This document shows, piece after piece, positions 1 to 59,980 of a DNA stretch of 59,980 bases; within the stretch, counting starts at the first letter, position 1, and the number at the start of each line of letters is the position of its first letter. Source of the DNA: Capnocytophaga sp. (GTDB lineage Bacteria > Bacteroidota > Bacteroidia > Flavobacteriales > Flavobacteriaceae); contig JAUMUT010000013.1 of the NCBI GenBank assembly GCA_030530525.1, positions 1 through 59,980 on the forward strand. The letters run 5' to 3'. Under the pieces are notes generated by a model, which saw only the letters and a list, made by a program, of their open reading frames with translations, was not told the origin of the DNA and ran no database searches. A program made the translations under genes and the position numbers.

Positions 1-761
1 GTACAGCTATTTTGGTATTTCCTGAAATTTATGGAGACAAAATTAATAAAATAGCCCCTAAAAACAAAAAAATAATTTTTAATCAAAATTGCTATTATAC
101 ATTTAATCAATACTCTACAGAAAATAACTATTACACAACACCATATCAAGACCCTAATACCTTAGGCACAATAGTAGTGTCGGAAGACTCTTTTGCTTAT
201 TTAAATTATACTTTCCCATCGTTACATATATACAAAACCAGCATAGGTATTAATCATTCTATATTCAATTATAGCAATAAAAAACAAAAACAAATTTGTT
301 TTATGCCTAGAAAATTAGCAGAAGACGTAGCACAAGTAGTCCTAATTCTTAAACTAAGAAATAAATTAAACAACTGGAAATTCATATCTATTGATAATAA
401 AACAGAGGCAGAAGTTGCTAAAATAATGAAAGAAAGTATTTTTTTCCTGAGTTTTAATCATCGTGAAGGATTTGGTCTTCCCCCAGTAGAAGCAATGGCT
501 TGTGGTTGCTATGTTATAGGCTATCACGGAGAGGCTGGTAAAGAATACCTATTCCCTTCTTTTTCTTCCATTATAGAGAGTGGTGACATTTTAACTTTTG
601 TTCAAAAAATAGAAGAAATGATCAATATTTATGAAAAAGACCCTACTATTATTTTAGAAAAAGGCAAGCAAGCCTCTGATTTTGTGCTATCAAAATATTC
701 TATGGAAAGAGAAGAAAAAGATATATTAAACAATTGGAATAATATTTTAAATCTTTATTAA
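1..761 (+). CDS. Glycosyltransferase, GT4-type C-terminal part (5' end outside window)
   Basis: The frame is open from base 3 to the stop, with no convincing start codon, so the gene begins to the left of the window. The visible 250 or so residues end in a GT-B nucleotide-sugar-binding half. They contain FNHREGFGLPPVEAMACG followed by a Gly-rich turn (YHGEAGKEYLFP), the E-x7-E type signature of GT4 and related enzymes. This family transfers sugars from nucleotide donors to polysaccharides or lipids in the cytoplasm. Donor and acceptor cannot be read from the sequence. An unusually Asn/Tyr-rich N-terminal half and very low GC suggest a surface-glycan locus to the left (inference). A strong hairpin follows the stop. 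Confidence 0.8.
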   Translation, partial: TAILVFPEIYGDKINKIAPKNKKIIFNQNCYYTFNQYSTENNYYTTPYQDPNTLGTIVVSEDSFAYLNYTFPSLHIYKTSIGINHSIFNYSNKKQKQICFMPRKLAEDVAQVVLILKLRNKLNNWKFISIDNKTEAEVAKIMKESIFFLSFNHREGFGLPPVEAMACGCYVIGYHGEAGKEYLFPSFSSIIESGDILTFVQKIEEMINIYEKDPTIILEKGKQASDFVLSKYSMEREEKDILNNWNNILNLY

Positions 762-789
762 TATTAGCTTTATTTCTAAAAAATATTAT

Positions 790-824
790 AAATCTTATGG
801 AAAATAATTATTTCCATAAGATTT
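790..824. terminator. Bidirectional terminator between glycosyltransferase and DUF3109 genes
   Basis: A perfect 14-bp inverted repeat (AAATCTTATGGAAA at 790-803 and its complement at 811-824) has a 7-nt loop and T-rich flanks. It lies between two convergent genes and can serve both. Confidence 0.8.
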
Positions 825-830
825 TCTCTC

Positions 831-1421
831 CTAATATTTCCGTCTTCTATATTCCTCTTCCAAGAGGTTTTTAGCTTCTTCTAATTGTTCGTACCAATTT
901 TCGCCGAATTTACGTATTAGCGGTTCTTTAAGAAACTTATACACAGGCACTTGCAGTTTTTTACCCAATGCACACGCATCTTTGCAAATACTCCATTGGT
1001 CATAATTTACTGCCGTGAAAGTCAAAAAATTCTTCAATCGGATAGGATACAAATGGCAAGAAATAGGCTTCTTCCAAGATATTTTCCCATCGCGGTAGGC
1101 TTGTTCTATTCCGCAAAGTACAATGCCCTTTTCATCTCTTACCACATACGCACATTCGCCTCCATCTATAAGTGGGGTTTCCCATTCGCCATCTTCTCCT
1201 ACAATGGCTGTTCCTTGTTCTTCTATTGCTTTTTGTCCTTTTTCAGATAAATAAGGTGCCACTTTGGGGTATATTTCTTCCAAAATAGGCACTTCATCTT
1301 CATCAACAGGGGCTCCTGCTACGCCATCTACACAACATTCACCCTTACAAGCATCTAAATTACAGACAAAATCATAATCAAATATATCTTCTGAGATAAT
1401 TGTATCCTCTATTTGAACCAT
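831..1421 (-). CDS. DUF3109 family Cys-rich protein
   Basis: This 196-residue soluble protein has nine cysteines in the DUF3109 pattern: C20, C25, C29-C30 (in DACKGECC), C90, C103, C122 (in SCHLYPIR), C146 and C150 (CKDAC). Such spacing suggests bound zinc or an Fe-S centre, but the biochemical role of the family is not established. The start overlaps the end of pyrF by 13 bases, so the two genes are probably co-transcribed and translationally coupled. The C-terminus is highly charged (EEEYRRRKY). The family call is confident and the function is unknown. Confidence 0.85.
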
Positions 1422-2251
1422 TTATTCTCTTTTTCTAATAAAAAACTCATTTCTTTTTGTATTTTTTGGGCTTCTTCTTGTGCTTTTTCTGCAAAATCTT
1501 CTTTATCAGAGGCATAAATTATCGCTCGGGAAGAATTTACTAACAGCCCAACACTCTCATTCATTCCGTATTTACAAACTTCGGAAAGGCTTCCGCCCTG
1601 CGCTCCTACGCCTGGTACTAACAGAAAATGATTAGGAATTATTTTTCTTATTTCCAACAAAAATTCGGCTTTGGTAGCCCCAACAACATACATCAGGTTT
1701 TGGGCATTTTTCCAAGTTTGAGAGGTTTGCAACACTTTTTTGTATAATTCTTCATTTTCTATGAAAAGTGTCTGAAAATCAAACGCTCCACTATTGGAAG
1801 TCAAGGCAAGAAGTATCGTTATTTTATCTTCAAAGGCTAAAAAAGGCTCTACCGAATCTCGCCCCATATAAGGCGCAACCGTTACACTATCAAATTGTAA
1901 ATCTTCAAAAAAAGCCTTCGCATACATCGTAGAAGTATTACCTATATCGCCACGTTTGGCATCGGCAATGGTAAATATTTTAGGATAATTTTCGTTAATA
2001 TATCGTATTGTTTTTTCCAAAGCCTGCCAACCTCGTACGCCATAAGCCTCATAAAAAGCCGTATTAGGTTTGTAAGCTACTGTATATTCGTGAGTTGCGT
2101 CAATTATAGCTTTGTTAAACGAAAAAATAGGATCTTCTTCTTGCAGAAGATATTTCGGAATTTTTGTTAAATCCGTATCCAAGCCAACGCAAAGAAAAGA
2201 TTTTTTCTCTAAAATTTGATTTTTTAATTCGGTAACAGAAAAATTTTTCAT
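1409..2251 (-). CDS. pyrF: Orotidine 5'-phosphate decarboxylase (type 2)
   Basis: Catalyses decarboxylation of OMP to UMP, the last step of de novo UMP synthesis in the cytoplasm. The 280-residue protein shows the substrate-site segment GLDTD near residue 23, [11 protein letters not shown] near 61 and the catalytic [10 protein letters not shown] at 97-106, in the arrangement of the longer type-2 (PyrF2) family. I place the start at 2251 (MKNFSVTEL). An in-frame ATG at 2305 would add 18 low-complexity residues ([13 protein letters not shown]) that are not expected in the family. It overlaps the following DUF3109 gene by 13 bases. Confidence 0.93.
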
Positions 2252-2333
2252 CTCTATTTGCTGAAAAAATTGAGTTGCGCAAGTTACAAAAAAAAAATGA
2301 AACATTTATATTTCGCAAATAAAAAATTTTTGG

Positions 2334-2341
2334 TATATTTG
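2334..2341 (+). promoter_or_regulatory. Bacteroidetes -7 element for DUF3108-pdxH
   Basis: TATATTTG matches the TAnnTTTG consensus and lies 29 bases before the start at 2371. No clear -33 TTG is seen. Confidence 0.6.
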
Positions 2342-2370
2342 TTGCTTAGTCTTTCTAAAAAAAGAAATGT

Positions 2371-3147
2371 ATGAGATGGATAATTAGATTTAGTTGTTTT
2401 TTAGTGGCAAATATGAGCCTTTTTGCCCAAAATGAAAGTGCTTTTAAGGCTGGCGAATTTCTAAAATACAGAGTTAGATACGGAATTTTTAACGCAAGTT
2501 TCGCTACGCTAAATGTTAAAAATAAAACCTACGAAGGCAAAAATTTATACCAAGTAACAGGCAAAGGCGTTACCACTGGGCTTGCCAAACTTTTCTTTAA
2601 GGTAGATGATACTTACGAAAGTTATTTTGACAAAAATACACAAAAACCCTATTTTTTTAATCGGGATATTTATGAAGGTGGCTATACCAAAAAGTTAAAT
2701 TTCTTTTTTAATGATGAAAATAACCAAGTCCGAATAAAAAATTTAGAAAATAACGAAAATAAAAATATTACCATTGACCCACAAACCAAAGACGTTATTT
2801 CAACACTTTATTATCTTCGTAATAATTTAAAAACCAATGATTTAAAAGAAAATCAGGAAATTAATTTGGATATGATTTTTGATGATGATGAAATTTTTAA
2901 ATTCCGTTTGAAATTCTTAGGAAGAGAACGTATTGAAACACATTTTGGAGATATTAACACACTCGTTTTCAGACCATTAGTGCAAGACGGACGCGTTTTT
3001 AAAGAACAAGAAAGCCTTACCCTTTGGATAAGCGATGATGCTAATAAAATTCCCGTAAAAGTAAAAGCCAGCCTACGCGTTGGCTCGCTCGTTGGCGAAT
3101 TGGTAGATTTTAACGAACTAAAAAATCCTTCTGAACTAAAAAAATAA
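2371..3147 (+). CDS. DUF3108 domain periplasmic protein
   Basis: A 258-residue exported protein with a signal peptide of about 20 residues ending in FAQ. The mature part is beta-rich: it opens with FKAGEFLKYRVRYGIFNASFATLNV, which I read as the DUF3108 start pattern, and ends with a segment on loss-of-function-neutral beta strands (VKASLRVGSLVGELVDF). DUF3108 proteins are envelope proteins of unknown biochemical role. The stop shares one base with the pdxH start (TAATG), so the two genes are coupled. A TAnnTTTG promoter lies upstream. Confidence 0.8.
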   Translation: MRWIIRFSCFLVANMSLFAQNESAFKAGEFLKYRVRYGIFNASFATLNVKNKTYEGKNLYQVTGKGVTTGLAKLFFKVDDTYESYFDKNTQKPYFFNRDIYEGGYTKKLNFFFNDENNQVRIKNLENNENKNITIDPQTKDVISTLYYLRNNLKTNDLKENQEINLDMIFDDDEIFKFRLKFLGRERIETHFGDINTLVFRPLVQDGRVFKEQESLTLWISDDANKIPVKVKASLRVGSLVGELVDFNELKNPSELKK

Positions 3148-3794
3148 TGGAAAAAGATTTAAGCAATTTCAGGCAAGTATATTCTCGTGATGAACTTTTG
3201 GAAAAAGAAATTTCTCAAAACCCAATGGAACAATTCCAAAAATGGTTCTTAGAAGCGCAAAATTCAGATACCGAACGCGAAGTAAATGCAATGTCTGTCG
3301 CTACTTTGGGCAAAGACGGCTTCCCGAAAACAAGAGTGGTTCTCCTGAAAAAATATACACACGAAGGTTTTATTTTTTACACCAATTATGAAAGCGAAAA
3401 AGGCAAAGCGATAGAAGAAAACCCTCATATTTGCCTGTCTTTCTTTTGGGCTGGCTTGGAACGGCAAATCATTATAAAAGGAATTGCCGAAAAACTCGCC
3501 GAAAACCTCTCTGACGGATATTTTGAATCTCGCCCACGCGGTAGCCAACTCGGTGCTATTGTTTCGGCACAAAGTAGCATTATTCCATCTCGGAAATATT
3601 TGCAAGAAAAATTATCTGATTTGGAAAAAAAATATGAAAACCAAAACATTCCCAGACCTTCTTTTTGGGGCGGATACTTGGTAAAACCCATTTCCATAGA
3701 ATTTTGGCAAGGAAGGCCCAACCGCCTACACGACAGGATAAGATACTCATTAACAGATGATTATGATTGGAAAATAGAACGACTAAGCCCGTGA
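3147..3794 (+). CDS. pdxH: Pyridoxamine 5'-phosphate oxidase
   Basis: FMN enzyme oxidising pyridoxine or pyridoxamine 5'-phosphate to pyridoxal 5'-phosphate in the cytoplasm. The 215-residue length is normal for the family. Visible signatures include the FMN-contacting RVVLLKKY segment near residue 63, the SQLGAIVSAQSS stretch near 132, PSFWGGY near 171, and the C-terminal substrate motif EFWQGRPNRLHDRIRY near 185-200. Its ATG overlaps the preceding stop in TAATG, indicating translational coupling to the DUF3108 gene. Confidence 0.95.
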   Translation: MEKDLSNFRQVYSRDELLEKEISQNPMEQFQKWFLEAQNSDTEREVNAMSVATLGKDGFPKTRVVLLKKYTHEGFIFYTNYESEKGKAIEENPHICLSFFWAGLERQIIIKGIAEKLAENLSDGYFESRPRGSQLGAIVSAQSSIIPSRKYLQEKLSDLEKKYENQNIPRPSFWGGYLVKPISIEFWQGRPNRLHDRIRYSLTDDYDWKIERLSP

Positions 3795-3850
3795 TAAATT
3801 ACATTCATTCTAAATTTTTCTTATTCCATAAAATTTTATTCAAAAACTTG

Positions 3851-3858
3851 TAAATTTG
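3851..3858 (+). promoter_or_regulatory. -7 element for Fe-S protein gene
   Basis: TAAATTTG lies 13 bases before the ATG at 3872, so the transcript leader would be very short. Confidence 0.6.
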
Positions 3859-3871
3859 CACAAAAAAATAA

Positions 3872-4657
3872 ATGAACACCTTTCATATCCCAACAATGGC
3901 TGAGCTTTCCGCAAAAGGCGAAAAACCCGAAATACTCTTCTGGATAGGCTGTGCTGGAAGTTTTGACGAGCGCGCTAAACGAGTTACCAAAGCTATGGCA
4001 AAAATATTGCATAAAGCTAACGTTCGTTTTGCCGTTTTGGGTAGCGAAGAAGGCTGTACGGGCGACCCTGCCAAACGTGCTGGAAATGAGTTTCTTTTCC
4101 AAATGCAAGCAATGACTAATATAGAAACCTTAAATGGGTATGAAATTACAAAAATTGTAACTTCTTGTCCGCATTGCTTCAATACTATTAAAAATGAATA
4201 TCCAAAACTTGGCGGAAAATACGAAATTGTGCATCATACCCAATTGTTAAAACAACTTTTGGAAGAAGGAAGACTAAAAGTAGAAGGCGGATTTTTCAAA
4301 GGAAAACGAATTACCTTTCACGACCCTTGCTATTTAGGAAGAGCCAATAATGAATATGAAGCCCCGCGTTTTCTTTTAGAAAAATTGGAAGCCGAAATTA
4401 TTGAAATGAAAAAAAACAAAGCTCGTGCAATGTGTTGCGGAGCAGGAGGCGCACAAATGTTTAAAGAACCTGAAAAAGGAACGGAAGATATTAACAACCT
4501 TCGTGCTAAACAAGCTCTTGAAGTTCGTCCTGAAATAGTGGTTACAGGTTGCCCTTTTTGTAATACAATGCTTACCGATGGCGTACGAAACCAAAACAAA
4601 ACCATTGTCCCTGTGATGGATATAGCCTTATTGATAGAGCAAGCCGAAGAATTATAA
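3872..4657 (+). CDS. CCG-motif (Fe-S)-binding protein, heterodisulfide reductase B-like
   Basis: This 261-residue cytoplasmic protein has two cysteine clusters of the CCG type. The first is C27 (WIGCAGSFD), C62 (GCTGDPAKRAGNEF), C99 and C102 (SCPHCF). The second is C153 (HDPCYLGR), C188-C189 (MCCGAGG), C227 and C230 (GCPFC). This is the fold that binds noncubane 4Fe-4S clusters in HdrB and in the LutA/GlpC/DsrK relatives. In Bacteroidetes such genes often sit beside a larger ferredoxin-type electron-transfer partner, but none adjoins it here. The partner and electron acceptor are unknown. A bidirectional terminator follows. Confidence 0.85.
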   Translation: MNTFHIPTMAELSAKGEKPEILFWIGCAGSFDERAKRVTKAMAKILHKANVRFAVLGSEEGCTGDPAKRAGNEFLFQMQAMTNIETLNGYEITKIVTSCPHCFNTIKNEYPKLGGKYEIVHHTQLLKQLLEEGRLKVEGGFFKGKRITFHDPCYLGRANNEYEAPRFLLEKLEAEIIEMKKNKARAMCCGAGGAQMFKEPEKGTEDINNLRAKQALEVRPEIVVTGCPFCNTMLTDGVRNQNKTIVPVMDIALLIEQAEEL

Positions 4658-4665
4658 CATTTCAT

Positions 4666-4701
4666 AAAAAAGGGAGATTGCATTAATAATCTCCCTTTTT
4701 T
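4666..4701. terminator. Bidirectional terminator
   Basis: GGGAGATT at 4672-4679 pairs with AATCTCCC at 4688-4695. The stem is flanked by A6 and a T run, so it works for both the convergent Fe-S and ROK genes. Confidence 0.9.
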
Positions 4702-4741
4702 TTCCTCAAATATGAGGAAATAATAACACAACTATAATTTT

Positions 4742-5662
4742 TTATATTTTTGGCAAATCTTTGGAAACTCGTTGCCAGAAATCTTCTTCAAAAAGGCGAG
4801 CAGCCCCCACCATAGCAGCATTTTCCATCAGCCCAGAAACGGCAACTTTCGTAAATACACCAGCGTTAGTGAGCGTAGTTTGCAAGGCTTTTTCAAAATA
4901 AGAGAATGCTAAGGAAATATTTCCACCTAAAATTAATATTTCCGCATCAAATTTTTTAAGCCAAGGAGCTAAAAATTCGCCTAAATTATTCCCAAATTCA
5001 TTAAATATTTCTTCAAATTGGTCTCCTCTTTCTAATATTTCTTTTGCGCCATTTACTTCTATTCCTGTTTTTTCTTTATACGTTTTCACGAACCAACGAG
5101 TGCTAAAATATTCGTCGGCAATACCATTTTTATAAGGCAAATGCCAAAAACAGCCCTCAGGAGCTACTTTTTCATTAGAAACTACGGGCGCACCATTTTG
5201 TATGTATGCCGACCCAAACCCTGTACCAAGCGTAATAGCCACTACTCTATCAAAATCTTTCCCGTTTCCGCCCCAGCAAACCCCTACGGCAAAGGAAGAA
5301 GCGTCATTAAGGAAGCGCATTGGCAATTCTTTGTTTATCAAATACTTAGAAAGTTCGGTAGGAATATGTTTTTTATAAATATTCGGATATTTATGTTCCA
5401 TCATTGAGAAACCTTCTTGGTAATTAAACGGACCAGGAACGGCAAACCCCAAACCTGCTACATTTTCTACCCCAACCTCTGAAAGGCATTCGTTAATGGC
5501 TTTTGCCCACGCTTTGAAAACATTTTCGGCAGTATCCGTGTGCGACAATCTATCGCGCTTAAAGGTCTCTTTTACAATCTGTTGAGAAAATCTATCCACC
5601 GCTACACAACTGATGTGGCTTCCTCCGATATCAATTCCGATAGTATATTTTTTTTCCGACAT
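4742..5662 (-). CDS. ROK family protein (putative sugar kinase) without the zinc motif
   Basis: A 306-residue ASKHA-fold protein. Phosphate-1 loop DIGGSH is at 11-16, the catalytic-type Asp is D120 in LNDASSF, and the phosphate-2 loop is GTGFGSAYI at 146-154. A further nucleotide-site segment, LILGGNIS, lies near 244. ROK kinases phosphorylate glucose or other sugars. The usual ROK zinc motif (CxCGxxGC) is absent. Its place holds APEGCFWHLPYKNGIADEYF near 168-187, so the substrate cannot be assigned. It is alone between two terminators and has its own TAnnTTTG promoter. Confidence 0.8.
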   Translation of the reverse strand: MSEKKYTIGIDIGGSHISCVAVDRFSQQIVKETFKRDRLSHTDTAENVFKAWAKAINECLSEVGVENVAGLGFAVPGPFNYQEGFSMMEHKYPNIYKKHIPTELSKYLINKELPMRFLNDASSFAVGVCWGGNGKDFDRVVAITLGTGFGSAYIQNGAPVVSNEKVAPEGCFWHLPYKNGIADEYFSTRWFVKTYKEKTGIEVNGAKEILERGDQFEEIFNEFGNNLGEFLAPWLKKFDAEILILGGNISLAFSYFEKALQTTLTNAGVFTKVAVSGLMENAAMVGAARLFEEDFWQRVSKDLPKI

Positions 5663-5682
5663 ATTTTGTTATTTTTATTCTA

Positions 5683-5690
5683 CAAAGATA
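5683..5690 (-). promoter_or_regulatory. -7 element for ROK gene
   Basis: On the minus strand this reads TATCTTTG, 20 bases before the start at 5662. Confidence 0.6.
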
Positions 5691-5768
5691 ATAATTTTTT
5701 ATGAGAAAAAAGGAGTTTTCGGCTAAAAAATATTACATAATGCGAAATTTCTTTTGTTGGTAAAAAGA

Positions 5769-5804
5769 AAAAATCCAAATGAACTTTCATTCATCTGGAT
5801 TTTT
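5769..5804 (-). terminator. Terminator of the adhesin operon
   Basis: A 15-bp stem with one mismatch (5769-5783 with 5790-5804, core AAAAATCC/GGATTTTT) lies 27 bases beyond the adhesin stop. On the minus strand the stem ends in a T run. Confidence 0.75.
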
Positions 5805-5831
5805 GAATTTAAATTATCATTATGTAACTTT

Positions 5832-6100
5832 TTATCGGTACAGAGTGAAGTGTCCTTTAAGAACTCTGTTGTCTTCTGGGTCATTCAATCGTAAGAAATA
5901 CCAGTAGTCGCCTGCTGGGAGTTCTTGTCCTCCGTATCGTCCGTCCCATTGTTGGGTAGCGTTGAGAGTAGCTATATGACGCCCGTATCTGTCAAAAATT
6001 CTCACTTCTGCGTTAGGATAACTTATTAAGTTCTCTGGAGCCCAATAGTCGTTATTTCCATCACCATTTGGTGTAAAGAAGTTTGGCACTTGTACATCAT
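5832..6100 (-). other. T9SS type B (gliding-associated) C-terminal sorting domain
   Basis: The last 90 or so residues of the adhesin start VPNFFTPNGDGNNDYWAPEN, continue with VRIFDRYGRHIATLN and WDGRYGGQELPAGDYWYFL, and end in a beta strand (GHFTLYR). This is the gliding motility-associated CTD pattern (TIGR04131-like). Confidence 0.92.
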
Positions 6101-9100
6101 AGAATTTTTTCTCTAAGGTAATGTAGTATCCGCAACCTTTGGAATCTTCTACATATACACGCACTTGTTTTACTTTTTCGCCACTGGCATTGGTAGCATC
6201 TGCATCGGTACGCTGTACGTAATAGGTAATATCTTCATTTGCTTTTGCTTCTTGCTTATGAGAATAGTACGTTTTTAGCTCTGCTGCCGTGTTGTATAGA
6301 GGCGAACTGAAATATACCATATAGTTTTCTTTACCACCGCTTATGCTTACTTTTATTTCGTTTAAGCTATCGGCTTGGGTTTTGTCTGTTATGGTAAGTG
6401 CAGTATAGCCATCTATGGTAAAGGTTTCGGAAACTCCTTGACACTGACCGCCTTTGTAATACAAGGTTATGGTATGTGTTCCGTTGGTTAAGGCTGCGCC
6501 AGAACTTTGCGGATTTTTAATCACGAATAGATCGTGGGTTTCTACCCCTGTATTATTTGCACCTCCATTGCTATTAACTACCAAATCAAAGTTTCTACGA
6601 GTGGTTTCATTATCGTAAGAATATTGTAGGTCATTAATAGAATATCTGTGTCCTAAATAAGGTGTTTTCACGGTTACATACAAGTCATATGTAGGAGTTT
6701 GTACCTGTGTTAAATCATCAGAACAGTTATACACTTGTTGCACTTTTGCATTCAAATCTACACCTTCCAGTATTTCAAAGTCTTGGTTGAAGACACAACC
6801 ATTGGCATCGGTAACAGTAAGGGTATATTTAGCTGGTGCCAAACTTGTTTTAACTATTGGATCATTAAAGTTTAATGTATTTGCTGACGCTACAACTTCA
6901 TCAACTCCTGTACTTGTATGTTTATACATAACAAATTCATACAATGGTCGGCCTGTTTCTTTTCTTACTCCTGTGTTAGGGTCTAACTCTCCAAAAGCAA
7001 ATTGAATAGCACCATCATTTTTACCATAACAAGAAACGTTTTGTTTGCTTACTTGTTCTACTACTAAACGAGGATATTCTTCTACTTTAATATCTCTTAC
7101 TTCTACTTCACAATTGTAGGTAACGTCTTTAATTTTGATATGATAGAATCCTTCTTTTAGCCCTGTAAATTCATACTCGTCTTTACTACTACTATTTGGT
7201 GTTTGGTATATATAATTTGGAGAAATTGCAAATTGATAATTACCAGAACCTTGTTCTGCTTGAATAGTAATTTTTCCGTCGCTACTACCATAACAATTTA
7301 CTTTTTCGGCAGCAGGTGCGCCTTTAACGGCAACTTTTTTCTGTGCTTTAACGGTTATTGCTTTGGTTTGGCGACAATCTGCGTGCCCAACTACAGATTT
7401 TGTTACTTCAATAATATAATCTGTATCCAAAGTTTCATCAACAGACAATTCAAAACGATTAGAATTGTTGCGGGTACCTCCTGTACCTAATGTTGCAGGT
7501 GGGTATTCTGATGCTTTGTACAAACGATAGGTAACATTGGTAGCCTCTGCACTTGGAGTAACCACTGCATTAACAATGTATTTAAGCTCTCCATCTACAC
7601 ATTGATAGCCTTCGCTTTCGTCTAAGGTAACTTGGATATTAGAACCTGCTTCTATTTCCACAGAAACGATTTGTTCGCATAGATTTTTATCTACCACGCG
7701 TACGGTATGGCTTCCTGCGGAAAGGTTTTCAAGTCCTTTATCTTTATCATAACGAAGCGGGGTGGTAGTATTTCCATCTAAGTAATATTGATAATACTCG
7801 GTAGCTGGCGAAGTAGAAGTATCTTCTAACGGCGTACCACCATTGATGCTCAATTTTACTTTTCCGTCTGCTGCACCTGCGCAACTTTCGTGTTCGTATG
7901 TTCCTGACAATACTCCAACGTTTAGAGGAGATGGCTCTGTTATAGTAAATTCAAATATATGAACGTCATTGCCACTTGCGTCTAATTTTTTGGTAGTAGC
8001 ATCAGAATATACGGTTGGTCGGCAACTATTTTGGTCTTGCATTATTACGGTATAAACCCCTGGTTCTAAGCCTGTAAATACTCCACCATTATCCACAAAT
8101 CTGAAATCTGGGCTTATTGCGTACGTATATTGCCTTGTTGTTCCGCTTAACAAATTAGGGCTACTTATTAAATTAATAGTAAATTTACCATCATTTGCTC
8201 CGTTACAAGTTACATTGGTAGTTACGCCATAGGCTGTAAATTCTTTTTCTTGTTCAATTATTATCTCGGTTGTATCTATATCACAAGCGGTATTTCCTTG
8301 TGATACACGTACATAATATCTTCCTTCTGGTAGGTTGGTAAATTCACCTGTATTATTAGGAGATATTCCTGCGATAACGGTTTTAGTACCATCTAACAAG
8401 GTATAAGTATATTCTGTACCTACTTGTCCTCCTGTTGCTCTTACAACAATTTGCCCTGAACGACTTCCGTAGCAAGTTAAATGTGTTACAGTATGCGGAG
8501 TAATTGTAGTATCTGTTATGATAGAAATACTTATAGGTTGTACTGCTTCCACAGTTATTGTATTGGTAAAGCCTTCACAACCGTTAGAATCTACTACTTT
8601 AAATTTGTAAGTAGTTGTAGGTGCGTTTGGTACATTGGTAAATACATTACTTGCCAATGCGCTACCCATTACATTATTCGTATTTGGATCTACTTGGTAG
8701 TAGGTAAATGGTGCTAAGCCTACGGTTGGCACACCTATGGTTATTTCCCCGTTATTGGTACAATCTGGATACTTAGTAACGGTTGCCACTGGTATAATAA
8801 CATCTGGTGGTGTAACCACTACATTGGAAGTAGTAGCTGGCGAACACAATAATGGGTCTGTTATTTGAACATAATATGTACCTCCGCTAATTCCTGTAAA
8901 GGTATATGTACCTGTACTTGGGCTAGCACTTTCTCTGCCTTCTTCTACCAATAAATTAGTAGAAGCATTGTATAGATGGTAAGTATAGTTATTGCTACCT
9001 CCCGTTACTCCTGTTACGGTTACTGTTCCTAATACCGAACAAGTATTGGCAGTAGAGGTAACATTTACCCCTGCTACATTAAGAGGAGAAGGTAAGCTCA

Positions 9101-12100
9101 AAGTATGTGCTACTCCATCTTTAACACAACCATTTTTATCTCTTACTTGTACCACATAAGTAGCTGCTGACAATTCTTTGAATACTGTTTGCTCTCCAAA
9201 AGGTACTTCTACAACTCCATTTTTCAATAGTTGGTATTCATAAGTTTCACCAAATCCACCTTGTGCTAAGGTATTTACATCTATTTCTCCGTCATTTAGA
9301 GGGTTTCCTTCGCAATCTAACGAAATTTCTTTAACAACACGTGTATTGAACGAAATAGCCGTAGTTGCTTGTTGTACTAATATAGTATCTTCAACGGTAC
9401 AATTAGTATTAGTTTCCGTTACTTTTATTTTATATTGCCCACTTACGGTAGCTAAAGTATTAGAAACGATGCCATTTCTTTGTAAATTAGTTGCATTTCC
9501 TGTTCCTTGTGCTACTATTGCTCCTGCTGAATTGGTAATTTCAAAGGAATAATCTTGTACATTTCCTCCTATTAATACATTGAATGTAATAGTAGTATCA
9601 CCAAAACAAGCTCTGTCGGCAGTAAATGTTACGGTAGGAGGTGCTACTTTGGTTACCGAATATGTTCCTGTGGTAAAGGTACATCCTGTTGCTCTATCAG
9701 TTATCACAAAGTAATAGTTACCTTCTGCATTTGGCAATGTAACATCTACCGTTCCTGTTGGCTGTGCCGTTTGGGTAGTTGCTCCCGCTGGTGTAGTACC
9801 ATCAGGATTTTTAACATCAATATCATACGCTGGCGTAGAAGTAGAAGTTTTACTTCTTGTTATTGCAAGTGTAACTACTTCGGCAGCGGAACAGGTCATT
9901 TGAGCTTTTTGAGTAATAGTAACTCCTGTTATTTTCTCACGAGTAGAGATAGTAACTAAGTCTTGCCCTGTTACGTTTGCAGTACAGCCGTTAGCGTCTT
10001 TCACTTCCCACTTCACTTCATAATCTTCTCCTATATCGTTGAGAGTGAAGGTGTAAGAAGTAGCGGATTGGGTGTTATTATCTAAAACATTATTATCACT
10101 TGTTTTTATTAATTTATAAGTATAAGGAGCTGTACCTCCTGTAACGTTTATAGTTAGCTTCAATACATCTTCATTTTGCCCTGCTGTCAAACAATTGAAA
10201 GTAGGTACGGCAGTTGCCATTGTAGCGGTAAAGGTAGGCACAGATGGTATTACTACTGCATCTCCTCCTGTTTTTCTTGTGCTACAACCTCTGTTAGAAA
10301 CTACTTCTGGCTCGTAGGTGTTTCCTGGTAAAATATTAGAGAAAGTAACGATTGTATTTCCGTTTTCTTCTTTTACACTTTGTGTTGCACCTGCATACAA
10401 TGTACCCGCAGAGTATAAATTATACGTATAAGGACCTTGCTGGTTGGAAGCGTTTGGTATCGTTAATATTATCTGTGCCATTGGAGTGGTACAGCCTACG
10501 GCATTTACTTGTGCTACGGTAAATACAGGAAGCTCTGCCTTATCAAAAGTAATTTGTTGTGTTATTTTCGCACAACTTGCGGTACTTTTAGTATCGGTTA
10601 CTTCAATTGTATAAGTAGCATTTTCTGGCAAGGAAATATCCATAGGTGATGTAAATGGCTGGTTCTGCATTGTAGGTTGCCCCACTACCGAATATGTATA
10701 AGAACCTGAGCCACTTGCCACTTGTAGCCTTACTACTCCTTGTGCTGGTGTGCCACAAGACGCTTCTTTTATTTTGGATATCGTAGCCTTAAATGGCGAA
10801 TAAACAATTTGTTGCGAAGTTAAAGCATCGCTTATACAGCTTGTAGGTCTGTATTGTACTCTTACTAAGGTTTGGTCAAAGCCAGCAGGTACATTCAAGA
10901 TGTTAGAATCTTGGTAGGTTTGTCCTCCATCTGCCGAATAACGGAAATCTGCTACATTGGTAGAAGGAGCTGTTGGCGTAACCTCAATAGTATAAGGTGC
11001 ATTACAATTATCTCTCTGAGCTACGGTGAAGGTTGGCTTCTGTGTAGGGTTCAATGTTACATTGGTATCTACGGCACAGCCAAACTCATCTGTTACAGTA
11101 ACTACTAAGGTAGTGGTAGTTGTTGGAGCTGTTGTAAAATCAGACTCTGATATACTAATTTCTCCTTGGTTTATTCTTCCTCGTGTTCCTCCTATATTTA
11201 ATTGTAATGTTGGGTTTTTAGCTCTTAACAATTGTATGCGGAATGTTCTACTACCGCCATTGTTTATGGTTACATTTATTTTAGAAGGCGTACTACAACT
11301 CAAATTCACTGGTGTAGTAGCACTTATGGTAAATGGTGTTTCGCCTGTTCTGCTTACTACTTCTACTGGCTTAGTATAGTTTGCGCTACAAGTAGATGTT
11401 ACCATTTTTAATAAATATTTCCCTGCTGGTACATTGGTCAATTGTACATTTTGTGTAGGTCCGGTTCCTTCTATATTGGTTGTACCACTCAAAGTAGTAG
11501 GCGGAACTCCCTGAATACCAGAAGAATTTGGTATAGGTTGCATTGTTTCAGCATTTAACAACTGCCAACTTGTTACCGAATTACTTAATGTATAAGAAAT
11601 AGTACCTAATGAACTTCCTGCACAAGTTGTGCTACTTGCTTCTGTACTAGTTACTTGGCTATCAGGTATTCTGTTAGTATCCAACGTATGAAGCATTTCG
11701 CAATAATTAGTATCAGTAGCAGTTCTCTTTGTTCTTACTCTTAATGTATAAGCTCTTCCTCTTTCTAAATTAGCAAATGTATGTGCATAAGGCGGTGTAG
11801 TAACTGCTGTCCAAGTAGTTCCGTCTATGGAATATTCTACGGAATGATAAGTTGTTCCGGTTAATTCCACTGGAATACTAAAATTACAATTTGTACTAGA
11901 AATACTTCCATATTTTACATCAAAAGATTCCGTTACTATTTTTGCTATATGTGTTGGTAAAGTATAAGTACATACAGGCTTGGTTAGGTCAGTTGCTAAG
12001 AAACGACCTATTACTCCATAGACTACTTGCCCATCATTTAGGTTGTCTCTGGTATCAGAAGTTTGCCAAGTTACACCTCTGTCAAAACTATAACGGATAA

Positions 12101-15100
12101 CATAGCCTGTTATATCATTAGTTGTTGGGCTTGTTATTTTTACTTTTGCTTTTACGTTAGGGTCACAAGCGGTTACCGTTTCGTTACTGATGCTTCCTGT
12201 CATAGCCGCAGGTGTAGTTAGGGTAACGGTAGAAGTATGCACCACTGTACAACCTCTTGCGCTGGTTACTTGTACATTATATGTGTCTGACGGTATTTCT
12301 TCTAATACAATAGGCGAAGTATTGGAAGAAATTTCTCTACTATATGTGTTTGCTGTATTAGTAACTTTCACTCTATACGGAGCTTCGCCGGTTACTTGTA
12401 TTCTTATTTTTCCTTTGTCGTTTTCACAACTTGGATTTTCTGCGGTTACACTTTGGATAGTAAAGTTATCATCTGCTTTTATTTCTACATTGGTTTGTAT
12501 TCTGTAAGCACATTTTGCAGTGGTAGCGGCATCTCTTATATAAATATCATATCTGCCTGCTGTCAATGGCAATTTGAACGGCATAGTACCTGTTATTGAG
12601 GTGTAGCCTGTTGTAGGCACAGCTCCGCCAACATTGGTAGTTGCTACTTCATAATTTGGCGTAGTAAAGCCTCCTGTTATTTGGTTGATTTCTATACCTC
12701 CTGCTTGTGTAACTCCGTTACAAGTCATATGCGGAACGGCTTTTATATTTGCCGTAATAGGCGCACCTACTTGTATTTGTTGCGAACCGCTACAACCATA
12801 GCTATCGGTTACTCTTACATCATAAGTACCTGCTTGTAAGCCTGTTATATTAGGGTTAGTACCGTTATCTTGCCATTGTATTTGCGATGTTAGTTTATAC
12901 TGATAGTTATACGTAGCCCCTGCGTTGGCATTATTGTGGCTTACATTTATGGTAGTGCCTGCGGTACAATTAGTGGTTAAGTTTATCACTAATGGATTTC
13001 TTGCCAATAACTGATAAGTAACCGAAGAATTGGCCGTAGCACGACAACCATTAGTATCTTCTACATTTATGGTATAAGTACCTATATTTTTTAGGGTTAC
13101 ATTCCCGTTGGCATCTGCTTGGGTATTAGCAGGCAAGCCAGGACCTACTATTTTGTAGATATACGTTCCGTTACCACCTGTTGCAGTGATAAGGTTTTTA
13201 ATATTTACTACTTTTTCGGTTTGGTTACAATTTAGATAATCACTAAGAGTTTTGCTACTGGTTACGCTTACTGCATTAGGCTGATTAATTGTAAAATTGG
13301 TAGTTTTGTTACAAGTTATATTATTATCGGTATCTCTTTTTTGTATTTCTAACCTATAATTACCTGCTTGTAAGCCTGTTAGCGAAATAATACTTTGGGT
13401 AGTAGTTCTTCTATTTCCTACTAGTACATTATTTCTATATAAAGTATAAGTAACAGTGGCACCATCTACGTTTTTAAGAGTGAAACGAGCTGTTCCGTCT
13501 GTACCACCATTACAAGTAACGGCTTTAAGATCTGGCGTGCCAGAAAAATCAAAGGCTTTGTCAGTATTGATAGTTAAAGGTATATCAATAACAGAGCTAG
13601 AACATACTTCTGGCTCTTGCCATACTCTAATATCATCTAAGGCAAGGTCGTTACCATTTTCTTGTCCGCTTTTACTAAAAATTTCTATACGGATAGAAGT
13701 AGCACCAGGCGCATCTATTTCTCCTGAAAACTCTTCCCACCCTTCAAGGCTTTTATTTTGTGCCAATCCATTCCAAGCCTCTCTTGTAAATCCTCTGTTT
13801 GCACCTTGATTAGGGCTATAAGTACGATCCGATTCTTTTATAACTGCACCAGTTATATTATTTACTACACGTATAGAAAACACCGGAGGATAAGGACAAC
13901 TATAACAAAGATTGAATACATACATTGTGTATTTAATCTTCTGGTTTGGCAATACATTATTTACGGTTTTATGATAAATAGATCTGTTATCACCATTTCT
14001 TCCGACATTCATTATAAGGTAACGCCCATTTACAAGCTGAGAGTGGTCATACGGGAAGCCCCAGTTACTATTATTCAGACCTCTGTACTTAGGTGTTCCT
14101 ATAGATTTTATCTGATACCAGTTATCTGGCATTTGATTATCTGTTCTGTTTAATGCACAACTATATAAACTAAGTATATTATCTCTTGGCTCACAAGTAT
14201 CTGCACCTTGTCCAAAGTTTTCTTCTATCAAAATATTTGGCGTAGGCGATTGTCTTTGTCGGTAATATACTTTATAGCCTGTACTCGTTTTGGCTAATTT
14301 TTGTTTTTGTAAAGGTGTATTTACATAATTATTGCTATTATTGTAGCTATATTCATAATCGGTAGTGTTTTTTGGAGTAACCGAAAGATATGGCTCTCCA
14401 TTACAATCATAAGTAATATTGTGTTCTAAACTTGGTGCTTGCAATGCGTCTTCCACTTTTATGGTTTGCTCAAAAATACAAGCAGGGGTATTTTTGTCTC
14501 GTACTTGTACGATATAGATTCCTGGGTCTAAGTCTTTCTCGGAAGAAGCCTGCCAAACCCCATCACCAAAATTATATTCATACTGTCCAGAACCTCCGGA
14601 TACGTTATTTACTGCAACACGTGCCTTAGTTACCGGATTGATACAAGCCAATTTCTTAATACCCACAAAACCTAAAAGAGGATTTCCGTTGGTAGTAATA
14701 GTATAAGTCGTGTCGTTTCTATAAGTACAAAGTCTGGCTCTCTGTTGTCCATATTTTACTTCTATGCGGTAAGTACCTTCTATTAGTTTAGAAAACGTAG
14801 AAGAAGATTGCTGTCCTTTAAATTCCCAGCTACTTCCTTCTTGCTTATAAAGATGGTATTCTACCACAGAATAATAAGTGGTAAAATTGGTATCTGTAAA
14901 ATTCACTTTTAATGAACCACTGGCATACTGACAGTTTGCATCTGTTTTGGTAACATTAAAGTTGGGCTGTGGTGTATTTCGTACTACAAAATCTTTTGTT
15001 AAAACACAACCATTGCCATCTGTAATAATTGCTCTAAAATTGGTATAATTTCTATTAGCAGGGTAAGTAAAATCAATATCATAAGAGGTTTCCAGAGGAG

Positions 15101-18050
15101 AACCTACTTGTGCTGTTTTTACATTTCTGGTAATAGTAGTAGTAGCTCCTGTATTGGTAGTTATCTGAATATTATAACCTGCCAAAGCTGAAACGAGCAT
15201 ACCACCTTTTATGGTAAGTTTCAAATTATTCTCGGAAGTACTTCCACAAGTATTTTTAGAAGCATTGGCAGAAGCCACTAACGGAGACACGCCCCCTATT
15301 ACTTCTGTACGTGTAACAGAACAACCCGCAGATTTTAACTCAATAGTATAAGTATCTGCTACCAAAGTAGTTAAGTTGTTATTTACACTGGTATTGGTTT
15401 GAGAGTCTAACACATCGTTATATTGCGCCACAGTGTGCGTACCACGTTTTACGGTTACGGTAAATGGTTTTGGTACTTTATTATCTACCTGAATACGCAA
15501 CTCCCCGTTTCCACTATTTTCTAAGGCACAAAGTACATCTTTATGAGTGATAGAAAGAGATGCTGCTTCAGTAATTTTAGAAATATTTACAGTTTTGTCA
15601 TAAACACATACGTTATTTTGGTAGGTAGCAGCACCGCCTTCCAAAAGCGGACGGATAAATACTTTATATTCTGCTTCTTCTCTTACAGGATATTCTACCA
15701 TATTATTACCATTGGTACTATCAATGTTTTGCCAAGCTGTTGCCGAAGGCGTTTGGTTGGATTTTAAAACCTGATATTGGTATTTTCCTGTTGGAATATC
15801 TTTTATAATTACTTTTCCGTCATTACAGAAAATATTTCTTCCTTCTACATTAAATGTTAAAGAACCTTTAAAAGCTCGGAAAAAGTTAGTAGAAGGACAG
15901 CTTTGGTAATTAATACGCAAAGCAAATTCGCTACCCGCTTGGGTATTGCCTACTTTATCTTGGGTAAGGATAAAATTTTTACCTGTTCCTATACTTTCCC
16001 AATTGCTATCGGTTGCTACATCCGAAGTAGTAACCGTTGGCGGACAAGTTTCTTTACCCGTGCGCCCTGTTCCTTTATATCGGTACCAAACGATATCCGA
16101 ATCGTTTATTCCTGTTAAGTTTAAGTTAAATTCTTTAGAAGCATTACAAAGATATATTTCCGTGTAATCAGAATTATCGTTAGCACATTTTATGAGCTTG
16201 GCTGCATAACTTTCTAATGGATTTCGGATAGTAGCAGTTCTTTGATAAACGTTAAAAGTTTCTTTTTCGCTATTAAAACAATTTTGCCCAGCCACAGGAG
16301 TACGAGTTACCTCATAAACACCTGGCTGACTGATGTTTAGTGTTGCATTTCCTGAAAGAACGGTATTATCTCCTTGTCTTCTCCATTCGTATTTGGCATA
16401 ACCTGCCCCAGCTGTTAAGGTAGTAGGCCCACAGAAAGGAAATTCTTGCTTAACACAAAGGGCATCATCTACATAGAATATAGTTTCGTCTGGGGTGGTA
16501 GGGCAAGATTGTGTACCTGTATGGCTTTTTATTTCCGCATTGGCACCACCACCTGGCAAAGACTGGTAGGTTAATACATCTTGCGAAGCCAATTTGTTTC
16601 CGCAAGCACTTCTAAGGGTAGTACAATCTATATCTACCTTAGCTATATAATGTATTTTATAGGTTGTTCCTGGTGTAAAAGCCTGATGGAAATCAATACT
16701 TACTTTATTGGCTGTTCGGCTAGTTTCTCTTATTATAGAAGTAGAAGGAATATCTGTAAATTGTTGGAAAGTAGCCCCTTGCGGAATATTAAGCTCTATT
16801 TTTGCGCCTTGATAAGAAGTAGAACCTACATTCTTAACAGTAACTTCATAGAGTACCTCATCTCCGTTTTTTACTTTTTGGTTTTGTGCATCTACCCAAT
16901 TGCCCGATGCATTTTTCATTTTCACTACTTTCTGCACTTCAAAAATAGGAATTTCCAAATCCATAGAGATAACACCTAATAAAGGCATATAATTAGATGT
17001 ATCATTATCTCTTCGGAATTTCATTCTTATTGCTCTAGTTGCTGATTCTGGAATAATTCTATTACCTGTATTATCTATTTCAAAATCATCAATATCCCAA
17101 CCGAGTGTATTGGTAGAGGCTGGCACGCGAGTAGTAACATTATTGGTTAAATTTTTGGTTATTGTACCATCAAAAAAGTTAGTAGTAGGGTTTATACTTC
17201 CTCCAAGAGTACCCATCATTTTACCATTATTAACCTCAATGGTACGACCTCCTGTTTTATCTCCACCAAGCCCCACTACGGCAACTCTTGCTTGTATAGT
17301 TTTTTTAGCAGGGTCAGGAAGACCTACATACCCATTCCAGTCTATATCAGGAGCGTATTGCTCAGATATTCCAAAAACTCTTTCCACCAAAATAGATTTT
17401 GGAGGTAAAGAGTGTGATAAATCTTCATAAACAAACACAATAGACCAACCCGCCGCAGGAGCCGAAGTACCCGCAGTAGTAAGAGAAGCCGCAATATTGG
17501 CAACCGTATAAGTACCATTAGGGTTTGATAAGGCTTTTACTTTGTCAGTAATATCTGCTGCCCGCGCTATATAGTTGGAAGAAGAAATGGTTTGGCTTAT
17601 TGTAGCCGTAATATCTTCATAGGCAGTAGATCCTGGTAGTTTTAGTTTTACTACGCTGGGGTTACCTTGTGCGCTATTGGTATATACAGCACCCCATACC
17701 AAATATGCAAACTTCATTTTTAAGCAACTTTGGTTAGCTAAGCTGATATTCAAATCGGCACTGGACGATTGGAAAGTACTCGAATCACTATCCACATCAA
17801 TAAAAGCCATATTATTAGCAATATCCGTTCGGCTACTATTTTCATTATAAGCCGTTCTTTCATATCCGCTACGAGTTACAGCATTATTACCGATGATAGC
17901 AAAATCTTCACTAAAAGAATTTCCTTTATAATCCGTATAATTCCTATAAACAACATCTTGCGGATTTGATGTTTGAGCAAATATTACAAATTGTGAAATT
18001 AATACTAAACAAAAAGTAATAAATACCTTACATTTTGTGCTTGTTTGCAT
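5832..18050 (-). CDS. Giant SprB-like adhesin with T9SS type B sorting domain
   Basis: A 4072-residue secreted surface protein. A signal peptide ends near residue 26 (FVIFAQ). Residues of about 30-370 form an N-terminal module with the segment KFAYLVWGAVY. About 370-470 resembles a DUF11-type domain (VVKMKNASGNWVDAQNQ). From about residue 825 to 3980 there are roughly 30 beta-rich repeats of SprB type, each opening near a Cys as in VTCNGANDGKFTINL. A jelly-roll/MAM-like domain interrupts them at about 1271-1483. The last 90 residues are a gliding-associated CTD (VPNFFTPNGDGNNDYW to the end), which directs export and surface attachment by the T9SS. By analogy with SprB it is probably a mobile or adhesive surface filament. 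It is last in the operon, 25 bases after the SprF-like gene. Confidence 0.92.
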   Translation of the reverse strand: MQTSTKCKVFITFCLVLISQFVIFAQTSNPQDVVYRNYTDYKGNSFSEDFAIIGNNAVTRSGYERTAYNENSSRTDIANNMAFIDVDSDSSTFQSSSADLNISLANQSCLKMKFAYLVWGAVYTNSAQGNPSVVKLKLPGSTAYEDITATISQTISSSNYIARAADITDKVKALSNPNGTYTVANIAASLTTAGTSAPAAGWSIVFVYEDLSHSLPPKSILVERVFGISEQYAPDIDWNGYVGLPDPAKKTIQARVAVVGLGGDKTGGRTIEVNNGKMMGTLGGSINPTTNFFDGTITKNLTNNVTTRVPASTNTLGWDIDDFEIDNTGNRIIPESATRAIRMKFRRDNDTSNYMPLLGVISMDLEIPIFEVQKVVKMKNASGNWVDAQNQKVKNGDEVLYEVTVKNVGSTSYQGAKIELNIPQGATFQQFTDIPSTSIIRETSRTANKVSIDFHQAFTPGTTYKIHYIAKVDIDCTTLRSACGNKLASQDVLTYQSLPGGGANAEIKSHTGTQSCPTTPDETIFYVDDALCVKQEFPFCGPTTLTAGAGYAKYEWRRQGDNTVLSGNATLNISQPGVYEVTRTPVAGQNCFNSEKETFNVYQRTATIRNPLESYAAKLIKCANDNSDYTEIYLCNASKEFNLNLTGINDSDIVWYRYKGTGRTGKETCPPTVTTSDVATDSNWESIGTGKNFILTQDKVGNTQAGSEFALRINYQSCPSTNFFRAFKGSLTFNVEGRNIFCNDGKVIIKDIPTGKYQYQVLKSNQTPSATAWQNIDSTNGNNMVEYPVREEAEYKVFIRPLLEGGAATYQNNVCVYDKTVNISKITEAASLSITHKDVLCALENSGNGELRIQVDNKVPKPFTVTVKRGTHTVAQYNDVLDSQTNTSVNNNLTTLVADTYTIELKSAGCSVTRTEVIGGVSPLVASANASKNTCGSTSENNLKLTIKGGMLVSALAGYNIQITTNTGATTTITRNVKTAQVGSPLETSYDIDFTYPANRNYTNFRAIITDGNGCVLTKDFVVRNTPQPNFNVTKTDANCQYASGSLKVNFTDTNFTTYYSVVEYHLYKQEGSSWEFKGQQSSSTFSKLIEGTYRIEVKYGQQRARLCTYRNDTTYTITTNGNPLLGFVGIKKLACINPVTKARVAVNNVSGGSGQYEYNFGDGVWQASSEKDLDPGIYIVQVRDKNTPACIFEQTIKVEDALQAPSLEHNITYDCNGEPYLSVTPKNTTDYEYSYNNSNNYVNTPLQKQKLAKTSTGYKVYYRQRQSPTPNILIEENFGQGADTCEPRDNILSLYSCALNRTDNQMPDNWYQIKSIGTPKYRGLNNSNWGFPYDHSQLVNGRYLIMNVGRNGDNRSIYHKTVNNVLPNQKIKYTMYVFNLCYSCPYPPVFSIRVVNNITGAVIKESDRTYSPNQGANRGFTREAWNGLAQNKSLEGWEEFSGEIDAPGATSIRIEIFSKSGQENGNDLALDDIRVWQEPEVCSSSVIDIPLTINTDKAFDFSGTPDLKAVTCNGGTDGTARFTLKNVDGATVTYTLYRNNVLVGNRRTTTQSIISLTGLQAGNYRLEIQKRDTDNNITCNKTTNFTINQPNAVSVTSSKTLSDYLNCNQTEKVVNIKNLITATGGNGTYIYKIVGPGLPANTQADANGNVTLKNIGTYTINVEDTNGCRATANSSVTYQLLARNPLVINLTTNCTAGTTINVSHNNANAGATYNYQYKLTSQIQWQDNGTNPNITGLQAGTYDVRVTDSYGCSGSQQIQVGAPITANIKAVPHMTCNGVTQAGGIEINQITGGFTTPNYEVATTNVGGAVPTTGYTSITGTMPFKLPLTAGRYDIYIRDAATTAKCAYRIQTNVEIKADDNFTIQSVTAENPSCENDKGKIRIQVTGEAPYRVKVTNTANTYSREISSNTSPIVLEEIPSDTYNVQVTSARGCTVVHTSTVTLTTPAAMTGSISNETVTACDPNVKAKVKITSPTTNDITGYVIRYSFDRGVTWQTSDTRDNLNDGQVVYGVIGRFLATDLTKPVCTYTLPTHIAKIVTESFDVKYGSISSTNCNFSIPVELTGTTYHSVEYSIDGTTWTAVTTPPYAHTFANLERGRAYTLRVRTKRTATDTNYCEMLHTLDTNRIPDSQVTSTEASSTTCAGSSLGTISYTLSNSVTSWQLLNAETMQPIPNSSGIQGVPPTTLSGTTNIEGTGPTQNVQLTNVPAGKYLLKMVTSTCSANYTKPVEVVSRTGETPFTISATTPVNLSCSTPSKINVTINNGGSRTFRIQLLRAKNPTLQLNIGGTRGRINQGEISISESDFTTAPTTTTTLVVTVTDEFGCAVDTNVTLNPTQKPTFTVAQRDNCNAPYTIEVTPTAPSTNVADFRYSADGGQTYQDSNILNVPAGFDQTLVRVQYRPTSCISDALTSQQIVYSPFKATISKIKEASCGTPAQGVVRLQVASGSGSYTYSVVGQPTMQNQPFTSPMDISLPENATYTIEVTDTKSTASCAKITQQITFDKAELPVFTVAQVNAVGCTTPMAQIILTIPNASNQQGPYTYNLYSAGTLYAGATQSVKEENGNTIVTFSNILPGNTYEPEVVSNRGCSTRKTGGDAVVIPSVPTFTATMATAVPTFNCLTAGQNEDVLKLTINVTGGTAPYTYKLIKTSDNNVLDNNTQSATSYTFTLNDIGEDYEVKWEVKDANGCTANVTGQDLVTISTREKITGVTITQKAQMTCSAAEVVTLAITRSKTSTSTPAYDIDVKNPDGTTPAGATTQTAQPTGTVDVTLPNAEGNYYFVITDRATGCTFTTGTYSVTKVAPPTVTFTADRACFGDTTITFNVLIGGNVQDYSFEITNSAGAIVAQGTGNATNLQRNGIVSNTLATVSGQYKIKVTETNTNCTVEDTILVQQATTAISFNTRVVKEISLDCEGNPLNDGEIDVNTLAQGGFGETYEYQLLKNGVVEVPFGEQTVFKELSAATYVVQVRDKNGCVKDGVAHTLSLPSPLNVAGVNVTSTANTCSVLGTVTVTGVTGGSNNYTYHLYNASTNLLVEEGRESASPSTGTYTFTGISGGTYYVQITDPLLCSPATTSNVVVTPPDVIIPVATVTKYPDCTNNGEITIGVPTVGLAPFTYYQVDPNTNNVMGSALASNVFTNVPNAPTTTYKFKVVDSNGCEGFTNTITVEAVQPISISIITDTTITPHTVTHLTCYGSRSGQIVVRATGGQVGTEYTYTLLDGTKTVIAGISPNNTGEFTNLPEGRYYVRVSQGNTACDIDTTEIIIEQEKEFTAYGVTTNVTCNGANDGKFTINLISSPNLLSGTTRQYTYAISPDFRFVDNGGVFTGLEPGVYTVIMQDQNSCRPTVYSDATTKKLDASGNDVHIFEFTITEPSPLNVGVLSGTYEHESCAGAADGKVKLSINGGTPLEDTSTSPATEYYQYYLDGNTTTPLRYDKDKGLENLSAGSHTVRVVDKNLCEQIVSVEIEAGSNIQVTLDESEGYQCVDGELKYIVNAVVTPSAEATNVTYRLYKASEYPPATLGTGGTRNNSNRFELSVDETLDTDYIIEVTKSVVGHADCRQTKAITVKAQKKVAVKGAPAAEKVNCYGSSDGKITIQAEQGSGNYQFAISPNYIYQTPNSSSKDEYEFTGLKEGFYHIKIKDVTYNCEVEVRDIKVEEYPRLVVEQVSKQNVSCYGKNDGAIQFAFGELDPNTGVRKETGRPLYEFVMYKHTSTGVDEVVASANTLNFNDPIVKTSLAPAKYTLTVTDANGCVFNQDFEILEGVDLNAKVQQVYNCSDDLTQVQTPTYDLYVTVKTPYLGHRYSINDLQYSYDNETTRRNFDLVVNSNGGANNTGVETHDLFVIKNPQSSGAALTNGTHTITLYYKGGQCQGVSETFTIDGYTALTITDKTQADSLNEIKVSISGGKENYMVYFSSPLYNTAAELKTYYSHKQEAKANEDITYYVQRTDADATNASGEKVKQVRVYVEDSKGCGYYITLEKKFYDVQVPNFFTPNGDGNNDYWAPENLISYPNAEVRIFDRYGRHIATLNATQQWDGRYGGQELPAGDYWYFLRLNDPEDNRVLKGHFTLYR
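6110..15580 (-). repeat. Protein-level SprB repeat array inside the adhesin gene
   Basis: Roughly 30 diverged repeats counted by eye. Each has a Cys-containing opening strand, often CxGxxDGxI, then a GG or Gly-rich turn and a Y-x-Y-x-L strand, and ends in a strand such as YTIEV or YxVxVxDxxGC. Clear examples contain VTCNGANDGKFTINL, VNCYGSSDGKITIQA and VSCYGKNDGAIQFAF. The DNA is too diverged to form nucleotide repeats. Confidence 0.85.
13602..14240 (-). other. Jelly-roll/MAM-like domain embedded in the adhesin
   Basis: At about residues 1271-1483 the SprB pattern stops. A domain begins ILIEENFGQGADTCEPRDN and ends IEIFSKSGQENGNDLALDDI. The NDLALDDI strand is typical of MAM and carbohydrate-binding jelly rolls. 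It also has a CYSC pair. A ligand-binding role is inference. Confidence 0.55.
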
Positions 18051-18075
18051 AGTTTTAATATTATATATTGTTTAA

Positions 18076-19545
18076 TTATTTTCCTACTACTTCAAGTACC
18101 CACATACCTGTACTTGAAAAATCTGGGTTATACAAATGTTTCCTATAAAATTGTTGTGCCTCATCAAGCCCCATTGCTGGGTTACCGATATACACATAAG
18201 TTCGGTTAGTAATAGGATTTACAAATCCTGCTACTTGGTACTTTTTACGCATTAAAGTAATGAGCCTGAATGCGTTACGAGGATCTTGATATACCCCAAT
18301 AATAACATAATGTCCGGATTGTATCTTATCACTCGCGATATTTTCTCGCTTGATAAAGACCGTTTCCCCATTAGATGTTGTAACAGGTGTAAGCCCATTG
18401 TTACCTGTATTAGTGTTGGTGGTAGCAGTGGTATTATTGCCTGTTGGTGTTGGCGGTGTTGGTGGTGAAGGCTTAGCTGCTACTTGTGTTGTATCTTTTG
18501 GAGCTATTGGTTGAGCTTTCAAACGTTCGGCTCTTTGTCGCATACGTTCTTCGGCTCTTAAACGTGCTGCTTTACGTTGGTTGTCCTTTTTTAATCGGTC
18601 ATTGCGTGAGTCGGCTTGGCGTTTTCCTCCAAATTGGTAATTTACATACGCCCCCACAGTACTTCCTAAGTTAGGTATTTTTGCTCCTAAACCATTCTCA
18701 TATTCTATACCTATACTAAGCATTTCATTAATATTAAAGCCAATACCTTCAAAAATTCCATATTTTTGGGTATAACCAGAATAGAGCCAGCCTAATTTTG
18801 GTAGGTCTATACCTACATTACCTGAAAGATTGAGCCCGTCAGGTTCTTTGGTTGCTTTTACCATAATGTGCCAATTACCACGCTCTAATATATTATCATT
18901 ATCAAATTCATAACGATACATTAGGTGTCCTGTGAAAGTTTTATCACTAAATGGAGTCATTGTTTTTTTTGCTCCGAGAGAATAATCTAACAAATTTTCG
19001 GCAGTTGCCCCAAAGTGGAAATAACCTATATTAAAGTCAAAACCAGGTTGAAAGGTTAGCCCAAAAGAATTTTTCACTTGCAAGCGAGGATCACTAGAAT
19101 CTGCTATTACTACTCTCCCTCTATCTATACCACTATACATTGGTACAAAATTAAACCCTAAGCGCAAGCCTGCTTCGTCTGAAAGTTCTACAAAATGCTC
19201 ATAATTCAATACGACACCTATGTTAGACATTATTCTTGCATTTCTTTTATAAATGAAAACATTAGTAGAATTTCGCTCCTTCCAGTTAAACCCAAAAGAA
19301 GCTCCCATTAATTGATTACTTTCATTTTTGAAGCCCATCCATTGCGAACGATAATAAACCCCTACATTATATTCCTGATAATTATTTATCAAAGGAAAAA
19401 CAGGGTTGGTTAAGAAAGAATTAAACTTAACCGTAGTATGTGTTGGCATTTGGTAAGGCAAATAGTAGGCAGTATCCTCTTGGGCAAAAGCCCCATAAGA
19501 GAAAAATAGCATTACTATTATAATAATATGTTTTAATATTTTCAT
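18076..19545 (-). CDS. PorP/SprF family outer-membrane protein with C-terminal SPOR-like domain
   Basis: A 489-residue protein. After a signal peptide of about 21 residues (ending FAQ), residues of about 25-305 show the PorP/SprF barrel pattern (PLINNYQEYNVGVYYRSQW, GASFGFNWKERNSTNVFIY, GLRLGFNFVPMYSGID, ending VGAYVNYQFGGKRQ). PorP/SprF proteins work with the T9SS to attach or export surface adhesins. Residues of about 310-345 are an Arg/Lys-rich helix, 345-395 a Pro/Thr/Asn linker, and 405-489 look like a SPOR domain (SGHYVIIGVYQDPRNAFRL, then YVYIGNPAMGLDEAQQFY). Usual SprF proteins end after the barrel, so the extra domain is notable. It lies 18 bases after the Ig-repeat gene and 25 before the adhesin gene. 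It is probably the dedicated partner of the adhesin. Confidence 0.88.
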   Translation of the reverse strand: MKILKHIIIIVMLFFSYGAFAQEDTAYYLPYQMPTHTTVKFNSFLTNPVFPLINNYQEYNVGVYYRSQWMGFKNESNQLMGASFGFNWKERNSTNVFIYKRNARIMSNIGVVLNYEHFVELSDEAGLRLGFNFVPMYSGIDRGRVVIADSSDPRLQVKNSFGLTFQPGFDFNIGYFHFGATAENLLDYSLGAKKTMTPFSDKTFTGHLMYRYEFDNDNILERGNWHIMVKATKEPDGLNLSGNVGIDLPKLGWLYSGYTQKYGIFEGIGFNINEMLSIGIEYENGLGAKIPNLGSTVGAYVNYQFGGKRQADSRNDRLKKDNQRKAARLRAEERMRQRAERLKAQPIAPKDTTQVAAKPSPPTPPTPTGNNTTATTNTNTGNNGLTPVTTSNGETVFIKRENIASDKIQSGHYVIIGVYQDPRNAFRLITLMRKKYQVAGFVNPITNRTYVYIGNPAMGLDEAQQFYRKHLYNPDFSSTGMWVLEVVGK

Positions 19546-19563
19546 TATCAGTTAAGTAGTATA

Positions 19564-21879
19564 TTAGTTAAGCACAGTTATAGTTCCTGTTTCTGTAGAA
19601 CCATCCATTTTTTCTATTACATAGAAATAGATTACGGCTCTCCCTTTATCATCTTCTGTAGAAGAGAAACTTGGCCAATCATTTTTATATTCATTTGCTG
19701 AAAAAACTACTTTTCCACTTTGTGAATATATAGTAACTTTTACATTATAGTATTCATCTGTTTCTGGTAAAAACCATTTTGCATTAGCAGGTGTATCGGA
19801 ACTAAGTATCACAACATTAGGAACTTTATTACTCTCTGCCCATTTTCCTATATTTATAGTAGCTTCTCGTCTTCCACATATTTCTTTAAAATGTGAATCT
19901 GTATATTCTATGACTAATTTATATTCTCCCAAAGCTTCATTATACGCAGGTGTATCTATTTCGCTTGCAGGTATAGTATAAGTAATATCGGAATCCGCTT
20001 CTTTAACTAATTGATCTTTATGATACCATTTATAGGTCTTATCGCTTTCCATTTGAAGTAAATTATCGCCATTATATGGTATAAGCATAAGTCCTTCTTT
20101 ATTTTTTAATGTATTTGTATTTCTATTATTCGTTCTTATTACTAAATTTTCAGGCATCCCTTTTGGGCGTTCTTTTATATCTATTTCTTGTGAGTTAAAC
20201 GCTCCATTTACTTTAAGCCTGTATATTCCTTCGCTAGAAGAGTTATCAATGGTTATTTCAAATACATTGGTTTGAAATACTTGGTTGTCTTTTGTCCATT
20301 CAAATGTATAATAGCCATAATCGCTTTCTCTTACCACATCTGTGGTATTAGTAGCTTGGTCATAGGCTTCTAAGGAGGTAAGTTTTAGTTTTATTTCAGA
20401 ACCTGTACAAGATTGTTCTCCTGAATAATTAATTTTTACATTAAATCTTCTTGGTTCTATTACATTTAATTCTTTTTCTGCCAATTTATTCCCACAAGTG
20501 TCATACACTTCGGCTTTGTGTAATCCTCCTGCTTCGGTTTGGTAAGTTCTTTTGGTGTCATCTTGTACTAATGCACCATCTCTATACCATTTTATATTAA
20601 AAGCAGATGCACTGGTAATATTTAACTCCAATGTTGGTTTTCTATAATTATAAAAGAAAAGCACACTCCCTCTAACACCCAGCCACTCAATATCTGCTGT
20701 ATCTACATCAGACCTTTCTTGTACGGCTACAATATTAGAGGTATAAATACAACCACTTGCTTCTGTGATAGTGACATAATAACTACCTATATCCGTTACA
20801 GAATAAGTGGAAGAAGTAGCGTTGGCAATAGCTGTACTATTTTTATACCATTGTAAAGTACCTGTTAGCTGTGTACTTACAGAAAGAGCCAATGTATTGC
20901 CTGCACATTTAAGCTGAGTATTGCCTCCGGGTATGGTTATCAAACCAGAACCACTTTTCTCTACCACACTTACTGCTTCGGATTGTATAGAACAACCTCC
21001 TGATGGAGTGGCAATTACGTAATAACTACCAAAATCTGAAATGGTTATTTTTTTGGTAGTAGCACTTTGTTTTACTCCGTCTTTATACCATTCGTAGGTG
21101 TAATTGTTTTCTGTTGTTATTGGGTTGGATACTTGCGCTTCTAATTCTGCGGTACCTCCTTTACATTTCTCTTGTGGGCTACCGCCTAATATACTAACGC
21201 TAGAATTATTAGACGCTGCTATTACTTTAACATCGTTAGAGCCTAAATTAATTCCACAACGCCCCAAATTAGGCGATACTTTATAAGTTCCTACTTCGGT
21301 AACTGTAATAGAACGCCCTGTTTGCCCAGCTATTTCTACACCATCTTTATACCATATATAAGAAGAAGCATTAACCCCATCTGTTATGGCGAGTGTTCGT
21401 CCTTGTCCTTGACATAGTTCCACAGGAGAAATAAAGCTATTAAGCGTTAAAGCTGCATCTGCGCTGTTAGTATAGTGTATAGAAATAGGAGCCGAAACAC
21501 CTTCTACTACGGGGTCTGAGCTTTTTATTCTTATTCTATAATTGTTGCTTGACATTCCTGCTGTTACTCTAAAAGTCATAGAAAGTAACCTACTAGAAGC
21601 ATTGGATTGTAAAGTAGCCAAAGTTGTGGTTCCCGATGTAAAATCTCCCGAAGGGGAAGATAATTCCATCGTAAAAACATTGGAATTAGAAGGCAATGCA
21701 CCATTCCACCGAAAATCTATGGTATATTCCCCAGAAGTTTGATTTGCACAAATATATTCTGCATTCCTTAGTTTTACATCTGTAATGGATTGTGTTGTTT
21801 GCCCATAAGCGAATACATTACAGCATAGCAACATTACTATTACTGCCAACCACTTCATATGTCGTACAACTATACTCAT
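19564..21879 (-). CDS. Secreted Ig-like repeat protein, probable T9SS cargo
   Basis: A 771-residue protein with a signal peptide ending VFAYGQ. Translation may start at 21879 or at the second Met (21858). Four or five Ig/PKD-like repeats follow, each with a Cys strand, a WYKDG strand and a closing strand, for example SYIWYKDGVEIAGQTGRSIT and YEWYKDGVKQSATTKKITIS. The last 85 residues (from about VPNVVILSSDTPANAKWFLP through VTIYSQSGKVVFSANEY to GTITVLN) resemble a diverged gliding-type CTD, which would make it a T9SS substrate. It is the first gene of the operon with the SprF-like and SprB-like genes, so a joint surface complex is likely (inference). Confidence 0.8.
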   Translation of the reverse strand: MSIVVRHMKWLAVIVMLLCCNVFAYGQTTQSITDVKLRNAEYICANQTSGEYTIDFRWNGALPSNSNVFTMELSSPSGDFTSGTTTLATLQSNASSRLLSMTFRVTAGMSSNNYRIRIKSSDPVVEGVSAPISIHYTNSADAALTLNSFISPVELCQGQGRTLAITDGVNASSYIWYKDGVEIAGQTGRSITVTEVGTYKVSPNLGRCGINLGSNDVKVIAASNNSSVSILGGSPQEKCKGGTAELEAQVSNPITTENNYTYEWYKDGVKQSATTKKITISDFGSYYVIATPSGGCSIQSEAVSVVEKSGSGLITIPGGNTQLKCAGNTLALSVSTQLTGTLQWYKNSTAIANATSSTYSVTDIGSYYVTITEASGCIYTSNIVAVQERSDVDTADIEWLGVRGSVLFFYNYRKPTLELNITSASAFNIKWYRDGALVQDDTKRTYQTEAGGLHKAEVYDTCGNKLAEKELNVIEPRRFNVKINYSGEQSCTGSEIKLKLTSLEAYDQATNTTDVVRESDYGYYTFEWTKDNQVFQTNVFEITIDNSSSEGIYRLKVNGAFNSQEIDIKERPKGMPENLVIRTNNRNTNTLKNKEGLMLIPYNGDNLLQMESDKTYKWYHKDQLVKEADSDITYTIPASEIDTPAYNEALGEYKLVIEYTDSHFKEICGRREATINIGKWAESNKVPNVVILSSDTPANAKWFLPETDEYYNVKVTIYSQSGKVVFSANEYKNDWPSFSSTEDDKGRAVIYFYVIEKMDGSTETGTITVLN

Positions 21880-21981
21880 AAGTTATTTTTTTAATTTTTT
21901 ATTAAGTTAAAACTTATCAGATTTTTTAGTTTTATTTTAGAAAAAAATATTCTTCTCATAAAAAATCGTGTTTCGTTTCAA

Positions 21982-21989
21982 CAAATATA
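21982..21989 (-). promoter_or_regulatory. Putative -7 element of the adhesin operon
   Basis: On the minus strand this reads TATATTTG, about 100 bases before the start of the first gene. No convincing -33 TTG is visible, so the call rests on one box. Confidence 0.45.
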
Positions 21990-22007
21990 TAAAAAGTTTT
22001 TTGTTTG

Positions 22008-22044
22008 GTAAAGATTAACCTAAAAAATATTAGGCAATCTTTAC
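22008..22044. promoter_or_regulatory. Interrupted inverted repeat next to the adhesin promoter
   Basis: GTAAAGATT (22008-22016) pairs with AATCTTTAC (22036-22044), and inside it CCTAA pairs with TTAGG, giving a 14-bp stem with small bulges. It lies about 20-60 bases upstream of the putative -7 box. It could be an operator or, less likely, a terminator; there is no T run directly after it. Confidence 0.5.
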
Positions 22045-22273
22045 GAAAACATTTTATAATATATCCTTTATATAAAAAGTTTTCTCGCTCAATACAAGAC
22101 TTTAAAACTATTTTATAAAGTTATTTTTATTATTTATTTTGTGAAAAAGTTATTAACATTTTTAAGGATAATGGTTCATTTATAAGAACAAGCTATTTTT
22201 GAAGTATTCTTTTCTTTATAAAAAAACAAATCTTTACCTTTTCTTTATGTTATAAAAACTTAAAAAATATGTT

Positions 22274-22305
22274 AATATTAAACATTGAAACGAACATTTA
22301 ATATT
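22274..22305 (-). terminator. Possible punA terminator (AT-only stem)
   Basis: AATATTAAA and TTTAATATT form a 9-bp stem with a 14-nt loop about 40 bases beyond the punA stop. On the minus strand a T6 run follows a few bases later. The stem lacks GC pairs, hence low confidence. Confidence 0.35.
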
Positions 22306-22343
22306 ATGTTAATTTTATTAAATTAAAACCTGAATTTATTAAT

Positions 22344-23168
22344 TTATTTTGGAAATGTTTTTATAAATTCTTTCACGATAGTAATTACATTTGGCATTGC
22401 ATTATTTACAGCTTCCAATACTTCATCGTGCGAAACATTTGGGCTAATATCCGCTCCACCAACATCTGAAATTACAGAAATAGCAAAAATACGCATTCCT
22501 TGGTGGCGCGCCACGATAACCTCAGGTACGGTACTCATACCTACGGCATCGGCTCCTAAACGATATACCATTCCGTACTCGGCAGGAGTTTCAAAAGTTG
22601 GTCCTTGCAAGCCCAAATACACTCCTTTTTTTATTTCTATTTGTTTTTCATTGGCTATTTTTTGAGCAAAATCAAGCATTTCGCGGTCATAAGCCTGACT
22701 CATATCAGGGAAACGAGTTCCAAATTTTTCCAAATTTTTCCCTCGTAAAGGATGCTCTGGAAACATATTAATATGATCTGAAATGAGCATTACATCTCCT
22801 ATTTTAAAAGATGGATTTACCCCTCCCGAAGCATTGGAAACAATTAATTTTTCTATACCAAGACAATGGAAAATACGAACAGGGAAAGTAACTTCGCTCA
22901 TTGGGTAGCCTTCATAAAAATGAAAACGCCCTGCCATAAGCAACACATATTTTCCTTCTAATGTTCCGTAAATGAGGCGATTACCGTGTCCTTGAACCGT
23001 AGTTTGTGGAAAATTAGGAATATCCGAATACGGAATTTCGCAAATTGGCGTAACGGCATCTATCAAGGTAGCCAACCCCGAACCTAAAATAATTGCATAT
23101 TCTGGTTTTTCTTGTGTGAAAAACTGCTCAATGTAGCGTGTTGTTTCTTCAAATTTTTTGTATAACAT
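22344..23168 (-). CDS. punA: Purine-nucleoside phosphorylase
   Basis: Cleaves purine nucleosides with phosphate to base and (deoxy)ribose 1-phosphate in salvage. The 274-residue length fits the trimeric PNP class. Visible motifs are IILGSGLATL near residue 26 (phosphate loop), VQGHGNRLIYG near 58, MAGRFHFYEGYP near 78, VSNASGGVNPSFKIGDVMLI near 110, GPTFETPAEY near 189 and ADAVGMSTVPEVIVARH near 205. The gene starts 15 bases after the MlaF-type ATPase gene and is likely in the same transcript. Confidence 0.93.
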   Translation of the reverse strand: MLYKKFEETTRYIEQFFTQEKPEYAIILGSGLATLIDAVTPICEIPYSDIPNFPQTTVQGHGNRLIYGTLEGKYVLLMAGRFHFYEGYPMSEVTFPVRIFHCLGIEKLIVSNASGGVNPSFKIGDVMLISDHINMFPEHPLRGKNLEKFGTRFPDMSQAYDREMLDFAQKIANEKQIEIKKGVYLGLQGPTFETPAEYGMVYRLGADAVGMSTVPEVIVARHQGMRIFAISVISDVGGADISPNVSHDEVLEAVNNAMPNVITIVKEFIKTFPK

Positions 23169-23183
23169 ATTTCAATTTTGTTT

Positions 23184-23951
23184 TTAGTTTTCTTTCATTA
23201 AATACATTTGTCGTACTTTTTTGAACAATTCGGAAGAATATACGAAATCCGTAACTGCTTCATTATCTGTTCTAAAAATAGTATCTTTGCTTCCCTCCCA
23301 CTCTTTATAGCCATTTTTTAGGAAAATAATTTGTTCGCCTATTTCCATCACCGAGTTCATATCGTGGGTGTTAATGATGGTAGTAATGTTAAAATCTTGG
23401 GTAACGGTATGTATCAGGTTATCAATAACAATAGCCGTTTTGGGGTCTAAGCCAGAGTTTGGCTCATCACAAAAAAGATATTTTGGGGAATTGACTACGG
23501 CGCGCGCTATGGCTACTCGTTTTTGCATTCCGCCAGAAATTTCGGAAGGTTTTTTATGATGCGCATTAATCAGATTTACTTTTTCTAAGACAAAATCTAC
23601 GCGGTCTTGCATTTCTGCCTGCGATAAGTTGGAAAACATTTGCAAAGGGAACATCACATTTTCTTCTACCGTCATAGAATCAAAAAGGGCACTTCCTTGA
23701 AATACCATTCCCATTTCTTGTCTGAGTTTTCGTCGTTGTTCTTTGCTCATTTCGGCATATTTTACCCCTGCATAAAGGATATTTCCGCTATCAGGAATAT
23801 GAAGCCCCAAGAGTGTTTTCAGGAAAACGGTTTTGCCCGAACCACTTTGCCCAATAATTAAATTGGTTTTGCCTTGATGAAAGGTAGCCGAAATTCCTTT
23901 TAGGACTTCCACTCCACCGAATGATTTTTTAATATCTTGAACTTCAATCAT
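23184..23951 (-). CDS. MlaF-type ABC transporter ATP-binding protein
   Basis: A 255-residue ATPase with Walker A GQSGSGKT at 34-41, Q-loop Q85, signature SGGMQKR at 139-145, Walker B YLFCDEP at 158-164 and switch H196. It has the features of the Mla/Mkl group, which moves phospholipids between the membranes of diderm bacteria using an MlaE permease and an MCE protein. The permease gene lies upstream on the same strand but is separated by a 1.25-kb insert. The ATG is exactly preserved by the duplicated 14-bp junction. No MCE (MlaD) gene is in the window. The lipid and direction of transport cannot be told from sequence. Confidence 0.9.
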   Translation of the reverse strand: MIEVQDIKKSFGGVEVLKGISATFHQGKTNLIIGQSGSGKTVFLKTLLGLHIPDSGNILYAGVKYAEMSKEQRRKLRQEMGMVFQGSALFDSMTVEENVMFPLQMFSNLSQAEMQDRVDFVLEKVNLINAHHKKPSEISGGMQKRVAIARAVVNSPKYLFCDEPNSGLDPKTAIVIDNLIHTVTQDFNITTIINTHDMNSVMEIGEQIIFLKNGYKEWEGSKDTIFRTDNEAVTDFVYSSELFKKVRQMYLMKEN

Positions 23952-23964
23952 TTATGTTAATAAA
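23951..23964. repeat. Left 14-bp direct repeat of the mlaE/mlaF insert
   Basis: TTTATGTTAATAAA, identical to 25210-25223. On the minus strand it ends with the first base of the mlaF ATG. Confidence 0.85.
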
Positions 23965-24089
23965 TTATAAATATTATTTGCAGGTTCTTCCTCTAAAAAC
24001 TGAGGAATATCTGTAAATAATTTAGGTTGTTTATGAGGAGTAATTCTCTTATTAGCTAAGTTTAATTATATTTTTTCATACCTTCCCAT
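23952..24089 (-). pseudogene. Broken short reading frame at the end of the insert
   Basis: On the minus strand a frame runs from ATG (24087-24089), reads MGRYEKI, meets a TAA at 24066-24068, and then stays open for 37 codons. It includes TPHKQPKLFTDIPQFLEEE and ends in the duplicated junction (NLLT, stop). The protein-like composition after the stop suggests a decayed gene tail or a captured fragment. It is short, and chance is possible. I do not recognise the family. Confidence 0.3.
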
Positions 24090-24122
24090 TTATTGTCAGG
24101 CTAGCCAAAGTAGTTTCCTCAC

Positions 24123-24959
24123 TTAAAAATGTATCTCCTTTCTAAATTGTTTAGGTAAATTATCTATTATTTGAAAAACATCAAAGGTTTGTTCATTATT
24201 AAATTTAACTTTCCTTAACCACCCTTCATCATCAAAGGTTTGTTCCAAATTACAATAAGTAAATTGAGCGTGAATATTTGGAGAAACAACAAGTAAATTT
24301 TTCAAATGATTTCCTTTATTGGCATCAATGTGATGTATTTCAAAATAAGGTTTTCCATTTTTCATTATAAAAGTAAAACCCGAAAGCTGGCATTTGCCAA
24401 AATACATTTCTAATAATATTTTTCTTAAAGAAAAATTTACACTTTCTCGCACCGATATTGAAGGTCTTTCTATTATATTTCGTTCTTTTATTGTTTCATT
24501 AGAAAGCTGTACAAAAATATTTTGCAAAACTTCTTTTTCTGAAAGATTAGAAATTTTGGAAATCAATGATAAATTATTTTTCAAATCTATCTCAGAATTA
24601 GATTGTTCAAATTCATTCCAATGATGAGTGAATTTCTCTTGAAAAAGTTTTTCAGGAATTATTCTATATTTTCCATCATCTAATATTTGAATGATTAACT
24701 CATCATTTTCTTGTATTCCATATTTTTCATAAAAAGATTTCATTCCTCCTATACGACATTCACGGCTACTACTTTGATATGGAGTAAAATTTTTAATCCA
24801 ATGATTTCCTATTTCGTCTATTAAATATATTTCTTTTGTATTTTTTGGAAATAAATCAATCAAAGATACAGGAATAGCTAATAATCCTTTATCTATTCTG
24901 CTTTTAGTTACTTTTATTGTAATATAATTTAAGGGTAATTTAGAATTTTCAATCTTCAT
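24123..24959 (-). CDS. Putative HNH endonuclease with N-terminal B3/EcoRII-N-like DNA-binding domain
   Basis: Two candidate starts exist. 24971 gives 282 residues and 24959 (MKIENSKLP) gives 278; I use the shorter because it overlaps the upstream ORF less. In the long numbering, residues 15-107 fit a B3/EcoRII-N pseudobarrel: GLLAIPVSLIDLFP, a hydrophobic strand plus G-N-H-W, CRIGGMKSFYEKYGIQENDE, then DDGKYRIIPE. A helical linker follows, then an HNH nuclease at 185-240: GKCQLSGF, EIHHIDANKG with the paired His 213-214, NLLVVSP with N225, and H234 in IHAQF. Only one Cys of the usual CxxC is present. Proteins of this kind are often site-specific or modification-dependent nucleases, but no methyltransferase is near. 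The function is inferred. Confidence 0.65.
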   Translation of the reverse strand: MKIENSKLPLNYITIKVTKSRIDKGLLAIPVSLIDLFPKNTKEIYLIDEIGNHWIKNFTPYQSSSRECRIGGMKSFYEKYGIQENDELIIQILDDGKYRIIPEKLFQEKFTHHWNEFEQSNSEIDLKNNLSLISKISNLSEKEVLQNIFVQLSNETIKERNIIERPSISVRESVNFSLRKILLEMYFGKCQLSGFTFIMKNGKPYFEIHHIDANKGNHLKNLLVVSPNIHAQFTYCNLEQTFDDEGWLRKVKFNNEQTFDVFQIIDNLPKQFRKEIHF

Positions 24960-25134
24960 AAATTTCTTCAATAGTATTAGCTTCGTTCCATTCTTCTATA
25001 TTACTAATTATTTCTTCTTTATTAACAGATTGTTCCTTTGCTTTTTCATATGCTTCTTCTTCATTATCTGCTTCTATTTCATAAGAGCAAAAGGTTGAAT
25101 AATAGATATTTACTATATATTTTTTAGTGTTCAT
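24949..25134 (-). CDS. Small DpnD/PcfM-like protein
   Basis: This 61-residue acidic protein begins MNTKKYIVNIYYSTFCSYEI and continues EADNEEEAYEKAKEQSVN. That is the beta-strand plus E-A-x-x-x-E-E-A-helix layout of the DpnD/PcfM-like family, found in the DpnII restriction operon and in some conjugative elements. The biochemical role of that family is not established. Its stop lies inside the start of the HNH gene (overlap of 11 or 23 bases depending on the start), so the two are coupled. No TAnnTTTG box is visible upstream, and it may be read from the mlaE transcript. Confidence 0.5.
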   Translation of the reverse strand: MNTKKYIVNIYYSTFCSYEIEADNEEEAYEKAKEQSVNKEEIISNIEEWNEANTIEEIYED

Positions 25135-25209
25135 TATATTAGTTTAAAAGAATTTAAGCTCCCTCTAAAATAAAAGATTTTTTTCAGTAAAATCGTTGTT
25201 TAAAGTATA

Positions 25210-25223
25210 TTTATGTTAATAAA
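25210..25223. repeat. Right 14-bp direct repeat of the mlaE/mlaF insert
   Basis: TTTATGTTAATAAA, identical to 23951-23964. On the minus strand it encodes the end of the permease (LLT, stop). Confidence 0.85.
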
Positions 25224-25948
25224 ATTTGCGTTATGAGAAAATCAATAATTATAATAACCACACTTGTCCAAACGAAAGAAATGGTACTTGCTTTACCAAC
25301 ATCCAGCGCACCGCCCTTCATATAATAGCCGTGATACGCAGGAATGGTAGCCAATACGAACGCAAAAATAAGACTTTTTATAAAAGCATAAACCAAATGA
25401 AACGCCTTAAATTGTAGTTTCAAGCCTTCTAAAAACTCCGCCGAAGTGGTATAATGCCCAATGGTTGCCGCCAAATATCCGCCGTAAATACCCAACGCTA
25501 TCGCCATTGAAATAGCAAACGGATACAATAGCAAAGCGATGATTTTCGGGAATACCAAATAATTAAGCGAATTTACGCCCATAATATCCAGAGCATCAAT
25601 CTGTTCGGTAACGCGCATTGTCCCGATACTTGATGTAATGAACGAACCAACCTTCCCCGCTACAATAATAGAGGTAAAAGTTGGAGCAAATTCCAGCACG
25701 ATAGTTTGCCTTGTCGCAAAACCTATTAAGTTTTTGGGAATCAAAGGGTTATCAATATTCAAAGCCATTTGTATTGCAATAACCGCCCCAACAAACAAGG
25801 AAATAAAAGCGATAATCCCCAATGAACCAAACATAAGGTCGTCTATATCCTTCATTATCAGCTTTTTAGTCATTGCCCATTTGGTTCGTTTCCGAAAGAC
25901 TTCGTATATCATTATAAAATATCGCCCAATGGCTTCTAAGTGCTTCAT
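25211..25948 (-). CDS. MlaE-type ABC transporter permease
   Basis: A 245-residue inner-membrane permease with five or six hydrophobic segments. It has the conserved MlaE core: FGSLGIIAFISLFVGAVIAI, then GKVGSFITSSIGTMRVTEQI DALDIMGVNSLNYLVFPK around residues 118-155. MlaE works with an MlaF ATPase and an MCE-domain protein to move phospholipids between inner and outer membrane. The ATPase gene lies downstream but behind an inserted cassette, which keeps the permease stop codon intact inside the 14-bp repeat. It has its own promoter, 19 bases upstream. Whether transcription still reaches the ATPase gene is unknown. Confidence 0.92.
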   Translation of the reverse strand: MKHLEAIGRYFIMIYEVFRKRTKWAMTKKLIMKDIDDLMFGSLGIIAFISLFVGAVIAIQMALNIDNPLIPKNLIGFATRQTIVLEFAPTFTSIIVAGKVGSFITSSIGTMRVTEQIDALDIMGVNSLNYLVFPKIIALLLYPFAISMAIALGIYGGYLAATIGHYTTSAEFLEGLKLQFKAFHLVYAFIKSLIFAFVLATIPAYHGYYMKGGALDVGKASTISFVWTSVVIIIIDFLITQILLT

Positions 25949-25966
25949 AATTTATTTTTGAGAGGG

Positions 25967-25974
25967 CAAATATA
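25967..25974 (-). promoter_or_regulatory. -7 element for mlaE gene
   Basis: On the minus strand this reads TATATTTG, 18 bases before the start at 25948. Confidence 0.6.
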
Positions 25975-26085
25975 AAACTTTTTTTGGTGCTAACCATCAT
26001 TTTATTTAAGATTTTCAATAAATATACATTCGTTTAACCCAAAATGCTCCTTTTATTCTACTTTGTAGCAAGTGTATAAAAAAGA

Positions 26086-26111
26086 AAAGGCACAATATTT
26101 TTGTACCCTTT
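26086..26111 (-). terminator. aspA terminator
   Basis: AAAGG..ACAA pairs with TTGT..CCTTT with a small internal bulge, flanked by A- and T-rich tails, about 50 bases beyond the aspA stop. Confidence 0.6.
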
Positions 26112-26162
26112 CTTCTTTTTATTAAAACATATAAATTATTTATTATCAAATAGTTAAATATA

Positions 26163-27560
26163 TTAAGAATGAGATTCTAACATATTTTTAGGGTCTAAAA
26201 TTTGGTCTAATTTATCCTTAGAAAGTAATTCGTGTTCTAATACCAAATCATAAACGGATTTCCCTGTTTGAAGAGCTTCTTTGGCGATTTTTGTACTATT
26301 TTTATATCCGATATAAGGGTTCAATGCCGTTACAATACCAATACTATTTTTCACCATATTCAAACAAACTTCTTTATTGGCTGTTATGCCAACGATACAT
26401 TTTTCTCTGAGGGTATCCAAAGCGCGTTCTAAGAAAACGATAGATTCCATAATTGCCTGACAAATAACAGGTTCCATTACGTTAAGTTGCAACTGTCCTG
26501 CTTCGGCAGCAAACGTAACGGTAAGGTCATTCCCTATTACTTTAAAACATACCTGATTGACAACCTCTGGGATAACAGGATTTACTTTTCCTGGCATAAT
26601 GGAAGAGCCTGGCTGCATTGGAGGTAAATTAATTTCGTTCAAACCTGCACGTGGCCCCGAAGAAAGCAAACGAAGGTCGTTACAAATTTTTGACAATTTT
26701 ACAGCTAAACGTTTTAAAGCCGAAGAATACATAACATAAGAACCTGTATCTGGGGTTGCTTCTACCAAGTTGGAAGCTGGCACGAAATCTTCTCCTGTTA
26801 TTTTTGCTAATTTTTCAGCACAAAGTTTCGGGAAGCCAACAGGTGCATTAAGCCCTGTTCCGATAGCCGTTCCGCCCATATTTATTTCTAAAAATAATTT
26901 GGAAAGATTGTTCAAACGAGAAATTTCTTCTTCCAAAGTAGCTGCAAAAGCCTCAAATTCTTGTCCAAGTGTCATTGGCACAGCATCTTGCAATTGTGTT
27001 CGCCCCATTTTGATAACATCGGCAAATTCTTTCCCTTTTTGTCGGAATGCTTCTATCAATTTGGATAAAAATTTAACCAAAGAAGCATTCATTTTTATAA
27101 CCGCCAATTTTATCGTAGTTGGGTAAGCATCATTGGTAGATTGTGAGCAATTGATATGGTCATTAGGCGAGCAATATTGATATTCACCTTTTTGGTGGCC
27201 TAATAATTCTAACACTCGGTTGGCAATTACTTCATTTGCGTTCATATTTACGGAAGTTCCTGCACCGCCTTGTATCATATCCACAGGGAATTGATCGTGT
27301 AACTTCCCGTCAATCAATTCTTTACAAGCTGTTTCAATAGGAGAAAGTAATTCCTTTGGAAGTAAGCCAAGCTCATTATTGGTTTGTGCTGCAGCCAATT
27401 TCACATAAGCAACTGCGCGAACAAATTCAGGAAAATCGCACATTTTACTTCCTGTTATATGAAAATTGTCAATAGCTCGTTGAGTTTGTACGCCATAATA
27501 TGCCTCTGTGGGTACTTGTAAGTCGCCTAAAAGGTCAGACTCAATTCTGTAATTACTCAT
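26163..27560 (-). CDS. aspA: Aspartate ammonia-lyase
   Basis: Converts L-aspartate to fumarate and ammonia in the cytoplasm; a tetrameric member of the fumarase/aspartase superfamily. At 465 residues it has normal length. It opens [29 protein letters not shown], with the conserved [19 protein letters not shown]-like stretch near residue 97-115, the [16 protein letters not shown] segment near 132-147, and the superfamily signature [15 protein letters not shown] near 318-332, whose mobile loop holds the catalytic Ser. Aspartase is preferred over fumarase because of the overall pattern, including [10 protein letters not shown] at the start. It stands alone, with a terminator behind it. Confidence 0.92.
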
Positions 27561-27658
27561 AATTTTTTATTTAATTTCTTAATAATCAGTATTTTATATT
27601 TTTTTATTATTTTGGTACTAATGTAATACTTATTTTATAAATAAACAAGAATATTTTT

Positions 27659-28528
27659 TTATTTTTTACGGAAAATAATATCCAACAGAACACCTGTGAT
27701 AATAATTATTCCGCCCAAAATCAAGGAAGAAGTAAGATTTTCCCCGAAAAGCATTACGCTAATCATCACCGCTACAATAGGCTCAAAAGCTCCCATAATT
27801 GCCGTTGGCGTAGAACCAATAAAACGAATAGCATAAACAAGCGCAACCACTGATAATGAAGTAGTTACAACAGCAAAAACAACTATTTGCAAGCCTACAT
27901 TAATACTTGGAATAGCAAGCGTTTCGCCTGTGAAGAGAGTTTTTATAAAAAAATAAACCGATGAAAATAGCATTGAATAAAAAGAAATTTTTATTCCCGA
28001 TGCGTTAATTTTTGTTTTATTAACCAAAATAATATACAAAGCATACGACAAAGCCCCTAATAATGAGATAGATAGCCCAATATAATTCACCTGAAAATCG
28101 CCTTTTACACTAAGCAATCCTACTCCTATAACTACGATAATTAAAGAAATTGCAGTGGAAAATGTTATTTTTTCCTTAAAAAATATTCCTAAAATAACCG
28201 CAACAATAATAGGATAAATAAAAAAAATAGTAGAAGCGATGCCCGGACTCAGAAAGTCATAAGCGATGAATAAAAATTCAGCAGAAAGTGCATATAAAAC
28301 TCCTAAAACACTGAAAACCAATCCTTTTCTGAAATTAATTTTAATATTTTCTTTCTGATAAATTAAATATAATAAAATAAAAAAACTTGCTATAAGGAAG
28401 CGATAAAACAAAACCGAATCCACAGAAAAAGAATTTAACTTTTTTAATGGAATCATAAAAAGCGGAATTATTCCGTAAGTAAATGCCGAAACAAAAGCCA
28501 ACAAATATCCTTTTACTACATCTTTCAT
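27659..28528 (-). CDS. EamA/DMT-family transporter
   Basis: A 289-residue inner-membrane protein with ten predicted hydrophobic helices in two EamA repeats, beginning MKDVVKGYLLAFVSAFTYGI and ending with a Lys-rich tail (IIFRKK). DMT proteins export or exchange small metabolites such as amino acids or nucleotide sugars; the substrate is not readable. I start at 28528 rather than 28612, because the earlier Met would add a hydrophobic but poorly conserved stretch rich in Ile and Tyr. A minus-strand TAATTTTG at 28610-28617 could be its promoter and lies inside that longer frame, which supports the shorter start. Confidence 0.85.
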   Translation of the reverse strand: MKDVVKGYLLAFVSAFTYGIIPLFMIPLKKLNSFSVDSVLFYRFLIASFFILLYLIYQKENIKINFRKGLVFSVLGVLYALSAEFLFIAYDFLSPGIASTIFFIYPIIVAVILGIFFKEKITFSTAISLIIVVIGVGLLSVKGDFQVNYIGLSISLLGALSYALYIILVNKTKINASGIKISFYSMLFSSVYFFIKTLFTGETLAIPSINVGLQIVVFAVVTTSLSVVALVYAIRFIGSTPTAIMGAFEPIVAVMISVMLFGENLTSSLILGGIIIITGVLLDIIFRKK

Positions 28529-28609
28529 TTTTCTTTTTATATATAATATTCTGATTATTAATGAATTAACAAAAAAGTATATTATTTTATACTCTTTTGT
28601 AATAACTAA

Positions 28610-28617
28610 CAAAATTA
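28610..28617 (-). promoter_or_regulatory. Possible -7 element for DMT transporter
   Basis: On the minus strand this reads TAATTTTG, about 80 bases before the chosen start at 28528. Confidence 0.35.
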
Positions 28618-28659
28618 GTAAAAAAATATCTTTATCCTAAAAATTAAGAATAAATTTAT

Positions 28660-28667
28660 TACCTTTG
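28660..28667 (+). promoter_or_regulatory. -7 element for ferredoxin gene
   Basis: TACCTTTG, 23 bases before the ATG at 28691. Confidence 0.6.
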
Positions 28668-28690
28668 CCATCATTTTCAAAGAACAAAAA

Positions 28691-29020
28691 ATGTCTGATA
28701 TTATTCTAAAAATAACCGACCGAGAAGGAAATCTTTTTGAAATAGAAGCCCCGACAGATATGAATATGACGCTTATGGAAGTTATCCGTGCGTATTCTAT
28801 CGCCGAAGACGGAGAAATTGGAGTTTGTGGCGGAATGGCAATGTGTGCATCTTGCCAATGTTATGTACTGAATGATACGCCCTTGCCCGAAATAGGAGCC
28901 GAAGAAGAAGCTATGCTCTTTGAAGCCTCACACACCAAAGCCAATAGCCGACTTGGTTGCCAACTACCTATAACAGAAGAACTTAACGGTTTGGAAGTAG
29001 AACTTGCACCATATCCGTAG
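28691..29020 (+). CDS. 2Fe-2S ferredoxin, adrenodoxin type
   Basis: This 109-residue electron carrier binds a 2Fe-2S cluster through C46, C52, C55 and C90 (GVCGGMAMCASCQC and LGCQLP), the C-x5-C-x2-C...C pattern of adrenodoxin-type ferredoxins. An extra Cys, C57, follows the third ligand. The redox partners cannot be inferred from neighbours, since the gene is monocistronic between its own promoter and a strong terminator. Members of this group serve P450s, Fe-S assembly or other oxidoreductases. Confidence 0.92.
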   Translation: MSDIILKITDREGNLFEIEAPTDMNMTLMEVIRAYSIAEDGEIGVCGGMAMCASCQCYVLNDTPLPEIGAEEEAMLFEASHTKANSRLGCQLPITEELNGLEVELAPYP

Positions 29021-29031
29021 AATATTTTTAT

Positions 29032-29066
29032 AAAATCTAATAAAATGTTATGTTTTATTAGATTTT
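29032..29066. terminator. Bidirectional terminator (ferredoxin / MBOAT)
   Basis: A perfect 14-bp stem (AAAATCTAATAAAA with its complement) has a 7-nt loop and a long T run on the plus side. It lies between two convergent genes. Confidence 0.85.
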
Positions 29067-29072
29067 TTTTTT

Positions 29073-30731
29073 TTAGAATTGAAAATAAATGAAAGGTCTT
29101 GCCCCCGCAGAATACGTTTGATAACAAATAACAGCAACCACAACGCTGACCAATATTTTTGCTGCAAGCGAACTTCTGCCATACATTGCCTGTATTTTAT
29201 CTTTAAGAGATTGTGGTAACCAATGGACAACATACCCCAGAAGCATTACCAAAAATGCTTCCTTGAAGTAGCTGATAACTTTTAGCGCACCGCCCAAATC
29301 CATATTATTCCACACTTGGCTATACCATTGATTAATCCGCTCCATATCTTCTCCACGGAAATATAAACGAACAAACACAATGAAAACAAAGGTAGAAAAA
29401 ACCTTCCAGAAGTGCGCTAACCAATGGGTAGAATTTTCATAAGGGCTTATCTTTCTCCAGAATTTATAAAACACAATTCCTAAGCCGTTTATACCGCCCC
29501 AAAGGATATATTTCCACGAAGCTCCGTGCCACAAGCCCCCAATGAGCATTGTTAGCATTAGGTTAATATTGGTTGAAATATGTTTGCCAAAACTCGGTTT
29601 AAGATACGCCAACAATGTTCCGCCTAAAAGAATAAAACCAACAATGAACGCAAAAATAGCACTTTCTGCACCAACAAAAGCCACTACCACAAACACTAAG
29701 GAAATAATAATAGAACCCCAAGAACCCGTTTTATTTCCGCCTAACGGAATATACAAATAGTCTCGTAACCAAGTAGATAGAGAAATGTGCCAACGTTTCC
29801 AAAAATCACCACAACTGGTAGCTTTATATGGAGAATCAAAATTTCGCGGAAGCTCAAACCCCATTAAAAGAGCAAGCCCAATGGCAATATCGGTATAACC
29901 CGCAAAATCTCCATAAACTTGTAAAGAATACCCCACAAGAGCCATTATATTGGTAAAACCAGAATACATTGTGGGCATCTCAAAAACTCTATCCAGAAAC
30001 TGAACGGCTATAAAATTGGAAAAAAGAATTTTTTTGATTAATCCTTTTAAAATAAAATAAGTAGCTTTATTAAAATCTGCTTTGGTGATGTTTGTTTCTT
30101 TAAGTATCTGAGGGACAAAGTTTTCCGCTCGAACAATAGGCCCTGCCACAAGTTGCGGAAAAAAAGTTACATAGAATCCAAAATCTAAAATAGAATGTAG
30201 CGGAGTTATCTTCCCTCGATAAATATCTACCGTGTAGCTTATCGTTTGGAAAGTGTAAAAAGAAATCCCGATAGGAAGCAAAATTTGCTCTACATTGAAG
30301 TAATTTTTGCCCGTAATGGTATTTCCCCAATGGGCTAAGTAATTGAAAACCTGATGATCTGTATGAAAAATATAATTATACGACTCCGTGAAGAAATAAG
30401 CATATTTAAAATAAGAAAGTACCAACAAATTGAGCGTTATACTTCCTATCAAAAATAGTTTTTTATGCTTTTCTTCTTTGGCTTTAAAAATATATTTCCC
30501 GAAGTAATAGTCTGTAACTGTGCTAAATAGCAGAAGAAGAATGAATAAACCACTCGTTTTATAATAGAAAAAACAACTTGCCAAAAAAAGATAAATATTG
30601 CGTAACGTTATCTTTTTATAAACCAACGCAAAACCTCCATAAACAATGGCAAAGAATATCCAGAAGGTCATCTGGGTAAAATCTAACGGAGTTTTATGAG
30701 AAAAATCTATAAACGATAAAAGCCAATCCAT
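29073..30731 (-). CDS. MBOAT family O-acyltransferase (AlgI-like)
   Basis: A 552-residue polytopic membrane enzyme with about a dozen hydrophobic segments. It carries the MBOAT core: GFELPRNFDSPYKATSCGDF, then WKRWHISLSTWLRDYLYIPL near residue 315, and GGLWHGASWKYILWGGINGL near 400, whose His is the catalytic residue. AlgI/PatA/DltB-type proteins move acyl groups across the membrane to modify polysaccharides, peptidoglycan or other envelope polymers. An AlgJ/AlgX-type partner is usually encoded beside it, but none is seen here. The acceptor is therefore unknown. Confidence 0.9.
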   Translation of the reverse strand: MDWLLSFIDFSHKTPLDFTQMTFWIFFAIVYGGFALVYKKITLRNIYLFLASCFFYYKTSGLFILLLLFSTVTDYYFGKYIFKAKEEKHKKLFLIGSITLNLLVLSYFKYAYFFTESYNYIFHTDHQVFNYLAHWGNTITGKNYFNVEQILLPIGISFYTFQTISYTVDIYRGKITPLHSILDFGFYVTFFPQLVAGPIVRAENFVPQILKETNITKADFNKATYFILKGLIKKILFSNFIAVQFLDRVFEMPTMYSGFTNIMALVGYSLQVYGDFAGYTDIAIGLALLMGFELPRNFDSPYKATSCGDFWKRWHISLSTWLRDYLYIPLGGNKTGSWGSIIISLVFVVVAFVGAESAIFAFIVGFILLGGTLLAYLKPSFGKHISTNINLMLTMLIGGLWHGASWKYILWGGINGLGIVFYKFWRKISPYENSTHWLAHFWKVFSTFVFIVFVRLYFRGEDMERINQWYSQVWNNMDLGGALKVISYFKEAFLVMLLGYVVHWLPQSLKDKIQAMYGRSSLAAKILVSVVVAVICYQTYSAGARPFIYFQF

Positions 30732-30829
30732 TTATCCAAGTAGTTTTTTACTAATGAAAATTCAAACTGCAATATTAATAATTTTTTTTCAATATTAGTT
30801 ACACTTTTTAATAATTGTTAATAAAAAAA

Positions 30830-30865
30830 CAAGTAACTGCCTTAAATAAAAATGACAATTACTTG
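30830..30865 (-). terminator. Terminator of the coiled-coil protein gene
   Basis: CAAGTAACTG (30830-30839) pairs with CAATTACTTG (30856-30865) through one wobble. On the minus strand a T7 run follows. Confidence 0.75.
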
Positions 30866-30886
30866 CTAACATTTAATTAAATTTCA

Positions 30887-31180
30887 CTAAAACAAATTCT
30901 TCAATGAATCCAATCCTTTTTGGAAATTATCAGAAATAGAACCTGAAATATCTGAGAAGGCTTTTTTTGCTTCTTCTAACGTTTCTTCGGAAGCGTTTTT
31001 AAGTACTTCTAATTTTTCAGAAAGTTCTGTTTTGGTATCCAAAAGTTTGTTTAATTGATCTTGTGCTTGGTCTTTCAAATCGCCTGTTTTAGATTCTACT
31101 TCTGCCTTCAAGCTATTAATTTTTTCTGTTAATGCGCTTATTTTTTCTTGCGCTTCTGCTAAAATTTGCTCTTTGTTCAT
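30887..31180 (-). CDS. Small coiled-coil protein
   Basis: A 97-residue, charged, almost wholly helical protein. It begins MNKEQILAEAQEKISALTEK, has heptad-like hydrophobic spacing to about residue 75, and ends FQKGLDSLKNLF, an amphipathic helix. It has no signal peptide and no membrane segment. I do not recognise a family with certainty; it resembles small stress-related or YtxH-like coiled-coil proteins of Bacteroidetes. It is transcribed alone from a TAATTTTG promoter and ends in a strong terminator, which suggests high expression (inference). Confidence 0.7.
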   Translation of the reverse strand: MNKEQILAEAQEKISALTEKINSLKAEVESKTGDLKDQAQDQLNKLLDTKTELSEKLEVLKNASEETLEEAKKAFSDISGSISDNFQKGLDSLKNLF

Positions 31181-31205
31181 CTTATAATTATTTAGTAATT
31201 TGGTA

Positions 31206-31213
31206 CAAAATTA
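31206..31213 (-). promoter_or_regulatory. -7 element for coiled-coil protein gene
   Basis: On the minus strand this reads TAATTTTG, 25 bases before the start at 31180. Confidence 0.6.
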
Positions 31214-31245
31214 ATTCTTTTTTACAAATATCCAATAAAAATTAT

Positions 31246-31533
31246 TTATAAAGAAACTATTCCGTCTATTTTTCCTGCTTCTTTATAGAAATAAATGACT
31301 TCATCGGGGTTTTGTAAGGTAATTCGGATAGAAAAACTAGTAAATTTCCCGTTGGAAGACTCTTTTTCGGTTATTTTAGCGTCTTTCCCTTCAAAAATTT
31401 TGTATAATTCTTTCTTTTTATCTTCTGAGGAAGGCAAAATAAATTTATATAAATATTCTGATGGAAAAATAGTAGTTTTTATTAGTTCATTTTTTAATTT
31501 TTCGTAAAATTTTTCTATTTCTTCGTTTGTCAT
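31246..31533 (-). CDS. DUF493 family (YbeD-like) protein
   Basis: A 95-residue cytoplasmic protein of the DUF493/YbeD alpha-beta fold: EYLYKFILPSSEDKKKELYK, then FTSFSIRITLQNPDEVIYFY and the ending GKIDGIVSL. The family resembles ACT-like regulatory domains but its role is not known. I start at 31533 (MTNEEIEKFY), seven bases after the kdsA stop. A longer frame to 31650 would lie inside kdsA and add unlikely sequence. It is in one operon with kdsA. Confidence 0.8.
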   Translation of the reverse strand: MTNEEIEKFYEKLKNELIKTTIFPSEYLYKFILPSSEDKKKELYKIFEGKDAKITEKESSNGKFTSFSIRITLQNPDEVIYFYKEAGKIDGIVSL

Positions 31534-31540
31534 TTTCTTT

Positions 31541-32359
31541 TTAAAATAAATTAATAGTTTGTCGTATAGTAACAAGGCGTTGCATAAGCCCTTCGAGCAA
31601 GTCCAAGTGTAGCATATTTGCGCCATCACTTTTGGCATTGGCTGGGTCAAAATGAGTTTCTATAAAAATTCCATCTACGTTATTTACCACTCCTGCACGG
31701 GCAATGGTTTCTATCATTTCTGGTCTGCCACCTGTTACACCACTGGTTTGGTTAGGTTGTTGTAAAGAATGCGTAACGTCCAGAACCACAGGCGCATAGG
31801 CTTTCATCGTTGGTATTCCCCGAAAATCAACAATCATATCCTGATAGCCGAACATTGTACCCCTATCGGTAATGAGTGCCTGCGAGTTCCCTACATCTAA
31901 AACCTTTTGGACGGCGTGTTTCATACTTTCAGGGCTCATAAATTGTCCTTTTTTAAGATTTACGACCTTTCCTGTTTGTGCTGCTGCAACAACCAAATCG
32001 GTTTGTCTTACTAAAAAAGCGGGAATTTGCAATACATCTACATATTCGGCTGCCATTTTGGCATCGGTAACTTCGTGAATATCCGTTACGGTTGGTACGG
32101 CAAAGGTTTCGGAAACTTTTCGGAGTATTTTCAAGGCTTTTTCATCGCCAATACCTGTAAAAGAATCTATTCGGCTACGATTTGCTTTCTTAAAACTTCC
32201 TTTGAAAATATACGGAATAGAAAATCTATCGGTTATTTTAACAATTTTTTCAGCTATCCGAAGAGCCATTTCTTCGCCTTCAATAGCGCAAGGACCAGCC
32301 ATTAGGAAAAAATTCCCAGAATTGGTATTTTTAATTTGTGGTATTTTACTTATCTCCAT
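31541..32359 (-). CDS. kdsA: 3-deoxy-8-phosphooctulonate (KDO 8-P) synthase
   Basis: Condenses phosphoenolpyruvate with arabinose 5-phosphate, the first step towards KDO of lipopolysaccharide. The 272-residue protein has MAGPCAIEGEEMALRIAEKI near residue 21, YIFKGSFKKANRSRIDSFTG near 50, the PEP/A5P-site FLVRQTDLVVAAAQTGK near 115 and VTHSLQQPNQTSGVTGGRPE near 195. The first Cys (C23) and the C-terminal His/Glu/Asp set could bind a metal as in metal-type enzymes. It has its own promoter and leads the operon that contains the DUF493 gene. Confidence 0.94.
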   Translation of the reverse strand: MEISKIPQIKNTNSGNFFLMAGPCAIEGEEMALRIAEKIVKITDRFSIPYIFKGSFKKANRSRIDSFTGIGDEKALKILRKVSETFAVPTVTDIHEVTDAKMAAEYVDVLQIPAFLVRQTDLVVAAAQTGKVVNLKKGQFMSPESMKHAVQKVLDVGNSQALITDRGTMFGYQDMIVDFRGIPTMKAYAPVVLDVTHSLQQPNQTSGVTGGRPEMIETIARAGVVNNVDGIFIETHFDPANAKSDGANMLHLDLLEGLMQRLVTIRQTINLF

Positions 32360-32384
32360 TTTTTTATTTAATTTTATTTATTAA

Positions 32385-32392
32385 CAAAAATA
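32385..32392 (-). promoter_or_regulatory. -7 element for kdsA
   Basis: On the minus strand this reads TATTTTTG, 25 bases before the start at 32359. Confidence 0.6.
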
Positions 32393-32420
32393 ATGCCTGA
32401 ATAAAAACGGACAATTTGTC

Positions 32421-34520
32421 TTATTTATTTTCTATTTTATTTAAATAATACGTATAAATTGCTTCTTGCGAACGGATTTTTTCTCCGCTTGTTGTTCGGT
32501 AGCTATTATCCTGATTTTCTGTTATCCAACGAGCTTTTACGTTATCTTGCCAAGCGATTTGGTAAGTATCCCAGAGTTGTTGCTGTATATTTTTGTCATA
32601 AATAGGACAACTGACTTCCACGCGGTTATTAAGGTTTCGCGACATCCAATCTGCCGAAGAAATGTAATACTCAGGATTGCCATTATTAGAAAAAATATAC
32701 AAACGTGGGTGTTCCAAATATTTATCTACAATACTGATAACCTCTATATTTTCGCTCCAACCTTTTATTTGCGGAATAAGGCAACAAACTCCGCGAACTA
32801 TCATTTGTATCTTCACTCCTGCATTGCTTGCTTCGTAGAGTTTATCTATCATTTCTTTATTAGTTAATCCGTTCATTTTCAGTTTAATAAAAGCTTCTTT
32901 TCCTGCTTTGGCATTATTAATTTCTCTTTCAATTAATTCTAAAAAGGAACTTTTGGTATAATGAGGCGAAACGAGCAAATGATTATAATGATGGATACGA
33001 TACGGCGTTTCAAAGAAGTCAAACACTCTATCCACTTCTTTTAATATTTCCTGATGCGCTGTAAATAGTGTATAATCGGTATAAATTTTAGCTGTTGTTT
33101 CGTTAAAATTTCCTGTACTTATAAAGCCGTAATACTTAATATTTTCGCCTTCTTCACGCTCTATAACACAAATTTTGCTATGCACTTTTAAGCCACGAAT
33201 ACCGAAAATAAGCTGTACCCCTTCGGCTTGTAGTTGTTCAGCATATTGGATATTTGCCGTTTCATCAAATCGTGCTTGAAGTTCTATTTGTACAGTAACT
33301 TTTTTTCCATTTTTAACCGCATTTATCAAAGAATTTACAATTTGTGAGTTTTTCGCCAAACGATAAATGGTTATTTTTATAGACTTCACTTTGGGGTCTA
33401 AGGCTGCTTCTCGCAAAAAGCGAATAACATATGAAAAGGAATGATAAGGCGTATATTGCAAATAATCTTGTTGGGCAATTTGTTTTAAAATACTTCCTTC
33501 AAAACTGAAATTTTGAATAGGTAAAGGTACAATTGGCGAATATTGAAGATCTTTTCGTCCTAAATTGGGGAAAGACATATAATCTCTTCTATTGTGGTAC
33601 CGCCCACCTGGAATAATGCTATCGGTAGAATGAATATTCATTCTTTTCATTAAAAAAAGAAGCGTATCTTTCTCTATTTCAGAATCATATACAAACCTTA
33701 CAGGTTGCCCAATTCGCCTACCCGCTACGCTATTGGAAATTTTTTGTATAAAACTTTTCCCCAAATCGGGGTCAATATCCAATTCGGCATCTCGAGTTAT
33801 TTTTATCATATTTGCCGAAATGTATTCATAATTAAAAATAGAAAATAATTTTGGCAAACAAAAACGAATAATATCATCTATAAGAATGATATAAATATTA
33901 TCATCTATGGTAGGAAGTTGGATAAACCTGTCCAATGTTTTCGGAATTTCAATAAGCGCATATTGAATTTTTTCCTTATATGCCATTGATGAAAAAAACT
34001 TATGCACGCCTTTATGTTTTTTCTCTTCCTCCCGAAGAATCATTTTTATAGCCAAATACGCAACATCGTCTTTTAAATTAGGGAGAACATCAAGGTCATT
34101 GAGGATAATTGTAAAAAGAATAGGCTGTATTTTATCAATGAAATATTGTTTTATATATTCAGTATGCTCAGGGAAAATTTCTTTTTCATTGATAATAAAA
34201 ATATTTTCCTGTTTGAGTTGTTCAAAAATAGCATCTAAAATACGAAGGCTTTCTTTCTGTAAATCAATAACTTTATCGGTTATAGTTTCTAAAAGTTGCG
34301 TAGAATTAAAACCTAAAACTTGGGTGTTATCTTCCCCCGAATCGGCAATTCTTTTGATAGTAGCGTAACGAACTTTAAAAAATTCGTCCAAATTATTAGA
34401 AAAAATTCCGACAAAACGCAAGCGGTCAAGAAGCGGAACACTAAAATCATTCGCCTCTTGCAGTACTCGCTCATTAAACGTCAGCCAGCTAAGTTCTCTA
34501 TTAATGTATTTATTTTTCAT
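32421..34520 (-). CDS. ppk1: Polyphosphate kinase
   Basis: Reversibly transfers the terminal phosphate of ATP to polyphosphate. The 699-residue protein shows the PPK1 layout: N-terminal helical domain (INRELSWLTFNERVLQEAND), a head domain, and two PLD-like catalytic halves. IYRLAKNSQIVNSLINAVKN and KKVTVQIELQARFDETANI precede GIRGLKVHSKICVIERE, which carries the phospho-accepting type His. The second half includes KLKMNGLTNKEMIDKLYEA and SSADWMSRNLNNRVE. It is monocistronic, with no exopolyphosphatase beside it. It probably serves phosphate storage and stress responses. Confidence 0.94.
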   Translation of the reverse strand: MKNKYINRELSWLTFNERVLQEANDFSVPLLDRLRFVGIFSNNLDEFFKVRYATIKRIADSGEDNTQVLGFNSTQLLETITDKVIDLQKESLRILDAIFEQLKQENIFIINEKEIFPEHTEYIKQYFIDKIQPILFTIILNDLDVLPNLKDDVAYLAIKMILREEEKKHKGVHKFFSSMAYKEKIQYALIEIPKTLDRFIQLPTIDDNIYIILIDDIIRFCLPKLFSIFNYEYISANMIKITRDAELDIDPDLGKSFIQKISNSVAGRRIGQPVRFVYDSEIEKDTLLFLMKRMNIHSTDSIIPGGRYHNRRDYMSFPNLGRKDLQYSPIVPLPIQNFSFEGSILKQIAQQDYLQYTPYHSFSYVIRFLREAALDPKVKSIKITIYRLAKNSQIVNSLINAVKNGKKVTVQIELQARFDETANIQYAEQLQAEGVQLIFGIRGLKVHSKICVIEREEGENIKYYGFISTGNFNETTAKIYTDYTLFTAHQEILKEVDRVFDFFETPYRIHHYNHLLVSPHYTKSSFLELIEREINNAKAGKEAFIKLKMNGLTNKEMIDKLYEASNAGVKIQMIVRGVCCLIPQIKGWSENIEVISIVDKYLEHPRLYIFSNNGNPEYYISSADWMSRNLNNRVEVSCPIYDKNIQQQLWDTYQIAWQDNVKARWITENQDNSYRTTSGEKIRSQEAIYTYYLNKIENK

Positions 34521-34568
34521 AATTTTTATAAAATTATAATTATAAAAATTAAAAATATTGGTTTTTTA

Positions 34569-35120
34569 TCAGATATAATAATCTATATTTTTCAGTTTAA
34601 TTTCTTTTATTTCGGAAACAATTACAATTCCTTTTTGCAATAATAAATTATTCGGAAATGAAATTTGCTCGCCTTCGGCAGTTTTTAATAAGGTATAGAA
34701 TGATTTTATATCCAAAATTTCGGCTTCTATCGGAAAATCTTTATCCATTATCTTAATTTTATCGCCAATTTTAAACGGAAAAGAGAAAAAAACGATAATT
34801 CCTGCCGTAACATTACTCAAAATAGACCATTGAGCGAAAAAAGCGACCCCAATTACCGTTAAAACAGACGAAATTACTAAGAAAAGTTGGTCTTTTTCTA
34901 CCCCCCAAATAGAAATAAGCGCAATTGCACCCAAAACATATATCAAAAAATCAATATAACGTTTTACCAAATTGGTTCGTGCCACAGAAAAACTGGATTT
35001 TTCTCCAAATTTTTCAATAATAGAATTTATAAAATGACGTATAACTGCAAAAAAAACCAAAGCGATTATCGTTGCTATTATTTCGCCATATTTATCAAAA
35101 TTTATCAAAAGATCTAACAT
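34569..35120 (-). CDS. Small mechanosensitive-channel (MscS) family protein
   Basis: A 183-residue membrane protein with three hydrophobic segments (about residues 10-32, 50-75 and 80-110) followed by the MscS beta-domain start: FFAQWSILSNVTAGIIVFFS, FPFKIGDKIKIMDKDFPIEA. MscS channels open under membrane tension to release solutes during osmotic downshock. It is shorter than E. coli MscS and lacks most of the C-terminal vestibule, which is common in Bacteroidetes. It lies nine bases after coaBC and is probably the last gene of the bamD-rpoZ-coaBC operon. Confidence 0.85.
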   Translation of the reverse strand: MLDLLINFDKYGEIIATIIALVFFAVIRHFINSIIEKFGEKSSFSVARTNLVKRYIDFLIYVLGAIALISIWGVEKDQLFLVISSVLTVIGVAFFAQWSILSNVTAGIIVFFSFPFKIGDKIKIMDKDFPIEAEILDIKSFYTLLKTAEGEQISFPNNLLLQKGIVIVSEIKEIKLKNIDYYI

Positions 35121-35129
35121 AATTCTAGT

Positions 35130-36329
35130 TTAAAGTATTTTTTTTATTTGTTCTAAAATATCTAAGGCAACTTCCGTTTTGGGTTTCAAATCAAATGCAA
35201 TTTCCTGAAAATCAGAAGTTATAAAAGTTATTTTATTGGTATCTGTTCCAAAACCTGCACCTTTATCATTTAAAGAATTAAGCACAATACCATCTAAATT
35301 TTTCTTTTGTATTTTGATCTTTGCGTTTTCTATCTCATTCTGTGTTTCTAAGGCAAATCCTATCAATTTTTGATGTTTTTTCACAGCTCCCAAAGAGGCT
35401 AAAATATCTTTGGTTTTGGTCAATTCCAAAGAAAAAGTATCTTCTTTTTTCTTTATTTTTTGCGTTGCCTTCTCCTTTGGCGAATAATCTGCTACTGCTG
35501 CCGACAAAATAGCAACATCTACAATAGTAAAATACTGATGTACAGCGTTATACATTTGTTCTGCATTCATCACAGAAATTACTTTAATATCCTTGCGAAT
35601 ATTTTTCTCTTGCGTAGGACCTAAAACTAAAACTACCTCTGCCCCCATTTGTGAGGCTACATTGGCTAAGGCTATTCCCATTTTCCCCGTAGAAAAATTT
35701 CCTATAAAACGCACAGGATCAATACTTTCATAGGTTGGACCTGCGGTTATTAATATTTTTTTCCCTTGCCAGTCTTCTTTTTTCTCAAAGAAAAAATCTT
35801 CTAAAATATTTTTAATTTCTTCGGGTTCTGCCATTCTCCCCTCCCCTATCAGCCCACTGGCAAGTTCTCCAAATCCGCTGGGAATGAGATAATTACCATA
35901 AGAACACAATGTTTCTATATTCCGCTGATTGGCAGGATGTTTATACATATCCAAATCCATAGCTGGTGCAAAAAAAACAGGGCATTTGGCTGAAAAATAA
36001 GTTGCTAAAAGTAAATTATCGCAAACTCCTGACGTCATTTTTGCTATGGTATTCATCGTTGCAGGCGCGATGAGTAAAGCATCTGCCCAAAGAGCCAAAT
36101 CTATATGGCTATTCCATTGATTATCAAAAGAATAAAAGCTATCAAATACTTTATTTTTAGATACTACCGAAAGAGTTAAAGGAGTAACAAATTCTTTGGC
36201 ACTATCCGTTATAATGACTTTAACGCTTGCCTGTTCTTTGACAAGCAAGCGTATGAGTTGAGGAATTTTATAAGCAGCAATTCCACCTGAAATTCCTATA
36301 AGTATATTTTTCCCTTTTAGTGAAGGCAT
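35130..36329 (-). CDS. coaBC: Bifunctional phosphopantothenoylcysteine decarboxylase/synthase
   Basis: Two steps of coenzyme A synthesis: ligation of cysteine to 4'-phosphopantothenate, then decarboxylation. The 399-residue protein has the CoaC flavoprotein half (GISGGIAAYKIPQLIR at the start, APATMNTIAKMTSGVCDNLL near 88, the substrate-site PAMDLDMYKHPANQ near 120) and the CoaB half (ITAGPTYESIDPVRFIGNFS near 193, GKMGIALA, AAVADYSPKE near 272, GFALETQNE near 320). Its ATG overlaps the rpoZ stop by one base (TAATG). Confidence 0.95.
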   Translation of the reverse strand: MPSLKGKNILIGISGGIAAYKIPQLIRLLVKEQASVKVIITDSAKEFVTPLTLSVVSKNKVFDSFYSFDNQWNSHIDLALWADALLIAPATMNTIAKMTSGVCDNLLLATYFSAKCPVFFAPAMDLDMYKHPANQRNIETLCSYGNYLIPSGFGELASGLIGEGRMAEPEEIKNILEDFFFEKKEDWQGKKILITAGPTYESIDPVRFIGNFSTGKMGIALANVASQMGAEVVLVLGPTQEKNIRKDIKVISVMNAEQMYNAVHQYFTIVDVAILSAAVADYSPKEKATQKIKKKEDTFSLELTKTKDILASLGAVKKHQKLIGFALETQNEIENAKIKIQKKNLDGIVLNSLNDKGAGFGTDTNKITFITSDFQEIAFDLKPKTEVALDILEQIKKIL

Positions 36330-36658
36330 TATCTTTTATTTTCGTCTGTTTCACGATAATAGACTTCTTCTGCGAGCCATTCTTTTACCGCAATAGCGTG
36401 TGGTTTAGGAAGTTTTTCATAAAACTTAGATACTTCTATTTGTTCTTTATTTTCAAAAACTTCTTCTAAATTATCATTGTTAATAGCAAATTCTTCCAAT
36501 TTATCCACCAATTCGTGTTTTATTTCAGAATTTATTTGAGAAGCTCTTTTTGCAATGATAGAAATAGCTTCGTAGATATTTCCTGTTTGTGCGTCTATTT
36601 TATTTTTATCATAAGTAATAGTACTTTGAGGCGCATCTACTCTTTTTAAATTTAACAT
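36329..36658 (-). CDS. rpoZ: RNA polymerase omega subunit (Bacteroidetes type)
   Basis: A 109-residue protein with the omega core GNIYEAISIIAKRASQIN near residue 27, followed by HELVDKLEEFA. The C-terminal half is the longer acidic form seen in Bacteroidetes. Omega helps assembly and stability of RNA polymerase and can take part in ppGpp binding. It sits between bamD (two-base gap) and coaBC (one-base overlap). That order recurs in related bacteria, where the gene is often labelled as a hypothetical protein. Confidence 0.85.
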   Translation of the reverse strand: MLNLKRVDAPQSTITYDKNKIDAQTGNIYEAISIIAKRASQINSEIKHELVDKLEEFAINNDNLEEVFENKEQIEVSKFYEKLPKPHAIAVKEWLAEEVYYRETDENKR

Positions 36659-36660
36659 AA

Positions 36661-37461
36661 TTATAATTCGCTGATTTTCTTATTAATATCGTTATATATT
36701 TTCTCTGCTTTATTTTTATATTGTGTATCTGGGAAAATTCTTATAAAATTTTCGTATAAAGATTTAGCATCTTCAAAGCGTTGCTTTTCTTTACTTTTCA
36801 CACTATTTTTAGCCAGCTCATATGCCGAATGTAGCCTAATATACATTGCTTCTTCTCGGAATACCGAACCAGGATTTTCTATTAAAAAATTATCAAATGC
36901 CTTTATAGACGCTTGGTAATCACGTATTCTGTCGTATCCTTTGGCTATTTCAAAACTTTTTTGTTGCAACTTTGTTAAAAGTTCTAAAACCATATTATTC
37001 GCCTCGCGCATATACTCAGACGATGGATATCGGTCTATGAAACTTTGCAATTTATCCAATGCAGTGTAAGTGTCAGTTTGTGTTAGGCTATATTTTGGTG
37101 AATCAAAGAAATAACATTTTCCTTCCAGAAACATTGCTTCTTCCGCTCTTTCACTTTTAGGATAATTTTTCAAAAATTTCTCAAACTGATAAGCTGCCAA
37201 ATTATATTTTTTCCGTTGATAAAAAGCATCAGCATACATAAATAATATACGCTCGCCTTGTGGTTTTCCTAAATATCGTGGTACGATTTGCTCTAACAAT
37301 CTTTCTGCTCGCGAGTAGTCTTTTTCTTGGTATAACCTTTCTGCTAATTGAGATTTTACAGCACTATCGTCTGATTTTAAGGCTTTTTGGTACTCTCCAC
37401 AAGAAGAAACCAATAACGAAAAAAGCCCAAAAGTTAGTATATGTATAGTTTTTGCATTCAT
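36661..37461 (-). CDS. bamD: Outer-membrane assembly lipoprotein BamD
   Basis: A lipoprotein of the BAM complex that folds beta-barrels into the outer membrane. The 266-residue precursor has a lipobox LVSSC with C21 as the acylated residue, then five TPR-like helical pairs: LAERLYQEKDYSRAERLLEQ, RILFMYADAFYQRKKYNLAA, YQFEKFLKNYPKSERAEEAM, FLEGKCYF, and a C-terminal pair ending KIYNDINKKISEL. It is the first gene of the operon with rpoZ, coaBC and mscS. The promoter lies only five bases upstream of the ATG, so the mRNA may be nearly leaderless. Confidence 0.92.
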   Translation of the reverse strand: MNAKTIHILTFGLFSLLVSSCGEYQKALKSDDSAVKSQLAERLYQEKDYSRAERLLEQIVPRYLGKPQGERILFMYADAFYQRKKYNLAAYQFEKFLKNYPKSERAEEAMFLEGKCYFFDSPKYSLTQTDTYTALDKLQSFIDRYPSSEYMREANNMVLELLTKLQQKSFEIAKGYDRIRDYQASIKAFDNFLIENPGSVFREEAMYIRLHSAYELAKNSVKSKEKQRFEDAKSLYENFIRIFPDTQYKNKAEKIYNDINKKISEL

Positions 37462-37465
37462 CGGG

Positions 37466-37473
37466 CAAAGATA
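37466..37473 (-). promoter_or_regulatory. -7 element of bamD operon (very close to ATG)
   Basis: On the minus strand this reads TATCTTTG. It ends four bases before the ATG, which implies a nearly leaderless transcript or a different start. Confidence 0.5.
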
Positions 37474-37521
37474 AGTATATTTTTTAATATCTGAAAAATA
37501 AATTTACAAATAATTTGATTG

Positions 37522-37947
37522 TTAAAAATCTTTAAAATATTTCTCTAAAACAGGAATATATTTATCTGTATTAAACTCTAAAACAGGCTCATTTACTCCG
37601 TCATATATTAGCATTGCCAAAGGTTTGGGCAGTTTTTCAATTTCCACAAGCCAGTCTTTATCATTTGGAGATTTTCCGTTTATACGAACAGAGCCTTCTT
37701 TTATTGTACAAATCAAAAAACTTTCTCTAACTGGTCCATATTTTTTATAAATATATTTTTGTATAGCTTTGTAAGATTCTTGGTCTATGTTTTTACTACT
37801 TTTCGTTTTATTTTCAAGAAAAGCTATCAACCTTCCGTCAGATACTTCAAGGCTTGTATTAGTTTCCGTTTCAGGCAATATAGTCTGTACATAAGAAGTT
37901 TTACAAGCCATTAACAAAAATGGAAGAAAAAAGAGTATTTTTTTCAT
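37522..37947 (-). CDS. Putative lipoprotein of unknown function
   Basis: A 141-residue precursor with a lipobox LLMAC (C15) after a short hydrophobic signal. The mature part is mixed alpha-beta: QESYKAIQKYIYKKYGPVRE, then a strand set SFLICTIKEGSVRINGKSPN and the ending PVLEKYFKDF. The start at 37947 is fixed by a minus-strand TAATTTTG at 37966-37973, which overlaps the alternative upstream Met at 37968. I do not recognise the family. It stands alone between bamD and luxS. Confidence 0.7.
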   Translation of the reverse strand: MKKILFFLPFLLMACKTSYVQTILPETETNTSLEVSDGRLIAFLENKTKSSKNIDQESYKAIQKYIYKKYGPVRESFLICTIKEGSVRINGKSPNDKDWLVEIEKLPKPLAMLIYDGVNEPVLEFNTDKYIPVLEKYFKDF

Positions 37948-37965
37948 AGAAAACAATTTAAAACG

Positions 37966-37973
37966 CAAAATTA
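37966..37973 (-). promoter_or_regulatory. -7 element for lipoprotein gene; decides the start
   Basis: On the minus strand this reads TAATTTTG, 19 bases before 37947. An earlier in-frame Met (37968) would fall inside it. Confidence 0.6.
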
Positions 37974-38027
37974 CTATTATTTTTTGAAGATTTCTATTTT
38001 TTTAGCACTTTTTTAAAGAAAAAAGAG

Positions 38028-38035
38028 TAATTTTG
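38028..38035 (+). promoter_or_regulatory. -7 element for luxS-rsmA
   Basis: TAATTTTG, 14 bases before the ATG at 38050. Confidence 0.6.
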
Positions 38036-38049
38036 CAACAAAAAATTTT

Positions 38050-38526
38050 ATGGAAAAAATAGCAAGTTTTTGTATTGACCACCTTAAATTGCAAAGAGGA
38101 ATTTATCTCTCACGCCGTGATATAGTTGGTAATGAAGTAATTACATCTTTTGATATTCGTATGAAACTACCTTATCGTGAGCCTGTTTTGGGCGGAGCCG
38201 AAATACACACCATAGAACACTTAGCGGCTACTTGGCTACGAAATAGCGAATGGAAAGATAAAATTATTTATTGGGGACCAATGGGTTGTATGACAGGCAA
38301 TTACCTTATTTTGGCTGGAGATTACACTTCCAAAGATATTGCTCCTTTAATTACCAAATTATTTGAACATATGGCAAATTTTGAAGGAGAAATACCAGGA
38401 GCCTCTGCCTTAGAATGTGGTAATTTTTACAATAATAACCTGCCAATGGCAAAATATGAAGCTAAAAAATATTTGGAAGAAGTTCTTTATCATCTAACGG
38501 ATGAAAATTTAAATTATCCTCAATAA
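38050..38526 (+). CDS. luxS: S-ribosylhomocysteine lyase
   Basis: Splits S-ribosylhomocysteine to homocysteine and DPD, the AI-2 precursor, in the activated methyl cycle. The 158-residue protein has the metal-site HTIEH (H53, H57), catalytic C80 in GPMGCMTGNYL, and the third metal ligand C123 in LECGNFYNNN. It is followed after 31 bases by rsmA, whose SAM use may explain the pairing. No AI-2 receptor is in the window, so signalling is not implied. Confidence 0.95.
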   Translation: MEKIASFCIDHLKLQRGIYLSRRDIVGNEVITSFDIRMKLPYREPVLGGAEIHTIEHLAATWLRNSEWKDKIIYWGPMGCMTGNYLILAGDYTSKDIAPLITKLFEHMANFEGEIPGASALECGNFYNNNLPMAKYEAKKYLEEVLYHLTDENLNYPQ

Positions 38527-38557
38527 ACATCTGAATATTAGTATTTTATAAAAATCA

Positions 38558-39331
38558 ATGAATGCAGTTAAAGCTAAAAAACACTTAGGACAACATTTTT
38601 TAACCGACCTAAATATCGCAAAGCGAATTGCCGATACCTTGTCCTTAACAAATTATAACAAAATTTTAGAAATAGGACCAGGAATGGGTGTCCTTACTCA
38701 ATTTCTTTTACAAAAAAATACAGAAACCTTTGTAATTGAGATAGATAAAGAATCTGTTGCTTATCTTCAAACACATTTTCCTGCGTTAGAAAATCATATC
38801 GTTTCTGCTGATTTTTTAAAATACGATATCGTTTCTTTTTTTAATAAAGAACCTTTTGCTATTATCGGGAATTTTCCGTATAATATTTCTTCACAAATTA
38901 TTTTTAAATTATTAGAAATCAGAGAGTTTATTCCTGAATTTTCAGGAATGTTTCAAAAAGAAGTTGCCGAACGAATTTGTGAAAAACCAGGCTCTAAAAC
39001 CTATGGCATTCTCTCGGTACTTACACAGGCTTTTTATGAGACGGAATATCTTTTTTCTGTCTCAGAAAGCGTGTTCAACCCTCCGCCAAAAGTAAAAAGT
39101 GGAGTGCTCCGACTAAAACGAAAGGCTAATTTTTCTCTTCCTTGTGATGAAAAATTATTTTTCTCTGTGGTGAAAAATGCTTTCGGACAACGTAGAAAAA
39201 CACTTCGTAACAGTCTGAAATCCTTTTTGTTAGACAAAGAAGAACTAAAAAATAATCCTATTTTTGAGAAACGACCAGAACAGCTTTCGGTAGAAGAGTT
39301 CATAGAAATCACTCAAATGATTAGTTTATAA
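38558..39331 (+). CDS. rsmA: 16S rRNA (A1518/A1519-N6) dimethyltransferase
   Basis: KsgA-type enzyme that dimethylates two adenines of the 3' hairpin of 16S rRNA late in 30S assembly. The 257-residue protein has the SAM-binding [14 protein letters not shown] (38-51), the acidic tip FVIEIDKES, and the target-base motif [10 protein letters not shown] near 103-112. Nearby are [10 protein letters not shown] and [15 protein letters not shown] in the RNA-contacting C-terminal part. It lies downstream of luxS. Its last six bases overlap the end of the convergent beta-barrel gene, so no terminator lies between them. Confidence 0.95.
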
Positions 39332-41971
39332 CTTATAACGTATTGAAAACAAAATAGTTCTGGGTAAAATATACTTTATTTTCTCCGTAATTTGAATATC
39401 TGAAAGGGAATTATTTTCTTGTGTTTTGGTATTTAACAAATTATCAATAAGTAAATTATACCCAAAAGGATTATTTTTCTTCTGAAAATCCAATGAAAAG
39501 TTTAACATATGAAAGTCTTTTTGTGAAAATTTTTCATAATTTATTTTGGCGTATTGATAACTCCCTTTCACATTCCACGAAGCCCAAAAAGAATAATCCA
39601 GACCTATTGAGAAAGAATCCGAATGTAAGTTGCTATTAATCCGTTTTTTATACTGAATAAATTCTTTATTGTAAAATATATTTATATTCGGATTTTCTTT
39701 AAAAAAAGTTCTAATATTTACACCTATATTTTGAGAAGTCTTAGTGTTTTCAGAAGTAACAGAATTTATTAATTGCTTATAATTGAACCAATTAGCATTA
39801 AAATATACTTTATATTTTAATTTATTAATCTTTTGTTCTACATTCGTTCGGATATTCCAAGAAATTTCAGGATTTTCTAACAATAGAGGCGAGATATAAC
39901 GATTTGTTCCATCAAAAATATAAGAATTACGTATTCCTTTTTCTTTTTTGATGAAAGTAAAAGAAGTATTCATATTTAGCCCTCTTATTCGTCCTGAACG
40001 TATATAAGACATTGTAAATGAATGAAAAGATTCTTTTTTTAATAATGAATTTCCTTTAAAAATAGTTTGATAATCATTTAAAGAATAATTATTTATCAAT
40101 AAATCTTCCGTAGGAAAATGATTTTTTAACAAATATTTTACATTTACAAATTCTGATTTGTTAAAATCATATTTGCTCTCCAAACTTGGCTCTAAAATAA
40201 AAATATTAAACGCATTTACTAAAGGTAATTGCCTCGTTTTCAATGAATAATAATGAGCATATAAGGAAATTTTTGTAATCAGTTTTTCTATCATAAAACG
40301 ATAATCTACTCCCAGAAAAGCATCTGTTAATTGATATTTTAAATCATTCCCAAAATTAGCAAATGCTAAATCTTTCTCTTTCTGATTAGACAACAATTGT
40401 TTTTCATTGATTTTCAAGCTATAAAAAACTATATTACTCCCTAAATTAATATAAAGCTGATGAAATTTGCTAACAATCCAATAATACTTAAAAATAGCAT
40501 CTAATTTATTGGTATTCAGAGATTTAATTTGTTTTAAATGATAGAAATCCTCATTTTCTAACGGAATAAAAGAAAGTAGAAAAGGTTTATCATTAACCCA
40601 TTGATTATCTATTGATTTTTTATCATAAATATGATTAATCATAAAAGTGGTTATATGATTATCCGTATAAGATTTATGCCATTCTACATATTGTTTTAAC
40701 GAAATATTATCCGCTTCTTTAAAGGTTTTAAAAGTAGTATTTTCGGTATTACTGACTGATAATAAAGTGTTTTTCAGGTGGTTATTAGAAGCGTTCCATT
40801 GTGCGTTATAATACCATTTATCATCTTTATTAGGATTATAATCTATTTTTATGTTAAATATTCCTAAAATATCTTTTTTATCTTCATCAGAACTACGATG
40901 TTCCAATAAATAAGAATTTGTTAAATATTCTATATTGGTAAGTTGTTTCTGATTGGTAAAAATATTAGAAAACAAGCCAAAACCACTAATATTCATCTTA
41001 TTAATAGAAGAAAATCCATAATTTATCGCTAAAAAATTAGATTTATGCTCAGAAAAATCTTTATTTTCTAAGGAAAAAGGCAATAAATTGGCTGTTGGTT
41101 TGGTATTATTTGATGAAAAAGCACTTATTCCTCCTTGAAAACGAAGTAAATCCTCCAAAGAAAACACAGATTTACCTAAATTATTAGCATCTGCAATGGT
41201 AGAAATATTAAAATCCGTACTATAATAGAATAAAGAAGAATGCAAAAGGTAACTTTTTTTATAACCACCACCTGCTTCTATATCACCAAAAACAAACTTT
41301 TTTTTGTCTTCTTTTAGCTTTACATTCATTGCTAAATCTTCGGAAATGGATACTTTTTTAAGAAAATCAACTTCATTATAATTATCAATAACTTCTATTT
41401 TATCCAAAGCATCAGCAGGAATATTTTCCACAGCAAGTTTGCTCCCTCCGCCAAAAAATAATTTCCCTTCTACGAGCATTTGTGTTATTTTTTTACCATT
41501 TACAAAGACTGATCCTCTTTTATCCACCTCAACACCTGGCAATTTTTCTAATATTTCTTTCATTTTTCGTTCATTTCCTGACGAAAAAGCAGATATTTTA
41601 TACGTAATCGTATCTTGTTTTACAGAAATAGGCTCATAATTATGCGTAATAACCACTTCTTTAAGCTGTTCTCCTATTGCTTTTAGCTTAAAATGATATT
41701 CTTTCAAGGGATTTTCTGCGTAAATTTCTATTTTTTGAGGAGCATAGCCAATATAAGAAACAGAAATGGTATAATTAACCTCTTTTTCTAAATCTAAAAC
41801 AAAATTCCCTTTATTGTCTGAAATAGCAAAGCGAATAGCTCCCTTCCCGATAGGTTTTGCCAAAATATTAGCATTCTCTAACGGCATTATACTATCTGAT
41901 ACTGAGCCTCTTAACTCGTGTTGAGAATAGGTATAAGTACAGAATAAAAAAAAGAAGAGAAATTTTAACAT
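39326..41971 (-). CDS. Outer-membrane beta-barrel protein with CarboxypepD_reg domain, partner of GLPGLI gene
   Basis: An 881-residue TonB-receptor-like protein. A signal peptide ends YTYSQ near residue 17, then a CarboxypepD_reg-like domain follows ([35 protein letters not shown]). A plug-like region contains [31 protein letters not shown] and [18 protein letters not shown], and a barrel of about 600 residues ends in [11 protein letters not shown]. It belongs to the Bacteroidetes outer-membrane receptor group with an 'outer membrane beta-barrel family' pattern. No TonB box can be located with certainty. It starts one base after the GLPGLI stop; the two are co-transcribed. The substrate is unknown. 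Confidence 0.82.
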
Positions 41972-41972
41972 T

Positions 41973-42659
41973 TTATCTTGTAATTCCCTCAGACATTAGT
42001 TTTTCATAATCGTCTTCGGTTATCGTTTTGTCAATTTTAGGATATTTTATTTTAGGAGAATTGGGCAGTTTTTCTATTTTTTCAAGAACAAACATATTTT
42101 TAGAACCTTGTTTGCCAACAGAAAAAATAAGCCCTGGCAGTCCGTATTGTTTAGCAACTCCACCTCTTATAGGAAAATCCGGACAAAACCAAGCTTCCCA
42201 TATTTCATACATTTGTATTTTTCGTATATAGCTGTAATACTGACACTTACCAACCGCTTTATAGCAAGTATAACTTTGTATTGTTTGAGTTTCATCGGTT
42301 ATTTCCCATTTTATCCGATGTGTAGGATATTCCACAAACACCGCTTTGCCTTCTACATCTGCCTCTTGGATTACTTTATTTTTGGTATAATAATAAGAAC
42401 TATTCCCGCTCCAATCTATCACACCTTCTGGAAGCAGATTTTTTAAAGACGAAAAATACGCAATGGTATCATTGGCTAAAAGTTCATATTTTAAGTATTT
42501 TGTATTATTCATATCGTTTTGTAAGTTTTTTCTTACAAAAGGATCTTTTACTTTGTCTATTTTCTCTTGGGTTAGCCCTGTTGTTTTTCCGTAAGTAATT
42601 CTATAATTCTGAGAAAATACAGGAAAAGAGAATAATATTAAATACAATAATAATTTCAT
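41973..42659 (-). CDS. GLPGLI family protein
   Basis: A 228-residue exported protein with a signal peptide ending FPVFSQ. The family motif is literally present, GLPGLIFSVG at 173-182, with the typical preceding EAWFCPDFPIRGGVAKQY. GLPGLI proteins occur with TonB-type outer-membrane proteins across Bacteroidetes, but their function is unproven. The gene is directly followed by its barrel partner. Upstream is a small secreted peptide gene, separated by a 14-bp hairpin. The cluster may be one unit for export, uptake or processing of a peptide (inference). Confidence 0.92.
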   Translation of the reverse strand: MKLLLYLILFSFPVFSQNYRITYGKTTGLTQEKIDKVKDPFVRKNLQNDMNNTKYLKYELLANDTIAYFSSLKNLLPEGVIDWSGNSSYYYTKNKVIQEADVEGKAVFVEYPTHRIKWEITDETQTIQSYTCYKAVGKCQYYSYIRKIQMYEIWEAWFCPDFPIRGGVAKQYGLPGLIFSVGKQGSKNMFVLEKIEKLPNSPKIKYPKIDKTITEDDYEKLMSEGITR

Positions 42660-42675
42660 TTTTATTAATTTTTAG

Positions 42676-42706
42676 AAACGAGGCATAAATGTTTTATGCC
42701 TCGTTT
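42676..42706. terminator. Strong hairpin between peptide and GLPGLI genes
   Basis: A 14-bp perfect stem AAACGAGGCATAAA / TTTATGCCTCGTTT has a 3-nt loop. T-rich sequence after the stem on the minus strand is weak (about three Ts). It may end or attenuate the peptide transcript while letting some read-through reach the GLPGLI gene. Confidence 0.6.
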
Positions 42707-42720
42707 TCAGTTAATAACAT

Positions 42721-42918
42721 CTAAGCTTGCTCACACCAACTTTTATACATACGATACTTTGCATTATAAGTTTCCGCATCATAACATTCATCTCCTGAAT
42801 CTTCCTCAGCCATTACAGATCTAGATGCTATATCATCACAACTTTCGTTCAATGCACTACCATATGATGTAGTTAGCAAACCAAAAAGTGCTAATGCACA
42901 AAAAATTAATTTCTTCAT
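42721..42918 (-). CDS. Small Cys-containing secreted peptide
   Basis: A 65-residue protein with an N-terminal signal peptide (about residues 1-20, LFGLLTTSYGS). A mature part of about 44 residues is acidic in the middle (MAEEDSGDECYDAETYN) and has three Cys (C27, C45, C62) with an aromatic C-terminal stretch (KYRMYKSWCEQA). It has its own TATATTTG promoter. It sits just upstream of a GLPGLI gene and a barrel gene. I do not recognise a family. It may be a substrate, signal or antimicrobial peptide, or a periplasmic accessory (all inference). Confidence 0.7.
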   Translation of the reverse strand: MKKLIFCALALFGLLTTSYGSALNESCDDIASRSVMAEEDSGDECYDAETYNAKYRMYKSWCEQA

Positions 42919-42948
42919 AACTTAAGTATATTTTATTATTATTCAGTG

Positions 42949-42956
42949 CAAATATA
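42949..42956 (-). promoter_or_regulatory. -7 element for small secreted peptide
   Basis: On the minus strand this reads TATATTTG, 30 bases before the start at 42918. Confidence 0.55.
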
Positions 42957-43074
42957 AATAATAAAAAATATTAAAGTCAAGTTTTTTAACTCTAAAATCT
43001 TTATTTTAATAAAAAATTAGCTTTTATTAATTATTATTAACTTTAAAAATAGATAATTTATATTTTTGAATAAT

Positions 43075-43106
43075 TTTATTTTTTTATAAATAAATTCTTA
43101 TCTTTG
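43075..43106 (+). promoter_or_regulatory. Two-box promoter of the nitroreductase gene
   Basis: TTTG (43075-43078) and TATCTTTG (43099-43106) are spaced 20 bases apart, a fit to the Bacteroidetes -33/-7 pattern. The ATG follows at 43121. Confidence 0.65.
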
Positions 43107-43120
43107 CCAAAAAATATAGA

Positions 43121-43711
43121 ATGAATTTTTTAGAACTTGCAAAAAATCGTTATACGACCAAATCGTATCGAACAGAAAAAATAAGCGAAGCCAAAATACA
43201 AGAACTTAAAGAAATTTTGCGCCTTGCTCCATCTTCCATTAATAGCCAACCTTGGAAATTTTATTTTATTGATAACCAAGAAACTAAACAAAAATTAGCC
43301 AAAGTTTCATTTATGAATGAAGAACGCATACAACAGGCGAGCCATTTGGTAGTTTTTTCGGTAATTAATGATATTGAACTATTTGAAAATCAATTACCTA
43401 AATATATTCACGAAGGTGCTGTTGCTTTTTATAAACAAAATGTAAAATCTCACGGTGAAGAAGCCGTTAAAAATTGGCTGGCACGACAAGTTTATATTTC
43501 CTTAGGCTATTTCTTAACTGCTTGTGCTACAATGGGAATTGATTCTACACCAATGGAAGGAATTGATAATCAGAAATATAATGAAATTTTAGGACTGAAA
43601 GAATACCACACATTTTTTGCTGTTGCCATCGGATATCGTAATCCCGAAGATAGCAACCAGCCTTTGGTGCAGCCAAAACAAAGACTTCCTTTAGAAAAAA
43701 TTATCGGATAA
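43121..43711 (+). CDS. NAD(P)H nitroreductase family protein
   Basis: A 196-residue FMN-dependent oxidoreductase of the NfsB type. The N-terminal FMN-binding segment is RYTTKSYRTEK near residue 8, with LAPSSINSQPWKFYF near 34 and the later GIDSTPMEGIDNQKYNEILG near 144. The family reduces nitroaromatics, quinones or flavins with NAD(P)H. The true substrate is not readable. The protein ends in PKQRLPLEKIIG. It is followed after 40 bases by a YiaAB-type membrane gene, and the two may be co-transcribed. Confidence 0.9.
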   Translation: MNFLELAKNRYTTKSYRTEKISEAKIQELKEILRLAPSSINSQPWKFYFIDNQETKQKLAKVSFMNEERIQQASHLVVFSVINDIELFENQLPKYIHEGAVAFYKQNVKSHGEEAVKNWLARQVYISLGYFLTACATMGIDSTPMEGIDNQKYNEILGLKEYHTFFAVAIGYRNPEDSNQPLVQPKQRLPLEKIIG

Positions 43712-43751
43712 AAAATTAAAATACAACTATTTATTAACAAAAATATAATTT

Positions 43752-44180
43752 ATGAACAAACCATCAGGAGCTTTCGTTGCTGCTTCTTTAATAGCACTTG
43801 GAACAGGAATGATAGGATATTTAGTAGGGCTTTGGCGCGCTGAAATGCTTTTAAGCGAAAAAGGATATTATTTTACAATACTTATGTATGGGCTTTTTGC
43901 GGTAGTTTCGGTTCAGAAAAGTGTTCGCGACCGCTTGGAAGGCATTCCTGTAACGGATATTTATTACGGAATCAGTTGGTTTTCTACGATTTTATCTATC
44001 GTTTTATTAGTCGTTGGGCTTTGGAATGCAGATACTTTATTGCCCAGCGAAAAAGGATTTTATGCGTTTTCTTTTATTTTAGCGTTATTTGGAGCTATCG
44101 CTGTTCAAAAAAATACACGAGATAGCAAAGAACCAGACAATATGGAGAGAAAAAACAATCGTTCAGAGCATATTGGATAA
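43752..44180 (+). CDS. YiaA/YiaB-like inner-membrane protein
   Basis: A 142-residue membrane protein with four hydrophobic segments arranged as two YiaAB domains. The first unit has [20 protein letters not shown] followed by [11 protein letters not shown]; the second repeats it as [20 protein letters not shown] and [10 protein letters not shown]. The family function is unknown. The basic tail ([12 protein letters not shown]) faces the cytoplasm. It stands between the nitroreductase and peroxiredoxin genes on one strand, with spacings of 40 and 17 bases, so a stress-linked operon is possible (inference). Confidence 0.85.
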
Positions 44181-44197
44181 TTTTATACTCTTAAAAA

Positions 44198-44656
44198 ATG
44201 TTAAACATAAAAGATTTTGTTCCTGATTTTAGTGCAAAAAATCAATTTGGAGAACGTATAAAATTTTCTAATTATAAAGGGAAAAAAGTGATTATCTTTT
44301 TCTATCCGAAGGCAAATACTCCTGGCTGTACAGCCGAAAGTTGTTCGTTTAGAGATGGATATTCTACACTACAAAAAGCTGGTTTTGAACTACTTGGCAT
44401 CAGTGCAGATTCCGTAGAAAAACAATTACAATTTTCTCAAAAAAATAATCTTCCTTTCTTTTTACTATCTGATGAAGATAAGAGCATTTGTAATATTTTT
44501 GGCGTATGGGGAAAAAAGAAGTTTATGGGAAAAGAGTATGAAGGTATTCTACGAACAACTTTTATTATTGATGAAAATCAGCACATTACACATCGTATTG
44601 ACAAAGTAAAAACAAAAGAAGCAACCGAACAAGTGTTAAGAATTTTAGATTTATAA
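44198..44656 (+). CDS. bcp: Thioredoxin-dependent peroxiredoxin, Bcp/PrxQ type
   Basis: Reduces peroxides and organic hydroperoxides using thioredoxin-type partners. The 152-residue protein has the Bcp active site FFYPKANTPGCTAESCSFRD with peroxidatic C44 and resolving C49 (C-x4-C). It also has LGISADSVEKQLQFSQK and LLSDEDKSICNIFGVWG. It is last in the probable plus-strand operon after the YiaAB-like gene. A clear hairpin follows and reaches into the convergent lrgB. Confidence 0.93.
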   Translation: MLNIKDFVPDFSAKNQFGERIKFSNYKGKKVIIFFYPKANTPGCTAESCSFRDGYSTLQKAGFELLGISADSVEKQLQFSQKNNLPFFLLSDEDKSICNIFGVWGKKKFMGKEYEGILRTTFIIDENQHITHRIDKVKTKEATEQVLRILDL

Positions 44657-44659
44657 ATT

Positions 44660-44695
44660 AAAAATCCTTAGTAATTTAAATTATTAAGGATTTTT
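44660..44695. terminator. Bidirectional terminator (bcp / lrgB)
   Basis: AAAAATCCTTA (44660-44670) pairs with TAAGGATTTTT (44685-44695), extended by a partial TAAT/ATTA stem inside. The far end touches the lrgB stop. Confidence 0.8.
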
Positions 44696-45389
44696 ATGTT
44701 AATATAAAAGGCATAACTATCGGAGCTAAAATAGCGGTAAAAACCCCATTAAATATCATTCCTAAACTTGCATAAATAGCGTGTTTTTCGCTAAGGTTAA
44801 AGGCGGCCATTATACCAAGAGCGTGAGAGGCTGTCCCTAATGAAATTCCTCGCCCCATTGGGCTTTTCACTTGTGAAAATTGTAAAACTTTAAAGCCTAA
44901 AATAGCTCCTAAAATTCCTGTAACTATCACAGAAGCAACGGTTAAAGAACTTATTCCGCCCAAAGTGTTAGAAATTTCAAGCGCAATAGGTGTAGTTACC
45001 GACTTGGGTGCCAATGATTTAAGAATATCATTCTCTGCACCTAACAATTTTGCAATATAAGTTACCGAAATAATACCAACCAAACTCCCTACAAACTCAG
45101 AAATTATCAACGGAATTAATTGTTTTTTTATCTTAGAAAGTTGTAAATACAACGGAACGCCTAAGGCTACAATGGAAGGTTTTAACCAAAATTCTATATA
45201 AGTTCCTGCTTGTTTATAGGTCTCATAAGAAATGTTAAAAACTAATAAATATCCTATTAAGACAGAAACTGCCAACAAAACAGGGTTCAAAAATACCAAT
45301 TTATACCGTTGTTGCAACATTTGCACTCCATAATAAACGACAAATGTAAGCCCTAAAAGTACCAACGGATTTTCTAAAAATGCTTTCAT
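44694..45389 (-). CDS. lrgB: LrgB/CidB family membrane protein
   Basis: A 231-residue polytopic membrane protein with conserved VTTPIALEISNTLGGISSLT and GTASHALGIMAAFNLSEKHA, the LrgB/YohK pattern. In other bacteria LrgAB/CidAB modulate murein hydrolase activity, and some relatives carry glycolate or pyruvate. I start at 45389, since the longer frame to 45485 lies inside lrgA and lacks family similarity. The ATG overlaps the lrgA stop in ATGA, so the two are coupled. Confidence 0.9.
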   Translation of the reverse strand: MKAFLENPLVLLGLTFVVYYGVQMLQQRYKLVFLNPVLLAVSVLIGYLLVFNISYETYKQAGTYIEFWLKPSIVALGVPLYLQLSKIKKQLIPLIISEFVGSLVGIISVTYIAKLLGAENDILKSLAPKSVTTPIALEISNTLGGISSLTVASVIVTGILGAILGFKVLQFSQVKSPMGRGISLGTASHALGIMAAFNLSEKHAIYASLGMIFNGVFTAILAPIVMPFILT

Positions 45390-45736
45390 TGATGTTTTGT
45401 TTTTTTTCGTAAAAATTGATAAATATGCCCCGTTACTACCATTACAATAAATGTACTTGCTACCACAGCAATGCTTATTGACCAAAAATTGGACGCAATC
45501 AAATCAAAATACGCTAAAATAGCCACACTCGGAGGCACAAAAAACAAGCCCAAATTAGCTATCAAAAGATCTGAAATAGCCTTTACCCAGTGCAGTTTTA
45601 TCCAACCTAAGTGTAAAAAAAGAGTAAGAATAAGCATTCCGATAATGCTAGAAGGAAAGTGAATACCTGTAAGATAAACTACCAATTCGCCCAAAGCTAA
45701 GCAACCAAAAATGATAGCACAATACCTAATTAACAT
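45386..45736 (-). CDS. lrgA: LrgA/CidA family holin-like protein
   Basis: This 116-residue membrane protein has four hydrophobic segments and the family start IIFGCLALGELVVYLTGIHF, PSSIIGMLILTLFLHLG, then LGLFFVPPSVAILAYFDLI. It is the holin-like partner of LrgB. It has a TAATTTTG promoter 24 bases upstream and overlaps lrgB by four bases (ATGA), so it leads a two-gene operon. Whether the pair acts in lysis or metabolite transport cannot be told from sequence. Confidence 0.9.
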   Translation of the reverse strand: MLIRYCAIIFGCLALGELVVYLTGIHFPSSIIGMLILTLFLHLGWIKLHWVKAISDLLIANLGLFFVPPSVAILAYFDLIASNFWSISIAVVASTFIVMVVTGHIYQFLRKKTKHQ

Positions 45737-45759
45737 AATTTCTCAAAAAAAAACGAATG

Positions 45760-45767
45760 CAAAATTA
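45760..45767 (-). promoter_or_regulatory. -7 element for lrgAB
   Basis: On the minus strand this reads TAATTTTG, 23 bases before the start at 45736. Confidence 0.6.
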
Positions 45768-45819
45768 CAGCATTTTTCAGAGGTTACAAAGATTTTTTTA
45801 ATATTTTTTATAAAAAAAT

Positions 45820-45847
45820 AAGGAAACTCTTTTTCAAGAATTTCCTT
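45820..45847 (-). terminator. tRNA-Leu terminator
   Basis: AAGGAAACTCTT (45820-45831) pairs with AAGAATTTCCTT (45836-45847) with one mismatch. On the minus strand ATTTTTTT follows, about 30 bases beyond the tRNA 3' end. Confidence 0.75.
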
Positions 45848-45877
45848 AAAATTATTATGTAATAAAATAAATTAAAG

Positions 45878-45957
45878 TACCTGAGGAGGGAATCGAACCC
45901 TCACTCCGAAGAACACGAGTTTGAGTCGTGCGCGTCTACCAATTCCGCCACTCAGGC
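45878..45957 (-). tRNA. tRNA-Leu (anticodon CAA)
   Basis: On the minus strand: acceptor GCCTGAG pairs with CTCAGGT (G-U at the first pair), then the discriminator A. The D arm contains GCGGAATTGGTAGAC. The anticodon stem CACGA/TCGTG encloses the loop CTCAAAC with anticodon CAA. A variable arm TTCTTCGGAGT follows, then T arm GAGGG-TTCGAAT-CCCTC. CCA is not encoded. It decodes TTG codons. Confidence 0.95.
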
Positions 45958-45970
45958 ATTTTTACGGGTG

Positions 45971-45978
45971 CAAAAGTA
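45971..45978 (-). promoter_or_regulatory. -7 element for tRNA-Leu
   Basis: On the minus strand this reads TACTTTTG, 13 bases before the tRNA 5' end. Confidence 0.6.
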
Positions 45979-46039
45979 CAACTTTTTTTTTAATATGCAA
46001 AAAATATTTAAAAAATTTTTTAATCCCATTATTTCTTTT

Positions 46040-46047
46040 TACCTTTG
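46040..46047 (+). promoter_or_regulatory. -7 element for prs-rplY
   Basis: TACCTTTG, about 50 bases before the ATG at 46097. Confidence 0.6.
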
Positions 46048-46096
46048 CACCGCAATTTAGCAATAGAAACATTTATCGTTCTCAATAATTTATTTT

Positions 46097-47035
46097 ATGG
46101 ACTTAGTACCAAACGCTAAGATTTTTGCTTGTACCCAAAGCGTTGCATTAGCAGAGAAAATCGCAGAAGCTTATGGGACAAAATTAGGAAATGTACTTTT
46201 TTCACGTTTTAGTGACGGAGAATTTCAGCCATCTTTTGAAGAATCTGTACGTGGCGCACGTGTTTTTATTATCGGTTCTACCCACCCAGGAACGGAACAT
46301 TTAATGGAAATGCTCTTGATGTTGGACGCTGCCAAAAGAGCTTCTGCAAAGCATATCACCGCAGTTTTGCCATATTTTGGCTGGGCTCGGCAAGATAGAA
46401 AAGACAAACCTCGTGTGCCTATTGCCGCTAAATTAGTAGCCAACCTCTTGGAAACAGCAGGCGCAACGCGTATTATCACGATGGATTTGCACGCAGACCA
46501 AATTCAAGGATTTTTTGAAAAACCAGTTGATCATTTGTATGCTTCTACTATCTTTTTGCCTTATATTCAGTCTTTAAACTTGGATAATTTGTGTATGGCA
46601 TCGCCAGATATGGGAGGTTCTAAGCGAGCTTATTCGTACTCTAAATTCTTAAACTCTGAGGTAGTTATTTGCTATAAACAAAGAAAAAAAGCAAATGTTA
46701 TCGAGAAAATGGAACTTATAGGAGAGGTAGAAGGCAGAAATGTTATTTTGGTTGATGATATGGTAGATACCGCAGGAACACTTGTTAAAGCTGCTGAAAT
46801 AATGAAAGATAAAGGCGCACTTAGCGTGCGGGCTATTTGTACGCATCCTATCCTTAGTGGTGGTGCTTATGAGCGCATTACAAACTCTGAATTGGAAGAG
46901 CTAATCGTTACAGATTCCATTCCTTTAAAAGAGGAAATGCCTAAAATAAAAGTACTTAGCTGTGCAGGGCTTTTCGCAGAAGTGATGCATTCTGTACACG
47001 AAAATCAATCTATTAGCTCTAAATTTTTAATGTAG
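46097..47035 (+). CDS. prs: Ribose-phosphate pyrophosphokinase (PRPP synthase)
   Basis: Makes PRPP from ribose 5-phosphate and ATP for nucleotide, His and Trp synthesis. The 312-residue protein has SRFSDGEFQPSFEESVRGA near residue 36, PYFGWARQDRKDKPRVPIAA near 93, the metal-binding MDLHADQIQGFF near 131 and the PRPP loop VILVDDMVDTAGTLVKAA near 217. Normal length for the class I enzyme. It is followed 34 bases later by rplY, an arrangement common in bacteria. Confidence 0.96.
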   Translation: MDLVPNAKIFACTQSVALAEKIAEAYGTKLGNVLFSRFSDGEFQPSFEESVRGARVFIIGSTHPGTEHLMEMLLMLDAAKRASAKHITAVLPYFGWARQDRKDKPRVPIAAKLVANLLETAGATRIITMDLHADQIQGFFEKPVDHLYASTIFLPYIQSLNLDNLCMASPDMGGSKRAYSYSKFLNSEVVICYKQRKKANVIEKMELIGEVEGRNVILVDDMVDTAGTLVKAAEIMKDKGALSVRAICTHPILSGGAYERITNSELEELIVTDSIPLKEEMPKIKVLSCAGLFAEVMHSVHENQSISSKFLM

Positions 47036-47069
47036 CTATTTTAATATCGTAAATAATTAATTTTTATAT

Positions 47070-47672
47070 ATGCAATCAATTACAATCGTAGGTTCTCAAA
47101 GAGAAAGCGTAGGGAAAGCAGCAAGCAAAGCCCTTCGTAATGCTGGGCAGGTACCTTGCGTGTTATACGGAGGAGATAACGCAATACACTTTTCAGCAGA
47201 CGCATTAGCATTTTCAAAATTAGTGTATACTCCTAACGTTTACACTGCAACGATTGAACTTGGCGGAAAAACGTATAACGCTATCCTTCAAGACATTCAG
47301 TTTGACCCCGTTACAGATAAAATTCTTCATATAGATTTTTATCAATTGCACGAAAACAAAGAAATCACTATTGAGGTGCCTGTACGCATTGAGGGTACTT
47401 CGCCTGGTATTATGGCTGGTGGCTCTCTTCGTGTTGTAAATCGTAAATTAAAAGTAAAAGCGCTTCCTGCAAACTTGCCAGATTTCGTTCCTGTAGATAT
47501 TTCTTGGATGGAAATGGGAAATCGTTTTTATGTTACAAAACTTGAACCAAAAAATTATAAAATAATGCACCCAGATAATACCGTTATCTGCCAAGTGAGA
47601 GTATCTCGTGCCGCCCTCAAAGCAGCGCAAGATGCCGCAAAAGCAGAAAAAGGTGCTAAAAAGAAAAAATAA
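47070..47672 (+). CDS. rplY: 50S ribosomal protein L25/general stress protein Ctc
   Basis: A 200-residue protein that binds 5S rRNA. It has the N-terminal L25 domain ([39 protein letters not shown]) and the longer C-terminal TL5/Ctc domain ([40 protein letters not shown]). The tail is Lys/Ala-rich ([10 protein letters not shown]). Co-transcribed with prs, which ends 34 bases upstream. A strong terminator follows. Confidence 0.95.
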
Positions 47673-47705
47673 TTCTAATTTGTTTCTGTTTTTTTAATAT
47701 GATTC

Positions 47706-47733
47706 AAAAACCACTCTTATGGGAGTGGTTTTT
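47706..47733 (+). terminator. Terminator of prs-rplY (may also serve the convergent receptor gene)
   Basis: AAAAACCACTC (47706-47716) pairs with GAGTGGTTTTT (47723-47733) around a 6-nt loop, followed by further T-rich sequence. Confidence 0.9.
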
Positions 47734-47760
47734 GTTTTTATTACATTTTATTTTTTATCT

Positions 47761-49914
47761 TTATAAAAAATTAAAATTAACCCCTAAGAAAAACATTCTT
47801 CCTGAATAATATCGGAAAGAAGGAGCATAATTCCACTCATAAACTTCTTTGCTGATATTTTTTTTGTTTAATATATTAGCCAAAGTGGCATATACAATTA
47901 TATTTCCACTCTTTAATGGTAAAATTTTATATATATTCACATCTACTTTGAAATAATCAGGTATTTGACGGCTATTTTTATCTCCAAAAATAGGAAAAAT
48001 CATATAATTATTGGTATAATTACTTAGAATAGGAGTGTATTTCCTTCCTTTACGATACGATAAAGACAGATTGAATGTTGTTTTTATGGGTTTTATATTG
48101 TATTGAAAGTCTGATTTTATAATCGGACTTATATTTTTAGCAGAAAAATACTCTAAGGATTCTTCTTTTATTTTATTAGAAAAAATAGAAAGAGAATTTT
48201 TCCATTTTATGTTTTTAGTAATTATAAAATCGGTTAATAGTTCTGCCCCAAAAATATTTTGAGTAACAGTGGTGGTAGCATATGCGTTTTCCCATTGGTA
48301 TAAAACAGGTTCATCAGTTTCTAATTTGTTGTAATACAGAGAAATATCTATATTGCCAAAAAGAAATTTATTTTGAAAATCTAAATTTATTTGTTTGGAT
48401 TTATAACTTGGGAAAATAAAATTAGGATACGAAGCATTTCCATAATTAGAATAATTTCCGACAGAAAATAAAAAAGAATGATTACTATTTAAAGAATAGG
48501 AAGCGGAAAATTGTGTATTAGGGAAAGCGGAAATCTTATCTGTAGAAAACCGGTTAGAATACGACAGTAACATTTTATGAAAAGGCTTATATTTTAAAAC
48601 AAAAAAACCTTGTAAATGATTTACATTACCTTTTTCATTAAACTCTATTTTAGGCTGTGTAGAAGCATAATGAAATGGTATTTGATTTGCCGTCCCTTGA
48701 AAGTGAAATGTTCTATAATCATAATCTGCTCCTATATTTATACCAAACTTTTTTTTATTATAAACCATATTTATAGAAGAAAAATAATTATTATTAGACG
48801 ATAAAGAAAGAATATTTCCAAATTCAAACAGACTATTACTATTGTCATTCATAAGATTGAATTGTACAAAAAAATCAGGGTTTATAGTATGTACAAAATT
48901 CAAAATATTTAAAAAGCGATTTTCTTTACTTACTGCATCTCCTTTATAAGTCATTATATGTTCTTCAAAAGAAGCATTATCATTATATGCGAATGAATAA
49001 AAGTTTAAATAGTTATTTTTATTTAAGAAAATTCGTGTATTTATTCCTATATCTTGGTTAGAAAAATTATTAATATAAGGATATGCTTTTTTATTGATAA
49101 ATTTAAAAATATCAGAAAAAGAATGATTGACAAATATTTGAAAAAAAGACTCTTTATTAGGTTGATATTTATTTGCAAAATATCCTCCTAAATTAGACAT
49201 ATTGACAGAAAAACTAATTTGTTTTTGTTTCAGTTCTTCAATAGTATGCGTTTCTATGAGCCCTCCCGAAGAATGTCCAAAATATAAAGGAGGATTTCCT
49301 GAAAAAACATTTAATGACTTCATTGTCTGTGTATTGATAACACTAAACGTACCTACTCCTGGTATAGCATCAGTTCCTCTAAATGATTTATAAATAGGAA
49401 CGTTATTAAAGAATAGAATAGAATTATTTACTCCTGTACCTCGTATACTTATTTCGGCACTCTCTTCGGTTGCTGTAGAAGAAGGCAAAAGGGTTGTAGC
49501 TCTTATCGCATCTCCATAAGAGTTAGGATTATTATAAACCTCTATTTTACTCATTTCTTGAAGAGAAAACTCTCTTAAAGTAGGCGTTTTATAATGAACT
49601 ACCACCTCTTCTAAATGTATATTTTCTAATTCATTATCCTCAATTAAAAATAAAGTAATAGCCTCATTAGTTTCTGATAAATTTATTTTTTTAGTAAAAA
49701 AACCCAAAGCAGAAACAGAAAAATGACGAATGTTTTTTTCTAAAAAAAACTTTCCAGAAGCATCCGAATAGGTTAATAAAGATCCTTTTTCATCTAATAA
49801 AATAGCTCCTTCAATAGGCAAACTATCTTTTTCTGAAAACACAAATCCTTCTATTTTTTGGGCTTTTATACTTAAAAAACTTATACTTAAAATAAATAAT
49901 AACAGAGGTTTCAT
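47761..49914 (-). CDS. TonB-dependent receptor with CarboxypepD_reg domain
   Basis: A 717-residue outer-membrane receptor. A signal peptide ends SIKAQ (about residue 19). A CarboxypepD_reg domain follows (EGFVFSEKDSLPIEGAILLD, FSVSALGFFTKKI). The plug is at about 100-230, with EVYNNPNSYGDAIRATTLLP, ESAEISIRGTGVNNSILFFN and GGLIETHTIEE, then a barrel of about 480 residues ends in MFFLGVNFNFL. Such receptors import large or scarce ligands using TonB energy. The ligand is not readable. It lies 21 bases after a gene for a small helical periplasmic protein and is co-transcribed with it. Confidence 0.88.
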   Translation of the reverse strand: MKPLLLFILSISFLSIKAQKIEGFVFSEKDSLPIEGAILLDEKGSLLTYSDASGKFFLEKNIRHFSVSALGFFTKKINLSETNEAITLFLIEDNELENIHLEEVVVHYKTPTLREFSLQEMSKIEVYNNPNSYGDAIRATTLLPSSTATEESAEISIRGTGVNNSILFFNNVPIYKSFRGTDAIPGVGTFSVINTQTMKSLNVFSGNPPLYFGHSSGGLIETHTIEELKQKQISFSVNMSNLGGYFANKYQPNKESFFQIFVNHSFSDIFKFINKKAYPYINNFSNQDIGINTRIFLNKNNYLNFYSFAYNDNASFEEHIMTYKGDAVSKENRFLNILNFVHTINPDFFVQFNLMNDNSNSLFEFGNILSLSSNNNYFSSINMVYNKKKFGINIGADYDYRTFHFQGTANQIPFHYASTQPKIEFNEKGNVNHLQGFFVLKYKPFHKMLLSYSNRFSTDKISAFPNTQFSASYSLNSNHSFLFSVGNYSNYGNASYPNFIFPSYKSKQINLDFQNKFLFGNIDISLYYNKLETDEPVLYQWENAYATTTVTQNIFGAELLTDFIITKNIKWKNSLSIFSNKIKEESLEYFSAKNISPIIKSDFQYNIKPIKTTFNLSLSYRKGRKYTPILSNYTNNYMIFPIFGDKNSRQIPDYFKVDVNIYKILPLKSGNIIVYATLANILNKKNISKEVYEWNYAPSFRYYSGRMFFLGVNFNFL

Positions 49915-49935
49915 AATCCTATTTTTTCGTTTTCA

Positions 49936-50643
49936 TTAAAATTTACTTTTGTTACTTACAAACCAATAATGATTAGGAAATAGCGCAAGCCCTTTAAAAA
50001 AGGCTAATTTTGCTTTTTCATTTTCTTTATTTCTAAGATAAAACCGTACCAAATTAGCATAAGTATCTTCGTATCCCCAAGAAATAGTATCTTTATTTTC
50101 TGCTTTATTTTTTTGAAATAGATTTATAGCTTCTGTAAAATAACTTTCTGCTTTTTTTCCTCCTCCAAAAGAAGAAGGAGTATACATATCTTGTATCCCT
50201 TTGACTAATAACAAACGAGGATTATTTTTGCTCGTTTTTTCAGCATTTTCTAAGTATTCGGATACCTTCATAGACTTGGCTGGAGTAGTAAAAAAAGATG
50301 CAAATTTTATTTCATAATTTTGCACCAAAGCCAATAAAATCCAATCTTCTTGGCTTTTTTCACTTTTATCCTTTAATAGGTCAATGGCTTGTCCTATATA
50401 TTTTTCCTCTTGTTTTTCCTCTTTTAAGGAAAGAGCCACGATGGCTTGGTAATACCGAATGTAAGCCTTCCAATAAGAAGATAATTTTTTCTCATTTTGG
50501 GTATAATAATCTTCCAAAATAGAGGCTTTCTTTTCTACAAAAGACCGATTAACAAGGGCAGATACTTCTTGCTCTATATTTTGAGCGTAAGAAAAATTCA
50601 TCATACAAAGTATGAATGCGAAAAAAAGATAAATACGTTTCAT
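49936..50643 (-). CDS. Periplasmic TPR-like protein upstream of TonB receptor
   Basis: A 235-residue exported protein with a signal peptide ending FSYAQ (residue 21). The mature part is helical with TPR-like pairs: SYWKAYIRYYQAIVALSLKE, EDWILLALVQNYEIKFASFF, RLLLVKGIQDMYTPSSFGGG and KKAESYFTEAINLFQ. The final helix is AKLAFFKGLALFPNHYWFVS. The GGGKKAE-type segment and the WY ending resemble proteins often encoded beside Bacteroidetes TonB receptors. It probably aids the receptor, for example in ligand handling or signalling (inference). Confidence 0.7.
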   Translation of the reverse strand: MKRIYLFFAFILCMMNFSYAQNIEQEVSALVNRSFVEKKASILEDYYTQNEKKLSSYWKAYIRYYQAIVALSLKEEKQEEKYIGQAIDLLKDKSEKSQEDWILLALVQNYEIKFASFFTTPAKSMKVSEYLENAEKTSKNNPRLLLVKGIQDMYTPSSFGGGKKAESYFTEAINLFQKNKAENKDTISWGYEDTYANLVRFYLRNKENEKAKLAFFKGLALFPNHYWFVSNKSKF

Positions 50644-50728
50644 AGATATAAAAATTAAAAAAGTTTAACAAATAAATTATTTTTTATTAAAGTATAATAA
50701 AGTTTTTATATATCTTTATTTTTGAAGG

Positions 50729-50736
50729 CAAATTTA
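50729..50736 (-). promoter_or_regulatory. Possible -7 element for TPR-receptor operon
   Basis: On the minus strand this reads TAAATTTG, about 85 bases before the start at 50643. Confidence 0.45.
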
Positions 50737-50919
50737 TTTTTTTTTTTTTGAAAAATACAAATAATTTTTAAATTTTAACATTTTAAGCCTACAATATATT
50801 TCTTCTATAATACGTAAAATAGCTGGCATTGAAGAACTTCTTTTTTTAATAAATGATTTTTCCTTTTCTTGAATTATTTAAAAAAAATATTTTAATAGGA
50901 AATAAAAGTAAATATTTTG

Positions 50920-50927
50920 TATATTTG
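50920..50927 (+). promoter_or_regulatory. -7 element for metallopeptidase gene
   Basis: TATATTTG, 20 bases before the ATG at 50948. Confidence 0.6.
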
Positions 50928-50947
50928 CCACCAAAAAAAGTAATATT

Positions 50948-51805
50948 ATGCAATGGGAAGGAAGAAGACAAAGTAGTAATGTCGAAGACCGTAGAGGAAG
51001 CGGTTCCGGAAAAAAATTAATCGCTGGTGGTGGCGTTTTGGGTATTGTAATTCTCTTATTACAATATTTTGGTGGCGAAACAGGGCAAATGATAGCTCCT
51101 GTTTTAGAGCAATTTAACCAAACAGAACAAACTCAAACCACAGGAACACAAGAACTTACAGCCGAACAGAAAAAAATAGGCGAATTTGCAGCTACTGTTT
51201 TGGCAGACACCGAAGACGTTTGGGATAAAATATTCACCCAAAACGGATTAGGCTCTTATGAAAAACCAAAATTAGTACTCTTTACAAGCAACGTAACCTC
51301 TGGTTGTGGAAATGCCACTTCGGCAACAGGTCCTTTTTATTGTCCTGCCGACCATAAATTATATATGGATATGACTTTCTTTGAAGAACTTCGCACTCGC
51401 TTTGGAGCAAAAGGAGGTGATTTTGCCATCGCTTATGTAATGGCTCACGAAGTAGGACACCACGTGCAAACTCTCTTAGGAACTTCACAAAAAGTAAGAC
51501 AAGCGCAACAAGGCAAAAGCAAAGCATACGCCAACAAACTCTCTGTGGCTCAGGAACTTCAAGCCGATTTTTACGCAGGGGTTTGGGCGCATCATAACAA
51601 AAAATATTTAGATGCCGATGATATTGATGAAGCACTAAGCGCTGCACACGCCGTAGGCGACGATGCCATACAAAAGCGTATGCAAGGCTATGTAGAGCCA
51701 GATTCTTTCACGCACGGAACGTCTGAGCAACGCAAAAAATGGTTTATGAAAGGGTATAACACTGGCGATATAAAACAAGGCGATACTTTTGCCGAAGTTC
51801 GTTAA
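50948..51805 (+). CDS. YpfJ-type neutral zinc metallopeptidase
   Basis: A 285-residue protein of the KPN_02809/YpfJ zinc metallopeptidase family. It starts with the typical MQWEGRRQSSNVEDRRG and has one transmembrane segment (about residues 26-42). An N-terminal link follows, and then the zinc site AHEVGHHVQTLLG near residue 166 with a downstream Glu (ELQADFYAGVWAHH near 200). ARGRAVG-type conserved parts are seen as AAHAVGDDAIQKRMQGY near 237. The active site faces the periplasm. The substrate is unknown. Monocistronic. Confidence 0.92.
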   Translation: MQWEGRRQSSNVEDRRGSGSGKKLIAGGGVLGIVILLLQYFGGETGQMIAPVLEQFNQTEQTQTTGTQELTAEQKKIGEFAATVLADTEDVWDKIFTQNGLGSYEKPKLVLFTSNVTSGCGNATSATGPFYCPADHKLYMDMTFFEELRTRFGAKGGDFAIAYVMAHEVGHHVQTLLGTSQKVRQAQQGKSKAYANKLSVAQELQADFYAGVWAHHNKKYLDADDIDEALSAAHAVGDDAIQKRMQGYVEPDSFTHGTSEQRKKWFMKGYNTGDIKQGDTFAEVR

Positions 51806-51809
51806 TTTA

Positions 51810-52466
51810 CTAAAAAATATAACCTACTCCAACAGAAAAGTAAGAATGTCGGAAATAATTTTGGTTACTTATATTCGCACTTTGCAACGATTCATTATTT
51901 TTGCTAAATACATTCGTTAAAGAAGTGGTATATCTGAAATCTAAAAAATATTGCTCTGATATAGCATATTTCCCACCAAAAGCAAGTGCAAAATAAAATG
52001 AAGAAAAAGCCTCTTTGTCTATGCTTTTTTTGCCGTTAAAAATTGCTGTTTCTGACCAAATATCAGGAGGAGTAACCAAAAAACCAAACTGAGGCGCAAT
52101 TTGAAAAGTGAATTTTTCTGTAATTTTCAAATTTGCTAAAATAGGAATATTTATATAATCCATTCGGAATTTTGCCTCATATAATTCATTATCAGGCAAT
52201 AAACCTACTTTTTTCCATTTCGCTCCTTGTCGTGAAAAAAGAATTTCAGGCTGAATGGAAAAAATGGTCCCGAGCGGAATTTCCATAAAAGCTCCTACAT
52301 ACAAAGAGTGAATGCCTGAAAATGAAGAATTTTCTATTTCTGAACCTCGTAAAGTGGCATAATTATACCCGCCTTTTACTCCAAAGAAAGGGGTGTTATC
52401 CACAAAATCTTGGGCATTGGATAAAAAATGGGATAACCCAAACATAAATAATAAATATTTTTTCAT
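51810..52466 (-). CDS. Small outer-membrane beta-barrel (porin-like) protein
   Basis: A 218-residue exported protein with signal peptide ending FLSNAQ. The mature part is a small barrel of alternating strands: FFGVKGGYNYATLRGSEIEN, FSIQPEILFSRQGAKW, INIPILANLKITEKF and an ending YFSVGVGYIF, as in the OmpA/PorT-type 8-stranded barrels of Bacteroidetes. The start at 52466 is chosen because the alternative Met at 52490 falls inside a TACTTTTG promoter box. It runs convergent with the metallopeptidase gene, four bases away, with no separate terminator. Confidence 0.8.
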   Translation of the reverse strand: MKKYLLFMFGLSHFLSNAQDFVDNTPFFGVKGGYNYATLRGSEIENSSFSGIHSLYVGAFMEIPLGTIFSIQPEILFSRQGAKWKKVGLLPDNELYEAKFRMDYINIPILANLKITEKFTFQIAPQFGFLVTPPDIWSETAIFNGKKSIDKEAFSSFYFALAFGGKYAISEQYFLDFRYTTSLTNVFSKNNESLQSANISNQNYFRHSYFSVGVGYIF

Positions 52467-52487
52467 AAATAAATAATAAAAACAGGG

Positions 52488-52495
52488 CAAAAGTA
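52488..52495 (-). promoter_or_regulatory. -7 element for barrel gene; decides the start
   Basis: On the minus strand this reads TACTTTTG, 22 bases before 52466; the upstream Met at 52490 lies inside it. Confidence 0.6.
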
Positions 52496-52552
52496 AAAAT
52501 AAAAATGAGTTTTTGAGTAATTTTTATCATTAAATTTTTCATAAAACTATTT

Positions 52553-52560
52553 TACTTTTG
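52553..52560 (+). promoter_or_regulatory. -7 element for tsaE
   Basis: TACTTTTG, 17 bases before the ATG at 52578. Confidence 0.6.
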
Positions 52561-52577
52561 CCTTTTTATTCCAAATT

Positions 52578-52982
52578 ATGCAATATTCATTAGATAAAAT
52601 TGATATTTTTGCAGAAGAAATTTTACCTAAAATAAAACATAAAGTCATTCTTCTACAAGGCAAAATGGGAATGGGAAAAACCACGCTCGCCAAAGCCATT
52701 GCCAAAGCTTTGGGCATCACAGAGCCTACTACCAGCCCTACATTTTCATTGGTAAATGAATACCAAAACGGAGAAATAAAAGTATTTCATTTTGATTTGT
52801 ATCGTATTGATAATGAGCAAGAAGCGTGGGAAATTGGCATTGAAGATTATTTCTACTCTGGGCATTGGTGCTTAGTGGAATGGGCTGAGAAAATTCCTTC
52901 GCTTTTACCAGAAAAATATTCAGAAATTTTTATACAATTTATAGACGAACAACACCGAAAAATTGAAATTATAAATCATTGA
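52578..52982 (+). CDS. tsaE: tRNA threonylcarbamoyladenosine ATPase TsaE
   Basis: ATPase that, with TsaB and TsaD, makes the t6A37 modification of ANN-decoding tRNAs. The 134-residue protein has Walker A GKMGMGKTT (28-36), TTSPTFSLVNEYQ near 53, the HFDLYRI segment near 73, and the LVEWAEKI motif near 97. Normal length. It precedes a DUF4258-like gene by 22 bases, and the two may share a transcript. Confidence 0.93.
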   Translation: MQYSLDKIDIFAEEILPKIKHKVILLQGKMGMGKTTLAKAIAKALGITEPTTSPTFSLVNEYQNGEIKVFHFDLYRIDNEQEAWEIGIEDYFYSGHWCLVEWAEKIPSLLPEKYSEIFIQFIDEQHRKIEIINH

Positions 52983-53004
52983 TTTTAAATAAATTACAAA
53001 TAAA

Positions 53005-53367
53005 ATGAGTTTTTTAAGAAGATTAGGTATTTACCTCATTGGGCTATCAATGGGGCTTGTCATTTTAGCCTTTTTTTTCAGAGGGAAAGAAACTTCTTTT
53101 TGTTATTTCCCGAATTGTCGTACCTTGAAAGACATTCGTTCTAAAAGCGTTATCGTATCCAAAAATATTGAAAATCAAACTTATACGATAGATTATCTAA
53201 AACCTATTTTTTGGAATGGTGATGTAGATTTCAAAAGAAGCGATACCAAAAGTTTGCCCTGTCGTACTTATGTTATCATAGGTTTTGCCCAAGATGATAC
53301 AAAATTGGAAATTGTGGTGAAAAATTGTCCAAAACAAGCTGAAATTATAGAGATAAAGAAACTATAA
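53005..53367 (+). CDS. DUF4258-like membrane-anchored protein
   Basis: A 120-residue protein with an N-terminal transmembrane segment (about residues 6-28, LIGLSMGLVILAFFF). The soluble part is SFCYFPNCRTLKDIRSKSVI, then a strand-rich region ending CRTYVIIGFAQDDTKLEIVV and KNCPKQAEIIEIKKL. The spaced Cys residues and the closing strands match DUF4258-type proteins seen in Flavobacteria, though I hold the family name at moderate confidence. The function is unknown. It follows tsaE closely on the same strand. Confidence 0.65.
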   Translation: MSFLRRLGIYLIGLSMGLVILAFFFRGKETSFCYFPNCRTLKDIRSKSVIVSKNIENQTYTIDYLKPIFWNGDVDFKRSDTKSLPCRTYVIIGFAQDDTKLEIVVKNCPKQAEIIEIKKL

Positions 53368-53404
53368 TTTTATTAACAAAATTTCATTTTTTAGTTAAAA
53401 AAAC

Positions 53405-53412
53405 GTATTTTT
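53405..53412 (+). promoter_or_regulatory. -7 element for marC
   Basis: TATTTTTG, 18 bases before the ATG at 53431. Confidence 0.6.
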
Positions 53413-53430
53413 GCATTTATTTTCTTAATT

Positions 53431-54003
53431 ATGAATTTTGATATCGTACAAACTTTACAAGTAGCCTTTAAACTTTTTTGGATAATTGATATTATCGGTG
53501 GGCTACCTATTATCCTTAAATTACAAAAAGATACAGGGAATATTCACGCTGAAAAAGCAGCTTTTGTAGCTGGCTCTTTGATGATTATTTTTCTTTTTGT
53601 AGGAAATGAAGTGTTAAAATTTATGGAAATTTCTATTGAAATTTTTGCTGTTGCAGGGGCTTTAATCCTCTTTATATTGGCAGCAGAAATGATTCTTGGA
53701 GTGAGTTTCCATAAAATGGAAGTACCTGCAAGTGCCTCTATTGTCCCGATTGCTTTCCCTTTATTGGCAGGGCCTGGCGTGCTTACCATAATTCTCTCAT
53801 TAAGAGCAGATTACTCAGCAATTAATATTATTGTTGCTATTATTATCAATATTTTAATTGCGTATTTGGTAATGAAAAAATCGGGCTGGTTCGGGAAAAA
53901 ACTTGGCGAAACAGGAATTGTTATCGTTCATAAAATAGCGGGAGTTATTCTCTTGGCTTTATCTATAAAACTTTTTGCCGACAATTGGAAAACACTTTTG
54001 TAA
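53431..54003 (+). CDS. MarC family membrane protein
   Basis: A 190-residue inner-membrane protein with six hydrophobic helices. MarC pattern: FWIIDIIGGLPIILKLQKDT near residue 16, GALILFILAAEMILGVSFHK near 76, VPIAFPLLAGPGVLTIILSL near 108, and GIVIVHKIAGVILLALSIKL FADNW at the end. The family was once linked to drug resistance, but its transported substrate is unproven. It is monocistronic and convergent with glsA. Confidence 0.9.
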   Translation: MNFDIVQTLQVAFKLFWIIDIIGGLPIILKLQKDTGNIHAEKAAFVAGSLMIIFLFVGNEVLKFMEISIEIFAVAGALILFILAAEMILGVSFHKMEVPASASIVPIAFPLLAGPGVLTIILSLRADYSAINIIVAIIINILIAYLVMKKSGWFGKKLGETGIVIVHKIAGVILLALSIKLFADNWKTLL

Positions 54004-54022
54004 AATACTGAAAACCAACAAA

Positions 54023-54050
54023 AAAGGAAAGTAATTTTTTACTTTTCTTT
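54023..54050. terminator. Probable bidirectional terminator (marC / glsA)
   Basis: AAAGGAAAGTAA (54023-54034) pairs with TTACTTTTCTTT (54039-54050) with one mismatch. T-rich and A-rich flanks lie between the convergent genes. Confidence 0.6.
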
Positions 54051-54056
54051 AATTTT

Positions 54057-54971
54057 CTAAAAAATAGAAGTATGCGTTTGTATGGTAAATTCTTCTAAAA
54101 ATTTCATTCCTCTGTAAGAATTGCCTTTGTCGTTCAATTTAGGACTCCAAACCGCAATACTATAATGATTGGGCATTACCGCTACAATGCCTCCTCCTAC
54201 TCCACTCTTGCCAGGAAGCCCTACCCGAAAGGCAAATTCGCCCGATTCGTCATAAAAACCACAAGTTTGCATAATAGCATTTATCCTTCTTGTATGAATT
54301 TTGCTTAAAATGCGCTTATTATCGTGCAGAGTAACCCCGTCATTTGCCAAAAAAGAGAATACATACGCCAAAGAACGGCAATTAAACTCTATGGAGCACA
54401 AATCAAAATAAAAATCTAAGACATCAATAGGGTTATTTTTAATATTTCCTAAGGATTTTATATAATAACAGAGGGCAAAGTTACGATAACCTACGGATTT
54501 TTCAGATTCTGCAATACGTTTGGAATAGGAAATGCTTTCATCATTTGCCAAATGGCGAACAAATTTTAAGAAATCTTCTATCGGATTTTTTAAAATAGAA
54601 AGCAATACATCACAAACTACCAACGCTCCTGCATTAATAAGCGGATTTCGTGGTATGCCTCTATCGGCTTCCAACTGCACAAGAGAGTTAAACGATGTAC
54701 CCGAAGGCTCAATACCTACACGCTCCCACAACTTGTCATTGAGCTTACTATAAGCCAAACTTACTGCCAAAACTTTGGCTATACTTTGTATGGAAAATTT
54801 ATCTTCAAAATCACCAATCCCAAAAGATTTTTTATCCAAGCCAAAATAATAAATTCCAAATTTATCAGGATTTACTTGTCCCAATTCTGGAATATAAGTA
54901 GCTATTTCGCCTTTATTTTCGCCTTTAAGTATATGATTATATATATATTCTATTATTTTTGGATAATTCAT
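54057..54971 (-). CDS. glsA: Glutaminase A
   Basis: Hydrolyses glutamine to glutamate and ammonia in the cytoplasm. At 304 residues it matches the serine-type (beta-lactamase-like fold) glutaminases. The Ser-x-x-Lys active-site motif is S63-I-A-K66 in FSIQSIAKV. Also present are GIPRNPLINAGALVVCD near 109, the conserved Tyr region of GYRNFALCYYIKS near 160, and LPGKSGVGGGIVAVMP near 253. It is transcribed alone from a TATTTTTG promoter. Confidence 0.95.
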   Translation of the reverse strand: MNYPKIIEYIYNHILKGENKGEIATYIPELGQVNPDKFGIYYFGLDKKSFGIGDFEDKFSIQSIAKVLAVSLAYSKLNDKLWERVGIEPSGTSFNSLVQLEADRGIPRNPLINAGALVVCDVLLSILKNPIEDFLKFVRHLANDESISYSKRIAESEKSVGYRNFALCYYIKSLGNIKNNPIDVLDFYFDLCSIEFNCRSLAYVFSFLANDGVTLHDNKRILSKIHTRRINAIMQTCGFYDESGEFAFRVGLPGKSGVGGGIVAVMPNHYSIAVWSPKLNDKGNSYRGMKFLEEFTIQTHTSIF

Positions 54972-54995
54972 TTCATTTTTTTAAATAAATATTTG

Positions 54996-55003
54996 CAAAA
55001 ATA
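54996..55003 (-). promoter_or_regulatory. -7 element for glsA
   Basis: On the minus strand this reads TATTTTTG, 24 bases before the start at 54971. Confidence 0.6.
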
Positions 55004-55040
55004 TAAAAAAAATATGATTTTTTCAAATTTTTAGCATAAA

Positions 55041-55067
55041 AAAGGTTACCGCAATTGGGTAACCTTT
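55041..55067 (-). terminator. Terminator of coiled-coil/plug-like gene
   Basis: AAAGGTTACC and GGTAACCTTT form a perfect 10-bp stem around a 7-nt loop, ten bases beyond the stop at 55077. A T run follows on the minus strand. Confidence 0.9.
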
Positions 55068-55076
55068 ATTTTATAT

Positions 55077-56204
55077 TTAAAATTCCACTTTTATAATAAC
55101 TACTCCATTCTTACCGTCTTCTTTAAAATCTTCGGTTCGTTTCGCTCCTTTTTTGAAAACAGTGGTAGATACTATTTTGCTAATTTTAGCTAATTCCGCA
55201 GAGGAATATTTGGTCAAATCTTTATAATTGACTAACACCAACGGATAGGCTTCGGTATATTTTTTATTTTTATTAATATAATCCAAATAGTTTTTCAAAC
55301 CTTTTTTTAATCTTGACTGCAATACCTCGTCAAGGAGTTTTTCGCCATTAGATAATTTTGCTGAGGTTTTAGTTCCTGTACTGGGTGCTGTAGTTGTAGT
55401 GGTTTCGGTATTTACGATTTTTTGTCCTGTCCGAAATTCTTCTGATTTACGCATTCTTTCAGCTTCTTTTGCTTTCTTTTCGGCTTCTTTTTTAGCATTA
55501 TATTCTGCTAATTCTTCGGCATATTTTCGTTTTTTTTCTTCTTCGGCTTTTTTCTTTTCTTCTTCTTGTTTTTTACGAAGTTCTACTTGCTTTTGTAATG
55601 CCAATTTTCGTTCAGTTTCCGCTTTTTCTTTGGCTTGTTTTTCTTTTTCCAAACGTTTTTGTTCTGCTTCAAAATCTGCTTTTCGCTTGGCTTGTTCTTC
55701 TTTTTCTTTGGCTTTTTTCGCTTGTTTTTCTTTTTCAGCCTTCTGTTGTGCTGCTAAAACTTCTTCGTAATTAGAATCAAAAATAGGTTTTCCTTCTACC
55801 TTTCCAAAATTGTAATTAAAGTAAAGTATTGGCTTACTGTCTTTATTGGGTTTTCCTTTTCCAAAATAAGCGCACCATTTATCATTCAAACGAAGATAAT
55901 AGCCCCAACCTTCAAAAAAACGGGTATAGGTATAGTTTTTAAAATCGTATAATTTTGTATTAAATGAATAATTTCCTACTTTAAAATTAGGACTTCTGGT
56001 TTCTATATATACAATTTTGTTAGCTTTATCAATTCCTAAAATATAATCTATTTTTGCTTCTGTTGTTTTTTCTTTACGAAGAAATCCTAAGGGAGTTTCA
56101 AGAGTTTCTCCAAGTTCATTTTTTGTCCAAGTTTGTCCCAATTTTGGTTGAGCAATGGCAAAAAGTATATTAAAAAAGAATAAAATACCTAAAATTTTGT
56201 TCAT
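55077..56204 (-). CDS. Exported coiled-coil protein with plug-like C-terminus
   Basis: A 375-residue exported protein with a signal peptide ending FAIAQ (residue 19). Residues of about 20-145 form a beta-rich domain (GKPNKDSKPILYFNYNFGK). About 148-265 is a Lys/Glu/Ala-rich TolA-like coil (EKEKQAKKAKEKEEQAKRKA). A Thr-rich linker TETTTTTAPSTGT follows. The last 90 residues end YSSAELAKISKIVSTTVFKK, then GKNGVVIIKVEF, which resembles the conserved end of the TonB-receptor plug (K-x-x-x-A-x-x-x-Y-G-x-x-G-x-N-G-V-I-x-I). It may bridge envelope layers (inference). The family is not recognised as a whole. Confidence 0.65.
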   Translation of the reverse strand: MNKILGILFFFNILFAIAQPKLGQTWTKNELGETLETPLGFLRKEKTTEAKIDYILGIDKANKIVYIETRSPNFKVGNYSFNTKLYDFKNYTYTRFFEGWGYYLRLNDKWCAYFGKGKPNKDSKPILYFNYNFGKVEGKPIFDSNYEEVLAAQQKAEKEKQAKKAKEKEEQAKRKADFEAEQKRLEKEKQAKEKAETERKLALQKQVELRKKQEEEKKKAEEEKKRKYAEELAEYNAKKEAEKKAKEAERMRKSEEFRTGQKIVNTETTTTTAPSTGTKTSAKLSNGEKLLDEVLQSRLKKGLKNYLDYINKNKKYTEAYPLVLVNYKDLTKYSSAELAKISKIVSTTVFKKGAKRTEDFKEDGKNGVVIIKVEF

Positions 56205-56226
56205 TATTTTGAATTTTAATTTATTA

Positions 56227-56260
56227 AATAAGGTTTTAACTTCTGTGTTAAAACCTTATT
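56227..56260. terminator. Terminator between the two coiled-coil envelope genes
   Basis: AATAAGGTTTTAAC (56227-56240) and its exact complement (56247-56260) form a 14-bp stem with a 6-nt loop, 25 bases after the stop of the upstream gene. The T tail is short. Confidence 0.75.
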
Positions 56261-56284
56261 TGTTAGCATATTTTTATGACAAAT

Positions 56285-57199
56285 TTATCTTAACCTCAAA
56301 TCTATTTGCCCTAATTCGTTTAATTCTTCGTCAAAAACTACAATTTTATACACTCCACTTTCGTATTTTTTTGTATCCGAAATAATATATTCACAAACAT
56401 CAACATTTTGTCTTTCGTATAAAAATTTTGTAGCTGCACTATAATTAACCGTTTTATCACCCACAGAAATAAGTTCATTTTCTCCAAGAGTAACATTTTG
56501 GGGATCAAGAACTTGTACATAAAACAAACGATTTCCTCTTTCTGCTATTCGATTTTGAGAAACGGTATAACAAATTTTTATTTTATCAATAGCACCAGCG
56601 CGCTCTTTTTCTACATATCGCCCACCGGAACGTTCTTTTACCCCTACCGCAGAAAGATTTTTAAGAGTTAGTATAGCACCTTGTTTTAACACATCATTAA
56701 GTTCTGTATTTTTTTGAGCTACAGAATCCAAAAGTTGCGATTTTTCAGAAAGTGCAGAGTAAGTACTATCTCTTTCTTGAAGGATTCTTTTATTATATTT
56801 TCTTAAAGAATCATTAATAGCAAGTAATCTTGTACGTTCTTTTTTAAGCACTTGCACTTGGTCGTGGTATTTCCATAACGTTTGGATATCTACTTTCATT
56901 GTTTTTAACGAATCAATATATTGAGAAATACGCACTTTTGCAGCAGATAATTCGTCTGCATTTTGTTTAGAAACACTCACTGCATCTTCATATTCTTTTT
57001 GAAGCTCTTGTAGTTCTTTTAACATTTGTGTTTTTTGCTCATTGAGTACTTTTTCATTTTTAGCTTTTTCATTATTCAAATAAAAAGAATACCCACCAAG
57101 CCCTGCTACTGCAAGCCCAAGTAATGCAATGATAAAGCCTCCGCCTCTTTTTTTAGGCTCTCCACTTTGGGGAGTAACTACCTGATTTTGTGTTGCCAT
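56285..57199 (-). CDS. Single-pass coiled-coil envelope protein
   Basis: A 304-residue protein. A short basic cytoplasmic tail (GEPKKRGGG) is followed by a transmembrane segment at about 22-42 (FIIALLGLAVAGLGGYSFYL). A long coiled coil spans about 44-170, with ELQELQKEYEDAVSVSKQNA and DSLRKYNKRILQERDSTYSA. A beta-rich C-terminal domain of about 120 residues follows, from about NLSAVGVKERSGGRYVEKER to ELNELGQIDLRLR. It is periplasm-facing by topology. I do not recognise the family. It has its own promoter and terminator. Confidence 0.7.
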   Translation of the reverse strand: MATQNQVVTPQSGEPKKRGGGFIIALLGLAVAGLGGYSFYLNNEKAKNEKVLNEQKTQMLKELQELQKEYEDAVSVSKQNADELSAAKVRISQYIDSLKTMKVDIQTLWKYHDQVQVLKKERTRLLAINDSLRKYNKRILQERDSTYSALSEKSQLLDSVAQKNTELNDVLKQGAILTLKNLSAVGVKERSGGRYVEKERAGAIDKIKICYTVSQNRIAERGNRLFYVQVLDPQNVTLGENELISVGDKTVNYSAATKFLYERQNVDVCEYIISDTKKYESGVYKIVVFDEELNELGQIDLRLR

Positions 57200-57244
57200 A
57201 TCGTTATTTTTTTAAGTTTTATATTGTAAATCTTTTTTACGTTG

Positions 57245-57252
57245 CAAATTTA
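57245..57252 (-). promoter_or_regulatory. -7 element for coiled-coil envelope protein gene
   Basis: On the minus strand this reads TAAATTTG, about 45 bases before the start at 57199. Confidence 0.55.
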
Positions 57253-57352
57253 TGTTTTTTTCCTTTATTTTAATATTTTTTTTTGCAATTAACTTTTTTT
57301 TAATAATATTTTCAGCTTTTATAATAAAATTTTATTTTAAAATTTAGAATTT

Positions 57353-58171
57353 TCACCCCAAAGCTACGTCCATTACCATCATTACAACAAAGCCCAACAA
57401 AAATCCGATAGTAGAAATATCTGTATTTCTATTTTGTTGCGACTCAGGAATGGTTTCTTCTACCACCACATAAATCATCGCTCCTGCGGCAAAAGCCAAA
57501 GCGTAGGGCAATATCGGTGTGAAAAAAACTACCGAAAAAGCACCTAAAACAGCGGCAATAGGCTCTACAATAGCTGATAATTGCCCATAGAAAAAACTTT
57601 TGGAGCGACTAAGCCCCATTCTTCGTAAAGGCATAGAAACTGCAATTCCTTCGGGGAAATTTTGCAAACCTATACCAATAGCCAATGTTACTGCGCCCGC
57701 AATAGAGGCTTCGGGAATACCTGCGGCTACCCCACCGAAAAGCACTCCAACTGCCAATCCCTCTGGGATATTATGCAAAGTAATTGCTAAAACGAGCAAA
57801 GTAGTTCGTTGCCAAGGAGATTTTACGCCCTCTGTTTGCTTAAAATTGGCGTGAAAGTGAGGCAAAAGCCTATCCAAAGCATAAATAAACATTGCTCCTG
57901 CCAAAAACCCCACCACAGCAGGAATTACTTTCACAAAACGTTCGCCTTCACTCATATTAATGGCTGGAATAAGCAAACTCCAAACACTTGCTGCTACCAT
58001 TACACCTCCTGTAAAACCAAGCATTCCGTCCATTACCGCTTTGTTACTATTTTTAAAAAAGAACACCAAACTTGCCCCAAGAGCAGTTACTCCCCAAGTG
58101 AATAAAGTAGCGTACAAAGCCGCCAAAACGGGGTCTATACTTCCTAAATATTGTATTATGGATTCTATCAT
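57353..58171 (-). CDS. ZIP family metal transporter
   Basis: A 272-residue membrane protein with eight hydrophobic segments and the two ZIP metal-site helices: TLHNIPEGLAVGVLFGG near residue 130 and GIGLQNFPEGIAVSMPLRRM near 166. The ZupT-like layout points to uptake of zinc or another divalent ion, though the metal cannot be told from sequence. A His/Asp-bearing loop (LPHFHANFKQTEGVK) lies near 103-117. It is monocistronic with a TACCTTTG promoter. Confidence 0.92.
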   Translation of the reverse strand: MIESIIQYLGSIDPVLAALYATLFTWGVTALGASLVFFFKNSNKAVMDGMLGFTGGVMVAASVWSLLIPAINMSEGERFVKVIPAVVGFLAGAMFIYALDRLLPHFHANFKQTEGVKSPWQRTTLLVLAITLHNIPEGLAVGVLFGGVAAGIPEASIAGAVTLAIGIGLQNFPEGIAVSMPLRRMGLSRSKSFFYGQLSAIVEPIAAVLGAFSVVFFTPILPYALAFAAGAMIYVVVEETIPESQQNRNTDISTIGFLLGFVVMMVMDVALG

Positions 58172-58193
58172 TTTTATTTTTTTTCACGAAGTG

Positions 58194-58201
58194 CAAAGGT
58201 A
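58194..58201 (-). promoter_or_regulatory. -7 element for ZIP transporter
   Basis: On the minus strand this reads TACCTTTG, 22 bases before the start at 58171. Confidence 0.6.
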
Positions 58202-58266
58202 GAAAAAAATTAGAATTTATAAAAATATTTTTTAGAATAATCTAAATATATTTATTTGTAATAAAA

Positions 58267-58300
58267 AAAGTCTTCATAGAATTTCTTCTATAAAGACTTT
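58267..58300 (-). terminator. atpG terminator
   Basis: AAAGTCTTCATAGAA (58267-58281) pairs with TTCTATAAAGACTTT (58286-58300) with one mismatch, 22 bases beyond the atpG stop. A T-rich tail follows on the minus strand. Confidence 0.85.
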
Positions 58301-58322
58301 ACTGCTATTATGAATTAAAATA

Positions 58323-59177
58323 CTATTTCCCTAAGGCTTCGGCACCTGCTACGATTTCAAGAATTTCGTTGGTAATCGTAGTTTGTCGTGCTTTGTTGTA
58401 AGTGAGTTTCAGTTGATTACGAAGTTCGGTAGCGTTGTCAGTAGCTTTGTGCATAGCCGTCATTCGTGCGCCGTGTTCTGCTGCAAAAGAGTCTCTAAGA
58501 GCTTTATACAACTGCATTTTTAAAGATTTCGGTACGAGTGCATCTACAATAGCTTGTTTAGATGGTTCGTAAATATAATCGGATTGCAGTTCATCGTTTG
58601 ATGTAGCAGGCTGTATTGGCAAGAATGTTTCTTCCATTACAATTTGAGTAGCTACATTTTTGAAACTATTATATACCAAAATAATTTTATCGTAAGTACC
58701 TGATTGATAAGCATTCATCAATTCTTCTGCTATTGGAACAATTTTAGCAAAAGAAAGCGAGTCAAAAATATGCTCATCAAAATGAGTTACTTTTCCCGTT
58801 TTTCGTAAAACATCATTTCCTTTTTTTCCGATAGTTCTAAAAGTAATATTTTTCCCCTCAAAACGCTCCAAAATAGCTAAGGCTTGTTTGATAATATTAG
58901 AGTTAAATGCTCCGCAAAGCCCTCTGTCTGAGGTAATTGCAACCACCAAAATGTTTTCAGGTGATTCGGTACGAGGCATAAAAGGATTACTCTCCCCTAA
59001 GGCTGCCCCCAATGAATGTAGTAGCTCATTGAGTTTGTTCGCATAGGGCTTCATTGCCGTTATAGCGTCTTGTGCTTTTTTGGATTTGGCAGCAGAAACC
59101 ATTTTCATTGCACTGGTTATCTGCATTGTAGAATTGATAGAAGCTATTCTACTTCGTATTTCTTTTAAATTTGCCAT
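58323..59177 (-). CDS. atpG: F1 ATP synthase gamma subunit
   Basis: Rotor shaft of the F1 part of ATP synthase. The 284-residue protein shows the N-terminal helix NLKEIRSRIASINSTMQITS AMKMVSAAK, the AITSDRGLCGAFNSN segment near residue 78, and the C-terminal helix EHGARMTAMHKATDNATELR with NEILEIVAGAEALGK. In most bacteria atpA lies immediately upstream; here the next upstream gene is a DUF1266 protein 92 bases away, so atpG seems separated from atpA (none is visible in the window). A terminator follows, so no atpD is downstream either. Confidence 0.95.
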   Translation of the reverse strand: MANLKEIRSRIASINSTMQITSAMKMVSAAKSKKAQDAITAMKPYANKLNELLHSLGAALGESNPFMPRTESPENILVVAITSDRGLCGAFNSNIIKQALAILERFEGKNITFRTIGKKGNDVLRKTGKVTHFDEHIFDSLSFAKIVPIAEELMNAYQSGTYDKIILVYNSFKNVATQIVMEETFLPIQPATSNDELQSDYIYEPSKQAIVDALVPKSLKMQLYKALRDSFAAEHGARMTAMHKATDNATELRNQLKLTYNKARQTTITNEILEIVAGAEALGK

Positions 59178-59269
59178 ATTTGTAAGGAGTACTTTACTCT
59201 AATATTTTTAATTCTTTGTTTTTCCAATAATTACTTATAAAAAGTAATACTATTCACTCTGATATTTTT

Positions 59270-59980
59270 TTATAAAGGATATTTTTGATAAACATCAATA
59301 TCCTTAACTTTTCCAAGCATAGGATTTTTAGACTTGAATAACTGGCGGGCTTCTATATAAACATCTTCCAAATCAAAACCTTGTAGCGTTCTTCCTAACA
59401 AAAATGAAATAGTATATTCTTGCCAATTTTTACTATTTTGCTTTGTTATTTCTAAGGCTTTTTGTAAAATGCTCCACATTTCTTCTTCGGTAATATAGCC
59501 ACACCAATAACACCATTTTGCCAAAGAAGCTACTCTACCAATATCCCACGCATAGGCTGTATTTACTGCTTCTACTTGGGCAAAATCTATTTCTAATTTT
59601 TTAGCAATAGATTTTTTAACTTTTTCTAATTGAGGAGAATTTTGTACAAACAAAGGCTCAAAAGATAATGAATTTTGCAAAGCCAATAAACCTGATAGTG
59701 TTTGTTTTGCTTCTTGCGAATTACTTATTTGCCATTGATTGCGCAAACCATAAAAATATCGGTCTAACACTTCATTAGGAACAAGACTAAGTATTTCTTC
59801 TCCACGATGATACGATAATATCGCACCGAGTGCAAGCAATTGCTTTTGTTGCTCAGATAGAGAATTTTGGTTGATATGTCCTATCTGATTTTGTAATTTT
59901 TTCTTACTAACAACTAATGAATAGTAAGCTTTATAGCCGTACATTAGCACTATTACAGCTATAATAAGATAAATATATGT
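59270..59980 (-). CDS. DUF1266 membrane-anchored protein (5' end outside window)
   Basis: The frame stays open to the right edge. The bases before the first possible start (GTG at 59948-59950) encode a hydrophobic run, YIYLIIAVIVLMYGY, that looks like a transmembrane anchor, so the true start is probably outside. The soluble part has the DUF1266 pattern: helical QLLALGAILSYHRGEE, then AYAWDIGRVASLAKWCYWCG, EEMWSILQKALEITKQNSK and SFLLGRTLQGFDLE. The family function is unknown. It lies 92 bases upstream of atpG on the same strand. Confidence 0.8.
   Translation of the reverse strand, partial: TYIYLIIAVIVLMYGYKAYYSLVVSKKKLQNQIGHINQNSLSEQQKQLLALGAILSYHRGEEILSLVPNEVLDRYFYGLRNQWQISNSQEAKQTLSGLLALQNSLSFEPLFVQNSPQLEKVKKSIAKKLEIDFAQVEAVNTAYAWDIGRVASLAKWCYWCGYITEEEMWSILQKALEITKQNSKNWQEYTISFLLGRTLQGFDLEDVYIEARQLFKSKNPMLGKVKDIDVYQKYPL

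Follow-up and report, generated by a model that had tools for sequence, protein, structure and literature searches.

In the window, by which we mean the whole analysed stretch of 59,980 nucleotides of Capnocytophaga sp. DNA (contig JAUMUT010000013.1 of assembly GCA_030530525.1), the genes mlaE and mlaF are separated by an AT-rich insert of 1,245 nt that lies between two exact copies of a 15-nt direct repeat and carries a putative nuclease gene preceded by a small open reading frame. On balance we lean towards reading this cassette as a mobile nuclease module that stems from a restriction-modification (R-M) system and would by now be a solitary enzyme of the restriction type, sparing its host without its methylase and inserted here by an illegitimate event. 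This would be a clean case of apparently R-M-derived DNA entering a tight operon junction with neither gene harmed, and of a nuclease family whose frame persists while the surrounding restriction and methylase genes are cut away. The exact borders and the empty-site comparators make it testable whether solitary nucleases represent decayed R-M, modification-dependent defence or parasites that disarm R-M systems.

The insert at the mlaE-mlaF junction

The order on the minus strand is mlaE, repeat, leader, P0002, nuclease, tail, repeat and mlaF, the cassette being co-directional with the operon (Table 1). An earlier sequence-only reading of this DNA had noted an exact 14-mer, TTTATGTTAATAAA, at 23951-23964 and 25210-25223; it is present at both places, and the true repeat, ATTTATGTTAATAAA, is one base longer. 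The layout given there was likewise right, with the mlaE stop in the copy at 25209 and the start of mlaF adjoining the copy at 23950. For a 15-mer at one fixed place the chance probability is about 1e-7 given the composition of the insert. The window holds three other direct-repeat pairs of at least 15 nt at a spacing of 800-2000 nt, so that a repeat of this length is not by itself a rarity in AT-rich DNA such as this; the weight of the evidence is the exact position of the repeat at both ends of an insert that the relatives lack.

Table 1. Features of the mlaE-mlaF locus; positions are counted from the first nucleotide of the window.
Feature	Position	Strand	Size	Remarks and basis
mlaF, ATPase gene	23184..23951	-		intact, downstream flank; ORF, Pfam ABC_tran 9.5e-35
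Left direct repeat copy	23950..23964		15 nt	adjoins mlaF start
Probable relic of an N6/N4 DNA methyltransferase C-terminus	23965..24122	-		frame-broken; best aligned at about 24036-24076
Putative B3-HNH nuclease gene	24123..24959	-	278 aa	intact; P0001 is the same protein without the first Met
HNH motif region	24261..24392	-		P0001 residues about 189-232
Predicted B3-like DNA-binding domain	24678..24920	-		P0001 residues 13-93; Pfam, AlphaFold2, Foldseek
P0002, small partner gene (putative)	24949..25134	-	61 aa	ORF
Leader between repeat and P0002	25135..25208	-	74 nt	L050 counterpart 83 nt
Right direct repeat copy	25209..25223		15 nt	holds mlaE stop
mlaE, permease gene	25211..25948	-		intact, upstream flank; ORF, Pfam MlaE 1.6e-59

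A match to mlaE was found in 56 of 60 genomes, and the best 30 places, that of the window included, were fetched. The comparison of the junction with relatives, proposed as a check in the sequence-only reading, showed mlaE-mlaF uninterrupted in all four nearest congeners (L003-L006, mlaE 87-91% identical to that of the window), where 0, 0, 0 and 1 nt separate the stop of mlaE from the ATG of mlaF. Among the 29 non-window loci of the best 30 places, mlaF adjoins mlaE (-4 to +44 nt) in 22, none of which carries an insert, and in the other seven no mlaF follows inside the fetched flank. The cargo nuclease protein was found in its own genome and in none of the 59 other relatives searched. In addition, the GC content is 0.25 in both ORFs of the insert versus 0.38 in mlaE and mlaF, a composition foreign relative to the flanking genes. 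The 15-nt repeat at both ends of the insert and the empty junctions in the nearest relatives bear out the claim of an insertion with a duplicated target. The insertion event duplicated 15 bp of target, perhaps through a staggered break or repair; as the duplication rebuilt both gene ends, both mla genes remain intact.

The putative nuclease and its small partner

The Pfam B3 match at the N-terminus of the nuclease is weak (5e-4, below its cut-off). The AlphaFold2 model, built from 5 sequences, reaches a block-mean pLDDT of 75-92 over residues 11-150 (76-92 over 11-100), and Foldseek returned 11 hits with E no higher than 0.001, every one of them a plant B3 domain or LlaJI.R1. BfiI matched more weakly (E about 0.03), the matches to B3-like restriction enzymes being 6c5d (2.7e-4), 2c1l (0.027) and 3zi5 (0.036). 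The HNH half of the model lies mostly below pLDDT 50; residues H208, H209, N220, N227 and H229 are invariant across nine sequences, the Pfam HNH_3 match (0.03) is below its cut-off and the match to the HNH domain of EcoKMcrA is weak (E 0.019 with a single sequence, 0.008 with a profile). A search of the PDB gave no characterised restriction enzyme as a close homologue. The cassette protein is probably a DNA-cutting enzyme with a predicted B3 fold and an HNH motif, whose B3 domain would read the DNA sequence and whose HNH domain would cut it.

The 3' end of P0002 and the start of the nuclease gene overlap by 11 nt, and the product of this overlapping upstream gene may be a partner of the nuclease. 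A homologue of P0002 stands upstream of the nuclease in four of the 12 nuclease loci read in context, i.e. the window, L035 (48% identity), L050 (46%) and L129 (51% over 51 aa). P0002 has no family match in Pfam, NCBIfam or PADLOC, and its predicted model is of low confidence (mean pLDDT 67). Tempting as it is to see in P0002 an acidic protein that inhibits the nuclease or acts as its antitoxin, we do not claim this, since the L035 homologue is basic; acidity is not conserved in the family (pI 4.1, 9.05 in L035 and 4.6). In L053 and L130 the ORF lists show another small ORF in front of the nuclease, one with paired cysteines. No remnant of an R gene was recognised in the 74-nt leader of the window, and an RNA element was rejected, since positions 22000-27000 gave no Rfam match at gathering scores.

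Relatives of the nuclease

Nuclease genes were read in context at 12 distinct loci: the window, L032 (Desulfaltia), L033 (Ignavibacteriales), L035 (Neomarinimicrobiota), L050-L054 and L129-L131. The sources were a pattern scan across named genomes, which gave 4 loci, and three profile searches whose samples overlap. The first profile search matched the nuclease at E up to 0.001 in 12 of 395 genomes of the phylum, 7 of them strongly, and the two further searches gave 3 of 98 and 7 of 391 genomes. Five genomes of the first search whose matches were partial and of HNH level only (G213, G254, G287, G316 and G400) were excluded from the count of 12 loci, as was a second, partial match of G449, and L034, L036, L049, L122 and L128, copies of the L033 sequence, were counted once with it. 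The reading frame of the nuclease is open in all 12 loci. Its spread is patchy and covers three phyla of GTDB type, namely that of the window, Thermodesulfobacteriota (L032) and Fidelibacterota (L035), and in the nuclease tree the window groups with L050-L052 at a support of 88/92, which is under the tool's mark for a firm fork. Pattern scans of viral contigs found no relative of the nuclease; the 50,697 phage records held no full-length nuclease and one partial HNH-level match, and the 72,556 plasmids no full-length nuclease, two partial HNH-level matches and no DNA match. With only partial HNH-level matches there and none in viral contigs, we rejected carriage of the cassette by phages or plasmids.

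Nuclease genes within a Type II R-M family

Pieces of a methylase gene (M) of one Type II R-M family lie directly 3' of the nuclease in six of the 12 loci (L033, L035, L050, L051, L129 and L130), the M gene of L050 matching PADLOC MTase_II at 2.9e-107. In all six M is without its N-terminus, and homology to it starts no more than about 16 nt away from the end of the nuclease stop codon, at residue about 56 in L033, 66 in L050, 232 in L035, 264 in L051, 54-59 in L129 and 49-53 in L130, hence within residues 49-66 in four of the six (L033, L050, L129, L130). A profile search runs the M homology 56-65 nt into the nuclease in L050, L129 and L130, which we read as a forced extension. In the nuclease-free R-M operons of the family, M measures 303-338 aa in all eight regions fetched, picked from the best M matches, and a complete R gene stands just before M in the nuclease-free L079 and L082 (288 and 284 aa). 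R was broken or not seen in some other nuclease-free R-M operons of the family. Before the module R is shortened in four of the six linked loci: residues 1-206 are left in L035, 3-209 in L129 and 1 to about 93 plus 227-284 in L050, and L130 has a second R type of 181 aa versus 210 aa in L084 (ORF lists only). The R types before the module thus differ, one occurring in L050 and L129 and another in L130 (ORF lists), and no R gene was seen in L033 or L051.

The most direct view of the exchange is given by the comparison of L050 with L077. Homology between the two breaks off at 5053 in L050 and 2438 in L077 and picks up again at 6173/2648, M being 86% identical; in L050, 1,119 nt (a leader of 83 nt, the small gene, the nuclease and 6 nt) take the place of 209 nt of R-M junction. 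In the preferred reading the module would be the newcomer in the R-M junction of this one family: the small gene and the B3-HNH gene would have come in together, with R losing its 3' end and M its 5' end. An insertion of the module into M that left both halves of M was rejected, as the loci searched showed no N-terminal piece of M upstream of the module. That same missing piece weighs against a homing-type parasite, i.e. a free-standing homing endonuclease that would cut M near its conserved SPPYN region, be copied in by repair, occasionally at other junctions too, and leave R and M broken because they are its targets; simple insertion of this kind would leave the N-terminal piece of M upstream. 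We consider this account rather unlikely, although it would explain why the 3' border lies at most about 16 nt from the nuclease stop in all six clear cases, why the junction falls at M residues 49-66 in four of six despite differing R genes, the patchy three-phylum spread and the presence at unrelated junctions of copies with neither R nor M. It is further weakened in that no copy was found in viral contigs and no full-length one in phages or plasmids, and B3 domains read fewer bases than homing enzymes usually need.

In the preferred reading of an R-M-derived module, the nuclease frame is intact while the adjoining M is truncated, broken or absent, and the methylase is therefore probably not needed for sparing the host. 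Shortened M genes keep open frames in L033 (238 aa, with a masked stretch), L050 (241 aa) and L130 (235 aa); since these could still be active, we infer rather than observe that the nuclease does not need M. The open M frames of L033 and L130 overlap or lie near the nuclease stop, as they would under ordinary R-M decay, with the HNH protein as the cognate enzyme of the adjacent M, M lost in the window and the nuclease of the window dead or blocked by another host methylase. A candidate for the latter exists, the best M match elsewhere in the genome being an N6/N4-like methylase frame (37% over 71 aa), and solitary enzymes with distant methylases are known from the available part of PMC3488263. 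Nevertheless we hold such decay to be improbable, because an open nuclease stands without a recognised intact M beside it in nine of the 12 loci (the window, L032 with 1.3 kb of contig left, L035, L051, L052, L053, L054, L129 and L131) and because in L079 and L082, where the nuclease is missing, this M family already has a different R at its side.

In genome G441 the nuclease (L033) coexists with an R-M operon of the family that is intact (L082), an observation that speaks against the nuclease cutting the mark of that M, unless the specificities differ. Strict antagonism between nuclease and M was rejected on this co-occurrence, the sample of 395 genomes, with 7 strong nuclease matches and 18 matches to M (E up to 1e-98, L050's own left out), being without power for such a test.

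The probable methylase relic in the window

The 158-159 nt after the nuclease stop were scored with a frameshift-tolerant profile of methylase C-termini from which the L076 and L118 tails were left out and in which the nuclease-linked tails, that of L035 included, were kept. The window tail scored 44.2, a value equalled or exceeded by 6 of 4000 Markov-shuffled copies and by 2 of 1976 tiles of the window. In the first profile run it scored 43.4, compared with 144.6 for L051, 206.2 for L035 (whose own tail is in the profile), 23.2 for L032 and 32.4 for L052. An earlier frame-tolerant alignment to single sequences gave 43, reached by 1 of 120 Markov shuffles, for which the scoring used 4 of the 8 M tails, and plain hmmsearch of the tail found no methylase match. 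The signal is weak, and we regard the tail as a probable relic of M. In the window, then, no R was recognised and M is at most a frame-broken relic, and the full-length nuclease has no uncorrupted methylase nearby.

Other insertion sites and the mover

The cassette family occurs at other sites, as the sequence-only reading had anticipated for a mobile element, and two of these, L050 and L051, have empty-site comparators. The L051 insert of 1.07 kb lies between two genes that are 22 (L112), 5 (L113) and 66 nt (L111) apart elsewhere. At L050 an island of 2.8 kb, in the order R, small gene, nuclease and M, follows a gene that we read as ArgR-like, and the same site measures 47 nt in L114, the empty-site comparator, 145 nt in L116 and 405 nt in L115. 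The expectation of different flanking duplications at such sites failed, with no border-flanking repeat of at least 11 nt at the 9 other loci tested (L050 and L051 among them, with L033 and L034 being the same sequence from two genomes); the duplication is thus either special to the window or only still visible there. The only 12-nt pair listed in this test, in L050, has one copy inside M.

No transposase or integrase was recognised among the ORFs of the insert, and the absence of terminal inverted repeats also holds, the sole candidate being a weak 13-nt, 85% pair near the ends (I13, one of 31 inverted pairs); a transposon or IS element was rejected on these grounds. An integrase or transposase acting in trans on a passive passenger could have left the 15-nt repeat as an att site or target repeat, with no mover recognised inside the insert, but this is highly improbable given that no repeat was found at the 9 other loci, that there is no convincing terminal inverted repeat and that the L050 and L051 inserts end in R or M pieces without shared element ends. 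We also tried the GGGCGTTTCCC-type motif present in the leader of L050 as a shared end and rejected it: among 121 loci it is confined to those that include the L050 region, viral contigs lack it, and the window contains, at 54218, a single 13-mer with 1 mismatch, against an expected 0.35.

Proposed origin and related systems

After its entry into an R-M junction, the module would have moved on carrying pieces of the R-M scaffold, and a copy without R and with only a probable relic of M would have entered mlaE-mlaF. There the nuclease may serve as a solitary restriction-type defence enzyme, possibly a modification-dependent one. The suggestion that the cargo is itself the selfish element is one of the live readings, the cargo here being a putative B3-HNH protein with relatives in R-M operons. 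Taken further, the module could be a parasite, or a disarmer, of R-M systems that is specialised in invading their operons: it would enter at the R-M junction, strip R of its end and M of its start, and exit as a solitary unit to other operon junctions like mlaE-mlaF, an idea to which we give clearly less credence than to the preferred reading; were it true, neither R nor M would work or kill after entry of the module.

A class of solitary restriction genes that have M pseudogenes in their neighbourhood is described in the accessible text of PMC3488263. The cassette resembles these in its intact nuclease frame beside a broken or missing methylase; unlike them, as far as the accessible text goes, the R-M operons in which the nuclease sits already possess a different R, and the truncation of M falls on or close to the nuclease stop in all six clear cases. 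We file the module as a variant of the solitary, R-M-derived nuclease kind; in the available portions of the open-licence literature on B3/HNH proteins and on solitary and homing nucleases with methylases, no description of it was found. The insertion of an R-M system with a long target duplication has also been described (cited in the part of PMC3031569 at hand). As there, an apparently R-M-derived insert has a direct target duplication, here 15 nt twice, and intact flanks, with the junction undivided in all four nearest congeners; the difference is that the duplication here is only 15 bp and was seen at one locus of those tested.

The domain order, an N-terminal DNA reader followed by a C-terminal HNH domain, is that of EcoKMcrA, PcaII, TagI and VcaM4I in the available sections of PMC7145662 and PMC8989522, but the reader of the cassette nuclease is predicted to be B3-like and not NEco, SRA or EVE. 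The conflict of a methylation-dependent HNH enzyme with an R-M system has a precedent in those sections of PMC8989522. Foldseek places the predicted B3 fold with BfiI and LlaJI.R1; the catalytic site of BfiI, according to the part of PMC4081073 available, is of the phospholipase-D type, whereas the putative catalytic domain of the cassette nuclease is HNH-like.

Small partner genes and the mlaE-mlaF junction

In two nuclease loci fetched from other genomes (L053 and L130), the place of P0002, the 61-aa small gene 5' of the B3-HNH nuclease gene, is taken by a small ORF with paired cysteines, and this replacement suggests that the small partners of the nuclease are interchangeable. The leader of the small gene in the nuclease locus L050 carries a GGGCGTTTCCCTTTCGGGTCGGGCTATCCG motif, which we take to resemble a dispersed repeat; the motif had no exact copies in viral contigs and was not found in the window's cassette.

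Coordinates of small ORFs, leader and other direct repeats
Feature	Location	Position	Strand	Details
Small paired-cysteine ORF	L053	6208-6423	(-)	from ORF lists
Small paired-cysteine ORF	L130	1941-2147	(-)	from ORF lists
Leader 5' of small gene	L050	5054-5136		carries motif
Direct repeat, 16 nt	window	42117-42132 and 43171-43186		spacing 1,054 nt
Direct repeat pair, 15 nt	window	32682/34392
Direct repeat pair, 15 nt	window	38833/40031

The mlaE-mlaF junction seems to be broken in other ways elsewhere in the genus, since mlaE was not followed by mlaF inside the fetched flank in 7 of the 29 relatives' loci (L009-L014 and L028).

According to the ORF lists, a second, different-looking restriction gene type lies 5' of the nuclease-linked methylase family in L080, L084 and L130; its length is about 210 aa, except in L130, where it is 181 aa. 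One genome, G441, holds both an intact restriction-modification operon of the nuclease-linked family (L082) and a separate nuclease with an N-terminally shortened methylase (L033).
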